A stretch of DNA of 64,000 nucleotides from Couchioplanes caeruleus (lineage in GTDB: Bacteria; Actinomycetota; Actinomycetes; Mycobacteriales; Micromonosporaceae), in assembly GCF_023499255.1 (NCBI RefSeq), contig NZ_CP092183.1, positions 6,320,501 to 6,384,500 of the forward strand. The letters are read 5' to 3'. Below are positions 1-64,000 of the stretch, one piece after another; the first letter of the stretch is position 1; each line of letters begins with the position of its first letter. The notes under the pieces are model-generated. The model was not told the DNA's origin. It did not search any database and worked only from the letters and a program-made list of their open reading frames with translations. The position numbers were made by a program, and so were the translations under genes.

Positions 1-614
1 AGTCCGCGCCGTCCCGGCTGCCGGGCTGGACCACCGGTCACGTCCTGACCCACGTCGCCCGCAACGCCGACGCCTACACCAACCTGCTGACCTGGGCCCG
101 CACCGGCGTGGAGACACCGCCGTACGCGACCCCGACCGCCCGCGCGGAGGGCATCGAGGCCGGATACCGGCGCCCCCTGGACGAGCAGATCGCGGACCTG
201 CGCGAGTCGCACGAACGGTTCGCCGACGCGGCCGCGGCGATGCCTGCCGAGGCGTGGACTTTCCACCTGGCGGCGACCGGGCAGTCCGCCGCGGTGGTGC
301 CGTGGGCGCGGCTGCGCGAGGTCGAGGTGCACCACGTCGACCTCGGCCTCGGCTACACCCCCGAGGACTGGTCGGACGCGTTCGCGCTGCGCCTGCTCCG
401 CGAGATCGTCACCGGCGCCGGCGACACCCTGCCGCTGGTGCTGCGCCCGCACGGCCTCGACCACCCGCTCACGATCGGTACGGTCACCGACGCGACCCCG
501 TCGATCGGTGGCCCCACCCGGTCCATCGCCGCGTGGCTCGCCGGCCGCGCCGACGGCTCGGACCTCACGATCTCCCCCGACGGCGAACTGCCGACTCCCC
601 CGAAGTGGAAGTGA
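1..614 (+). CDS. Maleylpyruvate isomerase (mycothiol-dependent) family protein, 5' end outside window
   Basis: The reading frame is open from the left edge, so the N-terminus is missing. The visible part begins in the family's metal-binding N-terminal helix bundle, with WTTGHVLTHVARNADAY followed by LLTWARTG; a second histidine cluster lies in LREVEVHHVDLGLGY. In characterised members these histidines hold a divalent metal that activates mycothiol or a similar thiol, and the family includes maleylpyruvate isomerase. The C-terminal part (DGSDLTISPDGELPTPPKWK) resembles the small C-terminal domain common in these proteins. An internal GTG at 108 is not the true start because family sequence continues upstream of it. 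The substrate cannot be read from the sequence. It is followed with almost no gap by a metallo-beta-lactamase-fold gene, a common partnership, so the two are probably cotranscribed. Confidence 0.85.
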   Translation, partial: SAPSRLPGWTTGHVLTHVARNADAYTNLLTWARTGVETPPYATPTARAEGIEAGYRRPLDEQIADLRESHERFADAAAAMPAEAWTFHLAATGQSAAVVPWARLREVEVHHVDLGLGYTPEDWSDAFALRLLREIVTGAGDTLPLVLRPHGLDHPLTIGTVTDATPSIGGPTRSIAAWLAGRADGSDLTISPDGELPTPPKWK

Positions 615-616
615 CG

Positions 617-1270
617 ATGACGTACACCGGCGACGTGAGCCGGGGTTCGGCCCCGGCGGTACGCGAGCTCAACGGCCTCACCGTGACGAAGGTGTCGGTC
701 GGCCCGATGGACAACAACGCCTATCTGCTGCGCTGCGCGTCCGACGGCACGCAGGTCCTCATCGACGCGGCGAACGACGCCGGCACCCTGCTGCAGCTCA
801 TCGGCGACGGCGGCCTGGCGGGCGTGGTGACCACCCACCAGCACGGCGACCACCACGGCGCCCTCGCCGAGGTGGTCGAGGCCACGGGCGCACGCTCGGT
901 GGCCGGCGCCGACGACGCTGCGGGCATCCCCGTGGTCACCGACACGGTCCGCGACGGCGACACAGTCGCGGTCGGTGACTGCACGCTCGAGGTCATCCAC
1001 GTCGTCGGCCACACCCCGGGCAGCATCGTGCTGCTCTACCGCGAGCCGGGCGGCATCGCGCACCTGTTCACCGGCGACAGCCTGTTCCCGGGCGGCGTCG
1101 GCAACACCCGCGGGAACAGGAAGAACTTCGAGTCGCTGATCACCGACGTCGAGACGAAGCTGTTCGGCCGGCTGCCGGACGACACGTGGTTCTACCCCGG
1201 CCACGGCAAGGACTCGACGCTCGGCCGGGAACGCCCCCACCTGGCGGAGTGGCGCGCCCGCGGCTGGTGA
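617..1270 (+). CDS. Metallo-beta-lactamase-fold hydrolase (glyoxalase II-like)
   Basis: A 217-residue protein with the MBL metal-binding signature THQHGDHH, a later histidine in HVVGHTPGS, the aspartate in FTGDSLF, and a final histidine in YPGHGKDS. Together these give a complete di-metal site of the glyoxalase II/hydroxyacylglutathione hydrolase type. Such enzymes hydrolyse thioesters or lactones in the cytoplasm; with the neighbouring mycothiol-type isomerase a thiol-adduct hydrolase is a reasonable inference. An in-frame GTG at 611 overlaps the upstream stop codon and could also serve as start; ATG 617 sits just behind a GGAAG-like ribosome site. The tight spacing points to one operon with the upstream gene. 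Confidence 0.9.
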   Translation: MTYTGDVSRGSAPAVRELNGLTVTKVSVGPMDNNAYLLRCASDGTQVLIDAANDAGTLLQLIGDGGLAGVVTTHQHGDHHGALAEVVEATGARSVAGADDAAGIPVVTDTVRDGDTVAVGDCTLEVIHVVGHTPGSIVLLYREPGGIAHLFTGDSLFPGGVGNTRGNRKNFESLITDVETKLFGRLPDDTWFYPGHGKDSTLGRERPHLAEWRARGW

Positions 1271-1271
1271 C

Positions 1272-1895
1272 TCAATTCCCGGCCAGGGCGCTCCTGACGG
1301 TGGCGGCCTCGGTGGGCAGGGAGAACATCGGATAGTCGTACGCGATCGCGTTGTCGTGTTCCTCCGCCGAGGTGGCCGCGACGCAGTCGGTCAGCGTGAT
1401 GACCCGGTAGCCGTTCTCGTAGGCGCTGCGCATCGTGGACTCGACGCAGCAGTTCGTGAGGAAACCGGCGAGGATCACGGTCCGGATGCCGCGGCTGCGC
1501 AGGATGAAGTCGAGGTTCGTGCTGGCGAACGTGTCCAGCCCGCGCTTGCCCTCGATGAGGATGTCCCCCTCGTCGGGCGTCAGCTCGTCGACGATCGCCG
1601 CGCCCCAGGTGCCCTTCACGAACGCGTTGCCGTCGACGACGCCCTTGAGGATCCCGTACGGATGCCGCGACAGCTCGGTGTACCCGGGCGCGAACGTGAT
1701 CGGCGCGTGCATGATCGTCACCCCGGCGGCCCGGGCGGCGTCGACGAGCGCGACCGTACGCGCGAGCATCCCCGTCTTCTCCATGACCGGGGCGACGGCC
1801 TGGTGCAGCACCCCTCCGTCCGAGGTGAACTCGTTCTGGAACTCGATGAGGACGATCGCGGTCGTCGCGGGGTCGAGGTGCAGCGTCTCGGACAT
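1272..1895 (-). CDS. Isochorismatase-like cysteine hydrolase
   Basis: About 207 residues with the cysteine-hydrolase fold: the catalytic aspartate near the N-terminus (TTAIVLIEFQNEF, where the usual Asp of DxQ is replaced by Glu-Phe-Gln), a conserved lysine around IEGKRGLDTFASTNLDF, and the nucleophile in FLTNCCVESTMRSA. The start MSETLHLD is preceded by AGGGAG at good spacing; longer in-frame extensions are unlikely. Family members hydrolyse isochorismate, nicotinamide or N-carbamoyl compounds; the substrate is not determinable here. It converges on the MBL-fold gene, with only one base between their ends, so no obvious terminator separates them. The Asp-to-Glu change in the first catalytic motif should be checked against an alignment. 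Confidence 0.85.
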   Translation of the reverse strand: MSETLHLDPATTAIVLIEFQNEFTSDGGVLHQAVAPVMEKTGMLARTVALVDAARAAGVTIMHAPITFAPGYTELSRHPYGILKGVVDGNAFVKGTWGAAIVDELTPDEGDILIEGKRGLDTFASTNLDFILRSRGIRTVILAGFLTNCCVESTMRSAYENGYRVITLTDCVAATSAEEHDNAIAYDYPMFSLPTEAATVRSALAGN

Positions 1896-2109
1896 GCCCA
1901 CTCCCTGAATGCCTGTGCCGGGCGTCACACACACCCTAGGGCCGGCGGCGGGCGCGCGGAAAGTTCCCCGTACGCCATGTCACCGATCGGCTACGCCACG
2001 CGGCGGCCCCCGTCCGGGGCAGGCTTGTCCGCCCTCGGCGGAAAGGCTCCGGCGGGCGGTCCGGGCGCGCCTAGACTCGGCCGCACCCCTCGAGCCCCCG
2101 GAGGCCACG

Positions 2110-2757
2110 ATGGATCTGCGCCACGACCCGCTGCGCTGGCAACCGTCCCAGCCCTCCCCCGAACCGTGGCGCACCCCCGGCGCGTGGCCCGACGCCATGC
2201 CCGGCGGAGCGGGCCCGCAGATACCCGGCTGGCTCGAGGAGCGCCTGTTCGACCAGCGCATCGTGATGGTCCGCGGCCCGCTCACCGCACAGGCGGCCTC
2301 GGGCATCGCCGCGGCCCTGCTCACCCTCGAGGCGGCCGGCCCGGAGCCGGTGCAGCTCCACGTCGCCAGCGGCGGCGGCGAGCTCAACGCGGCCCACGCG
2401 GTCATCGACGTGATCGACGCGATGGCGGCCCCGGTGCACGCGGTGGTCACCTCCGAGGCGGGCGGCGCGGTCCTCGCGGTCCTGGCCGCGGCCACGAAAC
2501 GCTCGGCCTACCGGCACGCCCGCTTCCGGATGACGGAACCCCGGGCGGCCGGCGTCATGGGTACGGCCGACGAGGTCGCCGCGGCGGCCGGGCAGCACCT
2601 CCGGGAGCTGGAGGAGGTGGTGCTGCGGCTCGTCGAGGTGACCGGCCAGACCCGCAGCCGGATCGAGGACGACCTGTCCGCCGGCCGCGTGATGTCGGCG
2701 GCGGAGGCGCAGGAATACGGCCTCATCGACGAGGTCATCGCCGGCAGGACCCCGTAG
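2110..2757 (+). CDS. ClpP-like protein lacking catalytic Ser and His
   Basis: 215 residues with the ClpP/crotonase fold signature: VQLHVASGGGELNAAHAVID corresponds to the ClpP strand with the conserved 'NSPGG' turn, and SAAEAQEYGLIDEVI is the typical ClpP C-terminal helix. Where active ClpP has GQAASMG, this protein reads SEAGGAV, putting glycine (Gly119) at the nucleophile position. Where ClpP has RIMIHQP it reads RFRMTEP, so Thr142 replaces the histidine. The aspartate equivalent (Asp188) remains. It therefore looks proteolytically inactive. An N-terminal proline-rich stretch of about 40 residues precedes the fold. ATG 2110 was chosen because it has GGAG upstream; the frame is open further upstream but that part is not ClpP-like. 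A regulatory subunit mixing with active ClpP rings is inference. Confidence 0.8.
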   Translation: MDLRHDPLRWQPSQPSPEPWRTPGAWPDAMPGGAGPQIPGWLEERLFDQRIVMVRGPLTAQAASGIAAALLTLEAAGPEPVQLHVASGGGELNAAHAVIDVIDAMAAPVHAVVTSEAGGAVLAVLAAATKRSAYRHARFRMTEPRAAGVMGTADEVAAAAGQHLRELEEVVLRLVEVTGQTRSRIEDDLSAGRVMSAAEAQEYGLIDEVIAGRTP

Positions 2758-2768
2758 GGTACAACAAA

Positions 2769-2792
2769 ACGGCAGGCCAGGTGGCCTGCCGT
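2769..2792. terminator. Bidirectional terminator between convergent genes
   Basis: A perfect 10-bp stem (ACGGCAGGCC/GGCCTGCCGT) with a 4-base loop lies between the ends of the ClpP-like gene and the L11-like gene. T-rich tracts follow on both sides (TTCTGTT rightward, TTTTGTT leftward), so it can stop transcription from both directions. Confidence 0.85.
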
Positions 2793-2833
2793 TCTGTTCA
2801 GCTCAGGGAGCCGTCGCCCTCGCCGGAGCGAGA

Positions 2834-3259
2834 TTACTCGGCGACCTTGACGCCCATCGAACGCGCGGTGCCGGCGACGACCTTGACGGCCGCCTCCAGG
2901 TCGTTGGCGTTCAGGTCGGGGAGCTTGCGCTCGGCGATCGAGCGGATCTGCTCGCCGCTCAGCGTGCCCACCGTCTGGGTCAGCGGGTTGGACGCGCCCG
3001 ACTGGATGCCCAGAGCCTTGCGGATCAGGAAGCTCGTCGGCGGCGTCTTGTAGGTGAGCTGGTGGCTGCGGTCCTCGAAGACGCTGACGATGACGGGGAT
3101 GATCTCGCCACGGTTCTTCGCCGTCGCCTCGTCGTACTCCACCTTGACGGCGCGCATGTTGGCGCCGGTCGGGCCGAGCATCTTACCGAGGTCCACCATC
3201 GCGGCGTTACCCGCCTCAAGCGCGAGGGTCACCTCATGGGTCTTCTTCTTGGGCGGCAT
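2834..3259 (-). CDS. Divergent second ribosomal protein L11 (L11 paralogue)
   Basis: 141 residues recognisable as L11 over the whole length. The C-terminal rRNA-binding half is well conserved (KLPDLNANDLEAA, AGTARSMGVKV), and YKTPP and FEDRS are also retained. The N-terminal domain is not normal: the near-invariant APPVGPALGQHGVNIMEF block is replaced by MVDLGKMLGPTGANMRAV (residues 21-38), removing the paired prolines known to line the thiopeptide-binding pocket with 23S rRNA. It stands alone between a ClpP-like gene and a transglycosylase gene, not in the usual secE-nusG-rplK-rplA cluster, so it is most likely an extra copy. ATG 3259 has AAGGAG upstream. It could provide alternative or drug-resistant ribosomes; that role is inference. 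Confidence 0.85.
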   Translation of the reverse strand: MPPKKKTHEVTLALEAGNAAMVDLGKMLGPTGANMRAVKVEYDEATAKNRGEIIPVIVSVFEDRSHQLTYKTPPTSFLIRKALGIQSGASNPLTQTVGTLSGEQIRSIAERKLPDLNANDLEAAVKVVAGTARSMGVKVAE

Positions 3260-3339
3260 TGCGCAAAAGCTCCTTAGTGTGTGCTGCACGGGCCGAAGTC
3301 AGGAGCTCGCCAGCATCATCAACGCACGACAACCCCGAG

Positions 3340-3369
3340 ACTTTACTACCGGGCTCGTTCACGGGTCAA
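3340..3369 (-). promoter_or_regulatory. Putative promoter of the L11 paralogue
   Basis: On the minus strand TTGACC and TAAAGT are separated by 18 bases, a good match to a vegetative -35/-10 pair, about 80 bases upstream of the L11-like start. The remaining leader of roughly 70 bases could hold an autoregulatory structure; none was obvious. Confidence 0.55.
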
Positions 3370-3464
3370 AACGCCATGGGGTGAGCAGCCGGAGGGCACA
3401 GTCTCGGGTTCTACCGGTCATGATAGCTCGGCCATGACCCGGCCCGCCGACCCGGTCACCCGCC

Positions 3465-4265
3465 TCAGTACTTGTCGCAGTAACACGACTTCATGAGCGA
3501 GCGCACCACGTCCACGTACCCGGGGTTGGGCAGCTGCTTGTCCGCGTACGCGGCGTCGACCCCGCCACGGCCCGCGTTGTAGGCGGCGATGACCATGTTC
3601 AGCAGGCACATGCTGGAGTGCGTACGGCACTTCCGGGTGCTCAGGTCGTAACTGCCCTTGAAGTACGTGTCACCGAAGACCTTGGTGAGCCAGGCCAGAT
3701 AGTTGGCGCCCAGCACCGCGTTCTGCCGGTAGTCGTGGCTGTCGAACGACTGCTCGAAGCGCTGGTTGACGAACGTCTCGGTGTCCGGCATCACCTGCAT
3801 CAGCCCACGCCCGCCGTCACAGTTGACGATGTTCGACTGCCAGCCGCTCTCGTGCCAGGACGTGGCCAGCACCAGCCGGCTCGGCACCTTCAGCGTCGGC
3901 GCGGACGTCGGCCAGTACGTCTTGCCCGCCGCGGCGAGCAGCGCCGACTTGGCCTTCGCCTTGGAGACCGCCTTGCCCTCCCGGGTGGCGCACGCGGGCA
4001 GCTGGAAGTTGTTCGGATCCTCCGTCGGTGTGGCCTTCGCCCGGCTCCGCTTCGGCTTCGCCTTCCGCGTGGTCGGGGCCGGCGACGGCGTCTTGGGCTC
4101 GAGCGACGGCTCGGCCACCTCCGTGGTCTCCTCCGGCACCGGATCGGACGCCGCGATCCCGGGCAGCGTCCTGGATTCCTCTCCCCCACCGCCACCGAGC
4201 CCGCAGCCGGCCACGACGATCAGCCCTGCGAGCGCGGCGGCGAGCCACCGGAGCCTGCGTTCCAT
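3465..4265 (-). CDS. Lytic transglycosylase lipoprotein (SLT domain)
   Basis: 266 residues. The N-terminus is a lipoprotein signal peptide (MERRLRWLAAALAGLIVVAG then Cys), so the mature protein should be anchored to the outer face of the membrane. A Pro/Thr/Lys-rich linker of about 60 residues follows. The C-terminal half is an SLT transglycosylase domain: ATSWHESGWQ holds the catalytic glutamate, followed by GRGLMQVMPDT and later AAYNAGRGGV, the three family motifs. Such enzymes cleave peptidoglycan glycan strands for wall remodelling. Several cysteines in the final 50 residues (CRTHSSMC, KSCYCDKY) could form disulphides outside the cell. It is transcribed toward the L11-like gene with a 205-base gap containing that gene's promoter. 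Confidence 0.88.
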   Translation of the reverse strand: MERRLRWLAAALAGLIVVAGCGLGGGGGEESRTLPGIAASDPVPEETTEVAEPSLEPKTPSPAPTTRKAKPKRSRAKATPTEDPNNFQLPACATREGKAVSKAKAKSALLAAAGKTYWPTSAPTLKVPSRLVLATSWHESGWQSNIVNCDGGRGLMQVMPDTETFVNQRFEQSFDSHDYRQNAVLGANYLAWLTKVFGDTYFKGSYDLSTRKCRTHSSMCLLNMVIAAYNAGRGGVDAAYADKQLPNPGYVDVVRSLMKSCYCDKY

Positions 4266-4425
4266 CGACGGAGCCTCCCGCGTTCGCCTGATGATCCACG
4301 CACGCTAACAGCGGCCGGACGACGGCGCCGCCCGGCAAAACGGACGTACGTGACGGGGGTCGCAACCGGTTCCGGTGTCCACACCCCGGACGGCAGCAGC
4401 AACGCAGACCGGGGACAATGGGTTC

Positions 4426-6291
4426 ATGCAGACCCGCACCGACCTACGCAACGTCGCCATCATCGCCCACGTGGACCATGGCAAGACAACCCTGGTCGAC
4501 GCCATGCTGCGCCAGGGGAGCCAGTCCCACGCGCGGGGCGAGATGGCCGACCGCGTCATGGACTCCATGGACCTGGAGCGGGAAAAGGGCATCACCATTC
4601 TCGCCAAGAACACGGCGATCAGCTACCGGCCCGCCGACGGCGAGCCCGTCACGATCAACATCATCGACACCCCCGGCCACGCGGACTTCGGCGGCGAGGT
4701 CGAGCGCGGCCTCACCATGGTCGACGGCGTCGTGCTGCTCGTCGACGCCTCCGAGGGTCCGCTGCCGCAGACCCGCTTCGTGCTGCGCAAGGCGCTGCAG
4801 GCCAAGCTGCCGATCATCCTGGTGATCAACAAGGTGGACCGGCCCGACGCCCGGATCAAGGAGGTCGTCGACGAGACGTACGAGCTCTTCCTCGACCTCG
4901 ACGCCGACGAGCACCAGATCGAGTTCCCGATCGTGTACGCCTGCGCCCGCGACGGCATCGCCTCCCTGACCCAGCCGAAGGACGGCACGGTCCCCGAGGA
5001 CAGCACCAACCTCGAGGTGCTGTTCAGCACAATCCTGGAGACCATCCCGGCCCCGACCTACACCGAGGGCGCGCCGCTGCAGGCGCACGTCGTCAACCTC
5101 GACGCCTCCAACTTCCTCGGCCGGCTCGCGCTGTGCCGGGTGCACGAGGGCACCATCCGCAAGGGCCAGACCGTGGCCTGGTGCAAGACCGACGGCACGA
5201 TCAGCAACGTGCGCATCTCCGAGCTGCTGATCACCGAGGGCCTCGAGCGCAAGCCGGCCGAGAGCGCCGGCCCGGGCGACATCATGGCCGTCGCCGGCAT
5301 CGCCGACATCATGATCGGCGAGACCCTGGCCGACGCGGAGAACCCGATCCCGCTGCCGCTGATCAGCGTCGACGAGCCGGCCATCTCGATGGTCCTCGGC
5401 ACCAACACCTCGCCGCTGGTCGGCAAGGTCAAGGGCAGCAAGGTCACCGCCCGCATGGTCAAGGACCGGCTGGACCGCGAGATGATCGGTAACGTCTCCC
5501 TGCGGGTCCTGCCCACCGAGCGCCCGGACGCCTGGGAGGTCCAGGGCCGCGGCGAGCTCGCCCTCGCCATCCTGGTCGAGCAGATGCGCCGCGAGTCCTA
5601 CGAGCTCACCGTCGGCAAGCCGCAGGTGGTCACCAAGGTCATCGACGGCAAGATCCACGAGCCGGTCGAGCGGCTGACCATCGACGCCCCCGACGAGTAC
5701 ATGGGCGCGATCACCAGCCTGCTGTCCACCCGCAAGGGCCGTATGGAAGAGCTGATCAACCACGGCACCGGCTGGCTGCGCATGGAGTGGCTGGTCCCGG
5801 CCCGCGGCCTGATCGGCTTCCGCACGGAGTTCCTCACCGAGACCCGCGGCACGGGCATCATGCACCACATCTTCGAGGCGTACGAGCCGTGGTTCGGCGA
5901 GCTGCGCACCCGCCAGAACGGCTCCCTGGTCGCCGACCGGGCCGGCGTGGTCACCGCGTTCGCCATGACCAACCTGCAGGAGCGCGGCCAGCTCTTCGTG
6001 GAGCCCACCACCGAGGTGTACGAAGGCATGATCGTCGGCGAGAACAGCCGCCAGGACGACATGGACGTCAACATCACCAAGGAGAAGAAGCTCACCAACA
6101 TGCGCTCGTCGACCGCCGACGAGACGGAGAAGCTGATCCCGCCGCGCAAGCTGTCCCTCGAGCAGGCCCTCGAGTTCTGCCGCGAGGACGAGTGCGTCGA
6201 GGTCACCCCCGCGGCCGTCCGGATCCGCAAGGTCGTGCTCGACCAGCAGACCCGAGGCCGCGCCGCCGCGCGCCGCAAGCACCAGCAGTAA
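4426..6291 (+). CDS. typA: Ribosome-associated GTPase TypA/BipA
   Basis: 621 residues, the normal length for TypA/BipA. G1 is AHVDHGKTTLVDAML, the switch/G2 region has RGEMADRVMDSMDLEREKGI, G3 is DTPGHADFGGEV and G4 is NKVDR. EF-G-like domains II, III and V follow, then the BipA-specific C-terminal domain with STADETEKLIPPRKLSLEQA. BipA binds the ribosome in a GTP-dependent way and supports 50S assembly and growth under stress. ATG 4426 is chosen because MQTRTDLRNVAIIAHVDHG matches family N-termini; the region upstream in frame is not conserved. It is divergent from the transglycosylase gene. Confidence 0.97.
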   Translation: MQTRTDLRNVAIIAHVDHGKTTLVDAMLRQGSQSHARGEMADRVMDSMDLEREKGITILAKNTAISYRPADGEPVTINIIDTPGHADFGGEVERGLTMVDGVVLLVDASEGPLPQTRFVLRKALQAKLPIILVINKVDRPDARIKEVVDETYELFLDLDADEHQIEFPIVYACARDGIASLTQPKDGTVPEDSTNLEVLFSTILETIPAPTYTEGAPLQAHVVNLDASNFLGRLALCRVHEGTIRKGQTVAWCKTDGTISNVRISELLITEGLERKPAESAGPGDIMAVAGIADIMIGETLADAENPIPLPLISVDEPAISMVLGTNTSPLVGKVKGSKVTARMVKDRLDREMIGNVSLRVLPTERPDAWEVQGRGELALAILVEQMRRESYELTVGKPQVVTKVIDGKIHEPVERLTIDAPDEYMGAITSLLSTRKGRMEELINHGTGWLRMEWLVPARGLIGFRTEFLTETRGTGIMHHIFEAYEPWFGELRTRQNGSLVADRAGVVTAFAMTNLQERGQLFVEPTTEVYEGMIVGENSRQDDMDVNITKEKKLTNMRSSTADETEKLIPPRKLSLEQALEFCREDECVEVTPAAVRIRKVVLDQQTRGRAAARRKHQQ

Positions 6292-6298
6292 CCCACCC

Positions 6299-6327
6299 GC
6301 GGGTACGGCGCCCACCGCCGTACCCGC
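6299..6327 (+). terminator. typA: Hairpin downstream of typA
   Basis: A perfect 12-bp GC-rich stem (GCGGGTACGGCG / CGCCGTACCCGC, loop CCCAC) starts just after the typA stop codon. A second stem of 11 bp follows at 6341-6351/6368-6378. Neither has a strong T-run, which is typical of terminators in high-GC actinomycetes. Confidence 0.7.
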
Positions 6328-6444
6328 GCAAGGCCGTGACAGAGGCCCGCGCCCACCGCCAGGTGACCGCGGGCCTCTCCCGTCTCGGAGCCTCACATCC
6401 CAGATGCGTCCCGCGTCCGTCCCGCGCCTCGCGTCCGTCCCGCG

Positions 6445-6606
6445 CCTCGGAGCGTCGCCACGTCTCCGGCGTCCCGCGCCTCGGAGCGTCGCCACGTCTC
6501 CGGCGTCCCGCGCCTCGGAGCGTCGCCACGTCTCCGGCGTCCCGCGCCTCGGAGCGTCGCCACGTCTCCGGCCTCGGAGCGTCGCCACGTCTCCGGCGTC
6601 TCGCGC
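6445..6606. repeat. 34-bp tandem repeat array
   Basis: The unit beginning CCTCGGAGCGTCGCCACGTC recurs at 6445, 6479, 6513 and 6547 (period 34), then at 6572 after a 9-base deletion. The copies are nearly identical, which suggests recent expansion. The array lies in the 6292-6921 gap between typA and terC; no gene is recognisable in that gap. A second array (19-bp unit, three copies from 6768, GTCGCCCGGCCTCGTCGGC) lies in the same gap. Confidence 0.85.
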
Positions 6607-6921
6607 CTTGGGGCTTCTCCACGTCTCGGGGCGTCTCGCGGGTTCCCGCATCGCCCCGATCGTTCCCCGCGTCAGGCTTTCCCTGCGTCGGGTGCTTGCC
6701 TGGCTGGCCGCTTTCTGCCCACGCCCTTGGGCCGCGGCCTTGCTCGCCCGCGCCTGGGCTCGCCCGCGTCGCCCGGCCTCGTCGGCGTCGCCTGGCCTCG
6801 TCGGCGTCGCCCGGCCTCGTCGGCGTCCAGCGGTCGCGGGCCTTGCCTGCCTCACGTGCCTCGCCGGCTTTGCCTGCCCCGCTGGCCTTGCCTGCCCCGC
6901 CGGTGGCGGGCGCTCGCTTGC

Positions 6922-7920
6922 TCAGGCCGGGGTGTTGAGCAGCTCTTTCTTGCGGTCGCGGGACGACTTCGCGAGGCTCGCGACCGTGGCGACGCCCAGC
7001 GTGCCGATGATGACCAGCAGCGACAGCCAGATCGGGATCTCCGGCGCCCAGTGCAGGCCGTGGCCGCTGTTGATGAACGACAGCGAGTTGGTGTGCAGCG
7101 CCTCGAGGAACAGCTTCACGCCGATGAACGCGAGCACGAACGCCAGCCCGATGTTGAGGTAGACGAGGCGCTCCAGCAGGCCGCCGAGCAGGAAGTACAG
7201 CTGGCGGAGACCCATCAGGGCGAAGACGTTGGCCGTGAAGACCAGGTACGGCTCCTTCGTGATGCCGAAGATCGCCGGGATCGAGTCGAGCGCGAAGATG
7301 AGGTCGGTGGTGCCGATGGCGATCATCACGATGAGCATCGGCGTGAACAGCCGCCGCCCGGTGTCGGTGACGACGGTCATCCGCCCGCTGTCGAACGAGC
7401 TGGAGACCGGGAAGATCCGCTTCGCCCAGCGGATCAGGATGTTCTCCTTGAACTCCTCCTCGCCGTCACCGCCCCGCAGCAGGGTGATCGCGGTGTAGAC
7501 CAGGAACGCGCCGAAGATGTAGAACACCCACGAGAACTGCTGGATGAGCGCGGCGCCGGCGGCGATGAACGCGCCGCGCATGACCAGCGCCAGCACGATG
7601 CCGATCAGCAGCACCTTCTGCTGGAACTGCCGGGGCACGTTGAAGCGCGCCATGATGATCATGAAAACGAACAGGTTGTCGACGCTCAGCGAATACTCGG
7701 TGAGCCACCCGGTGTAGAACTCCCCCGCGGGCGTCCACCCGGCGACCAGCCCTAGCCCCGCCCCGAACACCAGCGCCAGGCCGATGTAGAACGCCACCCA
7801 CGTGCCGGCCTCACGCATCGACGGCTCATGCGGCCGCCGCCCGACGATCAGCAGATCGACGGTGAGCATGACGACGAGGGCACCGAGGGTGGCGAACCAG
7901 ACCCAGGCATGCACGTTCAA
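6922..7920 (-). CDS. TerC-family integral membrane protein
   Basis: 332 residues rich in hydrophobic helices, about nine predicted by eye. The family signature is present: EYSLSVDNLFVFMIIM with its membrane-embedded acidic residues, and the later IGTTDLIFALDSIPAIFGI. Members are linked to tellurite resistance, and some relatives export Mn2+ or act at the secretion translocon, so the specific role here is open. Start is set at TTG 7920 (LNVHAWVWFATLG), which has GGAGG six bases upstream and gives the usual N-terminus; the upstream frame is not family-like. Downstream lies a repeat-rich region. Confidence 0.9.
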   Translation of the reverse strand: MNVHAWVWFATLGALVVMLTVDLLIVGRRPHEPSMREAGTWVAFYIGLALVFGAGLGLVAGWTPAGEFYTGWLTEYSLSVDNLFVFMIIMARFNVPRQFQQKVLLIGIVLALVMRGAFIAAGAALIQQFSWVFYIFGAFLVYTAITLLRGGDGEEEFKENILIRWAKRIFPVSSSFDSGRMTVVTDTGRRLFTPMLIVMIAIGTTDLIFALDSIPAIFGITKEPYLVFTANVFALMGLRQLYFLLGGLLERLVYLNIGLAFVLAFIGVKLFLEALHTNSLSFINSGHGLHWAPEIPIWLSLLVIIGTLGVATVASLAKSSRDRKKELLNTPA

Positions 7921-8591
7921 TGAGGACCTCCGGCAGACACGGTTCATCGCCGCGCCGGCTCGAGATGCCGGAGCAGCGACGTACGGCTGTCGGAGGTCTC
8001 TTCCGCCCCCGCCCGAGAACCCGCATCCGGTGAGACGCCCCCGCCAGCCGACCGGCGCCCCGCGCTGAGCAGGCACCTCCCGAACCGACCAGGCCCGTCA
8101 CACGCCGAAACGCGTCAAGCGAGAACCACCGGCCCCGGGCGCGCCCCGAAGGACGCAGACCGTGCTGACGAGACCGGCGCAGAGGAATACTCCCCTCCTA
8201 CGCGAGCCATTGTGTCGCATGTCAGGGGTGAGTGACACATCGACCCGAGGAATCGTGTCCATACTCTCGCCTGGTGGCGTTCGGGAGCAGGACATCGGGC
8301 ATCAGGCGCCTCAAAGGGCACAGCGGGCGGCCGGCTCGGGCGGCGAGCAGGATGCTCCGTCCAGGCCGTGAGCGCAGCGCTTCCTGTTCATCGCGGAGGC
8401 CGCGGTGAACCACATGGACTTGCCGATGTCTCGCGCGGGCGGCCCGCCTGTGCGGCGGGTCTGGGCAGCAATGCTTCGTCGGCGTCAGCGGTGCGGTGCA
8501 TCCGACCGCACACCCTGTAATTCGTCCTAGGAGGCTAGCCTCATTGCTATGGCTTCCCGTCCGGGTCCACCCGTCGCGGGCGAGGATCTCC
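7921..8591. other. Gene-free region upstream of terC
   Basis: No convincing coding region is seen. It should hold the terC promoter. An interrupted inverted repeat, TGTGTC (8211-8216) with GACACA (8234-8239), could be an operator; I could not recognise a manganese riboswitch of the yybP-ykoY type by eye. Confidence 0.4.
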
Positions 8592-9473
8592 TCACCAAGC
8601 CGCGAAGCGAGCCCGCCGCCCTCGATGTTCGAACCCCAGCCGCCGGTACAGCTCCACGGCAGGATTGTCGACGTTGACATCGAGCCACACCTCGGCCTCG
8701 CCGTCACGCCGCATCCGTCGGAGCGCCTCGCACACCAGCGCGCCGCCGAGGCCTCGTCCGCGGGCCGCCGGTACCACGCCGACCTGCACGATCCACCCCA
8801 CCGCAGCCGTCACGAACCCCGCGTCACCTACGCCCGGAACCGACGCGAGCAGCGACCAGCCCGGCCGGAAGTCCTCATCCACCACCGCGGCCGTCCACTG
8901 CTCCGCGCTCCACCCCGGAAATCCCGGCCGGTCGCGGAACGCAGCGTCATAAACCCGGAAGAAACGCCCCGCGGTCTCCGCCGACCATTCGGACAGGTGG
9001 GTCCCCTCAACCCACCCCCTTTCGGGTACGCCGTCAGCCACGTCGATGCGCATGACGTCCTCGGCGAACACCTGCCGCAGCCCGCGATCGGCGAAGAGAC
9101 GTTCGGCCGTACCCGTCAAGGATTCGGTCTCGACCGTGACCCGACCGCCCAGTCGGCGCCCCTCGGCCAGCCCCCAGTCGACCAGCCGGCCGCCCAGACC
9201 CGACGACCGGTGAGCCGGGTCCACCATCCCCCCGAAGACCGCGCCGTGCGCCCAGGCCTCCCCGTCCCCGGGCGCCGGCCGAAGTGCACCGGCGGCTACG
9301 AGCTCACCGCCCGGGCTCCTCGCCTGCAGAGCGACTACGGCATCGCCAGTCCACCGGCTCCGCAGGAATGCCGGATCCGAGGCGAGCGGCAACCCGCCGT
9401 CGACGGCCAGGCAGCGCGCGGCGAGCTCGGCCAGTTCGGGCATGTCGGTGAAAGGGGCGTCGGTCCAAGTCAC
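8592..9473 (-). CDS. GNAT-family N-acetyltransferase, two GNAT-like halves
   Basis: About 293 residues from GTG 9473. The N-terminal half has GNAT features (VFGGMVDPAHRSSGLGGRLV resembles motif A, the acetyl-CoA loop). The C-terminal half has a second and clearer motif A (VGVVPAARGRGLGGALVCEA) and ends NPAVELYRRLGFEHRGR. Tandem-GNAT architecture occurs in mycothiol synthase and related acetyltransferases, but the flanking genes do not support a MshD role. The start is uncertain: GTG 9473, 9491 and 9500 are all in frame and none has a strong ribosome site. The frame stays open far upstream into the repeat region, which is a compositional artefact. Confidence 0.8.
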   Translation of the reverse strand: MTWTDAPFTDMPELAELAARCLAVDGGLPLASDPAFLRSRWTGDAVVALQARSPGGELVAAGALRPAPGDGEAWAHGAVFGGMVDPAHRSSGLGGRLVDWGLAEGRRLGGRVTVETESLTGTAERLFADRGLRQVFAEDVMRIDVADGVPERGWVEGTHLSEWSAETAGRFFRVYDAAFRDRPGFPGWSAEQWTAAVVDEDFRPGWSLLASVPGVGDAGFVTAAVGWIVQVGVVPAARGRGLGGALVCEALRRMRRDGEAEVWLDVNVDNPAVELYRRLGFEHRGRRARFAAW

Positions 9474-9786
9474 GGCCTCATGCGCAGACACGGCGGTCAC
9501 GCTAGCGACATCGCAGCCCGGACCCCAGAGATTTACCGCGGCGACGTGCTCGGGAGGCCTTCTGGATGTGTCCGTGAACGCGCACCGCTCGGCCGCGTGC
9601 GGCTGTCTCGAGACTTGGGTCCAGCACCCGGCGACGCGCTCAAGGCACCTGGCCCCGTGCTCAGGGAACCGGGCAGTTGACGCCGGCACTGCACCGGGCA
9701 TCGGCTCGGGGCCAGCCGGCAGCAGCTCGAGGCGACGGCCGGCGGCTCGGCGTAGGGAGCAGCGGCCCGGCGCAACGGCCGACGAC

Positions 9787-9906
9787 CCGGCGTAGGCGGC
9801 ACCAGCTCGAGAAGACGGCCGAGCGCCCGGCACAGCGGCGGACAGCCCGGCGTAGGCGGCCCCCGCTCGAGACAGCAGCCGACCGCCCGGCTTAGGGGGC
9901 AGCGGC
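9787..9906. repeat. 60-bp degenerate duplication
   Basis: CCCGGCGTAGGCGGC recurs exactly 60 bases apart (9787 and 9847) within two diverged copies of a 60-base block, with further partial copies upstream from about 9720. Part of the gene-free stretch between the GNAT gene and uvrB. Confidence 0.6.
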
Positions 9907-9998
9907 CCGGCACAGCGGCCCGGCGCAGCGGCCGTAGCCCAGGGCAACGGCCCGGCGCAGCGGCATGCGGGTCCGCACAGGCGTCGCGTAGCCGGCAG

Positions 9999-10200
9999 GG
10001 CGGCCCGGCCGGCGCGAAAGGGTGAACACGACAGCGACATGGCAGCCCGGCCGGCGCCAAGGGTGAACACGACAGCGGCAAGGCAGCCCGGCCGGCGCCA
10101 AGGGTGAACACGACTGCGGCAAGGCAGCCCAGCCGGCGCCAAGGGTGAACACGGCGCCGTCTGGGCAGCCCGGCCGGTGGCGAGGGTGAGGTCGGCAGCG
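9999..10200. repeat. 41-bp tandem repeat array
   Basis: GGGTGAACACG or a close variant recurs at 10020, 10061, 10102, 10143 and 10184, a strict period of 41. The unit also includes GGCAGCCCGGCCGGCGCCAA. The array ends close to the uvrB stop codon. No gene is seen between 9501 and 10214. Confidence 0.88.
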
Positions 10201-10214
10201 GCTGGGGGCGGCGC

Positions 10215-12332
10215 TTACTTCACGCCGGCTACGTCCATGCCTCTCAGTTCCTTTTTCAGTTCGGAGACTTCGTCGCGGATGCGGGCTGCGAGTTCGAATT
10301 GGAGTTCGCGGGCCGCGGCCAGCATCTGGTCGTTGAGGTCCTGGATGAGCTGGGCGAGTTCGGCGCGGGCCATGCCTTCGCGGGCGGGGGCCGAGCCGGC
10401 GCGGGCCTTCGAGCGGGTTTCCGGGACCGGGGCTTTGCCTCGGGACATCTGGCGGCCCGCGCCGCCGACGACGTGGCCGCCGATGGCCGTGTCGGTGTCC
10501 TCGGCCTCGCGGTAGATGTCGTCGAGGATGTCGTGGATCTTCTTGCGGAGCGGCTCCGGGCTGATGCCGTGGGCCTTGTTGTGGGCGATCTGCTTGGCTC
10601 GGCGGCGGTCCGTCTCCTCGATGGCGTCGCGCATCGACGGGGTGATCTTGTCGGCGTACATGTGGACCTGGCCGGAGACGTTACGGGCCGCGCGGCCGAT
10701 GGTCTGGATCAGCGAGCGGCCGCTGCGGAGGAAGCCCTCCTTGTCGGCGTCCAGGATCGCGACCAGGGACACCTCGGGCAGGTCGAGGCCCTCGCGGAGC
10801 AGGTTGATGCCGACCAGCACGTCGTAGTCGCCCTTGCGCAGCTCCTTGAGCAGCTCCACGCGGCGCAAGGTGTCGACCTCGGAGTGCAGGTAGCGGACCC
10901 GGATGCCGTTCTCGAGGAGGTAGTCGGTCAGGTCCTCGGCCATCTTCTTGGTGAGGGTGGTGACCAGGACACGCTCGTCGCGGTCGGTCCGCTCCTTGAT
11001 CTCGTGCATCAGGTCGTCGATCTGGCCCTTGGTGGGCTTGACGACCACTTGGGGGTCGACCAGGCCGGTGGGGCGGATGACCTGTTCGACGTACTCGCCC
11101 TGGGCCTGCCCCATCTCCCACGGGCCGGGGGTCGCGGACAGGAACACCATCTGGCCGACGCGCTCCAGGAACTCGTCGAAGCGCAACGGCCGGTTGTCGG
11201 CGGCGCTCGGGAGCCGGAAGCCGTGCTCGATGAGGATCCGCTTGCGGGAGGCGTCGCCCTCGTACATGCCGCCGATCTGGGGGATCGTCACGTGCGACTC
11301 GTCGATGACGGTGACGAAGTCGTCCGGGAAGTAGTCGAGCAGCGTGTACGCGGGGTCACCGTACGACCGGCCGTCCATGTGCATCGAGTAGTTCTCGATG
11401 CCGTTGCAGAAGCCGACCTGGCGCATCATCTCGATGTCGTACGTCGTGCGCATCCGCAGCCGCTGCGCCTCCAGCAGCTTGCCCTGGCGCTCCAGCTCGG
11501 CCAGGCGCTCGGCGAGCTCGGCCTCGATGTCGCGGATGGCGCGCTCCATGCGCTCCGGGCCGGCCGCGTAGTGCGTCGCCGGGAAAATCACCAGCTGGTC
11601 GACCTCACGGACGATCTCGCCGGTGAGCGGGTGCAGGTAGTAGAGCTTCTCCACCTCGTCGCCGAAGAGCTCCACGCGCACGGCCAGCTCCTCGTACGCC
11701 GGGATGATCTCGAGGGTGTCCCCCCGGACCCGGAACGTGCCCCGCTGGAAGGCCATGTCGTTGCGCGAATACTGGATGTCGACGAGGCGGCGCAGCAGCT
11801 TGTCGCGGTCGACCTCCTGGCCGACCTTCACCTTGACAGCGCGCTCGAGGTATTCCTGCGGGGTGCCCAGGCCGTAGATCGCGGAGACCGTGGCGACCAC
11901 CACGACGTCGCGCCGCGTGAGCAGGGACATCGTCGCGGAGTGACGCAGCCGCTCGACCTCCTCGTTGACCGACGAGTCCTTCTCGATGTAGGTGTCGGTC
12001 TGCGCGATATACGCCTCGGGCTGGTAGTAGTCGTAGTAGCTGACGAAGTATTCGACCGCGTTGTGCGGCATGAGCTCGCGGAACTCCTTGGCGAGCTGCG
12101 CGCACAGGGTCTTGTTGGGCGCGAGCACGAGCGCCGGCCGCTGCAGCTTCTCGATGAGCCACGCGGTGGTCGCGCTCTTACCGGTGCCGGTGGCGCCGAG
12201 CAGGACCGTGTGGCGGTCGCCCCGGCGCACCCGGCGCTCCAGCTCGGCGATGGCCGTGGGCTGGTCACCGGCCGGCTGGTAGTCGCTGACGACCTTGAAC
12301 GTGCCGTCGAGTCGTGGGATGTCGAGCGCCAT
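10215..12332 (-). CDS. uvrB: Excinuclease ABC subunit UvrB
   Basis: 705 residues. The order of motifs is that of UvrB: Walker [14 protein letters not shown], the DNA-clamping beta-hairpin region with [16 protein letters not shown], helicase motif [13 protein letters not shown], motif [11 protein letters not shown], and the C-terminal UVR domain ([20 protein letters not shown]) that binds UvrC. UvrB verifies damage and loads UvrC in nucleotide excision repair. ATG 12332 ([10 protein letters not shown]) is chosen from family N-termini. It lies downstream of coaE on the same strand, an order known from other actinobacteria, with a 281-base gap probably carrying its own promoter. Confidence 0.98.
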
Positions 12333-12613
12333 GGGGACAACCGTACGTCGGGGGTGTGACAAGTTCCGGCGACCGCGGGCGAGCGGTGTTCGCTGGGTGC
12401 ACATTCGGCCCGGCCGGCAGGCATTGTCGCTGGTTGCGGGGTGGCCCTACCCTGGGTCGGTAGGCCGCTCGCGGCGGCCGCCCCGCCGATCCCGGCGCCA
12501 CCACACGGCGCCACGGAGGGGCTTGAGATCGCAGCCCCGGCGTCACGTCGGTGAGCGCATCTGAGAGGACCACGCGAGACGTGGACCGGGCCGCCGCGAG
12601 CGCCCCTTCGTGT

Positions 12614-13816
12614 TCACGACCGCGCCGGCGGCTCCCAGCTCGTCGCTTCCGCCCAGTCCTGCGCGGCCTGCCCTTCCTCGTCGAACCACGGTTCTTTCGC
12701 CAGCGCGTACCCCTCGACGTCCGGATGGGCCGCGGCCCACTGCCGCTTCGCCGCTGCGTACCCGTCGCGGGCCTGCGGGTCTGCCCGGAGGTGGTCGCGC
12801 ATCAGCAGGGCGAAGCGCCAGCCTGGGGAGCCGGTGACCCGGACGTGCAGGTTGACCGGGCGGCCCGGGTCCGCGCTGCCGTGCAGGCGCTTGGGCCAGG
12901 TCTTTCCGGGGAGCCCGCGGGCGTTGTCCCACCACTCCCCCTCGCGGCGCGGCAGGCCGGCCCCGGCGAGGGCGTCGGCGAGCTTGTCCGCCTGCTCCAG
13001 CGTGGGAACCGCGAGCATCAGGTCGATCAGATCCTTCGCCGCGAGACCGGGGACCGCCGTGGATCCGATATGGGAGACGTCGGCGGGACCCCCGAGCTGG
13101 GCGCGCAGCGCGTGGTCGATCCGGGCGATCAGCCGGGCCGCCTGAGTGGGCCAGGCCGGATCCGGCGGTACGACGCGCAGGACCTCGTCGGACGGCGCCG
13201 GCGTGCGGAGCCTCACATTCCTCTCGTACGGCGTGAGGCGCTCGTGCCACAACCGGTCCACCTGGGTCTCGAGGTCGGCCAGGGCGCCGTTGTTGTCGAT
13301 CACCACGTCGCCGGCCGCGCGCCTCTCGGCGTCCGGGGCCTGGGCGGCGATCCGGGCACGGGCCTGCTCCTCGGTCATCCCCCGGCTCCGCACGAGGCGG
13401 GCGACCCGGAGCGCCGGCTCAGCGTCCACGACGAGGACCAGGTGGTACGTGGGGGTGAGCCCGGTCTCGACGAGCAGCGGGACGTCGTTGACCACGATCG
13501 CGTCGTGCGCCGCCGCGGCGGTCAGGGCGGCCGTGCGGGCCCGTACGCGTGGGTGGATGATCTGCTCGAGCTCCCGCCGGGCGGCCTCGTCGCCGAAGAC
13601 GCGCGCGCCGAGGGCGGGGCGGTCGACCTCGCCGTCGACGCCCACGACGCCCGGCCCGAAGGCCTCGACCACCGCGGCGAGCCCGTCGGTGCCGGCGGCG
13701 ACGACCTCCCGGGCCAGCACGTCGGCGTCGATCACGACCGCGCCGAGCTGTCGCAGCCGCTGAGCGACGGCGCTCTTGCCGGCTCCGATTCCACCTGTGA
13801 GACCCACCTTCAGCAC
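12614..13816 (-). CDS. coaE: Dephospho-CoA kinase fused to GrpB/UPF0157 domain
   Basis: 400 residues in two domains. Residues 1 to about 200 are dephospho-CoA kinase, the last step of coenzyme A synthesis, with P-loop LTGGIGAGKSAVAQRL and DADVLAREV. Residues from about 215 are a GrpB/UPF0157 domain with the signature HIGSTAVPGLAAKDLIDLML, a nucleotidyltransferase-like fold. The same fusion is known in mycobacterial CoaE, where the C-terminal part has been implicated in folding or regulation; its enzymatic role is unsettled. The length and start agree with that family. Flanking rpsA and uvrB are the conserved actinobacterial neighbours. Confidence 0.95.
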   Translation of the reverse strand: MLKVGLTGGIGAGKSAVAQRLRQLGAVVIDADVLAREVVAAGTDGLAAVVEAFGPGVVGVDGEVDRPALGARVFGDEAARRELEQIIHPRVRARTAALTAAAAHDAIVVNDVPLLVETGLTPTYHLVLVVDAEPALRVARLVRSRGMTEEQARARIAAQAPDAERRAAGDVVIDNNGALADLETQVDRLWHERLTPYERNVRLRTPAPSDEVLRVVPPDPAWPTQAARLIARIDHALRAQLGGPADVSHIGSTAVPGLAAKDLIDLMLAVPTLEQADKLADALAGAGLPRREGEWWDNARGLPGKTWPKRLHGSADPGRPVNLHVRVTGSPGWRFALLMRDHLRADPQARDGYAAAKRQWAAAHPDVEGYALAKEPWFDEEGQAAQDWAEATSWEPPARS

Positions 13817-13859
13817 GCCGACCAGTATCCCGGGTCGATCTTGCGCTGTCAGGTCGGCC

Positions 13860-13985
13860 GGTCCGCGGCTGTGGACAACGCGGCGGGTGCCGAGCTGCGG
13901 ACCACGCGGCGGGTGCCGAGCTGCGGACCACGCGGCGGGTGCCGAGCTGCGGAAAAGGCGGCGGGCTCCGAGCTGTGGAAACCCG
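13860..13985. repeat. 26-bp tandem repeat array
   Basis: CGGCGGGTGCCGAGCTGCGG recurs at 13881, 13907 and 13933, with a diverged copy at 13959 (period 26). It lies in the 13817-14230 gap between coaE and rpsA, where no gene is seen. Confidence 0.85.
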
Positions 13986-14170
13986 GCGAGGCCCGGCCGT
14001 CAACAACGCGGCCGGGCCCGGCTGTCAACACGCGGCAGGTGCGCGGCTGTGGACGACGCAGGCGGCGGGGGCATGCGATGAGCTGGGGAAATATCGAGCG
14101 GTCTGGGCCGAGGTGACCCGCGCGGGTGGTGTCGACCGCGGGCGCCGGCGTGGGCGTACGCGGGCATGAA

Positions 14171-14212
14171 AGAACCCCGCCCACCCGGCCGGAGCCGGAT
14201 GGGCGGGGTTCT
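14171..14212 (-). terminator. rpsA: rpsA terminator
   Basis: A 13-bp stem AGAACCCCGCCCA/TGGGCGGGGTTCT encloses a GC-rich apex and is followed on the minus strand by TTTCAT, directly downstream of the rpsA stop codon. Confidence 0.85.
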
Positions 14213-14230
14213 GCGTGGATCAGATCCGGG

Positions 14231-15742
14231 TCAGCTCTTGCCGCCGGCGAGCTTCTCGCGCAGAGCGGCGAGGGCCTCGTCGGTGGCCAGGGTGCCGGCC
14301 GGCTCCTCCGCCGCGCGCGCCGGGGCCGACGTGCTGGTGGAGGTGGAGGAAGACGAGGACGACGTGGTCACGCCGCCCGCCGGGGCCGGGTTGAGAGCGG
14401 CCTCGGCGTCGGCCTCGCGGGACGCCTGCACCTGCTTGGTGTGGGCCTCCCAGCGCTCGCGGGCGTCGGCGTACTGCTTCTCCCACGCTTCGCGCTGCTT
14501 GTCGAAGCCCTCGAGCCACTCGCCCGTCTCCGGGTCGAAGCCCTCCGGGTAGATGTAGTTGCCCTCGGCGTCGTAGGTGGCCGCCATGCCGTAGAGGGTG
14601 GGGTCGAAGTGCTCCTCGCCCTCCACGAAGTTCTCGTTCGCCTGCTTCAGCGAGAGCGAGATCCGGCGACGCTCCAGGTCGATGTCGATGACCTTGACCA
14701 TGACGTCCGAACCGACCTGGACGACCTGCTCCGGCAGCTCGACGTGCCGCTCGGCCAGCTCGGAGATGTGCACCAGGCCCTCGATGCCGTCGTCCACGCG
14801 GACGAACGCGCCGAACGGAACCAGCTTGGTGACCTTGCCCGGCACGATCTGGTTGATCGCGTGGGTCCGGGCGAACTGGCGCCACGGGTCTTCCTGGGTC
14901 GCCTTCAGCGACAGCGAGACGCGCTCGCGGTCCAGGTCGACGTCGAGCACCTCGACCTCGACCTCCTGGCCGACCTCGACGACCTCGGACGGGTGGTCGA
15001 TGTGCTTCCAGGAGAGCTCCGAGACGTGCACCAGGCCGTCCACGCCACCCAGGTCCACGAAGGCACCGAAGTTGACGATGGAGGACACGACGCCCTTGCG
15101 GACCTGGCCCTTCTGGAGCTTGTTGAGGAACTCGGTGCGGACCTCGGACTGGGTCTGCTCGAGCCACGCCCGGCGGGACAGGACCACGTTGTTGCGGTTC
15201 TTGTCCAGCTCGATGATCTTCGCCTCGAGCTCCCGGCCGACGTACGGCTGGAGGTCGCGCACGCGGCGCATCTCGACGAGGGACGCCGGGAGGAAGCCAC
15301 GGAGGCCGATGTCGAGGATGAGGCCGCCCTTGACGACCTCGATGACGGAGCCGCGAACGACGCCGTCGTCCTCCTTGATCTTCTCGATCGTGCCCCACGC
15401 CCGCTCGTACTGCGCGCGCTTCTTCGAGAGGATCAGGCGGCCTTCCTTGTCCTCCTTGGTGAGGACGAGGGCTTCGATGTGGTCACCGACCGACACCACT
15501 TCCGCGGGGTCCACGTCATGCTTGATCGACAACTCACGCGAGGGGATCACGCCCTCGGTCTTGTAGCCGATGTCGAGCAGGACCTCGTCCCGATCGACCT
15601 TGACGACGGTGCCTTCGACAATGTCGCCGTCGTTGAAGTACTTGATGGTCTCGTCGATGGCTGCGAGGAAAGCTTCCTCCGAGCCAAGATCGTCGACGGT
15701 GACCTTGTTGGCGCTCGAGGTGGCCTCGATGCTGCTCGTCAT
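14231..15742 (-). CDS. rpsA: 30S ribosomal protein S1
   Basis: 503 residues with four S1 RNA-binding repeats, the actinobacterial form (six in E. coli). Repeats are visible from GDIVEGTVVKVDRDEVLLDI, GSVIEVVKGGLILDIGLRGF, GVVSSIVNFGAFVDLGGVDG and GKVTKLVPFGAFVRVDDGIE. A 120-residue C-terminal tail follows with an acidic/aromatic stretch and a serine-threonine run. S1 brings mRNA to the 30S subunit; the mycobacterial homologue has been discussed as a target of pyrazinoic acid through its C-terminus. ATG 15742 (MTSSIEATSSANKVT) has GGAG upstream; the frame continues upstream without family similarity. Confidence 0.98.
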   Translation of the reverse strand: MTSSIEATSSANKVTVDDLGSEEAFLAAIDETIKYFNDGDIVEGTVVKVDRDEVLLDIGYKTEGVIPSRELSIKHDVDPAEVVSVGDHIEALVLTKEDKEGRLILSKKRAQYERAWGTIEKIKEDDGVVRGSVIEVVKGGLILDIGLRGFLPASLVEMRRVRDLQPYVGRELEAKIIELDKNRNNVVLSRRAWLEQTQSEVRTEFLNKLQKGQVRKGVVSSIVNFGAFVDLGGVDGLVHVSELSWKHIDHPSEVVEVGQEVEVEVLDVDLDRERVSLSLKATQEDPWRQFARTHAINQIVPGKVTKLVPFGAFVRVDDGIEGLVHISELAERHVELPEQVVQVGSDVMVKVIDIDLERRRISLSLKQANENFVEGEEHFDPTLYGMAATYDAEGNYIYPEGFDPETGEWLEGFDKQREAWEKQYADARERWEAHTKQVQASREADAEAALNPAPAGGVTTSSSSSSTSTSTSAPARAAEEPAGTLATDEALAALREKLAGGKS

Positions 15743-16426
15743 GTGGACTGTTGCTCCGAACGGATGGTGTCGTGGTGTCTCTCGCGCGCCGCGGAACTGA
15801 CGCCGGGCACAGCACGAACAACCGGTGATCACGACGCTGGAGCTTGGCGATCAAGCGAGGGCGATCAAACGAGCAAGATCATGCTGGGGCCGACGTCTTG
15901 CGGAACCTGCTCCCTGCCGAGGCACACGATCCGCGAGCGCATCGACTAGCTTACCGTGCGCATTACCACAGGTTGCAAGCCCTCCTGATGACCGAGGCAC
16001 ATTCGTCCCGGGAAAGCCGGGACCAGGGGTGTTTTGTGCCATTTCGGGGGTTCGGCGGGGCGGATCGAGGGTCGGTGAGGCCGCTGGTCGGGAGGGATGG
16101 AGCCGGCCGGGAGGGCGCGGAGCGCCGGAGGCGCGGGAGCGGGAGGCGCGGGAGCGGGAGCCGGTAGGCGGGCGCGTAGCGCCGGAGGCGCGGGAGCCGG
16201 TAGGCGGGAGCGGGAGCCGGTAGGCGGGCGGAGCGGGAGCCAGCCCGGAGGGTGCGGCGCAAGCCGGGTGGGGCTGGGCGGGTGCCGCGGCTTTCGCCGC
16301 TGGGCTGGGAGTTTGGGGAGCATCGGGTACGGGTGTGCTCAGACCGCTGGGCGGGGCCGGGCGCCGGGCTTCGCGGGGGCGCAGGCCTGAGGCGGTTTTG
16401 TCGTACTGTCCCCGTACGGTTGCCTG
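15743..16426. other. Gene-free spacer with degenerate G-rich repeats
   Basis: It should hold the rpsA promoter at its left part. From about 16100 to 16250 it carries irregular copies of GGAGCCGGTAGGCGGG and GCGCCGGAGGCGCGGGAG. No coding region is convincing on either strand. Confidence 0.55.
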
Positions 16427-17242
16427 GTGATCGAAGCGCAACCGCCCGCTCTGCCGGGCACGCTGCGGCGGGCCGTGACCGACGACGAGAGTCGCGTCGC
16501 GAGCCGGCATTGGTGGGACCTGGACGCCGACGACTATCAGGAGGAGCACGGGGCTTTCCTCGGCGACGTGGATTTCGTCTGGTGTCCGGAGGGGCTGCGG
16601 GAGGCGGACGCGCGGCTGCTCGGCGACGTGCGCGGGCGGCGGGTGCTGGAGCTGGGGTGCGGCGCGGCGGCGGCTGCGCGGTGGCTCGACGGGCAGGGCG
16701 CCGAGGTGGTCGCGATGGATCTGAGCGGGGGGATGCTGCGCCAGGCGCGGCAGGCTTCGGACCGATCGGGGGTACGGGTGCCGCTCGTGCAGGCGGACGC
16801 CCTGGCGCTGCCGTTCGCGTCGGCCGCCTTCGACGTGGTCTGCACGGCGTTCGGAGCGATCCCGTTCGTCGCCGACTCCGGGGCGGTGATGCGGGAGGTG
16901 GCGCGGGTCCTCCGGCCGGGCGGGGCGTGGGTGTTCTCGATCACTCACCCGATGCGGTGGATCTTCCTTGACGACCCGGGCGAGGACGGGCTGCTCGCGG
17001 TGCACCCGTATTTCGACCGCCGGCCCTACGTCGAGCAGGACGGCGCCGGCTCGCCGACGTATGTCGAACAGCACCGGACCCTCGGGGACCGCATCCGCGA
17101 ACTCGTCGCGGCCGGTTTCGTGCTGACCGATCTCATCGAGCCGGAGTGGCCGGAAGGGCACGAGCAGATCTGGGGCCAGTGGAGCCCGCTGCGCGGCAGG
17201 CTGTTCCCGGGCACCGCGATTTTCGTCAGTTATCGAGCCTGA
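16427..17242 (+). CDS. Class I SAM-dependent methyltransferase
   Basis: 271 residues from GTG 16427. The SAM-binding glycine loop is VLELGCGAAAAARWL, followed by the acidic residue at the end of strand 2 (VVAMDLSGGM) and motif LVQADALALPFASAAFDVV, typical of the Methyltransf_11 family. The C-terminal part (FSITHPMRWIFLDDPGEDG) resembles a widespread actinobacterial subgroup of unknown substrate. The gene sits alone, 20 bases before a DUF2945 gene on the same strand, so it may lead a three-gene unit. Confidence 0.88.
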   Translation: MIEAQPPALPGTLRRAVTDDESRVASRHWWDLDADDYQEEHGAFLGDVDFVWCPEGLREADARLLGDVRGRRVLELGCGAAAAARWLDGQGAEVVAMDLSGGMLRQARQASDRSGVRVPLVQADALALPFASAAFDVVCTAFGAIPFVADSGAVMREVARVLRPGGAWVFSITHPMRWIFLDDPGEDGLLAVHPYFDRRPYVEQDGAGSPTYVEQHRTLGDRIRELVAAGFVLTDLIEPEWPEGHEQIWGQWSPLRGRLFPGTAIFVSYRA

Positions 17243-17262
17243 ACGGCGGGTACCAGCAGGTC

Positions 17263-17469
17263 ATGAGCTTGAACAAGGGCGACAAGGTGACCTGGAACAG
17301 CCATGGCAACACGGTGCACGGGACGGTCGAGAAGAAGATCACCTCCCGTACGTCCGAGGCCGGCCGCACGGTGGACGCGTCCGAGGACGAGCCGCAGTAC
17401 AAGGTCAAGAGCGACAAGACCGGGGGTACGGCGGTCCACAAGCCGGGAGCGCTGAAGGATGACAAGTGA
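17263..17469 (+). CDS. DUF2945 (TUDOR-like, hypervirulence-associated) protein
   Basis: A 68-residue protein beginning MSLNKGDKVTWNSHGNTVHG, which matches the small SH3/TUDOR-like fold annotated as DUF2945 or hypervirulence-associated protein. It is charged and has no membrane segment. The molecular role is not known. It overlaps the next gene by 11 bases, and DUF2945 and DUF3140 genes are often neighbours, supporting a shared function. The internal ATG at 17263 is used because the frame upstream is the tail of the methyltransferase in another frame. Confidence 0.85.
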   Translation: MSLNKGDKVTWNSHGNTVHGTVEKKITSRTSEAGRTVDASEDEPQYKVKSDKTGGTAVHKPGALKDDK

Positions 17470-17785
17470 CACGTACGCGGAGTTCCGCGAAGCGGTGAAC
17501 ATGTCCGCCTCGGAACTCGAGAAGTGGCTGAAGACGGACGAGTCGCAGGACGTGGGCCAGAAGCCGTCGAGCGGCGCCGAATCCGTCGGCCACGACAGCG
17601 GCCGGAAGATCATCACGCTTCTGCACAAGAAGAAGTCGGACTTCGACGAAGCGGACGAGGCGCACATGCGGAAGGTCGTCGGGTACGTCCACCGGCATCT
17701 GGCGCAGCGGCCGTCGGGGGACGTCAAAGAGACGAAATGGCGGTACTCGCTGATGAACTGGGGCCACGACCCGCTCAAGAAGTAG
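17459..17785 (+). CDS. DUF3140 domain protein
   Basis: 108 residues, hydrophilic and lysine-rich, with the DUF3140 pattern: FREAVNMSASELEKWLKTDE near the start, SGRKIITLLHKKK in the middle, and a C-terminal HMRKVVGYVHRHLAQRP followed by TKWRYSLMNWGHDP. Similar proteins from fungi and bacteria have been called DNA-binding, on limited evidence. Translation is probably coupled to the DUF2945 gene. Confidence 0.88.
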   Translation: MTSDTYAEFREAVNMSASELEKWLKTDESQDVGQKPSSGAESVGHDSGRKIITLLHKKKSDFDEADEAHMRKVVGYVHRHLAQRPSGDVKETKWRYSLMNWGHDPLKK

Positions 17786-18179
17786 CTTCTTCGGCGCCGC
17801 GGAGTGCAGGGCCGATGGCTGCCGGGGGACGGGACATCACGGTGTCCCGGCGGTTGCCGGGCTTCGCCGCGAGCGAGTGGCGTTTCGGCCGCCCGGGTTG
17901 TTCTCCGGCGTCGTAGCGGCCTCATGTCTCATCCGGGCGTCGTCGTCATGTCCCGTCCGGGCTTCGGCGCCACCGGGCTTCGCTGAGAGCGCCGGACAAT
18001 CGGGTCCGCTCGCCGACGGGTCGGCGCGGGCCGCTGCAGACGAGCAGGGTTGCTGCTTGACCTCGACGGGAGCGGAGCCGCCCAGCATGCCGTGCGGGCG
18101 GATTTGCCGCGGACCAGGCGCGTGGTCGTCGAGGCCGGGTCATGCCCGCGCCCCGCCATGGGGGCTCGGGCCCCATGCC

Positions 18180-18445
18180 GGACGCCGCCCGTCACACCCG
18201 TGCGGCAATCGCCATGCCTTGGCCGCGCCGTGCTGCCGGCGCGACGGCCGGGCTTGCGCCCGTCACACCCCTGCGGCAATCGCCATGCCTTGCGGCGCCG
18301 TGCTGCCGGCGCGACGATCGGGCCTGCGCCCGTCACACCCTGCGTCATCACCATGCCTTGGCCGCGCCGTGCTGCCGGCGCGATGGTCAGGCCTGCGCCC
18401 ATCACAAGCTGCAGCATCACCATGGCCAGTGACACCGTCCTGCCG
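18180..18445. repeat. ~70-bp tandem repeat array
   Basis: A block containing GTCACACCC, GCAATCGCCATGCCTTG and GCGCCGTGCTGCCGGCGCGA recurs at 18191, 18262, 18332 and (diverged) 18401, a period of 69-71. It lies in the 17786-18514 gap between the convergent DUF3140 and ArsR genes. Apparent open frames there are repeats read through, not genes. Confidence 0.8.
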
Positions 18446-18514
18446 GCCCGGTAGTCAAGCCGCCGCCCGTCTCGCTCTGCTCACCGTCGGGTGCTGCGCG
18501 GCCCGGGAGGTCGG

Positions 18515-18880
18515 TCAGATGGTGGCGGCCACGGTGCCGATGTCGAGGAGGCCGGCGAGGAGGGCGAGCGCCGCGGGTACCAGGCGGTAGTAGACCCAGG
18601 TGCCTCGTCGGTCGCTGTCCACCAGGCCCGCCTCGCGGAGGACCTTGAGGTGGTGGGAGATCGTCGGCCCGGTCAGCTTGAACGCGCCCGTCAGGTCGCA
18701 GACGCAGACCTCGCCGCCGCCCGCCGAGGCGATCATGGAGAGCAGGCGGAGGCGTACGGGGTCGCCCAGGGCCTTGAACATGGGCGCGAGGGCGCGCGCC
18801 TGGTCGGCCTCGAGGGGCCGGCGTACGACGGGTGCCCAGGCGCCCGACAGCGATGTCATGTCGAAAGAAGTGCTCGGCAT
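18515..18880 (-). CDS. ArsR/SmtB-family transcriptional regulator
   Basis: 121 residues with the winged-helix core: MFKALGDPVRLRLLSMIAS, recognition helix KLTGPTISHHLKVLREAGLV, and wing RRGTWVYYRLVP. The motif EVCVCDLTGAF carries the paired cysteines of the arsenic/antimony site (CVCDL) of ArsR-type repressors. The protein should therefore release DNA on binding As(III) or a similar thiophilic metal. No ars transporter or reductase gene is adjacent, so its target is elsewhere, or is its own promoter in the gap upstream. It starts at ATG 18880. Confidence 0.92.
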   Translation of the reverse strand: MPSTSFDMTSLSGAWAPVVRRPLEADQARALAPMFKALGDPVRLRLLSMIASAGGGEVCVCDLTGAFKLTGPTISHHLKVLREAGLVDSDRRGTWVYYRLVPAALALLAGLLDIGTVAATI

Positions 18881-19787
18881 GCGCCCACCCTTGCAGAGCG
18901 CGGCAAGTCATCCGAACAAGAAACTGACAACTCACTCCTCAGCGCGAGAGCGTCGTCGCCGACAGCCAGAATGCATTGTGGAACAGGGCTTTGCAGCCGG
19001 TGGGCGGGGTGGGCCGAAACGCTCGGTGGACGGAGTATTCCGAGGTGGACGGTGGTCTCGTGGCGTGGGCGGGGCGTTGAGGGCCGCTATTTGAGGTAGG
19101 CCCGAATGGGCGCGGGGGATGCCCGAAGGGACCATGGGGACCACGCATCTTCGGTACCTCAGTCGGGTGGGAGTCGGCTTCTCCCCCGACCTTGGAGCGC
19201 GGATGGTGCGGGAATTTCAACGAGTCGGAAATCCGCCACTGGGTCGTGGTCGCGGCAGGCTGCGTGCGGACAAGGGTGCCCCAGCGCTGGGCGATGCGGG
19301 CGGCAGGAGGCAGCGGCGGCGCGGCGACGATCGGCGAACGAAGGCGTGTACCCAGGCAGCTGGGCACGAAGGAGCGGGCCGGGACCGGCCGGCAGCAAGG
19401 GCTCGGGGGCAGTCTTACCGCCCGGCCCCGGCAGCATGCGCCACTGCTTGAGCGTCGGCCCGCGGCCCCCGCTCCACCGACGAACGCCTGGGCAACCGCC
19501 AGCGTCAGCGAGGGCCGGTGGATGGCCTTACGGCGCCCGGGATGCGCCGCATGGCCCACGGCCACCCGAGGCGCGACGCACGACGCAAAGCCCCACGACC
19601 ACTCGACGCACGACGCACGACGCAAAGCCCCACGACCACTCGACGCACGACGCAAAGCCCCACGACCACTCGACGCACGACGCACGACGCAAAGCCCTAC
19701 AGCCACCCGACGCCCGGCTCCACGACCACCCGACGCGCGGCGCGAAGTCCCGGGGTCAGGGCAGCGGTGGGGTGGCGGCCGGCCGGG
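18881..19787. other. Gene-free ~900-base region upstream of arsR-like gene and downstream of polA
   Basis: No gene supported on either strand; several open frames have repetitive, arginine-rich translations. From 19570 to 19720 there is a tandem array in which CGCAAAGCCC recurs at 19585, 19621, 19651 and 19687 (30-base unit with optional 6-base CGACGCA insert). Confidence 0.6.
19575..19716. repeat. 30/36-bp tandem repeat array
   Basis: Unit ACGCAAAGCCCCACGACCAC, alternating between 36- and 30-base spacing according to whether an extra ACGCACG step is present. It ends near the polA stop codon. Confidence 0.85.
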
Positions 19788-22481
19788 TCAGTGGTCGGCG
19801 CTGTTCCAGTCGTGGCCGAGGCCTACTGAGACTTCGAGGGGGACCGAGAGGGGGTACGCCGCTCCCATTTCTCGGCGGACGAGGGATTCGAGGGGTTCTC
19901 GTTCGCCGGGGGCCACGTCGAAGACGAGTTCGTCGTGGACCTGGAGGAGCATGCGGGACTTGAGGCCGGCCTCACGGATCGCCGTGTCGATGTGGAGCAT
20001 GGCCAGTTTGATGATGTCGGCCGCCGAGCCCTGGATGGGGGCGTTGAGGGCCATGCGTTCGGCCATTTCGCGGCGTTGGCGGTTGTCGCTGCTCAGGTCC
20101 GGGAGGTAACGGCGGCGGCCGAGGATGGTGGCCGTGTAGCCGTCCTGGACCGCTCGGCGCACGACGGCCTGGAGGTAGTCGCGGACGCCGCCGAAGCGTT
20201 CGAAGTATTCCGTCATCAGGCCACGGGCTTCCTCCGTGGTGATGGTGAGCTGGTTGGACAGGCCGAAGGCGCTGAGGCCGTACGCGAGGCCGTAGTTCAT
20301 CGCCTTGATCTTGCGGCGCTGATCGGGGACGACCTCCTCGACCGGGACGTGGAAGACGCTCGAGGCGGTGGCCGCGTGGAAGTCGGCACCCGAGTTGAAG
20401 GCCGCGATGAGGGCCTCGTCGCCGGAGAGGTGCGCCATGATGCGCATCTCGATCTGGCTGTAGTCGGCCGTCATCAGCGACTCGTAGCCCTCCCCCACCA
20501 CGAAGGCGCGGCGGATGCGGCGGCCCTCCTCGGTGCGGATGGGGATGTTCTGCAGGTTGGGGTCGGTCGAGGAGAGCCGGCCGGTGGCCGCCACGGTCTG
20601 GTTGAACGTGGTGTGGATGCGCCCGTCCTCGGAGACCGACTTGAGCAGGCCGTCCACCGTGGACTTCAGCTTGGCCACGTCGCGGTGGCGCAGGAGGTGC
20701 TCGAGCAGCGGGTCGCCGGTCTGGGCGAACAGGCTCTGCAGCGCGTCGGCGTCGGTGGTGTAACCGGACTTGATGCGCTTGGTCTTGGGCAGGTTGCGCT
20801 CGACGAAGAGGATCTCCTGCAGCTGCTTGGGCGAGCCGAGGTTGAACTCGCGCCCGACCACCTCGTGCGCCGCCTGCTGGGCCGCCTTGACCTCGGCGGC
20901 GAAGTGGGCCTCGAGCTCGGAGAGGTACTGCGTGTCGGCCGCGATGCCGACGTGCTCCATCTCGCCGAGCACGATCTCGAGCGGCTGTTCGACCTCCGCG
21001 AGCAGGCGCTGGGAGGCGCCGTCGTCGCGGGACAGCTCCTCGATGAGGGTGTCGGCGAGGTCGAGGGTGGCCCGGGCGCGGAGCATGACGTTCTGCTCGG
21101 CCGCGGCGCTGTCCTCGCCGAGGCCGTCGAAGGTGAGCTGGCCGTCGTCGGGGGCGTCGACGCGCAGCTCCCGCTTGAGGTAGCGCAGGGCCAGGTCGGT
21201 GAGGTCGTACGCCCGCTGGTCGGGCTTGGCGAGGTAGGCGGCGAGGGCGGTGTCGACGCGGACGCCCGCGAGCGACCAGCCGTGCGCCCGGAACGCGAGC
21301 ATCGCCGGCTTCGCGTCGTGGATGATCTTCGGCCGGTCGGGGTCGGCGAGCCAGGCGGCAACGGCCCGTTCGTCGGCCTCGTCCAGGGCGGCCGGGTCGA
21401 ACCAGGCGGCCGGGCCGTCGCCGGTGGCCACCGCGATGCCGGTGAGCGAGCCGGTGCCGCGGCCGAAGCTGCCGGTGACGGCGACGCCCACGGGAGCCGC
21501 GGCGGCGTGTCGGCCCAGCCAGGCGGCCACCTCGCCGGTGCGCAGGACCGTGCCGGACAGGTCGAAGCCCGCCTCCGCCTCGGGCTCGACGGTCTCGAGG
21601 TACGAATACAGCCGCTCGCGCAGGACCCGGAACTCCAGCGCGTCGAAGACCTGGTGCACCGCCTCGCGGTCCCAGCCCTGCCACTTGACGTCCTCGGGGC
21701 GCAGCGGCAGCTCGAGGTCGCAGACCAGCGCGTTGATCTCGTAGTTGCGCATGACGTCGGCGAGATGGGCGCGCAGATTCTCGCCGGCCTTGCCCTTGAT
21801 CTCGTCGACGTGGGCGATGATGCCGTCGAGGCCGCCGTACTGATTGATCCACTTGGCGGCGGTCTTGTCACCCACGCCGGGCACGCCGGGCAGGTTGTCG
21901 CTCGCCTCGCCGACCAGGGCGGCCTTGTCGCGGTAGCGCTCGGGGGGCACGCCGTACTTCGCCTCGATGGCCTCGGGCGTCATCCGCCAGACCTCGGACA
22001 CGCCGCGGACCGGGTAGAGGATCGTCACGTGCTCGCCGGCGAGCTGGAACGCGTCCCGGTCACCGGTGGAGATGACCACGTCGAAGCCGGCGTCGCGGGC
22101 CTGGCAGGAGAGCGTGCCGATGACGTCGTCCGCCTCATAGCCGGGCTTCTCCACCACCGGGATGCGCAGCGCCTGCAGCACCTCCTTGACCAGGCTCACC
22201 TGGCCCAGGAAGGGCTGCGGGGTCTCGGAGCGGCCGGCTTTGTAATCCGCGTACTTCTCCGTGCGGAAGGACTGCCGGGAGACGTCGAACGCCACCACGA
22301 TGTGCGTCGGCTTCTCGTCGCGCAGCATGTTGATGAGCATCGAGGTGAAGCCGAACACGGCGTTGGTGGGTTGCCCCGTCTGCGTGGAGAAGTTCTCCAC
22401 GGGCAGTGCGAAGAAGGCCCGGTAGGCCAGCGAGTGGCCGTCGAGCAGCAGCAAGCGGGGGGTCTGGGCGTCGTCGCTCAC
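19788..22481 (-). CDS. polA: DNA polymerase I
   Basis: 897 residues. The N-terminal 5'-nuclease domain (about 1-300) begins LLLLDGHSLAYRAFFALP and contains YEADDVIGTLS and GVPGVGDKTAAKW. The middle domain (about 305-500) has the 3'-5' exonuclease fold but no first-motif DxE (VGVAVTGSFGRG instead), so proofreading is probably absent. The polymerase domain has motif A TADYSQIEMRIMAHLSGD, motif B RRKIKAMNYGLAYGLS and motif C QVHDELVFD. PolA fills gaps in replication and repair and removes RNA primers. It lies 54 bases downstream of an ABC ATPase gene on the same strand. Confidence 0.98.
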   Translation of the reverse strand: MSDDAQTPRLLLLDGHSLAYRAFFALPVENFSTQTGQPTNAVFGFTSMLINMLRDEKPTHIVVAFDVSRQSFRTEKYADYKAGRSETPQPFLGQVSLVKEVLQALRIPVVEKPGYEADDVIGTLSCQARDAGFDVVISTGDRDAFQLAGEHVTILYPVRGVSEVWRMTPEAIEAKYGVPPERYRDKAALVGEASDNLPGVPGVGDKTAAKWINQYGGLDGIIAHVDEIKGKAGENLRAHLADVMRNYEINALVCDLELPLRPEDVKWQGWDREAVHQVFDALEFRVLRERLYSYLETVEPEAEAGFDLSGTVLRTGEVAAWLGRHAAAAPVGVAVTGSFGRGTGSLTGIAVATGDGPAAWFDPAALDEADERAVAAWLADPDRPKIIHDAKPAMLAFRAHGWSLAGVRVDTALAAYLAKPDQRAYDLTDLALRYLKRELRVDAPDDGQLTFDGLGEDSAAAEQNVMLRARATLDLADTLIEELSRDDGASQRLLAEVEQPLEIVLGEMEHVGIAADTQYLSELEAHFAAEVKAAQQAAHEVVGREFNLGSPKQLQEILFVERNLPKTKRIKSGYTTDADALQSLFAQTGDPLLEHLLRHRDVAKLKSTVDGLLKSVSEDGRIHTTFNQTVAATGRLSSTDPNLQNIPIRTEEGRRIRRAFVVGEGYESLMTADYSQIEMRIMAHLSGDEALIAAFNSGADFHAATASSVFHVPVEEVVPDQRRKIKAMNYGLAYGLSAFGLSNQLTITTEEARGLMTEYFERFGGVRDYLQAVVRRAVQDGYTATILGRRRYLPDLSSDNRQRREMAERMALNAPIQGSAADIIKLAMLHIDTAIREAGLKSRMLLQVHDELVFDVAPGEREPLESLVRREMGAAYPLSVPLEVSVGLGHDWNSADH

Positions 22482-22535
22482 GTCGGAGAACTCTAGTCCC
22501 GGGGTACGACAACTCCGCGGACCACCCCGCCTGCT

Positions 22536-23296
<761 letters not shown>

Positions 23297-23300
<4 letters not shown>

Positions 23301-24322
23301 GTTCCCGCTCCTCCCGGCCCCGACGTGGGCCCCGGATAGGGCGCCACCCCGCCCTGCTCCGCGGCGATGCCCTGCAGCTTCTGCCGGGCCCGGCCGGCGG
23401 CGCCGTAACCCTTGCTGAAGTGTCGCTCGACGAAGAACTGGGCGACCATCAGGACGCTGCAGATGATCAGATACCAGATCACCGCCGCCACGAGCACGGG
23501 CAGGACCACGAACGTCCGGGCCTTGATGGCGTTGAGCTGGAAGAACAATTCATAGGTCACGGGTACGAAGGCCACCAGCGAGGTGTCCTTGACCATGGCG
23601 ATGACCTCGTTGCCGGTCGGCGGGACGATCACGCGCATGGCTTGCGGCAGCACGACCCGGCGCAGCACCTGGCCACGGGACAGGCCCAGCGCCACCGCCG
23701 CCTCGGACTGGCCGGGGTCGATCGACTGGATGCCGGCGCGGACGATCTCCGCCATGTACGCGGCCTCCGACAGCCCCAGCGCGAGCATGCCCGCGACGAA
23801 CCCGGCGAGCAGATCGCTGGCCTTCACGCTGTAGAACTGCGCGTTCAGGTCGTCGATGCCGAACAGCTTGCCGATCTGCTGGTCGAACGGCAGACCGAAG
23901 CCGATCCGGTCCCACAGGATGTTCAGGTTGCCGAAGAGGATCGCGAGCACGAGCCGCGGCACCGCCCGGAAGAACCAGGTGTAGAGCCACGCCACCCAGC
24001 TGAGGATGGGGTTGTCCGACAGCCGCATGATCGCGATGACCACGCCCAGCACGACGCCGATGAGCATCGACGTGATGGTGAGCAGGATCGTGCCGCGCAG
24101 GCCCTCGAGCACCGGCTCGGTGAACATGACGCCGCGCTTGCCGGGCTCGTACGAGGAGAAGATGAACGACCAGCGGAACTGGTCGTTCGTGACGAGCATG
24201 TGCACGAACATCGCGGTGAGCACCGCGAGCACCGCGATGGCCAGCCATCGCCCGGGGTGCCGCACGGGCACGGCCTTGATCGCTTCAGGCCGTGCCCGTC
24301 CGGGGGTGTTCTGGTCGCTCAT
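23297..24322 (-). CDS. Polar amino-acid ABC transporter permease
   Basis: 341 residues with about six membrane helices. The inner-membrane EAA loop reads [23 protein letters not shown], and [17 protein letters not shown] is a HisM/GlnP-family hallmark. Only one permease gene accompanies the ATPase, so the channel is presumably a homodimer. It lies 7 bases after the binding-protein gene and overlaps the ATPase start, forming one operon. Confidence 0.95.
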
Positions 24323-24329
24323 GCGCGGG

Positions 24330-25238
24330 TCAGGAGACCTGCGGGTTGACGGCCGGGTCGCTGATCGCGCCGGCCTCGACGCCCCACTTGCTGAGGATCG
24401 TCTTGTACGTGCCGTCCGCGATCAGCGCCTTCAGCGCGCCCTCGATCGCCGCACCGAAGTCCGCCTGCGCCTTGGGCAGCACGTAGCCGTACGGGGCCGA
24501 ATCGTAGATGTCGCCTACCAGGGCCAGCTGGCCGTTGGTCTGCTTGACCGCGTACGCGCACACCGGCGAGTCCGCCAGCATCGCGTCGTCCTTGCCGGTC
24601 ACGACGGCGTTGGTGGCGTCGCTCTGGGCCTGGTACTGGTCGATCGTGATCTTCGGCTTGCCGGCGTCGGTGCACTTCTTCGAGCGCGCCTTGATGTCGT
24701 CGACCTGCACCGTCGCGGTCTGCACGGCGATCTTCTTGCCGCAGGCGTCGTCGGCGTTGATCGTGCCGCCGGCCTTGGCCGCCCACTGGGTGCCCGCGGA
24801 GAAGTAGGAGACCATCGTGGCCTCCTTCAACCGGTCGGGGTTCACCGTGAACGAGGAGACGCCGACCGTGTACTTGCCCGAGCTCACGCCCGGGATGATG
24901 CTGTCGAACGTCGCCGACTGCCACTCGGTCTTCAGGCCCAGCTTCTGCGCGACCGCGTTGAACAGGTCGACGTCGAAGCCCTTGACCGTCTTGCCGTCGG
25001 CGTCCAGGAACTCGCTCGGCGCGTACGAGGAGTCCGTACCGATGACGAGCTTGCCGGCCGACTTGATCGCGGCCGGGACCTTGTCCGCCAGGGAGGTGTC
25101 GGCCGAGGCCGACGGGACCGGGGCGCTCGAGCCGGTGTCATCGCCGGACTCCTCGCCGCAGGCGGCCAGCGACACGGTCATCGCGGCCGCAACGGCCAGG
25201 CCGAGGATCGCCCGGCGGCCAGATGAGATGCGGAACAT
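24330..25238 (-). CDS. Amino-acid ABC transporter substrate-binding lipoprotein
   Basis: 302 residues. A signal peptide with lipobox (MTVSLAAC) is followed by an acidic Ser/Asp spacer and the family-3 solute-binding fold: IGTDSSYAPSEFLDADGKTV, then VKGFDVDLFNAVAQKLGL and ISDPAVNPQ at the C-terminus. It captures a polar amino acid outside the membrane. The ATG has AAGGAG at good spacing. It starts 30 bases after the end of livF, so reading could continue from the branched-chain operon. Confidence 0.93.
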   Translation of the reverse strand: MFRISSGRRAILGLAVAAAMTVSLAACGEESGDDTGSSAPVPSASADTSLADKVPAAIKSAGKLVIGTDSSYAPSEFLDADGKTVKGFDVDLFNAVAQKLGLKTEWQSATFDSIIPGVSSGKYTVGVSSFTVNPDRLKEATMVSYFSAGTQWAAKAGGTINADDACGKKIAVQTATVQVDDIKARSKKCTDAGKPKITIDQYQAQSDATNAVVTGKDDAMLADSPVCAYAVKQTNGQLALVGDIYDSAPYGYVLPKAQADFGAAIEGALKALIADGTYKTILSKWGVEAGAISDPAVNPQVS

Positions 25239-25268
25239 CGTCAGTTACTCCTTATTGCGGGGGGTCGG

Positions 25269-25979
25269 TCAGGCGACACCCAGGTAGGCGTCCTTCACCG
25301 AGGAATCGTGCAGCAGCTCGGAGCCGGTGCCGGACTTGACGATCCGGCCGGTCTCCAGCACGTACGCGCGGTGTGCGCGCGACAGGGCCTGCTGGGCGTT
25401 CTGCTCCACCAGCAGGACGGTCGTGCCCTGCTGATTGATCTCGACGATGATGTCGAAGATCTGCTGGATCAGCATGGGCGCGAGACCCATCGACGGCTCG
25501 TCGAGCAGCAGCAGCTTCGGCCGGCTCATCAGTGCCCGGCCGACCGCCAGCATCTGCTGCTCACCGCCGGACATCGTGCCGCCGACCTGCTTCTCCCGCT
25601 CTTTGAGCCGGGGGAACAGGCTGAAGGCCCGGTCCATGTCCTCCTTGATCTCGGCCCGGTTCCGGCGCGTGTACGCGCCCATCTCCAGGTTCTCGCGCAC
25701 GGTCATGCCGGGGAAGATGCCGCGGCCCTCCGGCGACTGCGAGACCCCCCGGACGACGCGCAGGTCCGCGCGCATCTTGGTGATGTCCTCGCCGTTGAAC
25801 CGGATGGAGCCCTGCGCCACCGGGCGCAGCCCCGAGATCGCCCGCATCGTCGTCGTCTTGCCGGCGCCGTTGGCGCCGATCAGGGCCACGATCTCGCCCT
25901 CGCCGACGGTCATGCTGATGCCGTGCAGGGCCTGGATGCGGCCGTACAGCAGCGTCACGTCCTGCAACTCAAGCAGCAT
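25269..25979 (-). CDS. livF: Branched-chain amino-acid ABC transporter ATPase LivF
   Basis: 236 residues with Walker A GANGAGKTTTMRAISGL, Q-loop GVSQSPEGRGIFPGMTV, signature MSGGEQQMLAVGRALM and Walker B LLLLDEPSMGLAP; the phrase SQSPEGRGIFP is typical of LivF. It pairs with LivG to drive import of leucine, isoleucine and valine or related compounds. Its start overlaps the livG stop by 11 bases. Confidence 0.95.
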   Translation of the reverse strand: MLLELQDVTLLYGRIQALHGISMTVGEGEIVALIGANGAGKTTTMRAISGLRPVAQGSIRFNGEDITKMRADLRVVRGVSQSPEGRGIFPGMTVRENLEMGAYTRRNRAEIKEDMDRAFSLFPRLKEREKQVGGTMSGGEQQMLAVGRALMSRPKLLLLDEPSMGLAPMLIQQIFDIIVEINQQGTTVLLVEQNAQQALSRAHRAYVLETGRIVKSGTGSELLHDSSVKDAYLGVA

Positions 25980-26871
25980 CGGTCGGGACCCCCAGGTACG
26001 CCGCGATCACCTTCGGGTCGTCCCGCACCTCGGCGGGCGTACCCTCGGCGATCTTCTTGCCGAACTCCAGCACCACGATCCGGTCGGTGACGCCCATGAC
26101 CAGGCGCATGTCGTGCTCGATGAGCAGCACGGTCACCCCGGTGTCACGGATCTTGCGGATCAGATCGAGCAGCTCGACCTTCTCCGCGGGCGTGAACCCG
26201 GCCGCCGGCTCGTCCAGGCACAGCAGCGTCGGGTTGGTCGCCAGGGCCCGCGCGATCTCCAGCCGGCGCTGCTCGCCGTACGAGAGGTTGCGGGAGACCT
26301 CCCCCGCCCGGCGCTCGATGCCCACGAAGCGCAAGAGCTCCAGGCTCTTCTCCCGGCCCGCCTTCTCCTCGTGCCAGTGCCGGGGAAGCCGGAACAACGC
26401 GCCGATCACGCTGGTCTTGTGGTGCGCGTCCGCGCCCACCATGACGTTCTCCAGCGCGGTCATCTCGGGGAAGAGCCGCACGTTCTGGAACGTACGGGCG
26501 ATGCCGCCGCGGGTGATCTCGTGCTTCTTGCGGCCGACGATCGACTCGCCCTGGAAGCGGATGCCGCCGCTGGTCGGCCGGTAGACGCCGGTCATGGCGT
26601 TGAAGCAGGTCGTCTTGCCCGCGCCGTTCGGGCCGATGAGGCCGAAGATCTCACCCTTGCGCAGCGAGAAGCTGACGTCGTTGAGCGCGACCACGCCGCC
26701 GAAGCGCAGCGTGACGTGGTCCACCTCCAGCAGCACGTCACCCGATCGGCCGCCGGAGAGCTCCGGCTCGCCCACCGACTTGCCGACGGTCCCGGTCGGA
26801 ACCGCCCGGTCGACCGGACGGGCGTTCGCCGCGTCCAGCTCCTGCGGCGTCTCCATGTGTGGCTCGCTCAC
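25969..26871 (-). CDS. livG: Branched-chain amino-acid ABC transporter ATPase LivG
   Basis: 300 residues from GTG 26871, which overlaps the livM stop as GTGA and has a strong AAGGAGG ten bases upstream. About 45 N-terminal residues precede the ATPase, which has Walker A GPNGAGKTTCFNAMTGVYRP, the LivG-type loop ITRGGIARTFQNVRLFPEMT, signature NLSYGEQRRLEIARAL and Walker B LLCLDEPAAGFTP. ATG 26856 is an alternative start. The frame remains open upstream across livM, but that is a shadow. Confidence 0.94.
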   Translation of the reverse strand: MSEPHMETPQELDAANARPVDRAVPTGTVGKSVGEPELSGGRSGDVLLEVDHVTLRFGGVVALNDVSFSLRKGEIFGLIGPNGAGKTTCFNAMTGVYRPTSGGIRFQGESIVGRKKHEITRGGIARTFQNVRLFPEMTALENVMVGADAHHKTSVIGALFRLPRHWHEEKAGREKSLELLRFVGIERRAGEVSRNLSYGEQRRLEIARALATNPTLLCLDEPAAGFTPAEKVELLDLIRKIRDTGVTVLLIEHDMRLVMGVTDRIVVLEFGKKIAEGTPAEVRDDPKVIAAYLGVPTDAA

Positions 26872-28016
26872 TGCGGAGCCACCTCCTTCTCGCGGTCCTT
26901 GAGCTCCATCGCGCGGCGGCGGCTCGGGATCAGGCCCTGCGGCCGGAAGATCATGATCGCGATGATCACGAGACCGAAGATCGCGAAGCGGAACCCGAAC
27001 AGGTCCGTGTGGAAGATCGGGTCCTGGATGCCACGCAACCGGTCCGGGATGTACGAGATCAGCGCACCGCCCAGGATGGCACCGAAGATGTTGCCCGAAC
27101 CACCCATGACGACGCCGGAGAGCACCAGGATCGAGAACTGCAGGATGAACGTCTGCGAGTTCATGAAGCCCTGCTGACCGGCGAACATGACGCCGCCCAG
27201 ACCACCGATGAACGCGCCGATCGCAAACGCCCACAGCTTGTACTTGATCGTGCGCACTCCCATGATCTCCGCGGCCTCCTCGTCCTCGCGGATCGCGAGC
27301 CACGAGCGGCCGACCCGGCTGCGGTCGAGGTTCCGCACGCCGAAGATCACCAGGATGATCACCGTCAGGCCGAGCCAGTAGTACGGCGTGGCGTCCGCCA
27401 CCCCGAAGATCGGCTTGCCGTCGGCGTACGAGCCCGGCGGGTGCGGGATGTCCGAGAAGCCCCGGTCACCCCGCAGCGTCTCCGAACTCGTCGCGAAGAT
27501 GCGGATGATCTCGGCGAAGCCCAGCGTCACGATCGCCAGGTAGTCGCCGCGCAGCCGCAGCGTCGGCCAGCCCAGGATCAGCCCGGAGAGCATGGTGATC
27601 GCCAGCGCGACCGGAATGGCCGCGAGCCACGGCCACTTGGTGTGCAGGACGCTGTCCGGCGAGGTCAGCATCGCCACCGTGTACGCGCCCACCGCGAAGA
27701 AGCCCACGTACCCGAGGTCGAGCAGGCCGGCGAACCCGACCACCACGTTCAGGCCCAGCGCCAGCAGCACGTAGTACGACATGTTGAACAGTGCGCTGGG
27801 CCAGTCGATGCCCTCGGTGATGATCTGCGGGCCGATCACGGGCACGTCGGCCACGTACGGCAGCAGGTACGCGATCGCGGCGAACACCAGGGCGAGGACC
27901 GTACGGACCGCCCAGTGCTGACGGCCGAACCAGCCGCGCACGCCGCCCGACGTACGCCAGTTCTTGGTCTCCGCGGCCGGCACCGCGCCGGTCGGCGGAG
28001 TTTCGGTCGTCGTCAT
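26868..28016 (-). CDS. livM: Branched-chain amino-acid ABC transporter permease LivM
   Basis: 382 residues, strongly hydrophobic, about ten helices. Family marks are GLNVVVGFAGLLDLGYVGFFAVGAY and LGWPTLRLRGDYLAIVTLGFAEI, the latter the conserved cytoplasmic loop. It forms the inner-membrane channel with LivH. The stop codon overlaps livG, and its start overlaps the livH stop by 4 bases. Confidence 0.96.
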   Translation of the reverse strand: MTTTETPPTGAVPAAETKNWRTSGGVRGWFGRQHWAVRTVLALVFAAIAYLLPYVADVPVIGPQIITEGIDWPSALFNMSYYVLLALGLNVVVGFAGLLDLGYVGFFAVGAYTVAMLTSPDSVLHTKWPWLAAIPVALAITMLSGLILGWPTLRLRGDYLAIVTLGFAEIIRIFATSSETLRGDRGFSDIPHPPGSYADGKPIFGVADATPYYWLGLTVIILVIFGVRNLDRSRVGRSWLAIREDEEAAEIMGVRTIKYKLWAFAIGAFIGGLGGVMFAGQQGFMNSQTFILQFSILVLSGVVMGGSGNIFGAILGGALISYIPDRLRGIQDPIFHTDLFGFRFAIFGLVIIAIMIFRPQGLIPSRRRAMELKDREKEVAPQ

Positions 28017-28963
28017 GCGCGGGCCCTCCCCAGACTCTCACCCAGCAGGCCCGTGGGACGGACCAGCAGGATCAATACCAGCAGGACGAACGACGCGGCG
28101 TGCAGCCACTGCGTGCCGAACAGCCCGGCCGCGTAGTTCTGCAGGACGCCCAGCAGCAGGCCACCCAGCAGGGCGCCGCGCAGGTTGCCGATGCCGCCGA
28201 GCACGGCGGCGGTGAACGCCTCGATCCCCAGCAGGAAGCCGGCGTCGAACCGGGTCACGCCGATCTTCAGGTCGTACATGACCGCGGCGATACCGGCCAT
28301 CAGGCCGCCGAGGAGGAACACGAGCGCGATGACGCGGCTCTTGTTGACGCCCATCAGCGCCGCGCTGTCCGGGTTCTGCGCCACGGCGCGGATGCCGCGG
28401 CCGAGACGGGAACGGTTGATGAAGCGGTCGAGCACGAACATCGCCACGAGCGCCAGCACGATGATCAGAATCTGCAGATTCGTCACGTGCATGTTGCCGA
28501 TCACGACGACGTCGGTCGGCCGGATCAGCGGTGGCACACCGGTGATGTTGCGCTGGGTGACCACGCCGACGGTCTCCGAGATGAACAGGGAGGCGCCGAT
28601 CGCGGTGATCAGGAACGCGAGCGGCGGTGCGTTACGGCGACGCAGCGGCCGGTAGGCCACGAGCTCGACGCCGAGCGCGGTCACACCGGAGATGATGATC
28701 GCGGCGATCAGGCCCAGCAGCAGGTAGCCGAGGACCGCGTACACGTTGGGGGTGGCCGAGTTCTGGTCCAGCCCGAAAAATCCCCACACGATCAGACACG
28801 CGTAGGAACCGAGCAGGAAGACCTCGGAGTGGGCGAAGTTGATCAGGCGAAGCACGCCGTAGACCAGGGTGTATCCCAGGGCGAACAACGCGATGATCGC
28901 GCCCTGGGCAAGTCCCGTGATCGTGAGCGGTCCGAAGTCCTGAATCAGACCGGAGAAGTTCAC
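28013..28963 (-). CDS. livH: Branched-chain amino-acid ABC transporter permease LivH
   Basis: 316 residues with about eight helices; QGAIIALFALGYTLVYGVLR and INFAHSEVFLLGSY at the start and LGGIGNLRGALLGGLLLG near the end are LivH signatures. Partner of LivM in the channel. It begins 79 bases after the binding-protein gene, which contains no recognisable strong terminator, so the five genes are probably one operon. Confidence 0.96.
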   Translation of the reverse strand: MNFSGLIQDFGPLTITGLAQGAIIALFALGYTLVYGVLRLINFAHSEVFLLGSYACLIVWGFFGLDQNSATPNVYAVLGYLLLGLIAAIIISGVTALGVELVAYRPLRRRNAPPLAFLITAIGASLFISETVGVVTQRNITGVPPLIRPTDVVVIGNMHVTNLQILIIVLALVAMFVLDRFINRSRLGRGIRAVAQNPDSAALMGVNKSRVIALVFLLGGLMAGIAAVMYDLKIGVTRFDAGFLLGIEAFTAAVLGGIGNLRGALLGGLLLGVLQNYAAGLFGTQWLHAASFVLLVLILLVRPTGLLGESLGRARA

Positions 28964-29042
28964 AAGGGGCTCCTGAAACGAAGAGGTCGGTGCGGCCGGA
29001 GATCATCCGGCCGCACCGGCCCTACAGCGACTTACAGCAGAA

Positions 29043-30206
29043 TCAGGAGGTCTTGACCTCTTGGTCCGCGACGGTGTTGCCGCTCGCGTCGAACTTGAAC
29101 GCCCACACCTTGATCGAGTTGGGGTCCAGCTCGCCCGTGGCGGTCCACTTGTAGGTGTTCGCGATACCGGTGTAGTTGACCGTCGAGAGGTAGGTGTTCA
29201 TCTTCTCGGTGGTGGTGTTCCCGGCGTCGATACCGGCCAGGAAGACGTTCGCGGCGTCGAACGCCACGTCGCTGTACGTACCGGCGTCGACGTTCCACTG
29301 CTTCTTGTAGTCCGCGACGAACGTGCCGCCCGCCTTCTCCGGCGGGGAGCACGGGCAGGTGACGACCGTGCCGGTCGCCGCGTTGTTGCCCGCCGCCTTG
29401 GCCAGGCCGGGGTCCTTCATGCCGTCGCCGCCGACCAGCACGCCCTTCCAGTTGGCAGCGGTCAGCTGCTTACGGATGAGGCCACCGTTCTGGTAGTAGC
29501 CGCCGTAGAACATCGCCGTCGCGCCCGAGGACACGACCTTCTGCACGACCGCCGAGAAGTCGGTCTGCTTGCCGTCGGCCTCGGTCTTGTCCGTCGCGAC
29601 GACGGTGCTGCCCAGCGTCTTCTTCACCACGTCGGCCAGGCCGGCGCCGTACGCGGACTGGTCGTCCGCCACGAAGACCTTCTGCGCCTTCAGGACGTCC
29701 TTGATGTAGTTGGCCGCGGCCGGACCCTGGGCGTCGTCGTTCGCGACCGCCCGGTGGAAGGTCTTCCAGCCGTTCGCCGACAGCGAGACGCGCGTCGCGG
29801 ACGGGGTGATCGTCGGGATGCCGGCCTCTTCGAAAATGGGGTCCGCGGCCTCGGACTCACCGGAGAACGGCGGGCCGACGATGCCGAGGATCTTCTTGTC
29901 CGCGACGAGGTTACGAGCAACACCCGGTGCGACGGCCGGCTCGCCCTGCGAGTCGAACTTGGCCACCGTGATGCACTCGGAGCCCTTCTTGGTGTTGTAC
30001 TGCTTGATCGCGAGCTCGAAGCCCTGCTCGATGTTGACACCGAGGTTCGCCGCGGAACCCGTCAGGGCGCCGAAGAACGCGAGCTTGTAGCCGCAGTTAC
30101 CACTGGCCGAGTCGTCAGAGCTGCTGCTGCTGTTGCAGGCAGCGGCACCGGCGACGAGGCCGATCACGGCCAGCCCACCGATGGCTCGTGCGAGAACCTG
30201 CCTCAA
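29043..30206 (-). CDS. livJ: Branched-chain amino-acid ABC transporter substrate-binding lipoprotein
   Basis: 387 residues from TTG 30206 (preceded by GGAGGAGGG eight bases away). A signal peptide ends in lipobox GAAAC and is followed by a serine run. The mature part is a periplasmic-binding type I fold: KLAFFGALTGSAANLGVNIE near the start, ILGIVGPPFSGESEAADPIF, and FVADDQSAYGAGLADVV. It has a CPCS pair at the hinge-proximal loop. The frame is open for 48 more codons upstream, but those lack signal-peptide character. It heads the livJHMGF operon. Confidence 0.93.
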   Translation of the reverse strand: MRQVLARAIGGLAVIGLVAGAAACNSSSSSDDSASGNCGYKLAFFGALTGSAANLGVNIEQGFELAIKQYNTKKGSECITVAKFDSQGEPAVAPGVARNLVADKKILGIVGPPFSGESEAADPIFEEAGIPTITPSATRVSLSANGWKTFHRAVANDDAQGPAAANYIKDVLKAQKVFVADDQSAYGAGLADVVKKTLGSTVVATDKTEADGKQTDFSAVVQKVVSSGATAMFYGGYYQNGGLIRKQLTAANWKGVLVGGDGMKDPGLAKAAGNNAATGTVVTCPCSPPEKAGGTFVADYKKQWNVDAGTYSDVAFDAANVFLAGIDAGNTTTEKMNTYLSTVNYTGIANTYKWTATGELDPNSIKVWAFKFDASGNTVADQEVKTS

Positions 30207-30443
30207 GGTTGGAACCCTCCTCCATACCGAACCCACCGAGCCACCGCAGGTCGATTGGCACTTGCGCACCACGACCCCACCGCGCCCGTCATGGGGCGGG
30301 ACGTTATCCCACAGGCCAGGGAACAGGTAAGTGTTCACACGGGCATTCACCGAACCGTTACGTGCGGTGATCCTCGGGCAGGGAAGGTGTAATAAACAGG
30401 CAGTTCCCGGATGTCGGTGGGCGGTGCTCGCCGGCCCCCTCCG

Positions 30444-31061
30444 TCACGAAGCGGCGGTGCCCGGAGCCTCCTCACCCTCGGCGAGGATGCGGTCCGCGAC
30501 CTCACGCATCGTCATCCGGTGATCCATCGCCGTGCGCTGGATCCATTTGAACGCCTGCGGCTCGGTCATCGAGTATTTCGTCATGAGCTCACCCTTGGCG
30601 CGCTCCACCGACTTGCGCGTCTCCAACCGGTCGGTGAGACCCGCAACCTCCGACTCCAGCGCGGCGATCTCCGAATACCGGGAGAGCGCGATCTCGATGG
30701 CCGGCACGAGATCCGACTTCTGGAACGGCTTCACCAGATAGGCCATCGCCCCGGCGGCACGCGCCCGCTCGACCAGATCCCGCTGGCTGAAAGCGGTCAG
30801 GATGACGACGGGGGCGATGCGCCCGCCGGCGATCCGCTCGGCGGCGGCGAGCCCGTCCATGATGGGCATCTTGATGTCCAGGATCACGAGGTCCGGGGAG
30901 AGATCCTCGGCCAGCCGTACGGCGGTCTCGCCGTCGCCGGCCTCCCCGACGACGTCGTAGCCCTCCTCCACCAGCATCTCGGCCAGGTCGAGCCGGATGA
31001 GAGCCTCGTCCTCAGCGATCAACACCCGCCTGCGCTCGGCACTCGCCTGCGTGTCGGCCAC
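30444..31061 (-). CDS. pdtaR: ANTAR response regulator PdtaR
   Basis: 205 residues, matching M. tuberculosis Rv1626 (PdtaR) in length and sequence pattern. The receiver domain has acidic pocket IAEDEAL, phosphorylation site DLVILDIKMPIMD and switch lysine LVKPF; a short coiled coil (EIAALESEVAGLTDRLETRK) leads into the ANTAR RNA-binding domain (SVERAKGELMTKYSMTEPQA). ANTAR proteins bind twin hairpins to block transcription termination. In mycobacteria its kinase is PdtaS, encoded elsewhere. GTG 31061 is chosen for agreement with family length; GTG 31100 is also in frame. The gene lies upstream of livJ on the same strand, with a 237-base gap. Confidence 0.93.
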   Translation of the reverse strand: MADTQASAERRRVLIAEDEALIRLDLAEMLVEEGYDVVGEAGDGETAVRLAEDLSPDLVILDIKMPIMDGLAAAERIAGGRIAPVVILTAFSQRDLVERARAAGAMAYLVKPFQKSDLVPAIEIALSRYSEIAALESEVAGLTDRLETRKSVERAKGELMTKYSMTEPQAFKWIQRTAMDHRMTMREVADRILAEGEEAPGTAAS

Positions 31062-31195
31062 GGAACCACTACCCCCAACGCTCGCCCGAAGTCGCGACAC
31101 CCGGGTATCTGGGTGTCACCCCTGACAGCGTAGTGGGTAGTGTGTGTCCTGCTCGTATCGCCGTGGCCAACCCGGGTGCGAACCGGGCGCGGCTC

Positions 31196-31269
31196 GTCCC
31201 CGTAGACCAATCGGCAGAGTCGATGGACTCAAAATCCATTCAGTGTGGGTTCGAATCCCACCGGGGACA
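31196..31269 (+). tRNA. tRNA with CAA anticodon (Leu, UUG codon), short variable loop
   Basis: Acceptor stem GTCCCCG/CGGGGAC, anticodon stem ATGGA/TCCAT with loop CTCAAAA, T-arm GTGGG-TTCGAAT-CCCAC, and discriminator A. Anticodon CAA at 31230-31232. The D-stem has only three clear pairs. The variable loop is 5 bases (TCAGT), so it is class I in shape although ordinary bacterial leucine tRNAs have a long variable arm. The 3' CCA is not encoded (CCGA follows). Total 74 bases. Confidence 0.85.
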
Positions 31270-31292
31270 CCGAAGTGTCGTACCCCGCATCG

Positions 31293-32054
31293 ATGATGGC
31301 CCGGTGCACCCACCCCACGTACGGCAACGGGCGATCGATCTCAGGTCCGCCGGTGTGCCGTTCGCAGCCATCTGCGCGGATCTTGGCGTGTCCCGCGACA
31401 CGGTCGCCGGGCGGCTGTACCCGGGCGCGCGACAGGGCCCGTTCCGAGCCGGACCTGCGATGCCCCTTCTGCACCGGACCGGCGCGCGCGGTGGACGATC
31501 CGGCGCGGTACGCCCACCTCCTGGGGATGTATCTGGGCGACGGCCACCTCCTGCTCACCCGGCGTGTGCCGTTGCTGGCCGTGGCGTGCGACTTGCGCTA
31601 CCCCGGAGTCGTCGCCGAGATAGAGGCGGCCGTGCTGGCCTGCGGCGCCCGCCGCGTCGGGCACCAGCGCCGCGAGGACGGCGACGCCGTCCGCTCGAGC
31701 TGGATGCACTGGCCCTGCCGGCTGCCACAGCACGGGACCGGCAAGAAACACGACAGACCGATCACCCTCAGCGCATGGCAGAGAGCCGTCGTGGACGCAT
31801 TCCCCGGACAGTTTCTGCGCGGCCTGTTCCATTCGGACGGGTGCCGGACCGAGAACAAAGTGCGCGTGGCCGGAAAGGTATATGCCTATCCGCGATACAT
31901 GTTCACCAACAAGTCGGCCGACATCATGGGCCTGTGTCAGGAAGCCCTCGACCGTGTGGGCGTCCGGTGGCGGATGTGCAGCCCGATACAACTGTCCGTC
32001 GCGCGGCGGGAGGGGGTGGTGGTGCTGGACGGGGTCATGGGGGCGAAGTTCTGA
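31293..32054 (+). CDS. LAGLIDADG-type endonuclease-like protein with frame-displaced HTH
   Basis: Open for 253 codons from ATG 31293. The C-terminal part carries two LAGLIDADG-like motifs, YAHLLGMYLGDGHL and FLRGLFHSDGC, both keeping the acidic residue, followed by YPRYMFTNKSADIMGL, as in a family of free-standing actinobacterial proteins. Those usually begin with a helix-turn-helix; here that segment (VRQRAIDLRSAGVPFAAICA then DLGVSRDTVAGRLYPG) is encoded between about 31310 and 31430 in a different frame. Two compensating frameshifts, or sequencing errors, would explain it. The protein as read in one frame therefore has a meaningless N-terminal region. No good ribosome site is seen. It begins 24 bases after the tRNA. 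Confidence 0.6.
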   Translation: MMARCTHPTYGNGRSISGPPVCRSQPSARILACPATRSPGGCTRARDRARSEPDLRCPFCTGPARAVDDPARYAHLLGMYLGDGHLLLTRRVPLLAVACDLRYPGVVAEIEAAVLACGARRVGHQRREDGDAVRSSWMHWPCRLPQHGTGKKHDRPITLSAWQRAVVDAFPGQFLRGLFHSDGCRTENKVRVAGKVYAYPRYMFTNKSADIMGLCQEALDRVGVRWRMCSPIQLSVARREGVVVLDGVMGAKF

Positions 32055-32181
32055 GGTGTGACCGTACCGTTCATCGGCGGCCTTGGATCGGGCATGGCAG
32101 GGCTGGCGTTTTTCCGTGAAAGACCGGTTTGCCTGTCGCGGCGGTGTTGTCATGGCAGTACCAGCACTGCCAGGAGGCTTC

Positions 32182-33618
32182 ATGTTGTGGTCCGGCTCGT
32201 CGCCCCTGACCGTCGTGCGTGACGCGATGTGGGCGTTCCTTCTGCTCGCGGGTGTGGCGTGGCTGGCGATCGCGTGGAGCGTGTTGCGGATCGAGCCCGC
32301 CGGCATCGCGGACGTGGCCGGTCCGGTTGTGCTGTTCGCCGCGGCGACCGAGGCGGTGCGGGCGTTCGCCGGGACGCGGACGTGGTGGCTGAACGCGGGC
32401 ATGGCCGTACTGTTCGCCGCCACCGGGGTGCTGCTCATGGTCGACGGGGGCGGGTCCTGGACCACGCCGGCCGCGTTGATCGGGTGGTACCTGATGGTCC
32501 GCGGCGCCGCGGACCTTGCGATCTCGATGATGACGCGGGAGACCGACCGGATCTGGGGGCTGCTCACGGTCGTCGGGGTGGCGGAGCTCGGGCTGGGGTT
32601 CTTCGCTGCCAGCTCCTTTGCGCGTACGCCGGAAGTGATCGTTCTGATCTTGGCGGGGGCGGCCCTGTTGCGTGGTGTCGCCGATCTGGTGGCATCGTTG
32701 CGGCTGCGTGACGCTTCCGCGGTGTCGCGAGGTGAACGGTTGCTGGAGTTGTCCGCGGAACGGGCGATCGGGGTGGCCGGCTACTCGGCGGGGATGACGG
32801 ACTTCGAGACCGCGCCGAGCCGGAGCGCGCGGGCGCGGCACCGGGCGGCGGTGCGCGGTTCGGCGGCCGGGATGTCGGACCTGTCGACGCCGCGGCCGGT
32901 GGCGCGCGGCGATGCGGCGGATGGCGGGCCGGCCGCGCCCGGGCACGGGCACGGGACGGCGCTCGGGGGTACGCCGGGGCTCGGGGACGCGGGCCGACTT
33001 GGGGGCGCGGGCGGACTTGGCGGTGCGGCGGGACTTGGCGGTGCGGCGGGACTTGGCGGTGCGGCGGGACCTGGCGGTGCGGCGCCCGGCGGCGGGGCTG
33101 CGGCGCTTGGCGACGGCGGGGTCGCGTTCGGTGGCGGGACAGTGTTCGGCGGCGGGGCGGCGGGGTTCGGCGCTGGGACTGCGGGGCTCGGGCATGAGGC
33201 GGCGCTCGGCGGTGGGGCGGACTTCGGCGGAGCCGGTGGGACGGCGCCTAGGGGCCTCGATGCCGGGCAGGCCGGGGCGGCAGCGCGGGCCGCGAGTTTT
33301 CATGACGAGGTCCTGAGGACGACCGCCGACCTGGACGCGATGCTCGCGCTGGCCGGGGTCACCGGGGCCGCTGTGCCGGGGGCGGCGAAGGCGGCGGCCG
33401 AGGCCGAGCAGGTCGAGGTGCCGGACACCGCCGAGGGTGCCGAGGAACCCGCGGCCGGCGGGCACGGCGACGACCGCGCCGTGGTCGGTGACGCCGCTCA
33501 CGCCGTGGGGCGTGCGGAGGTCGTGCGGCCCGCGGGGCACGAGCCGGCGGAGAGGGCCGGCTCGCAGCCGGCACCCGCGGTTGAGGACACGCCGAGCTCC
33601 CGCGGGCTGGTGGACTGA
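32182..33618 (+). CDS. HdeD/DUF308-like membrane protein with long Gly/Ala-rich tail
   Basis: 478 residues from ATG 32182, preceded by AGGAGG. Residues 1 to about 185 form about six membrane helices, with the paired pattern of HdeD-family proteins (ALIGWYLMVRGAADLAISMM and LAGAALLRGVADLVASLRL are internal repeats). The remaining 290 residues are low complexity: a basic/Ser segment, then GLGGAAGLGGAAGLGGAAGP encoded by an 18-base tandem DNA repeat at 33013-33084, more Gly-rich sequence, and a Glu/Ala-rich end. HdeD relatives are linked to acid stress in enterobacteria; the role here is unknown. The tail composition matches the adjacent intergenic arrays, suggesting repeat expansion within the gene. 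The stretch after residue about 230 could be disordered. Confidence 0.75.
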   Translation: MLWSGSSPLTVVRDAMWAFLLLAGVAWLAIAWSVLRIEPAGIADVAGPVVLFAAATEAVRAFAGTRTWWLNAGMAVLFAATGVLLMVDGGGSWTTPAALIGWYLMVRGAADLAISMMTRETDRIWGLLTVVGVAELGLGFFAASSFARTPEVIVLILAGAALLRGVADLVASLRLRDASAVSRGERLLELSAERAIGVAGYSAGMTDFETAPSRSARARHRAAVRGSAAGMSDLSTPRPVARGDAADGGPAAPGHGHGTALGGTPGLGDAGRLGGAGGLGGAAGLGGAAGLGGAAGPGGAAPGGGAAALGDGGVAFGGGTVFGGGAAGFGAGTAGLGHEAALGGGADFGGAGGTAPRGLDAGQAGAAARAASFHDEVLRTTADLDAMLALAGVTGAAVPGAAKAAAEAEQVEVPDTAEGAEEPAAGGHGDDRAVVGDAAHAVGRAEVVRPAGHEPAERAGSQPAPAVEDTPSSRGLVD

Positions 33619-33676
33619 TCCTCCCCTGCCCTGCCGGTGCGGGACCCAGTACGACGGCCAGTCGCCGGGCCGGGGG

Positions 33677-33775
33677 TCCCGCCCGGCGGGGCGCCGCCGG
33701 GCCGGAGGTCTCGCCCGGCGGGGCGCCGCCGGGCCGGAGGTCCCGCCCGGCGAGGCGCCGCCGGGCCGGGGGTTG
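33677..33775. repeat. 32-bp tandem repeat, three copies
   Basis: CGCCCGGCGGGGCGCCGCCG recurs at 33680, 33712 and 33744. Located in the 33619-34130 gap between the HdeD-like gene and tesB, which otherwise holds only the next array. Confidence 0.8.
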
Positions 33776-33855
33776 GCAAGGCGCGGGCACGCGGGGCTCC
33801 GGGCCGCGGGGAAGACGCCGCCGGAGTAACGGTCGAAGCCGAGGGCCCGGAACGC

Positions 33856-34050
33856 CGAACGCGGGAACAAGGCCAAGCGCGGGAACAAAGCCAAGCGCAG
33901 GAACAGGCCAAGCGCAGGAACAGGCCAAGCGCAGGAACAGGCCAAGCGCAGGAACAGGCCAAGCGCAGGAACAGCCCAAGCGCAGGAACAGGCCAAGCGC
34001 AGGGACAAGACCAAGCGCGGTGACAAGACCAAGCGGGGGACCAAAGTCAA
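33856..34050. repeat. 17-bp tandem repeat array, about eleven copies
   Basis: The unit GCCAAGCGCAGGAACAG is repeated head to tail with near-perfect central copies and diverged ends. A 17-base period changes reading frame each copy, so it cannot encode a simple repeat peptide. It lies between convergent genes. Confidence 0.92.
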
Positions 34051-34130
34051 GCGCGAAGGCATAGGCCGACCGCGCCGGAACGAGGCCGGCAGCGCCGGGG
34101 TGGTGGGTTCGGCGGGGCGGGGCCGGGCGG

Positions 34131-35009
34131 TCAGGCGCCGACTCGGCGCAGGAGGCCCTCCTGGACCGCGCTCGCGATGTGGACGCCTTCCCGCGTGAAC
34201 ATGCGGCCGCTGGCCAGGCCTCGGCTGCCGCTGGCCGAGGGGCTGGTGCAGTCGTACAGGAACCATTCGTCCGCGCGGAACGGGCGGTGGAACCAGAGGG
34301 CGTGGTCGAGGCTGGCGCCGATCACGCCGCCCGGGCCCCAGACCTCGCCGTGGACCGAGAGGACCGAGTCGAGCAGGGACAGGTCCGAGGCGTACGTGAG
34401 GGCGCAGGCGTGGATCAGCGGGTCGTCCGGGAGTTCGCCGTTGATGCGCATCCAGACGCGCTGGTGGTCGGTGGCGTCGCGGTCGCCCGGGGGGACCCAG
34501 CCGGGCGTGTTGACGTAGCGGACGTCGATGGCCTGCGGCGCGGAGTCGAAGGCGGCCTGGCGTTGCGGGTAGCGGGCGAGCCAGTCGCGCATCGTGGGGG
34601 TCTCGTCCGGGCCCTGGACGCCCTCCGGGGGCGGCGTGTGGTGGTCGAGGCCGTGCTCGACGACCTGGAACGACGCCGACATGAAGAAGATGGTCTTGCC
34701 GTGCTGCTGGGCGGTGGAGCGGCGTACGGAGAACGAGCGGCCGTCGCGGATCGTCTCGACGGTGAAGTCGATCGGGACCGTGGGGTCGCCGGGGCGGACG
34801 AAGTAGCCGTGCAGCGAGTGCACGAAGCGCGCCGGCTCGACCGTGCGCCCGGCGGCGACCAGGGCCTGGCCGGCGACCTGGCCGCCGAAGACGCGCTGGG
34901 CGCCGACCTGCGGGCTCTCGCCCTGGAACCGGTCGGCGTCCAGCTGCTTGAGGTCGAGGACCTCGAGCAGCTGGTCGACGGCGGCCTGTCCCCGCAGCGG
35001 TCCGTTCAC
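34131..35009 (-). CDS. tesB: Acyl-CoA thioesterase II
   Basis: 292 residues from GTG 35009, overlapping the pyk stop as GTGA. Double hot-dog fold of TesB: RVFGGQVAGQALVAAGRTV and VHSLHGYFVRPGDPTVPIDF in the first half; in the second, TYASDLSLLDSVLSVHG carries the acidic and hydroxyl residues of the active site, then SLDHALWFHRPFRADEWFLY. It hydrolyses acyl-CoA to free acid and CoA. Coupling with pyk is conserved in M. tuberculosis (pykA-tesB1). The large upstream open frame on this strand is a shadow over pyk. Confidence 0.96.
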   Translation of the reverse strand: MNGPLRGQAAVDQLLEVLDLKQLDADRFQGESPQVGAQRVFGGQVAGQALVAAGRTVEPARFVHSLHGYFVRPGDPTVPIDFTVETIRDGRSFSVRRSTAQQHGKTIFFMSASFQVVEHGLDHHTPPPEGVQGPDETPTMRDWLARYPQRQAAFDSAPQAIDVRYVNTPGWVPPGDRDATDHQRVWMRINGELPDDPLIHACALTYASDLSLLDSVLSVHGEVWGPGGVIGASLDHALWFHRPFRADEWFLYDCTSPSASGSRGLASGRMFTREGVHIASAVQEGLLRRVGA

Positions 35010-36442
35010 ACGGTGCTCGGGTCGACGAGCGAGCCGAGCTGGTGGACCCGCAGGGTGTTGGTGGAGCCGGGGGCGTTCGGCGGGCTGCCGGCCACGACGA
35101 CGACGTACTCGCCGGGCTTGGCCAGGCCGAGGCCGAGCATGGCCTGGTCGACCTGGCGGAACATGTCGTCGGTGTGCTCGACGAAGTCCGTCAGGAACGT
35201 CTCGACGCCCCAGGAGAGCGCGAGCTGGTCGCGGACCGCGGGCACCGGCGTGAAGGCGAGCAGCGGCAGCTCGCAGTGCAGCCGGGAGAGCCGGCGCACG
35301 GTGTCGCCGGTCTGGGAGAACGCGACCAGGGCCTTGGCGCCGATGTTGCGGGCGATGCGGGACGCGGCGACGGTGAGCGCGCCGCCGTGCGTACGCGGGT
35401 CGTGCTGCAGCACCGGGACGCCGAACGCGCCCTGCTCGGTGGTCGTGACGATCTTCGCCATGGTGCTGACGGTGAGCACCGGGTACTTGCCGACGGAGGT
35501 CTCGCCGGAGAGCATCACGGCGTCGGTGCCGTCGAGGACCGCGTTGGCGACGTCGGAGGCCTCGGCGCGGGTCGGGCGGGAATTCTCGATCATCGAGTCG
35601 AGCATCTGGGTGGCGACGATGACCGGCTTCGCGTTCTCCCGGCACAGCTGGACGGCGCGCTTCTGCACCAGCGGCACCTGGTCGAGCGGGAGCTCGACAC
35701 CGAGGTCGCCGCGGGCCACCATGACGCCGTCGAACGCCAGCACGATCGCCTCGAGGTGGTCGACGGCCTCGGGCTTCTCGACCTTGGCGATGACCGGTAC
35801 GGTCCGGCCCTCCTCGGCCATGATCTGGTGGACGAGCTTGATGTCGTCGGGCGAGCGGACGAACGACAGCGCAACCAGGTCGACGCCGAGGCTGAGCGCG
35901 AAACGCAGGTCCTCCTCGTCCTTCTCGCTCATCGCCGGGACGCTGACCGCCACGTTGGGCAGCGACACGCCCTTGTTGTTGGAGACCGGGCCGCCCTCGG
36001 TGACGAGGCAGCGGATGTCGTTGCCCTCGACCGCGGAGACCTCGACGGCGACCTTGCCGTCGTCGATGAGCAGCCGGTCGCCGACCTTGACCTCGTTCGG
36101 GAGCTTCTTGTAGGTGCAGGAGACCCGGTCCGGGGTGCCGAGGATGTCGTCGCTGGTGATGGTCACGACGTCGCCGGTGCTCCACACGTGCGGGCCGTTG
36201 GCGAACCGGCCCAGGCGGATCTTCGGGCCCTGCAGGTCGGCGAGGACAGCGACGGCGCGGCCGGTCTGCTTCGCGGCGGCGCGGACCATCTCGTAGATCT
36301 GCTGGTGATCGTCGTGGCTGCCGTGGCTGAAGTTCATTCGTGCCACGTCCATCCCGGCCTCGACCAGGCCGAGCATGCGCTCGGGGGAGGCGGTGGCAGG
36401 ACCCATGGTGCAGACGATCTTTGCGCGGCGTGTCACAGCCAT
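35006..36442 (-). CDS. pyk: Pyruvate kinase
   Basis: 478 residues. Marks: RRAKIVCTMGPAT at the start, the barrel motif MDVARMNFSHGSHDDH, PVIAKVEKPEAVDHLEAIV with the catalytic lysine, and VMVARGDLGVELP. MLSGETSVGKYPV follows and the C-terminal allosteric domain is complete. It converts phosphoenolpyruvate and ADP to pyruvate and ATP in glycolysis. ATG 36442 (MAVTRRAKIVC) is the family-like start; an upstream extension of 32 codons is not. Confidence 0.98.
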   Translation of the reverse strand: MAVTRRAKIVCTMGPATASPERMLGLVEAGMDVARMNFSHGSHDDHQQIYEMVRAAAKQTGRAVAVLADLQGPKIRLGRFANGPHVWSTGDVVTITSDDILGTPDRVSCTYKKLPNEVKVGDRLLIDDGKVAVEVSAVEGNDIRCLVTEGGPVSNNKGVSLPNVAVSVPAMSEKDEEDLRFALSLGVDLVALSFVRSPDDIKLVHQIMAEEGRTVPVIAKVEKPEAVDHLEAIVLAFDGVMVARGDLGVELPLDQVPLVQKRAVQLCRENAKPVIVATQMLDSMIENSRPTRAEASDVANAVLDGTDAVMLSGETSVGKYPVLTVSTMAKIVTTTEQGAFGVPVLQHDPRTHGGALTVAASRIARNIGAKALVAFSQTGDTVRRLSRLHCELPLLAFTPVPAVRDQLALSWGVETFLTDFVEHTDDMFRQVDQAMLGLGLAKPGEYVVVVAGSPPNAPGSTNTLRVHQLGSLVDPSTV

Positions 36443-36686
36443 CAGGCTAGTCTCTCTTTCGGATCGGCCCGCTGGCCGACCCCCGTCATGGGGATGAACT
36501 GCGGGTGGCGACGCTCCGCACGGCCGGCGACGGTGCACCGGCGGCGCAGCCGCATCGGATGCACCTGCGTCCGGTGAGTTGCGGGATGCGGGCGTCGGCG
36601 ACCGCGATACGGCTTCAGCTTATCGGTCCGCGATCGAGCATTTGGCGGGGACCGCCGCAGTGCCCCGTCCGAAAGGGGTGAGCGCG

Positions 36687-37094
36687 ATGCTGCCGGGACG
36701 CGACTACCTCGGTGTCGGTGTGGGAGCGGTGGTCCGCGGTGCGGACGGGCGGGTGTTCCTGGCCCGTCGCGGGCCGGCGGCCCGCAACGAGGCGGGCTGC
36801 TGGGAATTCCCCGGCGGCACGGTGGATTTCGGGGAGACCCTGGAGCAGACCGTACGGCGGGAGTTCCGCGAGGAGTACGGCATGGAGGTGGAGGTCACCG
36901 GGCTGCTCGGGGTGGCCGACCATCTGCTCCCCGAGGAGGGGCAGCACTGGGTGTCGGTGTCGTTCGAGGCGCGCCACGTCGGCGGGGAGCCGGAGATCCG
37001 GGAGCCCGGCAAGTGCACGCAGATCGGGTGGTTCGACGCGGACGCCCTCCCCGAGCCGCTGTCCGAGGCCGCGAAGAAGGCCCGGCACCCGTGA
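36687..37094 (+). CDS. NUDIX hydrolase (MutT-like)
   Basis: 135 residues with an intact Nudix box GGTVDFGETLEQTVRREF followed by REEYGMEV, matching GX5EX7REUXEEXGU. Such enzymes cleave nucleoside diphosphate derivatives; substrate not predictable. ATG 36687 has GAAAGGGG upstream; GTG 36678 is a near alternative, and the longer frame to 36579 is not supported. It is divergent from pyk and convergent with gltD. Confidence 0.9.
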   Translation: MLPGRDYLGVGVGAVVRGADGRVFLARRGPAARNEAGCWEFPGGTVDFGETLEQTVRREFREEYGMEVEVTGLLGVADHLLPEEGQHWVSVSFEARHVGGEPEIREPGKCTQIGWFDADALPEPLSEAAKKARHP

Positions 37095-37110
37095 CGACGG
37101 ATGCCGGGCC
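37079..37110. terminator. Terminator hairpin between convergent NUDIX gene and gltD
   Basis: A perfect 9-bp stem GGCCCGGCA/TGCCGGGCC with a 14-base loop overlaps the NUDIX stop codon and lies just before the gltD end. It could serve both directions, though T-tracts are weak. Confidence 0.6.
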
Positions 37111-37116
37111 GGTGGG

Positions 37117-38587
37117 TCAGCGGGTCGCCGCGAGCGGCTGGGAGGACGGGCGTACCGGGGCCGGCAGGTCGCCGTCGCCGCCCAGGTAGCTGTGGATCGC
37201 CGCCGCGGCCGCGCGGCCCTCGGCGATCGCCCAGACGATCAGGGAGGCGCCGCGGTGCATGTCGCCCGCGACGAAGACGCCGTCCGCCTCCGTCTGCCAG
37301 TCGGGGCGGGCGTCGACGGCTCCGCGGGGGTTGCGGGTGACGCCGAACTGCTCCAGCAGCGGCTGCTGCTCCGTACCCTCGAAGCCGATCGCCAGAAGGA
37401 CCAGGTCGGCCGGGAGGTCGCGCTTCGAGCCGGGGGCGACGGTGACCGTGCGGCGGCCGTTGATCCGTTCGACGGCGACGTCGACGATGCGGATGGCCTT
37501 GACGTTGCCCTCGCCGTCGTCGACGAACTCCTGCACCGCGACGCCGAAGACGCGCTCGCCGCCCTCCTCGTGCGCGGGGTAGTTGCGCAGGATGACCGGC
37601 CAGGTCGGCCAGGGGTGCTGCTCGGCCGCGCGGGTGTCGGGGGGCAGCGGGTACTGGTCGAGCTGAATGACGTTGGCCGCGCCCTGGCGGTGCGCCACGC
37701 CGAGGCAGTCCGCGCCGGTGTCGCCGCCGCCGATGATGACGACGTGCTTGTCCTTGGCGTCGATCGGGGTGGAGTCCTGCAGGCCGGCGACGACCCGGTT
37801 GGCCGGGACCAGGTGCTCCATGGCCAGGTGTACGCCGCGCAGCTGACGGCCCGGCGTCTCGTGGGTGTCGCGGCCGGCCAGGGCCCCGCAGGTGAGCAGC
37901 ACGGCGTCGAAGCGTTCGCGCAGGTCGTCGGCGGTCACGTCGACGCCCACGTTGACGCCGGTCTGGAACACGACGCCCTCGGCCTCCATCTGGGCGAGGC
38001 GGGCGTCGATGCGTTCCTTCTCCAGCTTGAAGTCCGGGATGCCGTAGCGCAGCAGGCCGCCGATGCGGTCGTCGCGCTCGAACACCGTCACCGCGTGACC
38101 GGCGCGGGCCAGCTGCTGCGCCGCCGCGAGCCCGGCCGGGCCGGAGCCGACCACGGCCACCGACTTGCCCGACAGGGTCGCGGGACGCTGCGGCTGCACG
38201 TACCCGAGGTCGAAGGCGTGGTTGGCGATCTCCACCTCGACCTGCTTGATGGTGACCGGGTCGTCGGCGATGCCGAGGACGCAGGCCGCCTCGCAGGGCG
38301 CGGGGCAGAGCCGGCCGGTGAACTCCGGGAAGTTGTTCGTGGCGTGCAGGCTCTCCGCCGCCGCGGCCCACGCGTTGGTGCGGACCAGGTCGTTCCAGTC
38401 CGGGATCCGGTTGCCGAGCGGGCAACCCTCGTGACAGAACGGGATGCCGCAGTCCATGCAGCGCGTGGCCTGGTCACGGATCAGCTCGTCACCGGCCGGC
38501 GGGTAGACCTCCCGCCAGTCCCGGATGCGTACGGGCACCGGGCGGCGCTTGGGCAGCTGCCGCTCGTAGCGCAGGAAACCGTTCGGA

Positions 38588-38595
<8 letters not shown>
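37117..38595 (-). CDS. gltD: Glutamate synthase small subunit
   Basis: 492 residues. N-terminal cysteine clusters [14 protein letters not shown] and [12 protein letters not shown] bind the [4Fe-4S] centres; [17 protein letters not shown] is the FAD site, and [12 protein letters not shown] the NADPH site. The subunit takes electrons from NADPH and passes them to GltB for reductive conversion of glutamine plus 2-oxoglutarate to two glutamates. It overlaps the gltB stop by 8 bases. Confidence 0.98.
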
Positions 38596-43159
<4,564 letters not shown>

Positions 43160-43290
43160 TGGTGTTTCCGTTCAAGGTCGGGACGACGTCGGCCCTGCAA
43201 AAGTCTCTCGATACTACGTTAGTCGTCACCGATCTCCGCCAGGTGCGGATGGATCACACTTTGTCGACGCGGGTTCGGTAGTCTCGCGCG

Positions 43291-44172
43291 GTGGCGCTAG
43301 AGGATACCGACGTCTTCACCCGGCTGGAGCGTTTCTACGATTCCGTGCCCCGCGATGCCACGGTCACCGAGGACATCGGGGGATTCGTACTCTTCATCCG
43401 CGAGGGTGCGGGGTGGCCCTACTACGCCCGGCCCCGCCTCGGGGGTGGGACGCCGTCTGCCGCAGATGTTACTGCCGTCCGGGTCAGGCAACGAGAGCTG
43501 GGCGCCCCGGAAGCGTTCGAATGGGTGCACGAGACCACGCCGGACCTGCTCGCCGTGGCGCGCTCGGCCGGGCTGGACGTGCTGCTCGCGCCGCTGATGG
43601 TGCTGGACCGGGCGGCGCTCGTACCCGATCTGCCCATCCCGGGAGCGGCCATCCGCTTCCTGGACCCGGCGTCCCCGGGCTTCGCGGCCGACATCGCCGC
43701 GAGCCGGGCCGTCGGCCGGCTCGGCTTCGGCGCGCCGGCGTCCGCGACCGGCGCCGGACCGGCCACCGCCCAGGCCGGCGCGCTCATCGTCGAACCGGCC
43801 GGTCCGGCGCAGCGCGACGCGGTGCCGCCGCCGGACCCCGAGGTCATCGCCGACCAGGTCCGCCGGCACGCCTCCGGCCGCTTCATCAGCGCCGTCGTCG
43901 ACTCGCCCGCCGACGGGGTCCTCGCCTGCGGCTCGGTGCAGCGCGTCGGCGGGATCGCCGAGGTCGCCGGGGTGGCCACGCTGCCGTCGGCCCGGCGCCG
44001 CGGGTACGCGTCGCAGCTCACCGCCAGCCTGGCGCGGCGCGCCCTGGAGGAGGGCGACAACCTGGTGTTCCTGTCCGCGGGCGACGACGACGTGGCGCGG
44101 CTGTACTCGAAGGTGGGCTTCCGCCGCGTCGGCACGGCCTGCATCGGCCAGCCGGCGGTCGCGCCGCTCTGA
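43291..44172 (+). CDS. GNAT-family N-acetyltransferase
   Basis: 293 residues from a GTG. The N-terminal half (VTEDIGGFVLFIREGAGWPY) is a variable domain seen in related actinobacterial proteins. The acetyl-CoA site is in the C-terminal half, AEVAGVATLPSARRRGYASQ, followed by VFLSAGDDDVARLYSKVGFR. An Ala/Pro-rich insert lies between the halves. The acceptor is unknown. It is divergent from gltB over 131 bases, which should hold both promoters. Confidence 0.85.
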   Translation: MALEDTDVFTRLERFYDSVPRDATVTEDIGGFVLFIREGAGWPYYARPRLGGGTPSAADVTAVRVRQRELGAPEAFEWVHETTPDLLAVARSAGLDVLLAPLMVLDRAALVPDLPIPGAAIRFLDPASPGFAADIAASRAVGRLGFGAPASATGAGPATAQAGALIVEPAGPAQRDAVPPPDPEVIADQVRRHASGRFISAVVDSPADGVLACGSVQRVGGIAEVAGVATLPSARRRGYASQLTASLARRALEEGDNLVFLSAGDDDVARLYSKVGFRRVGTACIGQPAVAPL

Positions 44173-44319
44173 CCCTCTCGCGCCCGGGCGTGTCGCGGCC
44201 TGTCCGGGCAAGTCGCGGACCGGCCGGGGATGTCGCCGGCCGGTTGCCCGGTCCCGGCGGCCCGGGCGGTCGCGTCGCCCTGCTCGACCGCGGCCGCCGG
44301 CCGTCGCCGGGGGCGGGCG

Positions 44320-45510
44320 CTATTCCGGGGGGTGCCAGTCGGCGGCCAGGCCGTGCGCGTGGCCGAGGATGCGGGGGCGCAGCGAGCCCAGCGCCGCGTC
44401 GCGCGCCCGCAACGCCAGCCGGCCCCGGGCCTGCACCACCGCCGACATGCGCCGGCTCTGCCGGACCACGCTGGCCGTGCGCGGGCGGCGGGCGCGGTCG
44501 TACGCCTCCACCGCCTGGCACAACGCGGGTCCCGGCTCCACGGAGGCCACCAGGGACCGCAGCGTGGCCACGTCCTCGAACGCCAGGCACGCCCCCTGAC
44601 CCAGGTGGTGCGGCATCGCGTGGGCGGCGTCGCCCAGCAGCACCACGCCGCCGGAGCCGCAGCGGAAGCCGTACGCCCGCGGCAACGGCCGCAGCTCGCG
44701 CACCTCCTGCGGCACCAGGTCCTCCGGCCGGGTCGCGGCGAGCAGCTCGCCCACCGGCGCGTGCCACTCGGCGAACCACCGGCGCAGCAGGCTCAGCTGG
44801 GTCGCCGGCGACTCGGGCCGCGGGGCGCCGGCTGCCGTCGCCACCCAGTAGACGCCGCCGCGGCCGGCCGCGCGTTCGCCCAGCGGCATCGACACGAACC
44901 GGTAGCCCGCGCCGAGCGTCTCTCCCCCGGCGGCCTGATCCTCCGGCAGCGCCGGCGCCCGGTAGCCGGGGACCACCGCCTGCCAGGCCGCGAAGCCGGA
45001 GCCGACCGCCACGGCCTCCGGCGCCAGGACCCGGCGGACCGGGCTGTCGATGCCGTCCGCCGCCACGATCAGGTCCGCCTCGAACACCACGCGGCCGTCG
45101 CCGACCGCGGGCCGGGCGGCGCGCCGGGCCCGCACGGTGCTGACCTGCACGCCGGTACGGATCTCCACGCCGTCGCCGAGCCCCGCGACCAGCGCGTCGT
45201 ACAGGTCCTCCAGGTGCACGACCGCGGGGGCGTGCCCCGCGCCGGGGCGGGTGTGCGGCGCGACGAGCCACTGGCCGTCGGGGCGGCGTACCCCGCCGTC
45301 GGGCAGCGGCGCGGCGATACCGCACCACCCGCCGTCGGGGTCGAGGGACTCCAGCGCTCGGCGGCCGTTGGGCCACAGCACCAGGGCGGTGGGCGGCGCG
45401 GCGACCCGTTCGCCGCGTTCCAGCAGCGTCACCCGCCAGCCGTCGCGGGCGAGGGCGCCGGCGGCGGCGAGTCCCGCCATGCCCGCGCCCACCACCACGG
45501 CCGTGCGCAC
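44320..45510 (-). CDS. FAD-dependent monooxygenase
   Basis: 396 residues with Rossmann FAD site MRTAVVVGAGMAGLAAAGAL and the second FAD motif VVLLGDAAHAMPHHLGQGAC of class A flavin hydroxylases (UbiH/salicylate hydroxylase group). ADLIVAADGIDSPVRRVL is the third (GD-like) motif. It probably hydroxylates an aromatic or isoprenoid substrate using NAD(P)H. Only 15 bases separate it from lgt, so it likely shares that transcript at its distal end; a lipid-related role is not implied by sequence. Confidence 0.9.
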   Translation of the reverse strand: MRTAVVVGAGMAGLAAAGALARDGWRVTLLERGERVAAPPTALVLWPNGRRALESLDPDGGWCGIAAPLPDGGVRRPDGQWLVAPHTRPGAGHAPAVVHLEDLYDALVAGLGDGVEIRTGVQVSTVRARRAARPAVGDGRVVFEADLIVAADGIDSPVRRVLAPEAVAVGSGFAAWQAVVPGYRAPALPEDQAAGGETLGAGYRFVSMPLGERAAGRGGVYWVATAAGAPRPESPATQLSLLRRWFAEWHAPVGELLAATRPEDLVPQEVRELRPLPRAYGFRCGSGGVVLLGDAAHAMPHHLGQGACLAFEDVATLRSLVASVEPGPALCQAVEAYDRARRPRTASVVRQSRRMSAVVQARGRLALRARDAALGSLRPRILGHAHGLAADWHPPE

Positions 45511-45525
45511 GTCGCGCCCCGGCCT

Positions 45526-46695
45526 CTAGCGCTCGTCGGCGGACGCGGGAGCCGCCGGCCGCGCGTCGTCGCCCTCGGACGTGGAAGCCGCGGGCCGCGC
45601 GTCGTCAGCGGTCGACGCCTCGGTCTTGGTCTCAGCAACGGGCCCGGCCTCGGCTGCGGGCCCGGTCGCGGCGGCCGGCTCGGTCTCGGCGCCGGCGGGC
45701 GGAAGAATGCCGGTGCGCTCGTACGCCCGGAACCGCTCCTCGCTGACCACTTGGTAGGCCCTCGGCGGCCGGGCGGCGCCCGTGGCGGAGGCGCCGACGT
45801 CGACCTGGTCCACGTCGCTCGCCGGCTCCGGCTCCGGCGCGGTCTCCGGCGCGTCGATCGGCACCACGTACTCCCGGGGGCCGCGGACCACCAGGAAGTA
45901 GGCGAGCGCCAGCAGGAACACCACGACGGAGGTGAAGACGTTGAGGCGGATGCCGAAGAAGTGGTTCGCGTCGTCGATGCGCAGCATCTCGATCCAGCAA
46001 CGGCCCAACGTGTACGCCATCACGTACAGGGCGAACGCGCGCCCGCGGCCGAACTTGAACCGGCGGTCGAGCAGGTACACCAGCACCGCCACGCCGACGT
46101 CCCAGACCGCCTCGTACAGGAAGGTGGGGTGGTAGAGGTCCGGCAGGGTGACCGGCTTGCCGTCGATGACCGTCGCGTGGCCCGGGTTGGCGCGGTCCAT
46201 GTCGTGCACCCGCAGGCCCCACGGCAGGGTCGTGACGCTGCCGTACAGCTCGTTGTTGAACCAGTTGCCCAGCCGGCCGACCGCCTGCGCCAGCGGCAGG
46301 CCCGGGGCGAGCGCGTCGGCGAACACCGCGAGTGGCAGGCCGAGCTGGCGGGCCGCGAACCAGGCGCCGAGCGCGCCGCCGGCGACCGCGCCCCAGATGC
46401 CCAGGCCGCCCTCCCAGATCTGGAAGACCCGGATCGGGTGGCCGCCGTCGCCGAAGTACTCCGCCGGGGACGTGATCACGTGGTAGATCCGCGCCCCGAC
46501 GATGCCGAACGGCACCGCCCACACGGCCATGTCCAGCGAGGCCCACGGCGCCACGCCGCGGCGGCGCAGGCGATGTTCCATGACGAGCACGGCGACGACG
46601 ATGCCCGCGACGATGCAGAGCGCGTACGCCCGGATGGGAAGGCCGAGGACGTGCCAGACCGACGTAGCGGGGCTGGGGATAGCGGCGAGCTTCAC
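45526..46695 (-). CDS. lgt: Prolipoprotein diacylglyceryl transferase with C-terminal extension
   Basis: 389 residues, seven or so membrane helices. Signature GRLGNWFNNELYG, catalytic-region HPTFLYEAVWDVG, and GRGLxxY-type arginine region GRGRAFALYVMAYT are present. Lgt moves diacylglycerol from phosphatidylglycerol to the lipobox cysteine, the first step for all lipoproteins seen in this window. Residues after about 300 form an acidic Ala/Pro/Glu-rich tail (TGPAAEAGPVAETKTEAST) beyond the normal enzyme length, common in actinobacteria and probably cytoplasmic. It follows trpA by 34 bases, as in M. tuberculosis. Confidence 0.97.
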   Translation of the reverse strand: MKLAAIPSPATSVWHVLGLPIRAYALCIVAGIVVAVLVMEHRLRRRGVAPWASLDMAVWAVPFGIVGARIYHVITSPAEYFGDGGHPIRVFQIWEGGLGIWGAVAGGALGAWFAARQLGLPLAVFADALAPGLPLAQAVGRLGNWFNNELYGSVTTLPWGLRVHDMDRANPGHATVIDGKPVTLPDLYHPTFLYEAVWDVGVAVLVYLLDRRFKFGRGRAFALYVMAYTLGRCWIEMLRIDDANHFFGIRLNVFTSVVVFLLALAYFLVVRGPREYVVPIDAPETAPEPEPASDVDQVDVGASATGAARPPRAYQVVSEERFRAYERTGILPPAGAETEPAAATGPAAEAGPVAETKTEASTADDARPAASTSEGDDARPAAPASADER

Positions 46696-46729
46696 GCGCG
46701 CACCCTACCGCCGATTGCTGCGCGTGGTG

Positions 46730-47536
46730 TCAGGAGGGCGCGCCGGACCGTACGCCCTCGGCCAACTCGGCGCTGAGCGCCCGCAGCCGCTGGTGGCCCG
46801 TGGCGAGGTCGGGGGCCTCGAGGACGCAGCGGATGAGCGCGCTGCCCACGATCACACCGTCGGCGAAGGCGGCCACCTCGGCGGCCTGCGCGCCGGTGCC
46901 GACGCCGAGGCCGACGCCGACGGGCATCTCCGGATCCACGGCGCGCACCCGCGCCACCAGCTCCGGGGCCTGCGACGACACCGACGTGCGGGCGCCCGTG
47001 ACGCCCATCAGCGCGGTCGCGTAGACGAAGCCGCGGCAGTGGCCGACCGTCATGGCGAGGCGGTCGTCGGTCGAGGACGGCGAGACCAGGAAGGTGCGGT
47101 CGATCCCGTACCGGTCGGCGGCCGCGATCCACTCGCCGGCCTCGTCCGGGATCAGATCGGGGGTGATCATGCCGGTCGCCCCGGCGGCGGCGAGGTCGCG
47201 GGCGAACGCGTCGACGCCGTACCGCTCGATGGGATTCCAGTACGTCATCAGCACGACCGTCGCCCCGGCGCCGGCCACCGCCTCGATGATGCGCAGCGTG
47301 TCACGGGTCCGTACGCCGTTCGCCAGCGCGATGTCGCTGGCCTTCTGGATCACCGGCCCGTCCATCACCGGGTCGCTGTACGGCAGCTCCACCTCGATGA
47401 CGTCGCAGCCGGCCTCGGCCATGGCGACCATCGACGCGATGCTGTCGTCGACGGTCGGGAACCCGGCGGGCATGCAGCCCACCAGCACGGACCGGCCCTC
47501 GGCCTTCGCCTTGCCGAAGGTTGCCGAGATGCTCAC
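46730..47536 (-). CDS. trpA: Tryptophan synthase alpha chain
   Basis: 268 residues, starting at a GTG that overlaps the trpB stop. The catalytic glutamate and aspartate are in [20 protein letters not shown]; the phosphate site is near [16 protein letters not shown] and [10 protein letters not shown]. It cleaves indole-3-glycerol phosphate to indole, which is channelled to TrpB. Confidence 0.97.
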
Positions 47537-48774
47537 GAGTTCTCCCCGGGCACGATCGTCTCGACCTGGTCGAGGATGCCGAAATACGCGCCGGCGGTGT
47601 GCACGTCCTTGTCACCGCGGCCGGACAGGTTCACCACGATCGTCGGGGTGCGGCCCAGCTCGGCCGCCAGCCGCGGCGCGATGCGGGCGGCTCCGGCCAG
47701 CGCGTGCGCGCTCTCGATCGCCGGGATGATGCCCTCGGTGCGGCACAGCAGCTGGAACGCCGCCATCGCCTCGTCGTCGGTGACCGGCTCGTACACCGCG
47801 CGGCCGGTGTCGTGCAGCCACGCGTGCTCCGGGCCCACGCCGGGGTAGTCCAGGCCGGCCGAGATCGAGTGCGACTCGACCGTCTGGCCGTCCTCGTCCT
47901 GCAGCACGTACGTGCGGGCGCCGTGCAGCACCCCCGCCGAGCCGCCGGTGATGGAGGCGGCGTGCCGGCCGGTCTCGACGCCGTCGCCGCCCGCCTCGAA
48001 GCCGTACAGCCGGACCTGCTCGTCGGGCACGAAGGCGTGGAAGATGCCGATGGCGTTGGAGCCGCCGCCGACGCAGGCCGCGACGGCGTCCGGGAGCCGG
48101 CCCAGCTGGCCGAGGCACTGCTCGCGCGCCTCGGTGCCGATGCCGCCCACGAAGTCGCGGACGATCTCCGGGAACGGGTGCGGGCCGGCCGCCGTGCCGA
48201 GCAGGTAGTGCGTGGTGTCGACGCTGGCCACCCAGTCGCGCAGGGCCTCGTTGAGCGCGTCCTTGAGCGTGCGCGAGCCGTTGGTGACCGGCACGACCGT
48301 GGCACCGAGCATGCGCATGCGGGCCACGTTGAGGGCCTGCCGCTCGGTGTCGGTCTCGCCCATGTAGACCACGCACTCGAGGTCCAGCAGGGCCGCCGCG
48401 GTGGCGCTGGCGACGCCGTGCTGGCCGGCGCCGGTCTCCGCGATCACCCGGGGCTTGCCCATCCGCTTGGCGAGCAGCGCCTGGCCGAGCACGTTGCGCA
48501 CCTTGTGCGCGCCCGTGTGGTTCAGGTCCTCGCGCTTGAGCAGGATCTCCGCGCCCAGCGCCTCGGACAGCCGCTCCGCGCGGTAGAGCAGCGACGGCGT
48601 GCCGGCGTAGTCGCGCAACAGGCCGTGGAACCGGTCCTGGAAGACAGGGTCGTTCTTGGCCGAACGGTACGCGGCGTCCAGCTCGTCGAGCGCCCGCACG
48701 AGCGCCTCGGGGACGAAGCGCCCGCCGTACCGGCCGAAGTGACCGGCGAGGTCGGGCAGGGTCTCGGCGGTCAC
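47533..48774 (-). CDS. trpB: Tryptophan synthase beta chain
   Basis: 413 residues from GTG 48774, which overlaps the trpC stop as GTGA. The PLP lysine is in [16 protein letters not shown], the phosphate-binding loop is [10 protein letters not shown], and [10 protein letters not shown] is close to the C-terminus. It condenses indole with serine. The frame is open upstream over trpC, but the start fits the family N-terminus ([16 protein letters not shown]). Confidence 0.97.
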
Positions 48775-49610
48775 CGGACGGGCCGCGGGGTGGCCGGGTG
48801 GTTGCCGGCGTTGACCAGCTCGGCCACGGCGTCGCGGGGGCTCTTCTGCGTGACGAGCCCCTCGCCCACCAGCACCGCGTCGGCGCCGGCGGACGCGTAC
48901 CGGATCAGGTCGTGCGGGCCGCGAACCCCCGACTCGGCGATCTTGACGACGTTGTTCGGCAGGCCCGGCGCGATCCGCTCGAAGACGGACCGGTCCACCT
49001 CCAGCGTGCGCAGGTCGCGGGCGTTCACCCCGATGACCTGAGCGCCGGCGTCCAGTGCCCGGTCGGCCTCTTCCTCGTTGTGCACCTCGACGAGCGCGGT
49101 CATGCCCAGCGACTCGATCCGCTCGAGCAGGCCGACGAGGACGTTCTGCTCGAGCGCCGCCACGATGAGCAGCACGAGGTCGGCGCCGTGGGCCCGGGCC
49201 TCGTGCACCTGATAGCTGGAGACGACGAAGTCCTTGCGCAGCACCGGCACGCCGACCGCGGCCCGCACCGCGGCCAGGTCCTCCAGGGAGCCACCGAACC
49301 AGCGGCCCTCGGTGAGCACGCTGATGCACCGGGCGCCGCCGGCCGCGTACTCGCCGGCGAGCTCCGCCGGGTCGGGGATGTCGGCCAACGCGCCCTTCGA
49401 CGGCGACGACCGCTTCACCTCGGCGATCACGGCCACGCCGGGCTTGCGGAGGGCCGCGTACGCGTCGATCGCCGGCGGGGCCGCCGCCGCGAGCTCGCGC
49501 ACCTGGTCGAGCGAGACCCGCTCCTGCCGGGCTGCGACGTCCTCGCGCACCCCCGCCAGGATCTCCTCGAGCACGTTCTGCGATCCCGCACCACGCTGAT
49601 CGGATGTCAC
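48771..49610 (-). CDS. trpC: Indole-3-glycerol phosphate synthase
   Basis: 279 residues with the barrel motifs of Trp[55 protein letters not shown] and [15 protein letters not shown]. It closes carboxyphenylaminodeoxyribulose phosphate to indole-3-glycerol phosphate. GTG start with GGGGAG upstream. A 545-base gap separates it from the trp membrane protein gene; it probably has its own promoter there. Confidence 0.97.
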
Positions 49611-49812
49611 CTAATGACTCCCCTCTCCGGGTGTCCTCGGCCCGATGCTAGGTGGCCGCCGACTCCTCCGGCCGCCCGGGGTATGGCGCGCCTCACGAGG
49701 TGGGCTGCGGCATAATGCGCTGCCGGGCGGCAGCTTGTCCTGCGTCACATCCTCCCCCGTGGCCACACCGGGCGCGCTGGGACCCCCCGGATGATCGGCT
49801 GACCCCCACCTA

Positions 49813-49836
49813 CCGGTGACGGTCGTGTCACCGGTC
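49813..49836. promoter_or_regulatory. 24-base perfect inverted repeat upstream of trpC
   Basis: ACCGGTGAC and GTCACCGGT arms of 9 bases are separated by GGTCGT. It sits about 200 bases upstream of trpC and 90 bases upstream of a small oppositely oriented gene, so it may be an operator for either. The rest of 49611-49925 holds no gene; a smaller hairpin GCTGCC-GCCC-GGCAGC lies on the minus strand near 49720-49735. No run of Trp codons of a leader peptide was seen. Confidence 0.45.
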
Positions 49837-49925
49837 GGAAATACGACTCCGGCACCATGGCTGTCGGGCACACTGGTCCGCGGTGCCACGCCGACGGCCC
49901 GAGCCCGCGCCCTGTGGAGGTGACC

Positions 49926-50222
49926 ATGGAAGCCGCCGAGACCGGATTCGCCGCTGTCTCCCGGACCGTCCTCTCGTACGCCGCCGAGATCCTCGCCGGC
50001 GTCGAGCGCAAGGTCGTCGGGGAGGACAAGGTGCGCACCGCCCAGGGCAACGCCTGGGCCGCGATGTGCGCCGACCGCGCCCGCGCCCAGGCCCGCGCCG
50101 ACGTGGACGCGATGGTTGCGGCCCTGGCCGCCGGCCCGGGCCCCCGCACCGACGGTCAGCGCGCCGTCGGGTCGTCCCCGCGGTCCAGCGCGTCCCACGC
50201 CGCCCTGGTCTCGACCCGCTGA
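49926..50222 (+). CDS. Small hypothetical protein, antisense to trp membrane gene end
   Basis: 98 residues, from ATG 49926 with GGAGG at ideal spacing. The first 65 residues (TGFAAVSRTVLSYAAEILAG, then WAAMCADRARAQARADVDAM) look helical and amphipathic; the end is Ser/Pro-rich. No family recognised. The last 67 bases overlap, on the opposite strand, the end of the trp-associated membrane protein gene. Inserted within the trp region in opposite orientation. Confidence 0.55.
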   Translation: MEAAETGFAAVSRTVLSYAAEILAGVERKVVGEDKVRTAQGNAWAAMCADRARAQARADVDAMVAALAAGPGPRTDGQRAVGSSPRSSASHAALVSTR

Positions 50223-50830
50223 TCCGTGCCGGCCCGGTCCCCGGCGCCGGCCTGGTGATCGGCTGCCGCGGCGGCCGGCGTCGCCCGCGCGCGGCGCTCG
50301 TAGCGGGCTCCCATGCCCGGCCATTCGTGACCGTGACGCAGCGCCGACCAGCCGCCGGCCAGCACCAGCAGTCCCCCGGCAACGCACGCGACCGGCCAGA
50401 ACGTGCCACCCGCACCGGCCGCGCCGACGTCCAGCCCCGCCCGGCCCGCGATCGCTCCCGCGGCCACGCCGGCGCCGGCCAGCGCGAGCAGCCCGCCCAG
50501 CACCCGGCGGACCAGGCCGCGGGTGGCCAGCAGCGCACCCCCGCCGGCCAGCGCGACGAGCGCCAGCGCGATCACCCACGGCGCCACGTCGGTGCCGGTG
50601 CGCGACGACCGCAGCTCCGGCAGGCCGGGCCGGGCGGTCACCTCGACCGCCCAGGTGCGGGTGACGCCGTAGAGCGCCACGGCGGCCCCCAGCACGCAGC
50701 ACACCACCGTCACGCCGAGCCTGCGCCCCGCCGCGGCCCTCGGACCGGGCTTGCTCCCCGGGCCGGGCCCGGCCGTCGGACCGCGCTCGGTCGCCGGGTC
50801 CGGGATGGCCGCCGGGTCCGGGGTGGTCAT
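50156..50830 (-). CDS. Tryptophan-operon-associated membrane protein
   Basis: 224 residues, from an ATG overlapping the trpE stop (ATGA). After a Pro/Gly-rich N-terminus come four membrane helices (GVTVVCCVLGAAVALYGV, VIALALVALAGGGALLATRG, VLGGLLALAGAGVAAGAI, WPVACVAGGLLVLAGGW) and a cytoplasmic polar tail, the pattern of the Trp_oprn_chp family, located after trpE in M. tuberculosis (Rv1610). Function unknown; a role in tryptophan or anthranilate handling is inferred from context alone. Confidence 0.88.
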   Translation of the reverse strand: MTTPDPAAIPDPATERGPTAGPGPGSKPGPRAAAGRRLGVTVVCCVLGAAVALYGVTRTWAVEVTARPGLPELRSSRTGTDVAPWVIALALVALAGGGALLATRGLVRRVLGGLLALAGAGVAAGAIAGRAGLDVGAAGAGGTFWPVACVAGGLLVLAGGWSALRHGHEWPGMGARYERRARATPAAAAADHQAGAGDRAGTDQRVETRAAWDALDRGDDPTAR

Positions 50831-52368
50831 CGGGCCGCGCGCAGGGTCTCGGCGGCGGCGATCGCGGCGAGGACGGCGGCCGCCTTGTTGCGCGTCTCCT
50901 GCTCCTCCGCGGCCGGATCGGAGTCGGCCACGATTCCCGCGCCCGCACCCACGTACGCGGTCCCGTGGTGCATCAGCGCCGTGCGGATCGCGATGGCCAT
51001 GTCCATGTCGCCGGCGAAGCCGAAGTAGCCGACGGTGCCGCCGTACAGGCCGCGCCGGGTGGGTTCCAGGCTCTCGATGATCTCCATGGCCCGGACCTTC
51101 GGGGCGCCCGACAGCGTGCCCGCCGGGAACGTGGCCGCGAGCGCGTCGAACGCCGTCCGGTCCTCGCGCAGCTCGCCGACCACCGTGGACACGATGTGCA
51201 TGACGTGGCTGTACCGCTCGATGCGCGCGAAGTCCGGCACCTCCACGCTGCCCGCCCGGCACACCCGGCCCAGGTCGTTACGGCCCAGGTCGACGAGCAT
51301 CACGTGCTCGGCGCGCTCCTTCGGGTCGGCGAGCAGCTCGGCGGCCAGCGCGTTGTCCTGCTCCGGGGTCGCGCCGCGCCAGCGGGTGCCGGCGATCGGG
51401 TGCAGCAGGGCCCGGCGTACGCCGCCCTCGGCCGCGCTGACCTTCAGGTGCGCCTCCGGCGACGAGCCGACGATGTCGAAGTCGTCGAAGCGCAGCAGGT
51501 ACATGTACGGGCTGGGGTTCGTCGCCCTCAGCACCCGGTAGACGTCGAGCGGGTCGGCGTCGGTGGCCCGTTCGAAGCGCTGCGCCACGACGATCTGGAA
51601 GCACTCACCGGCCCGGATCGCCTCCTTGGCCGTCTCGACCGCCTTCTGGTAGTCGCCCGGCGCGGTCCGGCTGACCACCTCACCCGGCGCGCGGCGCTCC
51701 ACCGTGGAGATCATCGGCGGCGTCGGGCGGGACAGCGCGGTGGTCATCGCGTCGAGCCGGCCGACCGCCTGGTGGTACGCGGCCCGCGCGGTGGCCGCGT
51801 CGGCCCCGTCCGGCAGCACCGCGTTGGCGACCAGGATCGCCGAGCCGTCGTAGTGGTCGAGCACGACGAGGTCGGTCGCGAGCATCATGCCCAGCTCGGG
51901 CAGGGGCACGTCGTCGGTGGCGGTCGCCGGGAGCCGCTCGAACCGGCGGACCAGGTCGTAGCTGAGGTAGCCGACCATGCCGCCGGTCAGCGGGGGCAGG
52001 CCGGCCGCCGTATCCGGGTCCTCGGGGGCGGCCAGGGCCGCGACGGTCTCACGCAGCGCGGCCACCGGGTCGCCGTCGAGCGGCACCCCGGCGGGCGGGG
52101 TGCCCAGCCAGGCCGCCTGGCCGTCGCGTTCGACAAGCGTGGCGGCGCTGCGTACGCCGATGAACGAGTAGCGCGACCACGCGGCGGACCCGGCGCCCTG
52201 CTCGGCGGACTCGAGCAGGAAGGTGCCCGGACCGCCGGCGAGCTTGCGGTACACGCCGATCGGGGTCTCGCCGTCGGCCAGCAACCGCCGGGTCACCGGC
52301 ACCACCCGGCGCCGCGCCGCCTGGGCGACGAACGCCTCTTCCCCGGGCGTGACGGCACCGCTGGTCAT
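50827..52368 (-). CDS. trpE: Anthranilate synthase component I
   Basis: 513 residues from ATG 52368 with AGGAG upstream and stop/start overlap with hisI. The N-terminal Trp-feedback site includes [10 protein letters not shown]; the chorismate-binding domain ends with [18 protein letters not shown] and [20 protein letters not shown], and has [12 protein letters not shown]. It forms anthranilate from chorismate and ammonia from its amidotransferase partner, not encoded in this window. First enzyme of the tryptophan pathway here. Confidence 0.97.
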
Positions 52369-52760
52369 CGGTTCTCCTGTGTCGCGGTCACGGGTAGTTC
52401 GTCGCTGAAGCACGTGTGCGATCCCGTGTGGCACGCGGCCCCCACCTGGTCGACCGTCACCAGCAGCGCGTCGCCGTCGCAGTCCAGCGCGACCGAGCGG
52501 ACGTACTGGTGGTGGCCGGACGTCGCGCCCTTCACCCAGTACTCGCGGCGGCTGCGGGACCAGTAGGTGGCGCGGCCGGTCGTGAGGGTGCGGTGCAGCG
52601 CCTCGTCGTCCATCCAGGCCAGCATCAGCACGTCACCGCTGCCGTGCTCGCGGACGACGGCGGCGACCAGGCCGTCGGGGGTACGGCGCAGGCGGGCGGC
52701 GACGGCCGGGTCGAGGGCGGAGGGCCGGGCGGGCTGGTTCTCGATGTCTGTGGCAGGCAC
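52365..52760 (-). CDS. hisI: Phosphoribosyl-AMP cyclohydrolase
   Basis: 131 residues with the metal-binding cysteines of His[21 protein letters not shown] and [28 protein letters not shown] is the substrate-binding core. It opens the purine ring in step three of histidine synthesis. It is directly coupled to trpE, the hisI-trpE arrangement known in actinobacteria. Confidence 0.97.
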
Positions 52761-52962
52761 AGTGCCAGATTGTCTCGTACCGGGCGGCGGCGTCCACGCG
52801 GGCCGCGGCCCCTAGCCCACGATCCGGTCACGGAGCCACACAGGGGGTGTGACGCCCGTCCCCGGGACGGTACCGTCGTCGTGCGCTGCGCCTGAGGTGT
52901 CGCGCCCGTGCCCGTCCGGCCCAGCGGACGGTCACGCCGCCACCGCGACGGGAGTCTCGATC

Positions 52963-54696
52963 ATGGAGCCGACGGCCACCCCGGACGACGGCCGGCACCC
53001 GGCCGGGGCCGGGCCGGTGCCCGGTCAGCGACGACCCGGCGACGACCCGCGCGCCGCACCCGGTGACGAGACCACGACCGGCCCCACGGCGGGCGACCCC
53101 GACCGGCAGGCGGGCTCCGCACTGACGAACGACACCCAGATGGTTCCGCTCGGGTCCCGGCGCCCCGCGGACGCCCTGCTGGGCGGCACGACCAACGGAC
53201 TGCGCTGGACCGACCAGGGAGGCTTCCCACCGGTGGAGATGAACGGGCACCGCGACGAATTCGGGCCCCGCCACGGCGGCACGTCCCGCGCCAACGGCCA
53301 GAACCCCGTCGCCAACGGCAGCCTGCCGGGCGCGCGTTCGCCGTTCGCGCCGCCGGCCGCCCCGGAGACACCCCCGCTGTACGCGCCGTCGCCGTTCGCC
53401 TCGGCCGGCGGACCCCGGACGCCGGAGCTGCCGGCCGATCCGCTGGCGCCCCTCGACCCGCCGGGCGCCCGCCGCTCGCCGGAGGACGACCGGGACGCCG
53501 CGGGACGCCAGGATGCCCGGGAGGCCGCGGGCCGCCCGGACGGGCGCGACGGCGCGGACCGCCCGGACGCGGGACCGCCGGCGGCGACCGGTTCGGCGCA
53601 GGTGCCGATGCCGCTCGACCGCCCGGTCAGCGCCCAGCCGGCCGGCGACGCCCGCACCCGGCCGGTCTCGGCCCAGCCCGCGCCGCCGGAGCACGACGCG
53701 TGGGCCCCGCCGGCCCATCGCCCGACCACGTCCGGGAGTGCCTCCGTGCCGGTCGGTGCGGGCGACGACGCGTCGCTGCCGGCCGGCTCGCCGCCGTTCC
53801 CGGGCTTCGGCGTCCCGCCCGCCGAGCCGGGCGCCGCCCAGCCCGCCGGACGCGGACGGCCGGAGCAGGGCGACGAACCCGAGGAAGACCGCTCCGCCGC
53901 GTGGGGCCGCCCCGACACCACCTTCCGGGCCGGCGCGCTGCCACCCAACCCGCTGCAGCCGACACCTTCGCAGGCGCCCTTGCCGCCCAATCCGCTGCAG
54001 CCGGCGCCGCTGCAGTCGGCGCTGCCGCCCAACCCGCTGCAGCCCGCACCGCTGCAGTCGGCGCTGCCGCCCAACCCGCTGCAGCCCGCGCCCGTCCAGC
54101 CGCTGCCGCCGAACCCGTTGCAGCCGGGCCCGGTGCCCGGCGGGCGTCGCAGCCGCACCGACGAGGAGCCGGAGGCCCGTGTGCCGGGCCGCAGGGCCGC
54201 CGACCCCGCCGAGGCCCCCGCCGCCGACCAGGGCGGGGCGCGGGCCGCGACGCTGGGCGACGTGCGGGAGGGGCGCCGCGCCGCCGACCCGGACGACACC
54301 CGCACCGGACGTCGCGCGGCCGGGGACGAGCCCGGGCGGCGGGGCCGCGACGAGGCCCCGGCCGGCCGGCGGGCGGCGCGCGAGGACGGCGGCGACGGCC
54401 CGCTGCGCCCGGGCGACGTACGCCAGGAGTCCATCGCGTTCTGGGACGAGGCGGCCAGCGCGCAGTTCCGGGCCGAGTGGCACGAGGTGAAGGCGCAGTT
54501 CGTGGACGACCCGGTGGCCGCGCTGACCCGGGCGCACGCGCTGCTCACCGAGGCCGTGCAGGAGCTGGGCGAGGCGATGCTCGCCGAGCGGGACCGCCTG
54601 GACCCGCTGGGCGACGATGCCGTGCCGGACACCGAGAGCATGCGGATGGCCATGCGCGGCTACCGCGAGTTCCTCGACCGGATCCTTTCCCTGTAG
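52963..54696 (+). CDS. Proline-rich hypothetical protein with conserved C-terminal domain
   Basis: 577 residues from ATG 52963 (GGGAG eight bases upstream; the frame is open to 52849). No membrane segment or signal peptide. The first 480 residues are disordered-looking, rich in Pro, Ala, Gly, Asp and Arg; from residue 326 there are five copies of a 14-residue unit LPPNPLQPAPLQSA, encoded by a 42-base DNA repeat at 53938-54126. The last 90 residues (SIAFWDEAASAQFRAEWHEV to RGYREFLDRILSL) form a charged helical domain, recognisable in other Micromonosporaceae-like proteins of unknown function. Role unknown; a scaffold or interaction protein is a guess. Confidence 0.7.
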   Translation: MEPTATPDDGRHPAGAGPVPGQRRPGDDPRAAPGDETTTGPTAGDPDRQAGSALTNDTQMVPLGSRRPADALLGGTTNGLRWTDQGGFPPVEMNGHRDEFGPRHGGTSRANGQNPVANGSLPGARSPFAPPAAPETPPLYAPSPFASAGGPRTPELPADPLAPLDPPGARRSPEDDRDAAGRQDAREAAGRPDGRDGADRPDAGPPAATGSAQVPMPLDRPVSAQPAGDARTRPVSAQPAPPEHDAWAPPAHRPTTSGSASVPVGAGDDASLPAGSPPFPGFGVPPAEPGAAQPAGRGRPEQGDEPEEDRSAAWGRPDTTFRAGALPPNPLQPTPSQAPLPPNPLQPAPLQSALPPNPLQPAPLQSALPPNPLQPAPVQPLPPNPLQPGPVPGGRRSRTDEEPEARVPGRRAADPAEAPAADQGGARAATLGDVREGRRAADPDDTRTGRRAAGDEPGRRGRDEAPAGRRAAREDGGDGPLRPGDVRQESIAFWDEAASAQFRAEWHEVKAQFVDDPVAALTRAHALLTEAVQELGEAMLAERDRLDPLGDDAVPDTESMRMAMRGYREFLDRILSL

Positions 54697-54711
54697 CTCG
54701 ACACTCTCCTC

Positions 54712-54742
54712 AGCCGCGGTCCCGCCTGTCGGGGCCGCGGCT
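54712..54742 (+). terminator. Terminator downstream of the proline-rich gene
   Basis: A 12-bp stem AGCCGCGGTCCC/GGGGCCGCGGCT with 7-base loop is followed by CTTGTC. Confidence 0.75.
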
Positions 54743-54777
54743 CTTGTCATGCTCGCGTGCCACGTTCGGCGCGGTCG

Positions 54778-54806
54778 TTGCCCCGCCCGCAGAATTCATC
54801 TAGCGT
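54778..54806 (+). promoter_or_regulatory. Putative promoter of ABC exporter operon
   Basis: TTGCCC and TAGCGT are separated by 17 bases, about 35 bases before the ATPase start codon. A palindrome at 54809-54828 follows directly. Confidence 0.5.
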
Positions 54807-54808
54807 TG

Positions 54809-54828
54809 AACTCAACAGTTGATGAGTT
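54809..54828. promoter_or_regulatory. Palindromic operator candidate for the downstream TetR
   Basis: The 20-base AACTCAACAGTTGATGAGTT has 6-base arms AACTCA/TGAGTT and an inner perfect TCAAC-A-GTTGA. It lies between -10 and the start codon, ideal for repression. The TetR gene is third in the operon. Confidence 0.55.
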
Positions 54829-54841
54829 CCGGGAGGCAACG

Positions 54842-55564
54842 ATGACCACCGCCATCGAGGTCCGCGATCTGGTGATCGACCGCGGGAAACGACGGGTGCT
54901 GCACGGCATCACGTGCGACATCCGGTCCGGCAGCGTCACCGGGCTGCTGGGGCCGAGCGGCAGCGGGAAGACGACGCTGATCCGGGCGATCGTCGGGGTG
55001 CAGATCGTCCGGTCCGGCACGGTCACCGTGCTCGGCGAGCCGGCGGGGTCGCCGGCGCTGCGCCGTACGGTCGGTTACGTCACCCAGTCACCCAGCGTCT
55101 ACGCCGACCTCTCCGTCCGGGAGAACGCCCGCTACTTCGCGTCGCTGTACGGCCTGACCGCAGCCGACGCGGACCGGGCCGTCGCGGACGTCGGTCTGGC
55201 CGGCGCGGCGACCCAGCTGGTCGGCGCCCTGTCCGGCGGCCAGCGCAGCCGCGCGTCGCTGGCCTGCGCGATGATCGGGCGGCCCCGGCTGCTGGTCCTG
55301 GACGAGCCGACCGTCGGGCAGGACCCGGTCCTGCGCGCCGACCTCTGGGCGAAGTTCCACGCCCTGGCCGCCGAGGGCACCACGCTGCTGGTGTCGAGCC
55401 ACGTCATGGACGAGGCGGGCCGCTGCGACCGGCTGCTGCTGATCCGCGAGGGCGAGCTGATCGGCGACGACACCCCGGCGGCGATCCGCGCCACGGCCGG
55501 CACCGACGACCTGGAGGAGGCGTTCCTGCGCCTCATCCGCGACCGCGAGGAGGTGCCGGCATGA
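54842..55564 (+). CDS. ABC exporter ATP-binding protein
   Basis: 240 residues with Walker A GPSGSGKTTLIRAIVG, signature LSGGQRSRASLACAMI and Walker B LLVLDEPTVGQDP, of the drug/antibiotic ABC-2 export type. GGGAGG precedes ATG 54842. The stop overlaps the permease start as ATGA. In-frame extension upstream is not family-like. Confidence 0.94.
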   Translation: MTTAIEVRDLVIDRGKRRVLHGITCDIRSGSVTGLLGPSGSGKTTLIRAIVGVQIVRSGTVTVLGEPAGSPALRRTVGYVTQSPSVYADLSVRENARYFASLYGLTAADADRAVADVGLAGAATQLVGALSGGQRSRASLACAMIGRPRLLVLDEPTVGQDPVLRADLWAKFHALAAEGTTLLVSSHVMDEAGRCDRLLLIREGELIGDDTPAAIRATAGTDDLEEAFLRLIRDREEVPA

Positions 55565-56304
55565 CCGCGATCAGCCCGCGCATCACCGCGAGCACGGCGG
55601 GCCGGGTCCTGCGGCAGCTGCGCCACGACCGGCGTACGGTCGCGCTGCTGGTGGTGGTGCCGGTCGCGCTGCTCACGCTGATCTACTTCATGTACGACAC
55701 CGGCCGGGTCTTCGACCGGATCGCGCTCACGATGCTGGGCATCTTCCCCTTCGTGATCATGTTCCTGGTGACGAGCATCGCGATGCTGCGCGAGCGCACC
55801 TCCGGCACGCTCGAGCGGCTGCTCACCACGCCGCTGGGCAGGCTCGACCTGCTCTTCGGATACGGCATCGCGTTCGGTCTCGCCGCCGCGGTGCAGGCAT
55901 CGGTCGCGGTGGCGGCGGCGTACTGGCTGCTCGGGCTGGACACGCTCGGCAACCCCGGGCTGGTGGTGCTGATCGCCGTGGTCGACGCGGTGCTCGGGGT
56001 CGCCCTCGGGCTGTTCTGCAGCGCGTTCGCGCGTACGGAATTCCAGGCCGTCCAGTTCCTGCCCGTGGTGGTCATCCCGCAGCTGCTGCTGTGCGGGTTG
56101 TTCGTGCCCCGGGAGCAGATGGCAGGGTGGCTCCAGGCGGCCAGCGACGTGTTCCCCCTGTCGTACGCGGTGGACGCGCTCACCCAGGTCGGGCGCTCCG
56201 CCGACCCGACCGGCACGATGTGGTGGGATCTGACGGTCGTCGCCGGCGCCGCGGTCCTGGCCCTGACACTGGCGGCCGCGACCCTGCGGCGGCGCACGGC
56301 CTGA
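55561..56304 (+). CDS. ABC-2 type export permease
   Basis: 247 residues, six membrane helices. LLTTPLGRLDLLFGYGIAFG and CSAFARTEFQAVQFLPVVVIP with LCGLFVPREQMAGWLQAASD are ABC2_membrane family landmarks. It should form an exporter with the upstream ATPase. Substrate unknown; a toxic compound sensed by the TetR is likely. Confidence 0.92.
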   Translation: MTAISPRITASTAGRVLRQLRHDRRTVALLVVVPVALLTLIYFMYDTGRVFDRIALTMLGIFPFVIMFLVTSIAMLRERTSGTLERLLTTPLGRLDLLFGYGIAFGLAAAVQASVAVAAAYWLLGLDTLGNPGLVVLIAVVDAVLGVALGLFCSAFARTEFQAVQFLPVVVIPQLLLCGLFVPREQMAGWLQAASDVFPLSYAVDALTQVGRSADPTGTMWWDLTVVAGAAVLALTLAAATLRRRTA

Positions 56305-56324
56305 GACGAACGGAGAGCCTTCTC

Positions 56325-56927
56325 GTGGTACGGCGAAGCGGGCGGCGCCCCGGCAACCAGGACACCCGGCAGTCCATCCTGGAGTCCGCCCGCACGATCT
56401 TCGCCGAACGGGGCTTCGACAAGGCGTCGATCCGCGCCATCGCGGCCGGCGCCGAGGTCGATCCGGCGCTGGTGCACCACTATTTCGGCACCAAGGAGAA
56501 GCTGTTCCTGGCGTGCATGAACATGCCGCTGGACCCCGGCGAGCTGGTGCCGCAGGCGCTCGCGGGCCCGCGGGAGGAGGCCGGGGAGCGGCTGGTGCGT
56601 ACGGTCCTGACGGTCTGGGACTCCCCCGCCGGGGCGGCCGCGGTGGCGCTGATGCGCTCGGCGATGAGCAACGAGTGGACCGCCCGGCTGATGCGTGAGT
56701 TCGTGGTGACCCAGATCCTGCGCCGCGCGGTGGCCCAGCTGGGCATCGCCGAGAAGGAGGCCGCGATCCGGTCGGCGCTGGTCGCGACGCAGATCGCCGG
56801 GCTGGCCGTGGTGCGCCACGTCCTCAAGGTCGAGCCGGTGGCGTCCGCCCCGGTGGAGCAGCTCGTCGCGGCGATCGGCCCCAACGTGCAGCGGTATCTG
56901 ACCGGCGAGCTGCCCGCGACGTTCTAG
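56325..56927 (+). CDS. TetR-family regulator of the ABC exporter
   Basis: 200 residues from GTG 56325 (GGAG at spacing nine). DNA-binding head: RQSILESARTIFAERGFDKA, SIRAIAAGAEVDPALVHHYF, then GTKEKLFLACMN. The C-terminal ligand domain is of the TetR_C_17-like type (AGAAAVALMRS region). It lies 20 bases behind the permease and probably represses this operon. Confidence 0.92.
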   Translation: MVRRSGRRPGNQDTRQSILESARTIFAERGFDKASIRAIAAGAEVDPALVHHYFGTKEKLFLACMNMPLDPGELVPQALAGPREEAGERLVRTVLTVWDSPAGAAAVALMRSAMSNEWTARLMREFVVTQILRRAVAQLGIAEKEAAIRSALVATQIAGLAVVRHVLKVEPVASAPVEQLVAAIGPNVQRYLTGELPATF

Positions 56928-58414
56928 AGGCCGAACTCTCGGAGGTATCGCGACACCGCGGCGGCGTCCCCGGCGTCGGAGATCAGCCCGGCATGGCCGT
57001 CGGGGCGGATGACCACGAGCGTGTCGCTCGTCGCGCCGTACGCGGCGGCCAGGTGTCCGTGGGTGTCCGCGAGGTCGCCGGGCCGGGCCGGCCGGCCGAC
57101 GACGCGCAAGGTCCGTACGCCGGCCGGAACCGCGGGCGCCGCCCCGAAGCTCAGCAGGGTGAACCGGCCGCCACCCGTCAGCTGGAACAGCCGGCGCTCG
57201 CCCTCCGACGTGGTCAGCCCGGTCGCGTCGGGGGCGCGATCCCCGGCGCGCAGCGGGGCGGCCCCGTCCCGGTCGTCGCGCGCGAGGGCGGAGCCGCGAT
57301 ATCCCACGTCGAGCTGGATCGTGCTGGCGTCGCGGCGGGTGGGGAGGTCGTTCCGCTCCAGGACCCGGGTCAGCCGGGCGGTGGACAGGGCGAGCACGTG
57401 GGCCGCGACCGGTCGCCGCTCGGCCTCGTACGTGTCGAGCAGCGGCGGGGAGCTACCGCGCGCGACCGCGGCGAGCTTCCAGCCGAGGTTGTACGCGTCC
57501 TGGATGCCGGTGTTCATCCCCTGCCCGCCGGCGGGTGAGTGGACGTGCGCCGCGTCGCCGGCCAGGAACACGCGGCCCTCGCGGTAACGGCCGGCGAGGC
57601 GGATGTTGGCGCGCCACAGTGACGACCACTGCGGCTCGTGGAGGTGGATGCCGGTGCGGCCGGTCCGCCGCCGGAGGACCGCGCGCAGGTTCGCGAGGCT
57701 CGGCTCGGCGTCCTGCCCGGGGCCGATCGCGGCCGCGAACTGGAAGAGGTCCGTCGAGGGCAGCGGGCAGAGGCTGAGCAGGCCCTCCTCGTGCCGCCAT
57801 GCCTGCCACACGTCGCGGCTCAGCCCGTCGACCGGCAGGTCGGCGAGGATCATCCGCACCTCGTCGCGGGTCTCGCCGTCGAACGTGATGCCGGCCTGTT
57901 TGCGGACGAGGCTGCGGCCGCCGTCGCAGCCGACGAGCCACCGCGCGCCGACGGTCCGGATCGCGCCGTCCTGGACGACCGCCGCCGAGACCCCGTCGCC
58001 CGACTGCTCGAAGCCGGTCAGGGCGGTGCCGAACTGCACCGCGCCGCCGAGCTCGGCGAGCCGCAGCCGGAGCGCCTCCTCGACGCGCCACTCGGGCGTG
58101 ATCAGGCTCGCCGGGTACGGGATGTCCGGCCGGCCGGCGAGGTCCCCGGGCACGGCGCCGCCGCGCGTCACGCTGCCGTCGGGGGCGATCGAGTGCATCG
58201 GCATCGCGAGCCGGCCGTGCGCGAGCACGCGGGCGGCGATCCCGAGGTCCTCGAAGATCTCGAGGGTGCGCGGCTGGACGCCCTTGCCACGCGAGCCGGG
58301 CTGTGGTCCCGGCGCGGCCTCGATCAAGCGAAACGGAACTCCGTGCCGGGCCAGCTCGCAGGCCAGCGTCAGACCGGTCGGGCCGGCACCGGCGATGAGG
58401 ACCGTCGTGTCCAT
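56924..58414 (-). CDS. FAD-dependent aromatic-ring-type monooxygenase
   Basis: 496 residues with Rossmann site LIAGAGPTGLTLACELARHG, the GD motif WLVGCDGGRSLVRKQAG, second FAD motif VFLAGDAAHVHSPAGGQGMN and NTGIQDAYNLGWKLAAVARG. A C-terminal thioredoxin-like domain (from about residue 390, GDRAPDATGL) is typical of phenol hydroxylase and polyketide-tailoring enzymes (PgaE/RdmE group). The substrate is unknown. It is divergent from a TetR gene across two operator-like palindromes, so it is probably induced by its substrate. Its end overlaps the preceding TetR gene by 4 bases, tail to tail. Confidence 0.94.
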   Translation of the reverse strand: MDTTVLIAGAGPTGLTLACELARHGVPFRLIEAAPGPQPGSRGKGVQPRTLEIFEDLGIAARVLAHGRLAMPMHSIAPDGSVTRGGAVPGDLAGRPDIPYPASLITPEWRVEEALRLRLAELGGAVQFGTALTGFEQSGDGVSAAVVQDGAIRTVGARWLVGCDGGRSLVRKQAGITFDGETRDEVRMILADLPVDGLSRDVWQAWRHEEGLLSLCPLPSTDLFQFAAAIGPGQDAEPSLANLRAVLRRRTGRTGIHLHEPQWSSLWRANIRLAGRYREGRVFLAGDAAHVHSPAGGQGMNTGIQDAYNLGWKLAAVARGSSPPLLDTYEAERRPVAAHVLALSTARLTRVLERNDLPTRRDASTIQLDVGYRGSALARDDRDGAAPLRAGDRAPDATGLTTSEGERRLFQLTGGGRFTLLSFGAAPAVPAGVRTLRVVGRPARPGDLADTHGHLAAAYGATSDTLVVIRPDGHAGLISDAGDAAAVSRYLREFGL

Positions 58415-58427
58415 GCGACACCTCCGA

Positions 58428-58445
58428 AGAAAGGGATTCCTTTCT
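58428..58445. promoter_or_regulatory. Operator 1 of divergent monooxygenase/TetR pair
   Basis: 18-base AGAAAGGGATTCCTTTCT is nearly a perfect palindrome (arms AGAAAGG/CCTTTCT), just upstream of the monooxygenase start. Confidence 0.75.
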
Positions 58446-58459
58446 AACAGCGCTTGTCA

Positions 58460-58477
58460 AGAAAGGAAACACTTTCT
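58460..58477. promoter_or_regulatory. Operator 2 of divergent monooxygenase/TetR pair
   Basis: 18-base AGAAAGGAAACACTTTCT has 6-base arms identical to operator 1. Centre-to-centre distance is 32 bases, three helical turns, so two TetR dimers could sit on the same face of the DNA. It is 11 bases before the TetR start codon. Confidence 0.75.
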
Positions 58478-58488
58478 ACGGTGGGCGG

Positions 58489-59082
58489 ATGGAACCCACG
58501 CGCCGCCGCCGGCACGGCCAGGAGCTCGAGGCGTCCCTGCTCGCCGCCGCGTGGCAGGAGCTGGTCGAGACCGGATACGCGCGCCTGACCATGGGCTCGG
58601 TCGCCGCACGCGCCCGCACGAGCGAGGCCGTGCTCTACCGCCGATGGCCGAACAAGGACCGGCTGGTGCTCGCCGCCTTCGACCACCAGCGCGCCGCGAA
58701 CCCGGTCGCGGAGCCGGACACCGGCAGCCTGCGCGGCGACCTGCTCGCGTACCTGACCGAGGTGAGCCGGACCCGGGCCGCCTTCTTCGCCATCGCCGCT
58801 GCCGCCGCCTTCTCGGGGCTGCTGGCCGACACCGGCCTGGCCCCCGCGCGGGTCCGCGAGAAGGCCATGGGCGACCAGCGGCTCCCGCACGAACGGGCGA
58901 TCTACCGGCGCGCCCACGAGCGCGGCGAGATCGACCTGGACCGGATCCCGCCGGCGGTCCTCGACATGCCGTTCGACCTGGTACGCCACGACCTGCTGAT
59001 GGATCTCGGGCCGCCGGCGGCGGACCGCATCCGGTCGATCGTCGACGACCTGACCCTCCCGCTGATACGGGGGCGGCTCTAG
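58489..59082 (+). CDS. TetR/AcrR-family regulator
   Basis: 197 residues. DNA-binding head: LLAAAWQELVETGYARLTMG, SVAARARTSEAVLYRRWPNK, DRLVLAAF. The rest is an effector domain without recognised ligand. Twin palindromes lie directly upstream, between it and the monooxygenase, so it most likely represses both. It converges on the DUF2470 gene, overlapping it by 4 bases. Confidence 0.93.
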   Translation: MEPTRRRRHGQELEASLLAAAWQELVETGYARLTMGSVAARARTSEAVLYRRWPNKDRLVLAAFDHQRAANPVAEPDTGSLRGDLLAYLTEVSRTRAAFFAIAAAAAFSGLLADTGLAPARVREKAMGDQRLPHERAIYRRAHERGEIDLDRIPPAVLDMPFDLVRHDLLMDLGPPAADRIRSIVDDLTLPLIRGRL

Positions 59083-59819
59083 GCCACGCGGTCGGCGCGG
59101 ACGCAGCGGTGACAGAGGACCGGGTGCAGCAGGTGGGCCAGGTCGTGGCGGTCGGTGACCGGGCGGGGGAACGCCAGGCGGGCCAGCCGGGCGCCCATCC
59201 GGACGACGAAGCCGTACCGGTCGAGGCGCACCACGCGGGGTTCGTCGCCGGGGCGGGCGGGCGGGCCGAGGTGGCGGCGCACGTACGCGGCCATCTCCGG
59301 CCCGTGGTGGTCGGCGAGGTCGGCGATGAGGTCGAACTCCATGACGTGCAGCGGGTCCGGCGTGGCCTCGGCGTACCCGTCGGGGTCGACGTCGACGAGC
59401 ACGCCGTGGCGTTCGTGGCGCACCTCGGCGACGTCCATGCGGTGGATGACCCGGGTGGTGCCGACGTCGAGCAGGTCGGGCGCCGCGTCGGTGTCGGCGT
59501 AGTCGAGCGCGGCCCGGCGCGCCTCCTCCCCGCTCAGCGGCGTGGCCCAGCCGGACAGCCAGACCCGGCCCAGCGTCGGCGCGCCGGCGATCGGCGGAAC
59601 ATCCGGGATGTCGAGGACCAGTGCGGTGTCGCCGGTGTCCGGGCCAGGGCGCAGCGCCGCGGCGAGGTCACCGTCCCGGGGGGACAGCAGCAGGGCCCGG
59701 CCCCGGCCGTCTGTCACATGCCGTACCGGCAGCGGGCCGGGGTGACCGGCGATGTGCGCGGTCGCGGGCAGGTGGCCGGCGGCGATCGTCCGAGCGACCT
59801 CGGCGTGGGTGGGCTGCAT
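59079..59819 (-). CDS. DUF2470 protein (heme-utilisation-type, HugZ-like)
   Basis: 246 residues: a split-barrel flavin-reductase-like N-terminal domain (LPVRHVTDGRGRALLLSPRD) and a C-terminal DUF2470 segment (DLIADLADHHGPEMAAYVRR). Related proteins of the HugZ/HutZ family degrade or bind heme, a source of iron. The start ATG 59819 is 18 bases downstream of an iron-box-like sequence, so iron-dependent repression is likely. A C-terminal CHRCVRAD cysteine pair is present. Enzymatic function is not proved. Confidence 0.8.
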   Translation of the reverse strand: MQPTHAEVARTIAAGHLPATAHIAGHPGPLPVRHVTDGRGRALLLSPRDGDLAAALRPGPDTGDTALVLDIPDVPPIAGAPTLGRVWLSGWATPLSGEEARRAALDYADTDAAPDLLDVGTTRVIHRMDVAEVRHERHGVLVDVDPDGYAEATPDPLHVMEFDLIADLADHHGPEMAAYVRRHLGPPARPGDEPRVVRLDRYGFVVRMGARLARLAFPRPVTDRHDLAHLLHPVLCHRCVRADRVA

Positions 59820-59836
59820 GTCGAGAACCTCCGGGC

Positions 59837-59870
59837 ACCGGTTAGGCTTACCTTAGTTAGGCGAGGCTAA
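59837..59870. promoter_or_regulatory. Iron-box (IdeR/DmdR)-like element
   Basis: 59837-59855, ACCGGTTAGGCTTACCTTA, matches the known actinobacterial iron-box consensus TTAGGTTAGGCTWACCTAA at 15 of 19 positions. A second inverted repeat, GTTAGGCGAGGCTAAC, overlaps to its right. It lies between the divergent DUF2470 and S4 genes and may affect both. Confidence 0.65.
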
Positions 59871-59903
59871 CCGTAGCATCCGCACGAAGGAATGAGATCG
59901 CCC

Positions 59904-60512
59904 GTGAACAACTCCCGACCCAAGGCCCGGCTCTCGCGGGCGCTCGGCATCCCGCTGACCCGCAAGTGCGTGAAGTACTTCGAGCGGCGGCCGTACCCGC
60001 CGGGCGTCCACGGCCGGGGGCGGCGCAAGCAGTCCGACTACCAGGTACGGCTGCTCGAGAAGCAGCGGCTGCGCCACCAGTACAACATCAGCGAGGCGCA
60101 GATGCGGGCGGCGTACGACGAGGCGCACCGCCAGGAGGGCAAGACCGGCGAGAACCTGGTGGCCCTGCTCGAGAGCCGCCTCGACGCCACCGTGCAGCGC
60201 GCCGGCCTGGCCCGCACGATCTACCAGGCCCGGCAGCTCGTCGCGCACGGGCACTTCACCGTGGACGGAGGGAAGGTGGACCGGCCTTCGTACCGGCTCA
60301 AGCCCGGCCAGGTCGTCGAGGTCCGCGAGAGCAGCCGGCAGAAGCCACCGTTCCAGATCGCCGCGACCGGCGCGCACCTCGACGGGCCGTCCGCGCCGTA
60401 CCTGTCGACCGTGCTCGAGGAGCTGCGCACCACCGTGCTGCGCCGGGCCGAGCGCGCGGAGGTGCCGGTGCTCTGCGACGAGCAGCTGGTCGTCGAGTTC
60501 TACGCCCGCTGA
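59904..60512 (+). CDS. rpsD: 30S ribosomal protein S4, cysteine-poor (C-) form
   Basis: 202 residues from GTG 59904 (VNNSRPKARLSRALGIPLTR). RPYPPGVHGRGRRKQSDYQV and LLEKQRLRHQYNISEAQM, then the S4 RNA-binding fold (ARTIYQARQLVAHGHFTVDG) and CDEQLVVEFYAR at the end, identify S4. The four-cysteine zinc knuckle of C+ S4 is absent; only one cysteine remains near the start. S4 organises the 16S rRNA 5' domain. It is outside the usual rpsM-rpsK-rpsD-rpoA cluster, as in other actinomycetes with a lone rpsD, so it may be the only copy or an alternative one. ATG 59892 would place AAGGA too close. Confidence 0.93.
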   Translation: MNNSRPKARLSRALGIPLTRKCVKYFERRPYPPGVHGRGRRKQSDYQVRLLEKQRLRHQYNISEAQMRAAYDEAHRQEGKTGENLVALLESRLDATVQRAGLARTIYQARQLVAHGHFTVDGGKVDRPSYRLKPGQVVEVRESSRQKPPFQIAATGAHLDGPSAPYLSTVLEELRTTVLRRAERAEVPVLCDEQLVVEFYAR

Positions 60513-60522
60513 GCCCGGCCGC

Positions 60523-62292
60523 TCAGCGGGTCTGCTCCAGCCAGCTCGCGTAGAGCTTCGCGTAGATGGACTCCGGGTCGTGCAGCAGCTCCGCGTGCGG
60601 GCCGCGCTGCACGACCCGCCCGGCATCGACCACGATCACCTCGTCGGCGGACTGGGCGGTGGACAGCCGGTGCGCGATCGCGACGGTCGTCCGGCCGCGG
60701 GTCACCGCGTCCAGGGCGTGCTGCAGGCGTACCTCGGTGGCCGGGTCGACCGCGCTGGTCGCCTCGTCGAGCACGAGCAGGTCCGGGTCGGCGATGTACG
60801 CCCGCACCAGCGCCACCAGCTGCCGCTCCCCCACGCTCAACGCCTCCCCGCGCTCGCCCACCGGGGTGTTCAGCCCCTGCGGCAGCCCGGCCAGCCAGTC
60901 GGCGAGCCCGAGCTCCTCGAACGCGGTCCGCAGCTCGTCGTCGGTCACCCCGGGGCGGGCGAAGCGGATGTTCCCGGCCACCGTCGCGTCGAACAGGAAC
61001 CCGTCCTGCGGGACCATCACGACCCGCGAGCGCAGCGAGCCGAACCGTACGGAGGTCAGCGGCACCCCGCCGAGCAGCACCTCGCCGCCGGCCGGATCCA
61101 TGAGCCGGGTCAGCAGCTTCGCGAACGTCGTCTTGCCGCTGCCGGTCTCCCCCACCACCGCCACCTTCGTGCGCGCGGGGATCTCCAGGTCGACGTCGTC
61201 GAGCACCACCGGCCCGCCGGGATAGCGGTACGACACGTCGCGGAACGTCACCGACAGCGGGCCGGGCGGCAGCGCCACCCCGTCGGCGGGGTCGGCCACG
61301 TCCGGCTCGATGTCCAGCACGTCGAGCACGCGCCGCCAGCCGGCCACCGCGTTCTGCGCCTCGTTGAGCACCTCGGTGGCGATCTGCACCGGCTGGATGA
61401 AGAGCGTGACGAGGAACAGGAACGCGGTCAGCTTGCCGACGGTCAGCCCGCCGTCCACGCCGAGCAGCACGCCCACGACGACCACGGACGCCAAGGCCAC
61501 GCCGGCGGCGATCTCGCCGGTCGAGAAGCTGGTGACACTGGTACGCAGGGCGCGCTGCTGAGCCACGCGCAGGTCGTCGATCGCGGTGTCGAGCCGCTTC
61601 TCGGTGCGCCCCGAAACGCCGTACGCCCGGATCACCGTGGCCCCGACGACGCTCTCGGCGACCGCGCCCAGCATCACGCCGGTGCGCTCGCGCACGATCC
61701 GGTAGACGCCGGCGAGCCGCTTCTGGAACAGCCGGATGACGATCAGCGCGGGCACGAACGCGGCGAACACCACGAGCGTGAGCTGCCAGGAGTAGACCAG
61801 CATGACGACCGTGGTGACCACGACCTGCCCGCTGGTCATCAGCAGCATGACGCCGCCGGTCTGCAGGAACTGGGTGATCTGGTCGACGTCGCCGGTCACC
61901 CGGGAGACCAGCGAGCCGCGCCGCTCCGACTGCTGGTGCAGCATCGACAGGTCGTGGATGTGCCGGAACGTACGGGCGCGCAGGGCGGCCAGCGCGGTCT
62001 CGCTGACCGTGAACAGCCGGCGCGTCATCGCGTACCCGGAGGCGGTGGAGACGGCCAGCACGCCCAGGGTGAGCAGCACGATCAGGGTGACCGTGCCCAG
62101 GTGCGGCCCGCCCGGGGCGCGGATGCCGCGGTCGAGGCCCTGCTGGATCGCGATCGGCACCGCCACCCGCCCGGCCATCGACAGGAACGCCAGCGCGAGC
62201 GTGCCCGCCAGGCCCGGGCGCAGTTCGGGCGAGAGCGCGACGCCGCGGCGAACCGTGGCGAGCGTGCCCTCCTCGACCACAGCCGCCGTCAT
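60523..62292 (-). CDS. ABC transporter half-protein (membrane plus ATPase), first of a pair
   Basis: 589 residues: six membrane helices in the first 320 residues, then an ATPase with Walker A GETGSGKTTFAKLLTRLM, signature LSVGERQLVALVRAYI and Walker B LLVLDEATSAVDP. Multidrug/lipid exporter (ABCB/MsbA-like) type. It overlaps the neighbouring half-transporter by 4 bases, implying a heterodimer. The signature LSVGE instead of LSGGQ marks asymmetry typical of heterodimeric exporters. Convergent with rpsD, only 10 bases apart. Confidence 0.94.
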   Translation of the reverse strand: MTAAVVEEGTLATVRRGVALSPELRPGLAGTLALAFLSMAGRVAVPIAIQQGLDRGIRAPGGPHLGTVTLIVLLTLGVLAVSTASGYAMTRRLFTVSETALAALRARTFRHIHDLSMLHQQSERRGSLVSRVTGDVDQITQFLQTGGVMLLMTSGQVVVTTVVMLVYSWQLTLVVFAAFVPALIVIRLFQKRLAGVYRIVRERTGVMLGAVAESVVGATVIRAYGVSGRTEKRLDTAIDDLRVAQQRALRTSVTSFSTGEIAAGVALASVVVVGVLLGVDGGLTVGKLTAFLFLVTLFIQPVQIATEVLNEAQNAVAGWRRVLDVLDIEPDVADPADGVALPPGPLSVTFRDVSYRYPGGPVVLDDVDLEIPARTKVAVVGETGSGKTTFAKLLTRLMDPAGGEVLLGGVPLTSVRFGSLRSRVVMVPQDGFLFDATVAGNIRFARPGVTDDELRTAFEELGLADWLAGLPQGLNTPVGERGEALSVGERQLVALVRAYIADPDLLVLDEATSAVDPATEVRLQHALDAVTRGRTTVAIAHRLSTAQSADEVIVVDAGRVVQRGPHAELLHDPESIYAKLYASWLEQTR

Positions 62293-64000
62293 GAGGTGAG
62301 CTCCTCGACGTGTTCGGACTTCTCGTAAGCGGTGACCAGGTTCAGGTATCCGGGCTCGGTGGCCATCAGGTGCGCGTGGGTGCCGGTCGCCACGACCTTG
62401 CCGTCCTCCAGGTAGACCACCTCGTCGGCGAGCGCGATCGTCGCCCGCCGGTACGCGACCACGAGGATCGACGCGCCCGCCTCGTGCCCGCGCAGCGAGG
62501 CCAGGATCGCCGCCTCCACCCGCGGGTCCACCGCGCTGGTCGCGTCGTCGAGCACGAGCAGCCGCGGCCGCCCGGCCAGCGCGCGGGCCAGCGTGAGCCG
62601 TTGCCGCTGGCCACCGGAGAGCGACGTGCCGCGCTCGCCGACCGCCGTCTCCAGCCCGTCCGGCAGCTTCGCGACGAAGCCCTCCGCCTGCGCCAGCCGC
62701 AGCGCCCGCCAGGCCGCCGCGTCGTCGGCGCCCTCGCGGTCGAGGGTCACGTTGCCGCGGACGGTGTCGTCGAAGATGAACGGGATCTGCGGCACCAGAG
62801 CGGTCGCCGAGGCCAGCGCCTGCTCGCTCAGATCGGGCAGCGCGATGCCGTCCACGCTCACCGTGCCGCTGTCCGGGTCGACGAGGCGTACGGCCAGCGA
62901 GGCGATCGTCGACTTGCCGGAGCCCGTCGCGCCGACCAGCGCCACCGTCTTGCCCGCCGGGACGGTGAACGAGATGTCGTGCAGGACCTCGGCGCCCTCG
63001 CCGTACGAGAAATGGACCTGATCGAAGGTGAGCGCGGCCGGTCCGCTCGCGGCGGGCTCCGCGGTGCCGTAGGCGAGGTCGCCGTCGGCGGCGAGCACGG
63101 CCTGCACGCGCTCCCAGCCCGCGACGCTGCGCGGCAGCTCGGCGACCACCCAGCCGATCGCGCGCACCGGGAACGCCAGCACGGTGAACAGGAACGCGAC
63201 GCTGACCAGCTCGGCGACGGTCAACGCTCCGGTCTGCAGCCGCCAGGCGCCCAGCAGCAGCACGGCCAGGGTGCCGATGCTGGGCAGGGCATCCATCAGC
63301 GGGTCGAACAGGCCACGCAGCCGGCCCACGGAGATGAGCGCGTCGCGCAGCTCGGTCACGTGCACCTGGAAGCGCTTCGACTCGTCCGCCTCGCGGCCCA
63401 TGGTCTTGACGACGAGGGCGCCGTCGAAGCTCTCGTGGGCGACCGCGCTGACCCGGCCGCGCAGCTGCTGGGCGCGGATCTGCCGCGGGGACATCCGCCG
63501 CGAGTAGATGTAGTTCATCCCGAACAGCAGCGGGAACAGGCAGACCCCGACCATCGCGAGGACCCAGTCGGTGAAGAACAGCGAGACCACGGCGGCCAGG
63601 ATCATCACGATCGTGCCGACGGCGAACGGCAGCGGCGCGATGGGGACGAACGCGGCCTCCACGTCGGAGTTCGCGTTGGACAGCAGGGTGCCGGTGGCGT
63701 GCCGCTGGTGCCAGGCCGGCGGCAGCGCGAGGTAGCGGCGGGTCACCGCGCGGCGATAGCGGGCCTGCAGCCGGAACTGCATGAACCCGGCGCCGAGGCG
63801 GCGGCCGAAGATGCTGGCGACGCGCAGCAGCGAGATGCCGATGAACGCGGCGGCGATCAGGCCCAGCTCGGCGGCGCCGGTGCGGCCCTCGCTGAACGAT
63901 GGCACCACGACGTGGCCGATGACCGCGCCGACGACGTACGAGTTCGCGATGACGAGCAGCCCGAACAGGCTGCTGCCGAGCGTGCCGATGACGAAGAGCC
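62289..64000 (-). CDS. ABC transporter half-protein, second of a pair, N-terminus beyond window
   Basis: Frame continues past the right edge (LFVIGTLGSSLFGLLVIANS upstream of an internal GTG at 63908), so at least 570 residues are visible and the start is missing. Membrane domain followed by Walker A GATGSGKSTIASLAVRL, signature LSGGQRQRLTLARALA (canonical), and Walker B LLVLDDATSAVDP, in which the catalytic glutamate position is Asp. That makes a degenerate catalytic site here beside a canonical Walker B in the partner, the known pattern of heterodimeric exporters. Confidence 0.93.
   Translation of the reverse strand, partial: LFVIGTLGSSLFGLLVIANSYVVGAVIGHVVVPSFSEGRTGAAELGLIAAAFIGISLLRVASIFGRRLGAGFMQFRLQARYRRAVTRRYLALPPAWHQRHATGTLLSNANSDVEAAFVPIAPLPFAVGTIVMILAAVVSLFFTDWVLAMVGVCLFPLLFGMNYIYSRRMSPRQIRAQQLRGRVSAVAHESFDGALVVKTMGREADESKRFQVHVTELRDALISVGRLRGLFDPLMDALPSIGTLAVLLLGAWRLQTGALTVAELVSVAFLFTVLAFPVRAIGWVVAELPRSVAGWERVQAVLAADGDLAYGTAEPAASGPAALTFDQVHFSYGEGAEVLHDISFTVPAGKTVALVGATGSGKSTIASLAVRLVDPDSGTVSVDGIALPDLSEQALASATALVPQIPFIFDDTVRGNVTLDREGADDAAAWRALRLAQAEGFVAKLPDGLETAVGERGTSLSGGQRQRLTLARALAGRPRLLVLDDATSAVDPRVEAAILASLRGHEAGASILVVAYRRATIALADEVVYLEDGKVVATGTHAHLMATEPGYLNLVTAYEKSEHVEELTS

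Follow-up and report, generated by a model that had tools for sequence, protein, structure and literature searches.

An apparent genus-wide exchange of a normally near-invariant ribosomal component in Actinoplanes

The window analysed here, a stretch of 64,000 nucleotides from the genome of Couchioplanes caeruleus, encodes a divergent ribosomal protein L11, termed L11B, which is best read as the sole housekeeping L11 of this genome and as a member of a distinct class that has displaced the canonical rplK product. The canonical gene is absent from its usual place, a single L11 is found in the genome, L11B forms a conserved class under purifying selection, and both forms coexist in genomes elsewhere. 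The near-invariant proline loop of uL11, a contact surface for thiopeptides, is gone across a whole genus in which no canonical copy was found and in which the relevant 23S rRNA segment is unchanged, and this constitutes a natural experiment on the role of the loop. Related genomes with L11B alone, with both forms, or with the canonical form offer ready comparisons, and a takeover by L11B, if true, would plainly exemplify the replacement of a housekeeping ribosomal protein by an accessory one. In the open-access literature searched, which holds few of the subscription journals, neither the L11B class nor the loss of rplK from Actinoplanes was found to be described.

The L11B gene and its surroundings

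The features of the window considered here are as follows.

2834..3259, minus strand: L11B, divergent ribosomal protein L11 (uL11) of 141 amino acids, the sole L11 gene found in the genome
3170..3208, minus strand: residues 18-30 of L11B (NAAMVDLGKMLGP), the rewritten thiopeptide-pocket block, from alignment and structure model
3260..3339, minus strand: 5' leader of L11B, mostly conserved across aligned Actinoplanes-clade sequences
3270..3275, minus strand: ribosome-binding site AAGGAG of L11B, read from the sequence and conserved in the upstream alignment
3340..3369, minus strand: sigma-70-like promoter TTGACC-18-TAAAGT of L11B, a promoter-like site
2768..2793, no strand assigned: perfect 11-bp inverted repeat with an AGGT loop, between the convergent ClpP-like gene and L11B
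2110..2757, plus strand: ClpP-fold neighbour, context outside the claimed part
4426..6291, plus strand: typA/bipA neighbour, context outside the claimed part

The initial annotation had described a full-length L11 at 2834..3259, and the 141-residue product indeed carries both Pfam domains of the two-domain L11 fold, i.e., PF03946 (N-terminal; E 6.5e-13, 48.7 bits against a cut-off of 32.9) and PF00298 (C-terminal; E 1.2e-27, 96.5 bits against a cut-off of 21.4). L11B differs from canonical uL11 (rplK; PF03946 plus PF00298, TIGR01632) in that it stays below the equivalog cut-off of NCBIfam TIGR01632 (133.4 versus 141.85 bits), in that its proline loop is gone, and in that its gene lies outside nusG-rplK-rplA. 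Close relatives are named "uL11 family ribosomal protein" or "50S ribosomal protein L11" in databases. Purifying selection on L11B is evident from a median dN/dS of 0.167 over 730 of 741 codon pairs, the other 11 having been dropped. As the only L11 found, and one under purifying selection, L11B is presumably incorporated into 50S subunits.

Translation is taken to start at the ATG at 3259, which is preceded by the conserved ribosome-binding site, and a GTG at 3289 is a possible alternative. The claim that the gene has its own promoter is borne out by the promoter-like site TTGACC-18-TAAAGT, found once where 0.1 would be expected. Of 17 upstream regions from the Actinoplanes clade (12 rows of the alignment shown), 15 contain TTGACC and 8 contain TAAAGT. 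A structured leader was considered and discarded, since its folding z of 0.53 is nothing unusual; an Rfam scan gave two matches, both far under the gathering threshold. Regarding the proposed terminator of its own, the perfect inverted repeat at 2768-2793 exists; it is common to L11B and the convergent ClpP-like gene and might be a bidirectional terminator for both, and a terminator scan reported none near L11B, the repeat included.

As had been stated, neither rplA nor nusG is a neighbour of L11B in the window. Instead, the gene is flanked in 40 of 40 Actinoplanes-clade loci by the ClpP-fold gene on one side and by typA/bipA on the other, and 35 of the 40 also have an SLT gene on the side of typA. 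By eye, the ClpP-fold neighbour at 2110..2757 appears to lack the catalytic Ser and His of ClpP. Just downstream of typA, positions 6418-6903 of the window hold GC-rich tandem repeats (a 34-bp unit in about six copies, plus shorter arrays).

Absence of canonical rplK and distribution of L11B

A profile search of the genome, a single contig of 8.42 Mb given as 100% complete, gave one match for each of the two Pfam L11 domains, whereas the same searches recovered L11 in 14 of 14 control genomes. At the rplA locus the order is secE-nusG-rplA-rplJ-rplL, and the 129 bp between nusG and rplA hold no rplK. A gap in the assembly does not account for this, as the genome is one contig in which nusG and rplA are continuous, and likewise in the 30 Actinoplanes genomes read, all of which lack rplK between nusG and rplA (gap 66-129 bp; the genome of the window was read twice within this set). 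In contrast, all of the 20 loci that were fetched around a canonical L11 in other Micromonosporaceae have this gene between nusG and rplA.

Throughout the genus Actinoplanes, L11B is the sole L11 match (67 of 67 genomes, and likewise G343; identity 86-100%), and named genomes with the divergent form belong to Actinoplanes, Paractinoplanes, Winogradskya, Couchioplanes, Pseudosporangium, and Mangrovihabitans. The initial annotation had taken the gene for a second L11 and had called for a search for the canonical rplK; none was found. Since L11B is the only L11 found in the genome and all 67 genomes of the genus carry it as their only L11 match, the in-genome paralogue is abandoned. The idea of an alternative L11 without the thiopeptide-pocket prolines survives at the level of the family: when genomes are sorted by score and by identity to the window protein, L11B occurs beside another L11 in 19 of 354 Micromonosporaceae (no L11 match in 3) and in 57 of 297 Pseudonocardiaceae. 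Together, these are 76 of 651 genomes, three further ones (G934, G967, and G172) with two L11 matches, none scoring as L11B, being left out. Another 12 of the 297 Pseudonocardiaceae possess L11B alone, named ones including Allokutzneria, Actinoalloteichus, Sciscionella, and Herbihabitans. A third form is present in 11, and 4 were without any match. The L11B sequences were read in 19 of 19 two-copy Micromonosporaceae. In the Pseudonocardiaceae they were read in 12 of 12 genomes with a sole copy and in 17 of the 57 with two copies; for 19 of these 57, reading showed the second copy to be canonical.

Among the 30 best matches read in a class-wide sample of 394 genomes, L11B was seen only in the genome of the window, G593, and G551; the coordinates in G593 are identical to those in a Phytoactinopolyspora genome. 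Two L11 matches each were obtained for Microtetraspora, Stackebrandtia, and Phytoactinopolyspora. Phage and plasmid collections contain matches in 19 and 78 records, respectively, with less than 60% identity among the matches listed.

The nusG-rplA junction lacks rplK in all 12 sole-L11B Pseudonocardiaceae and in G343, and a canonical-type L11 occupies it in every genome examined that has two copies (19 of 19) or the canonical form alone (20 of 20); the copy in G988 looks cut short. On an RplA+NusG host tree the sole-L11B Pseudonocardiaceae correspond to five changes by parsimony, of which strongly supported branches force just one, and a single clade of these hosts was rejected (p-AU 0.0034, quick tree). 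As the sole-copy hosts do not form one clade, the neighbours of their L11B genes differ between genera, and their junctions are devoid of rplK, we conclude that loss of rplK occurred on more than one occasion within the Pseudonocardiaceae and separately in the Actinoplanes lineage.

The third form (PASVGQALGPHGLN) is found at the normal place of rplK in 11 Pseudonocardiaceae genomes and falls within the canonical clade of the tree (rows L256-L266, i.e., G762, G874, G805, G921, G955, G855, G891, G834, G826, G907, and G795). It lies between nusG and rplA in 10 of 10 cases in the junction survey and 11 of 11 by sequence reading, and it has lost the proline pair in situ, at the same column as L11B and with an identical gap of one residue. 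Its scores (1.3e-41 to 2.9e-38) meet that of the weakest L11B (G946, 1.4e-41), and the two were separated by reading the sequences of all 11 genomes.

The rewritten block and the thiopeptide site

The initial annotation was right in that the rRNA-binding half of L11B is the better conserved one and in that the APPVGPALGQHG block is rewritten and has lost its paired prolines; the shortening, estimated at about three residues, is one residue. All four prolines of the canonical loop are gone, three by replacement and one by deletion. None of the four is present in 62 of 62 L11Bs, whereas 31 of 31 canonical L11s have three or four (eight of them just three). A predicted structure places a helix at residues 21-31 of L11B versus 26-31 of a canonical control, so the proline loop seems to be exchanged for a longer continuous helix according to this model.

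Thiostrepton binds between the N-terminal domain of uL11 and 23S helices 43/44, its thiazole rings stacking on uL11 prolines; resistance results from changes at A1067, at A1095, or at these prolines, and eukaryotic ribosomes are probably resistant through their own uL11 (excerpt of PMC5960728). L11B would be expected to bind thiopeptides less well and is probably insensitive to them; its carriers may be resistant, and thiopeptides may have been the selecting cause. A compensating change of the rRNA was looked for and not found in Actinoplanes: the 41-base 23S segment that contains A1067 and A1095 has its usual form in the genome of the window (2 copies), in G007 and G343, and in 15 of 15 further Actinoplanes. 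Therefore, no second sign of thiopeptide selection is seen in the genomes tested. Of the 12 sole-copy Pseudonocardiaceae, 10 gave a 23S match, and A1067 differs only in Herbihabitans; in the whole search 22 of 80 genomes were without a match, including the 11 third-form genomes (their many contigs suggest drafts), and these carry no information. In Herbihabitans rhizosphaerae (G361), whose sole L11 match is L11B, the single 23S match (C23:2159-2199) reads TTGGAAGC..GTAAAAG, changes that we take to be A1067G and U1097A in E. coli numbering.

Alternative L11s that published work connects with thiopeptide immunity are known from the micrococcin P1 and thiocillin clusters (TclQ/TclT), and to this extent they resemble L11B. 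TclQ is incorporated in place of L11 according to the excerpt of a review (PMC6804068), and the action of the thiocillin paralogues TclQ/TclT in the ribosome is given as not experimentally determined in a section of another source (PMC10704990). TclQ-type proteins stand beside a housekeeping rplK, a situation found in other L11B genomes but not in that of the window. The precedent invoked in the initial annotation, a proline-altered L11 serving immunity in a thiopeptide cluster, differs further: the one micrococcin-cluster L11 compared (L372 9001-9396, Macrococcoides plasmid pBac115) keeps APPVG, in the form SPAPPVG with a T at the last loop proline, whereas L11B is without all four. Thiopeptide-cluster L11s therefore do not all lose the paired prolines, and immunity needs no such change as in L11B. 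The plasmid gene also sits among thiopeptide genes, whereas the immediate neighbours of L11B in the window encode ClpP-like, SLT, and TypA proteins and no thiopeptide biosynthesis; among recurrent neighbours of accessory L11Bs no thiopeptide genes were recognised by eye.

Another likeness is that of the rpoB(R)/rpoB(S) pair of Nonomuraea ATCC 39727, an altered second allele of a drug target in an antibiotic-producing actinomycete (excerpt of PMC6784132); Nonomuraea retains both alleles, whereas the original L11 of Actinoplanes was not found. In Psi-footprinting, duplication of rplK, its phylogenetic incongruence, or its location in a cluster are signs of producers of protein-synthesis inhibitors, and the screen singles out rplK in some actinomycetes, whereas its table gives no rplK signal for Actinoplanes friuliensis; the portion of that account available (PMC9290621) mentions neither an L11B class nor a loss of rplK. 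Philipimycin is a thiazolyl peptide of Actinoplanes philippinensis, judging from a title cited in PMC11406533. On the other side, the vector used to engineer A. teichomyceticus L-27 is described as one for screening actinomycetes by thiostrepton resistance (excerpt of PMC3897980), a use which suggests a thiostrepton-sensitive Actinoplanes and counts against resistance. When Actinoplanes and their relatives are tested with thiopeptides, the uL11 sequence should be checked as well as A1067 methylation.

Possible course of the replacement

The explanation that we hold, somewhat better than even, to account for the whole is that an accessory, thiopeptide-insensitive L11B arose and then repeatedly displaced the housekeeping rplK. 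L11B probably originated as an accessory L11 in antibiotic-rich actinomycetes, and the order, accessory first and sole copy later, is read from its distribution. Its rRNA-binding C-terminal domain would have been retained while the N-terminal proline loop became a continuous helix, so that thiopeptides, which insert themselves between uL11 and helices 43/44, should find a poor binding site; we infer from the loss of the proline surface that such an accessory L11 would be drug-insensitive. Because some ribosomes stay poisonable while the sensitive copy is there, and because L11 is non-essential in several bacteria, carriers could then drop rplK from nusG-rplK-rplA. The Actinoplanes lineage would have undergone such a takeover, and the host tree indicates more than one in the Pseudonocardiaceae. 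A bolder version, which we entertain with some doubt, sees a mobile drug-insensitive ribosomal protein that invaded two actinomycete families and repeatedly overthrew the housekeeping copy there, leaving whole genera including Actinoplanes to translate entirely with a GTPase centre whose L11 switch is redesigned, with intrinsic insensitivity to L11-targeting thiopeptides and possibly a reset stringent control.

The initial annotation had offered drug resistance or an altered stringent response as what L11B may serve, and the main rival follows the latter: L11B would have been selected for changed factor binding or stringent control rather than by drugs. The proline loop is the meeting place of translation factors, Rel signalling, and L11, and its change might retune GTPase activation or (p)ppGpp synthesis, as in the relC L11 mutants of Streptomyces; relC encodes L11, and relC mutants are without ppGpp or actinorhodin (excerpt of PMC6784132). 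Between the sole copies of Actinoplanes and those of Pseudonocardiaceae, conservation is highest in the block (0.923, compared with 0.764 in the N-terminal domain and 0.626 in the C-terminal one), a pattern to be expected if it is a functional interface, and a thiostrepton-sensitive A. teichomyceticus, if the vector use in the excerpt cited above is so to be understood, would fit as well. By itself, however, this rival leaves unexplained why many genomes retain both forms, and we consider it unlikely, if the most serious competitor. More improbable still is a neutral takeover, in which an accessory L11 of no special benefit happened to suffice and drift removed the original. The dispensability of L11 in some bacteria may make such a loss cheap, and the drug link is itself presumptive; but rplK was lost in separate hosts, second copies are kept in two families, and the new motif of L11B is sharply conserved.

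That the native rplK was simply relocated and diverged fast in Actinoplanes, L11B and canonical L11 being orthologous and two-copy genomes local duplications, has very little to recommend it, as the trees already disfavour it. A quick tree of 105 L11 proteins gathers all 62 L11B rows, which come from several families, into a single clade with a long stem (1.36, 100 SH-aLRT) apart from the canonical L11s, and the canonical L11s of the both-form genomes G327, G351, G330, and G350 are likewise apart (G327 and G351 in the 105-row tree). In a careful tree of 61 rows, from which the long branch L289 was excluded, the Actinoplanes copies (99/98), the sole copies of Pseudonocardiaceae (96/94), and the second copy of G327 join (99/93). 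What relocation can draw on is that shared descent of the Actinoplanes and other Micromonosporaceae L11Bs was not rejected: p-AU values for a Micromonosporaceae-only L11B clade were 0.182 and 0.191, and 0.759 and 0.699 when this constraint was placed on the quick 105-row tree, where the constrained tree scored better. Transfer of L11B across families into Actinoplanes is suggested by the trees, and a vertical history inside the Micromonosporaceae was not rejected.

Directly 3' of, or overlapping, the accessory L11B gene, 14 of 39 two-copy loci encode a small CGNR-zinc-finger-like protein (L117, L118, L120-L122, L124, L126, L128, L129, L131, L132, L267, L282, and L284; a weak match in L115, 29% and overlapping L11B, is not counted). 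These comprise 11 of 19 loci in Micromonosporaceae, 3 of 17 in Pseudonocardiaceae, and 0 of 3 in others. Two of the three proteins tested gave no Pfam match and the other one matches the CGNR zinc finger (2.6e-6); possibly, this small protein is a regulator of the accessory L11B.
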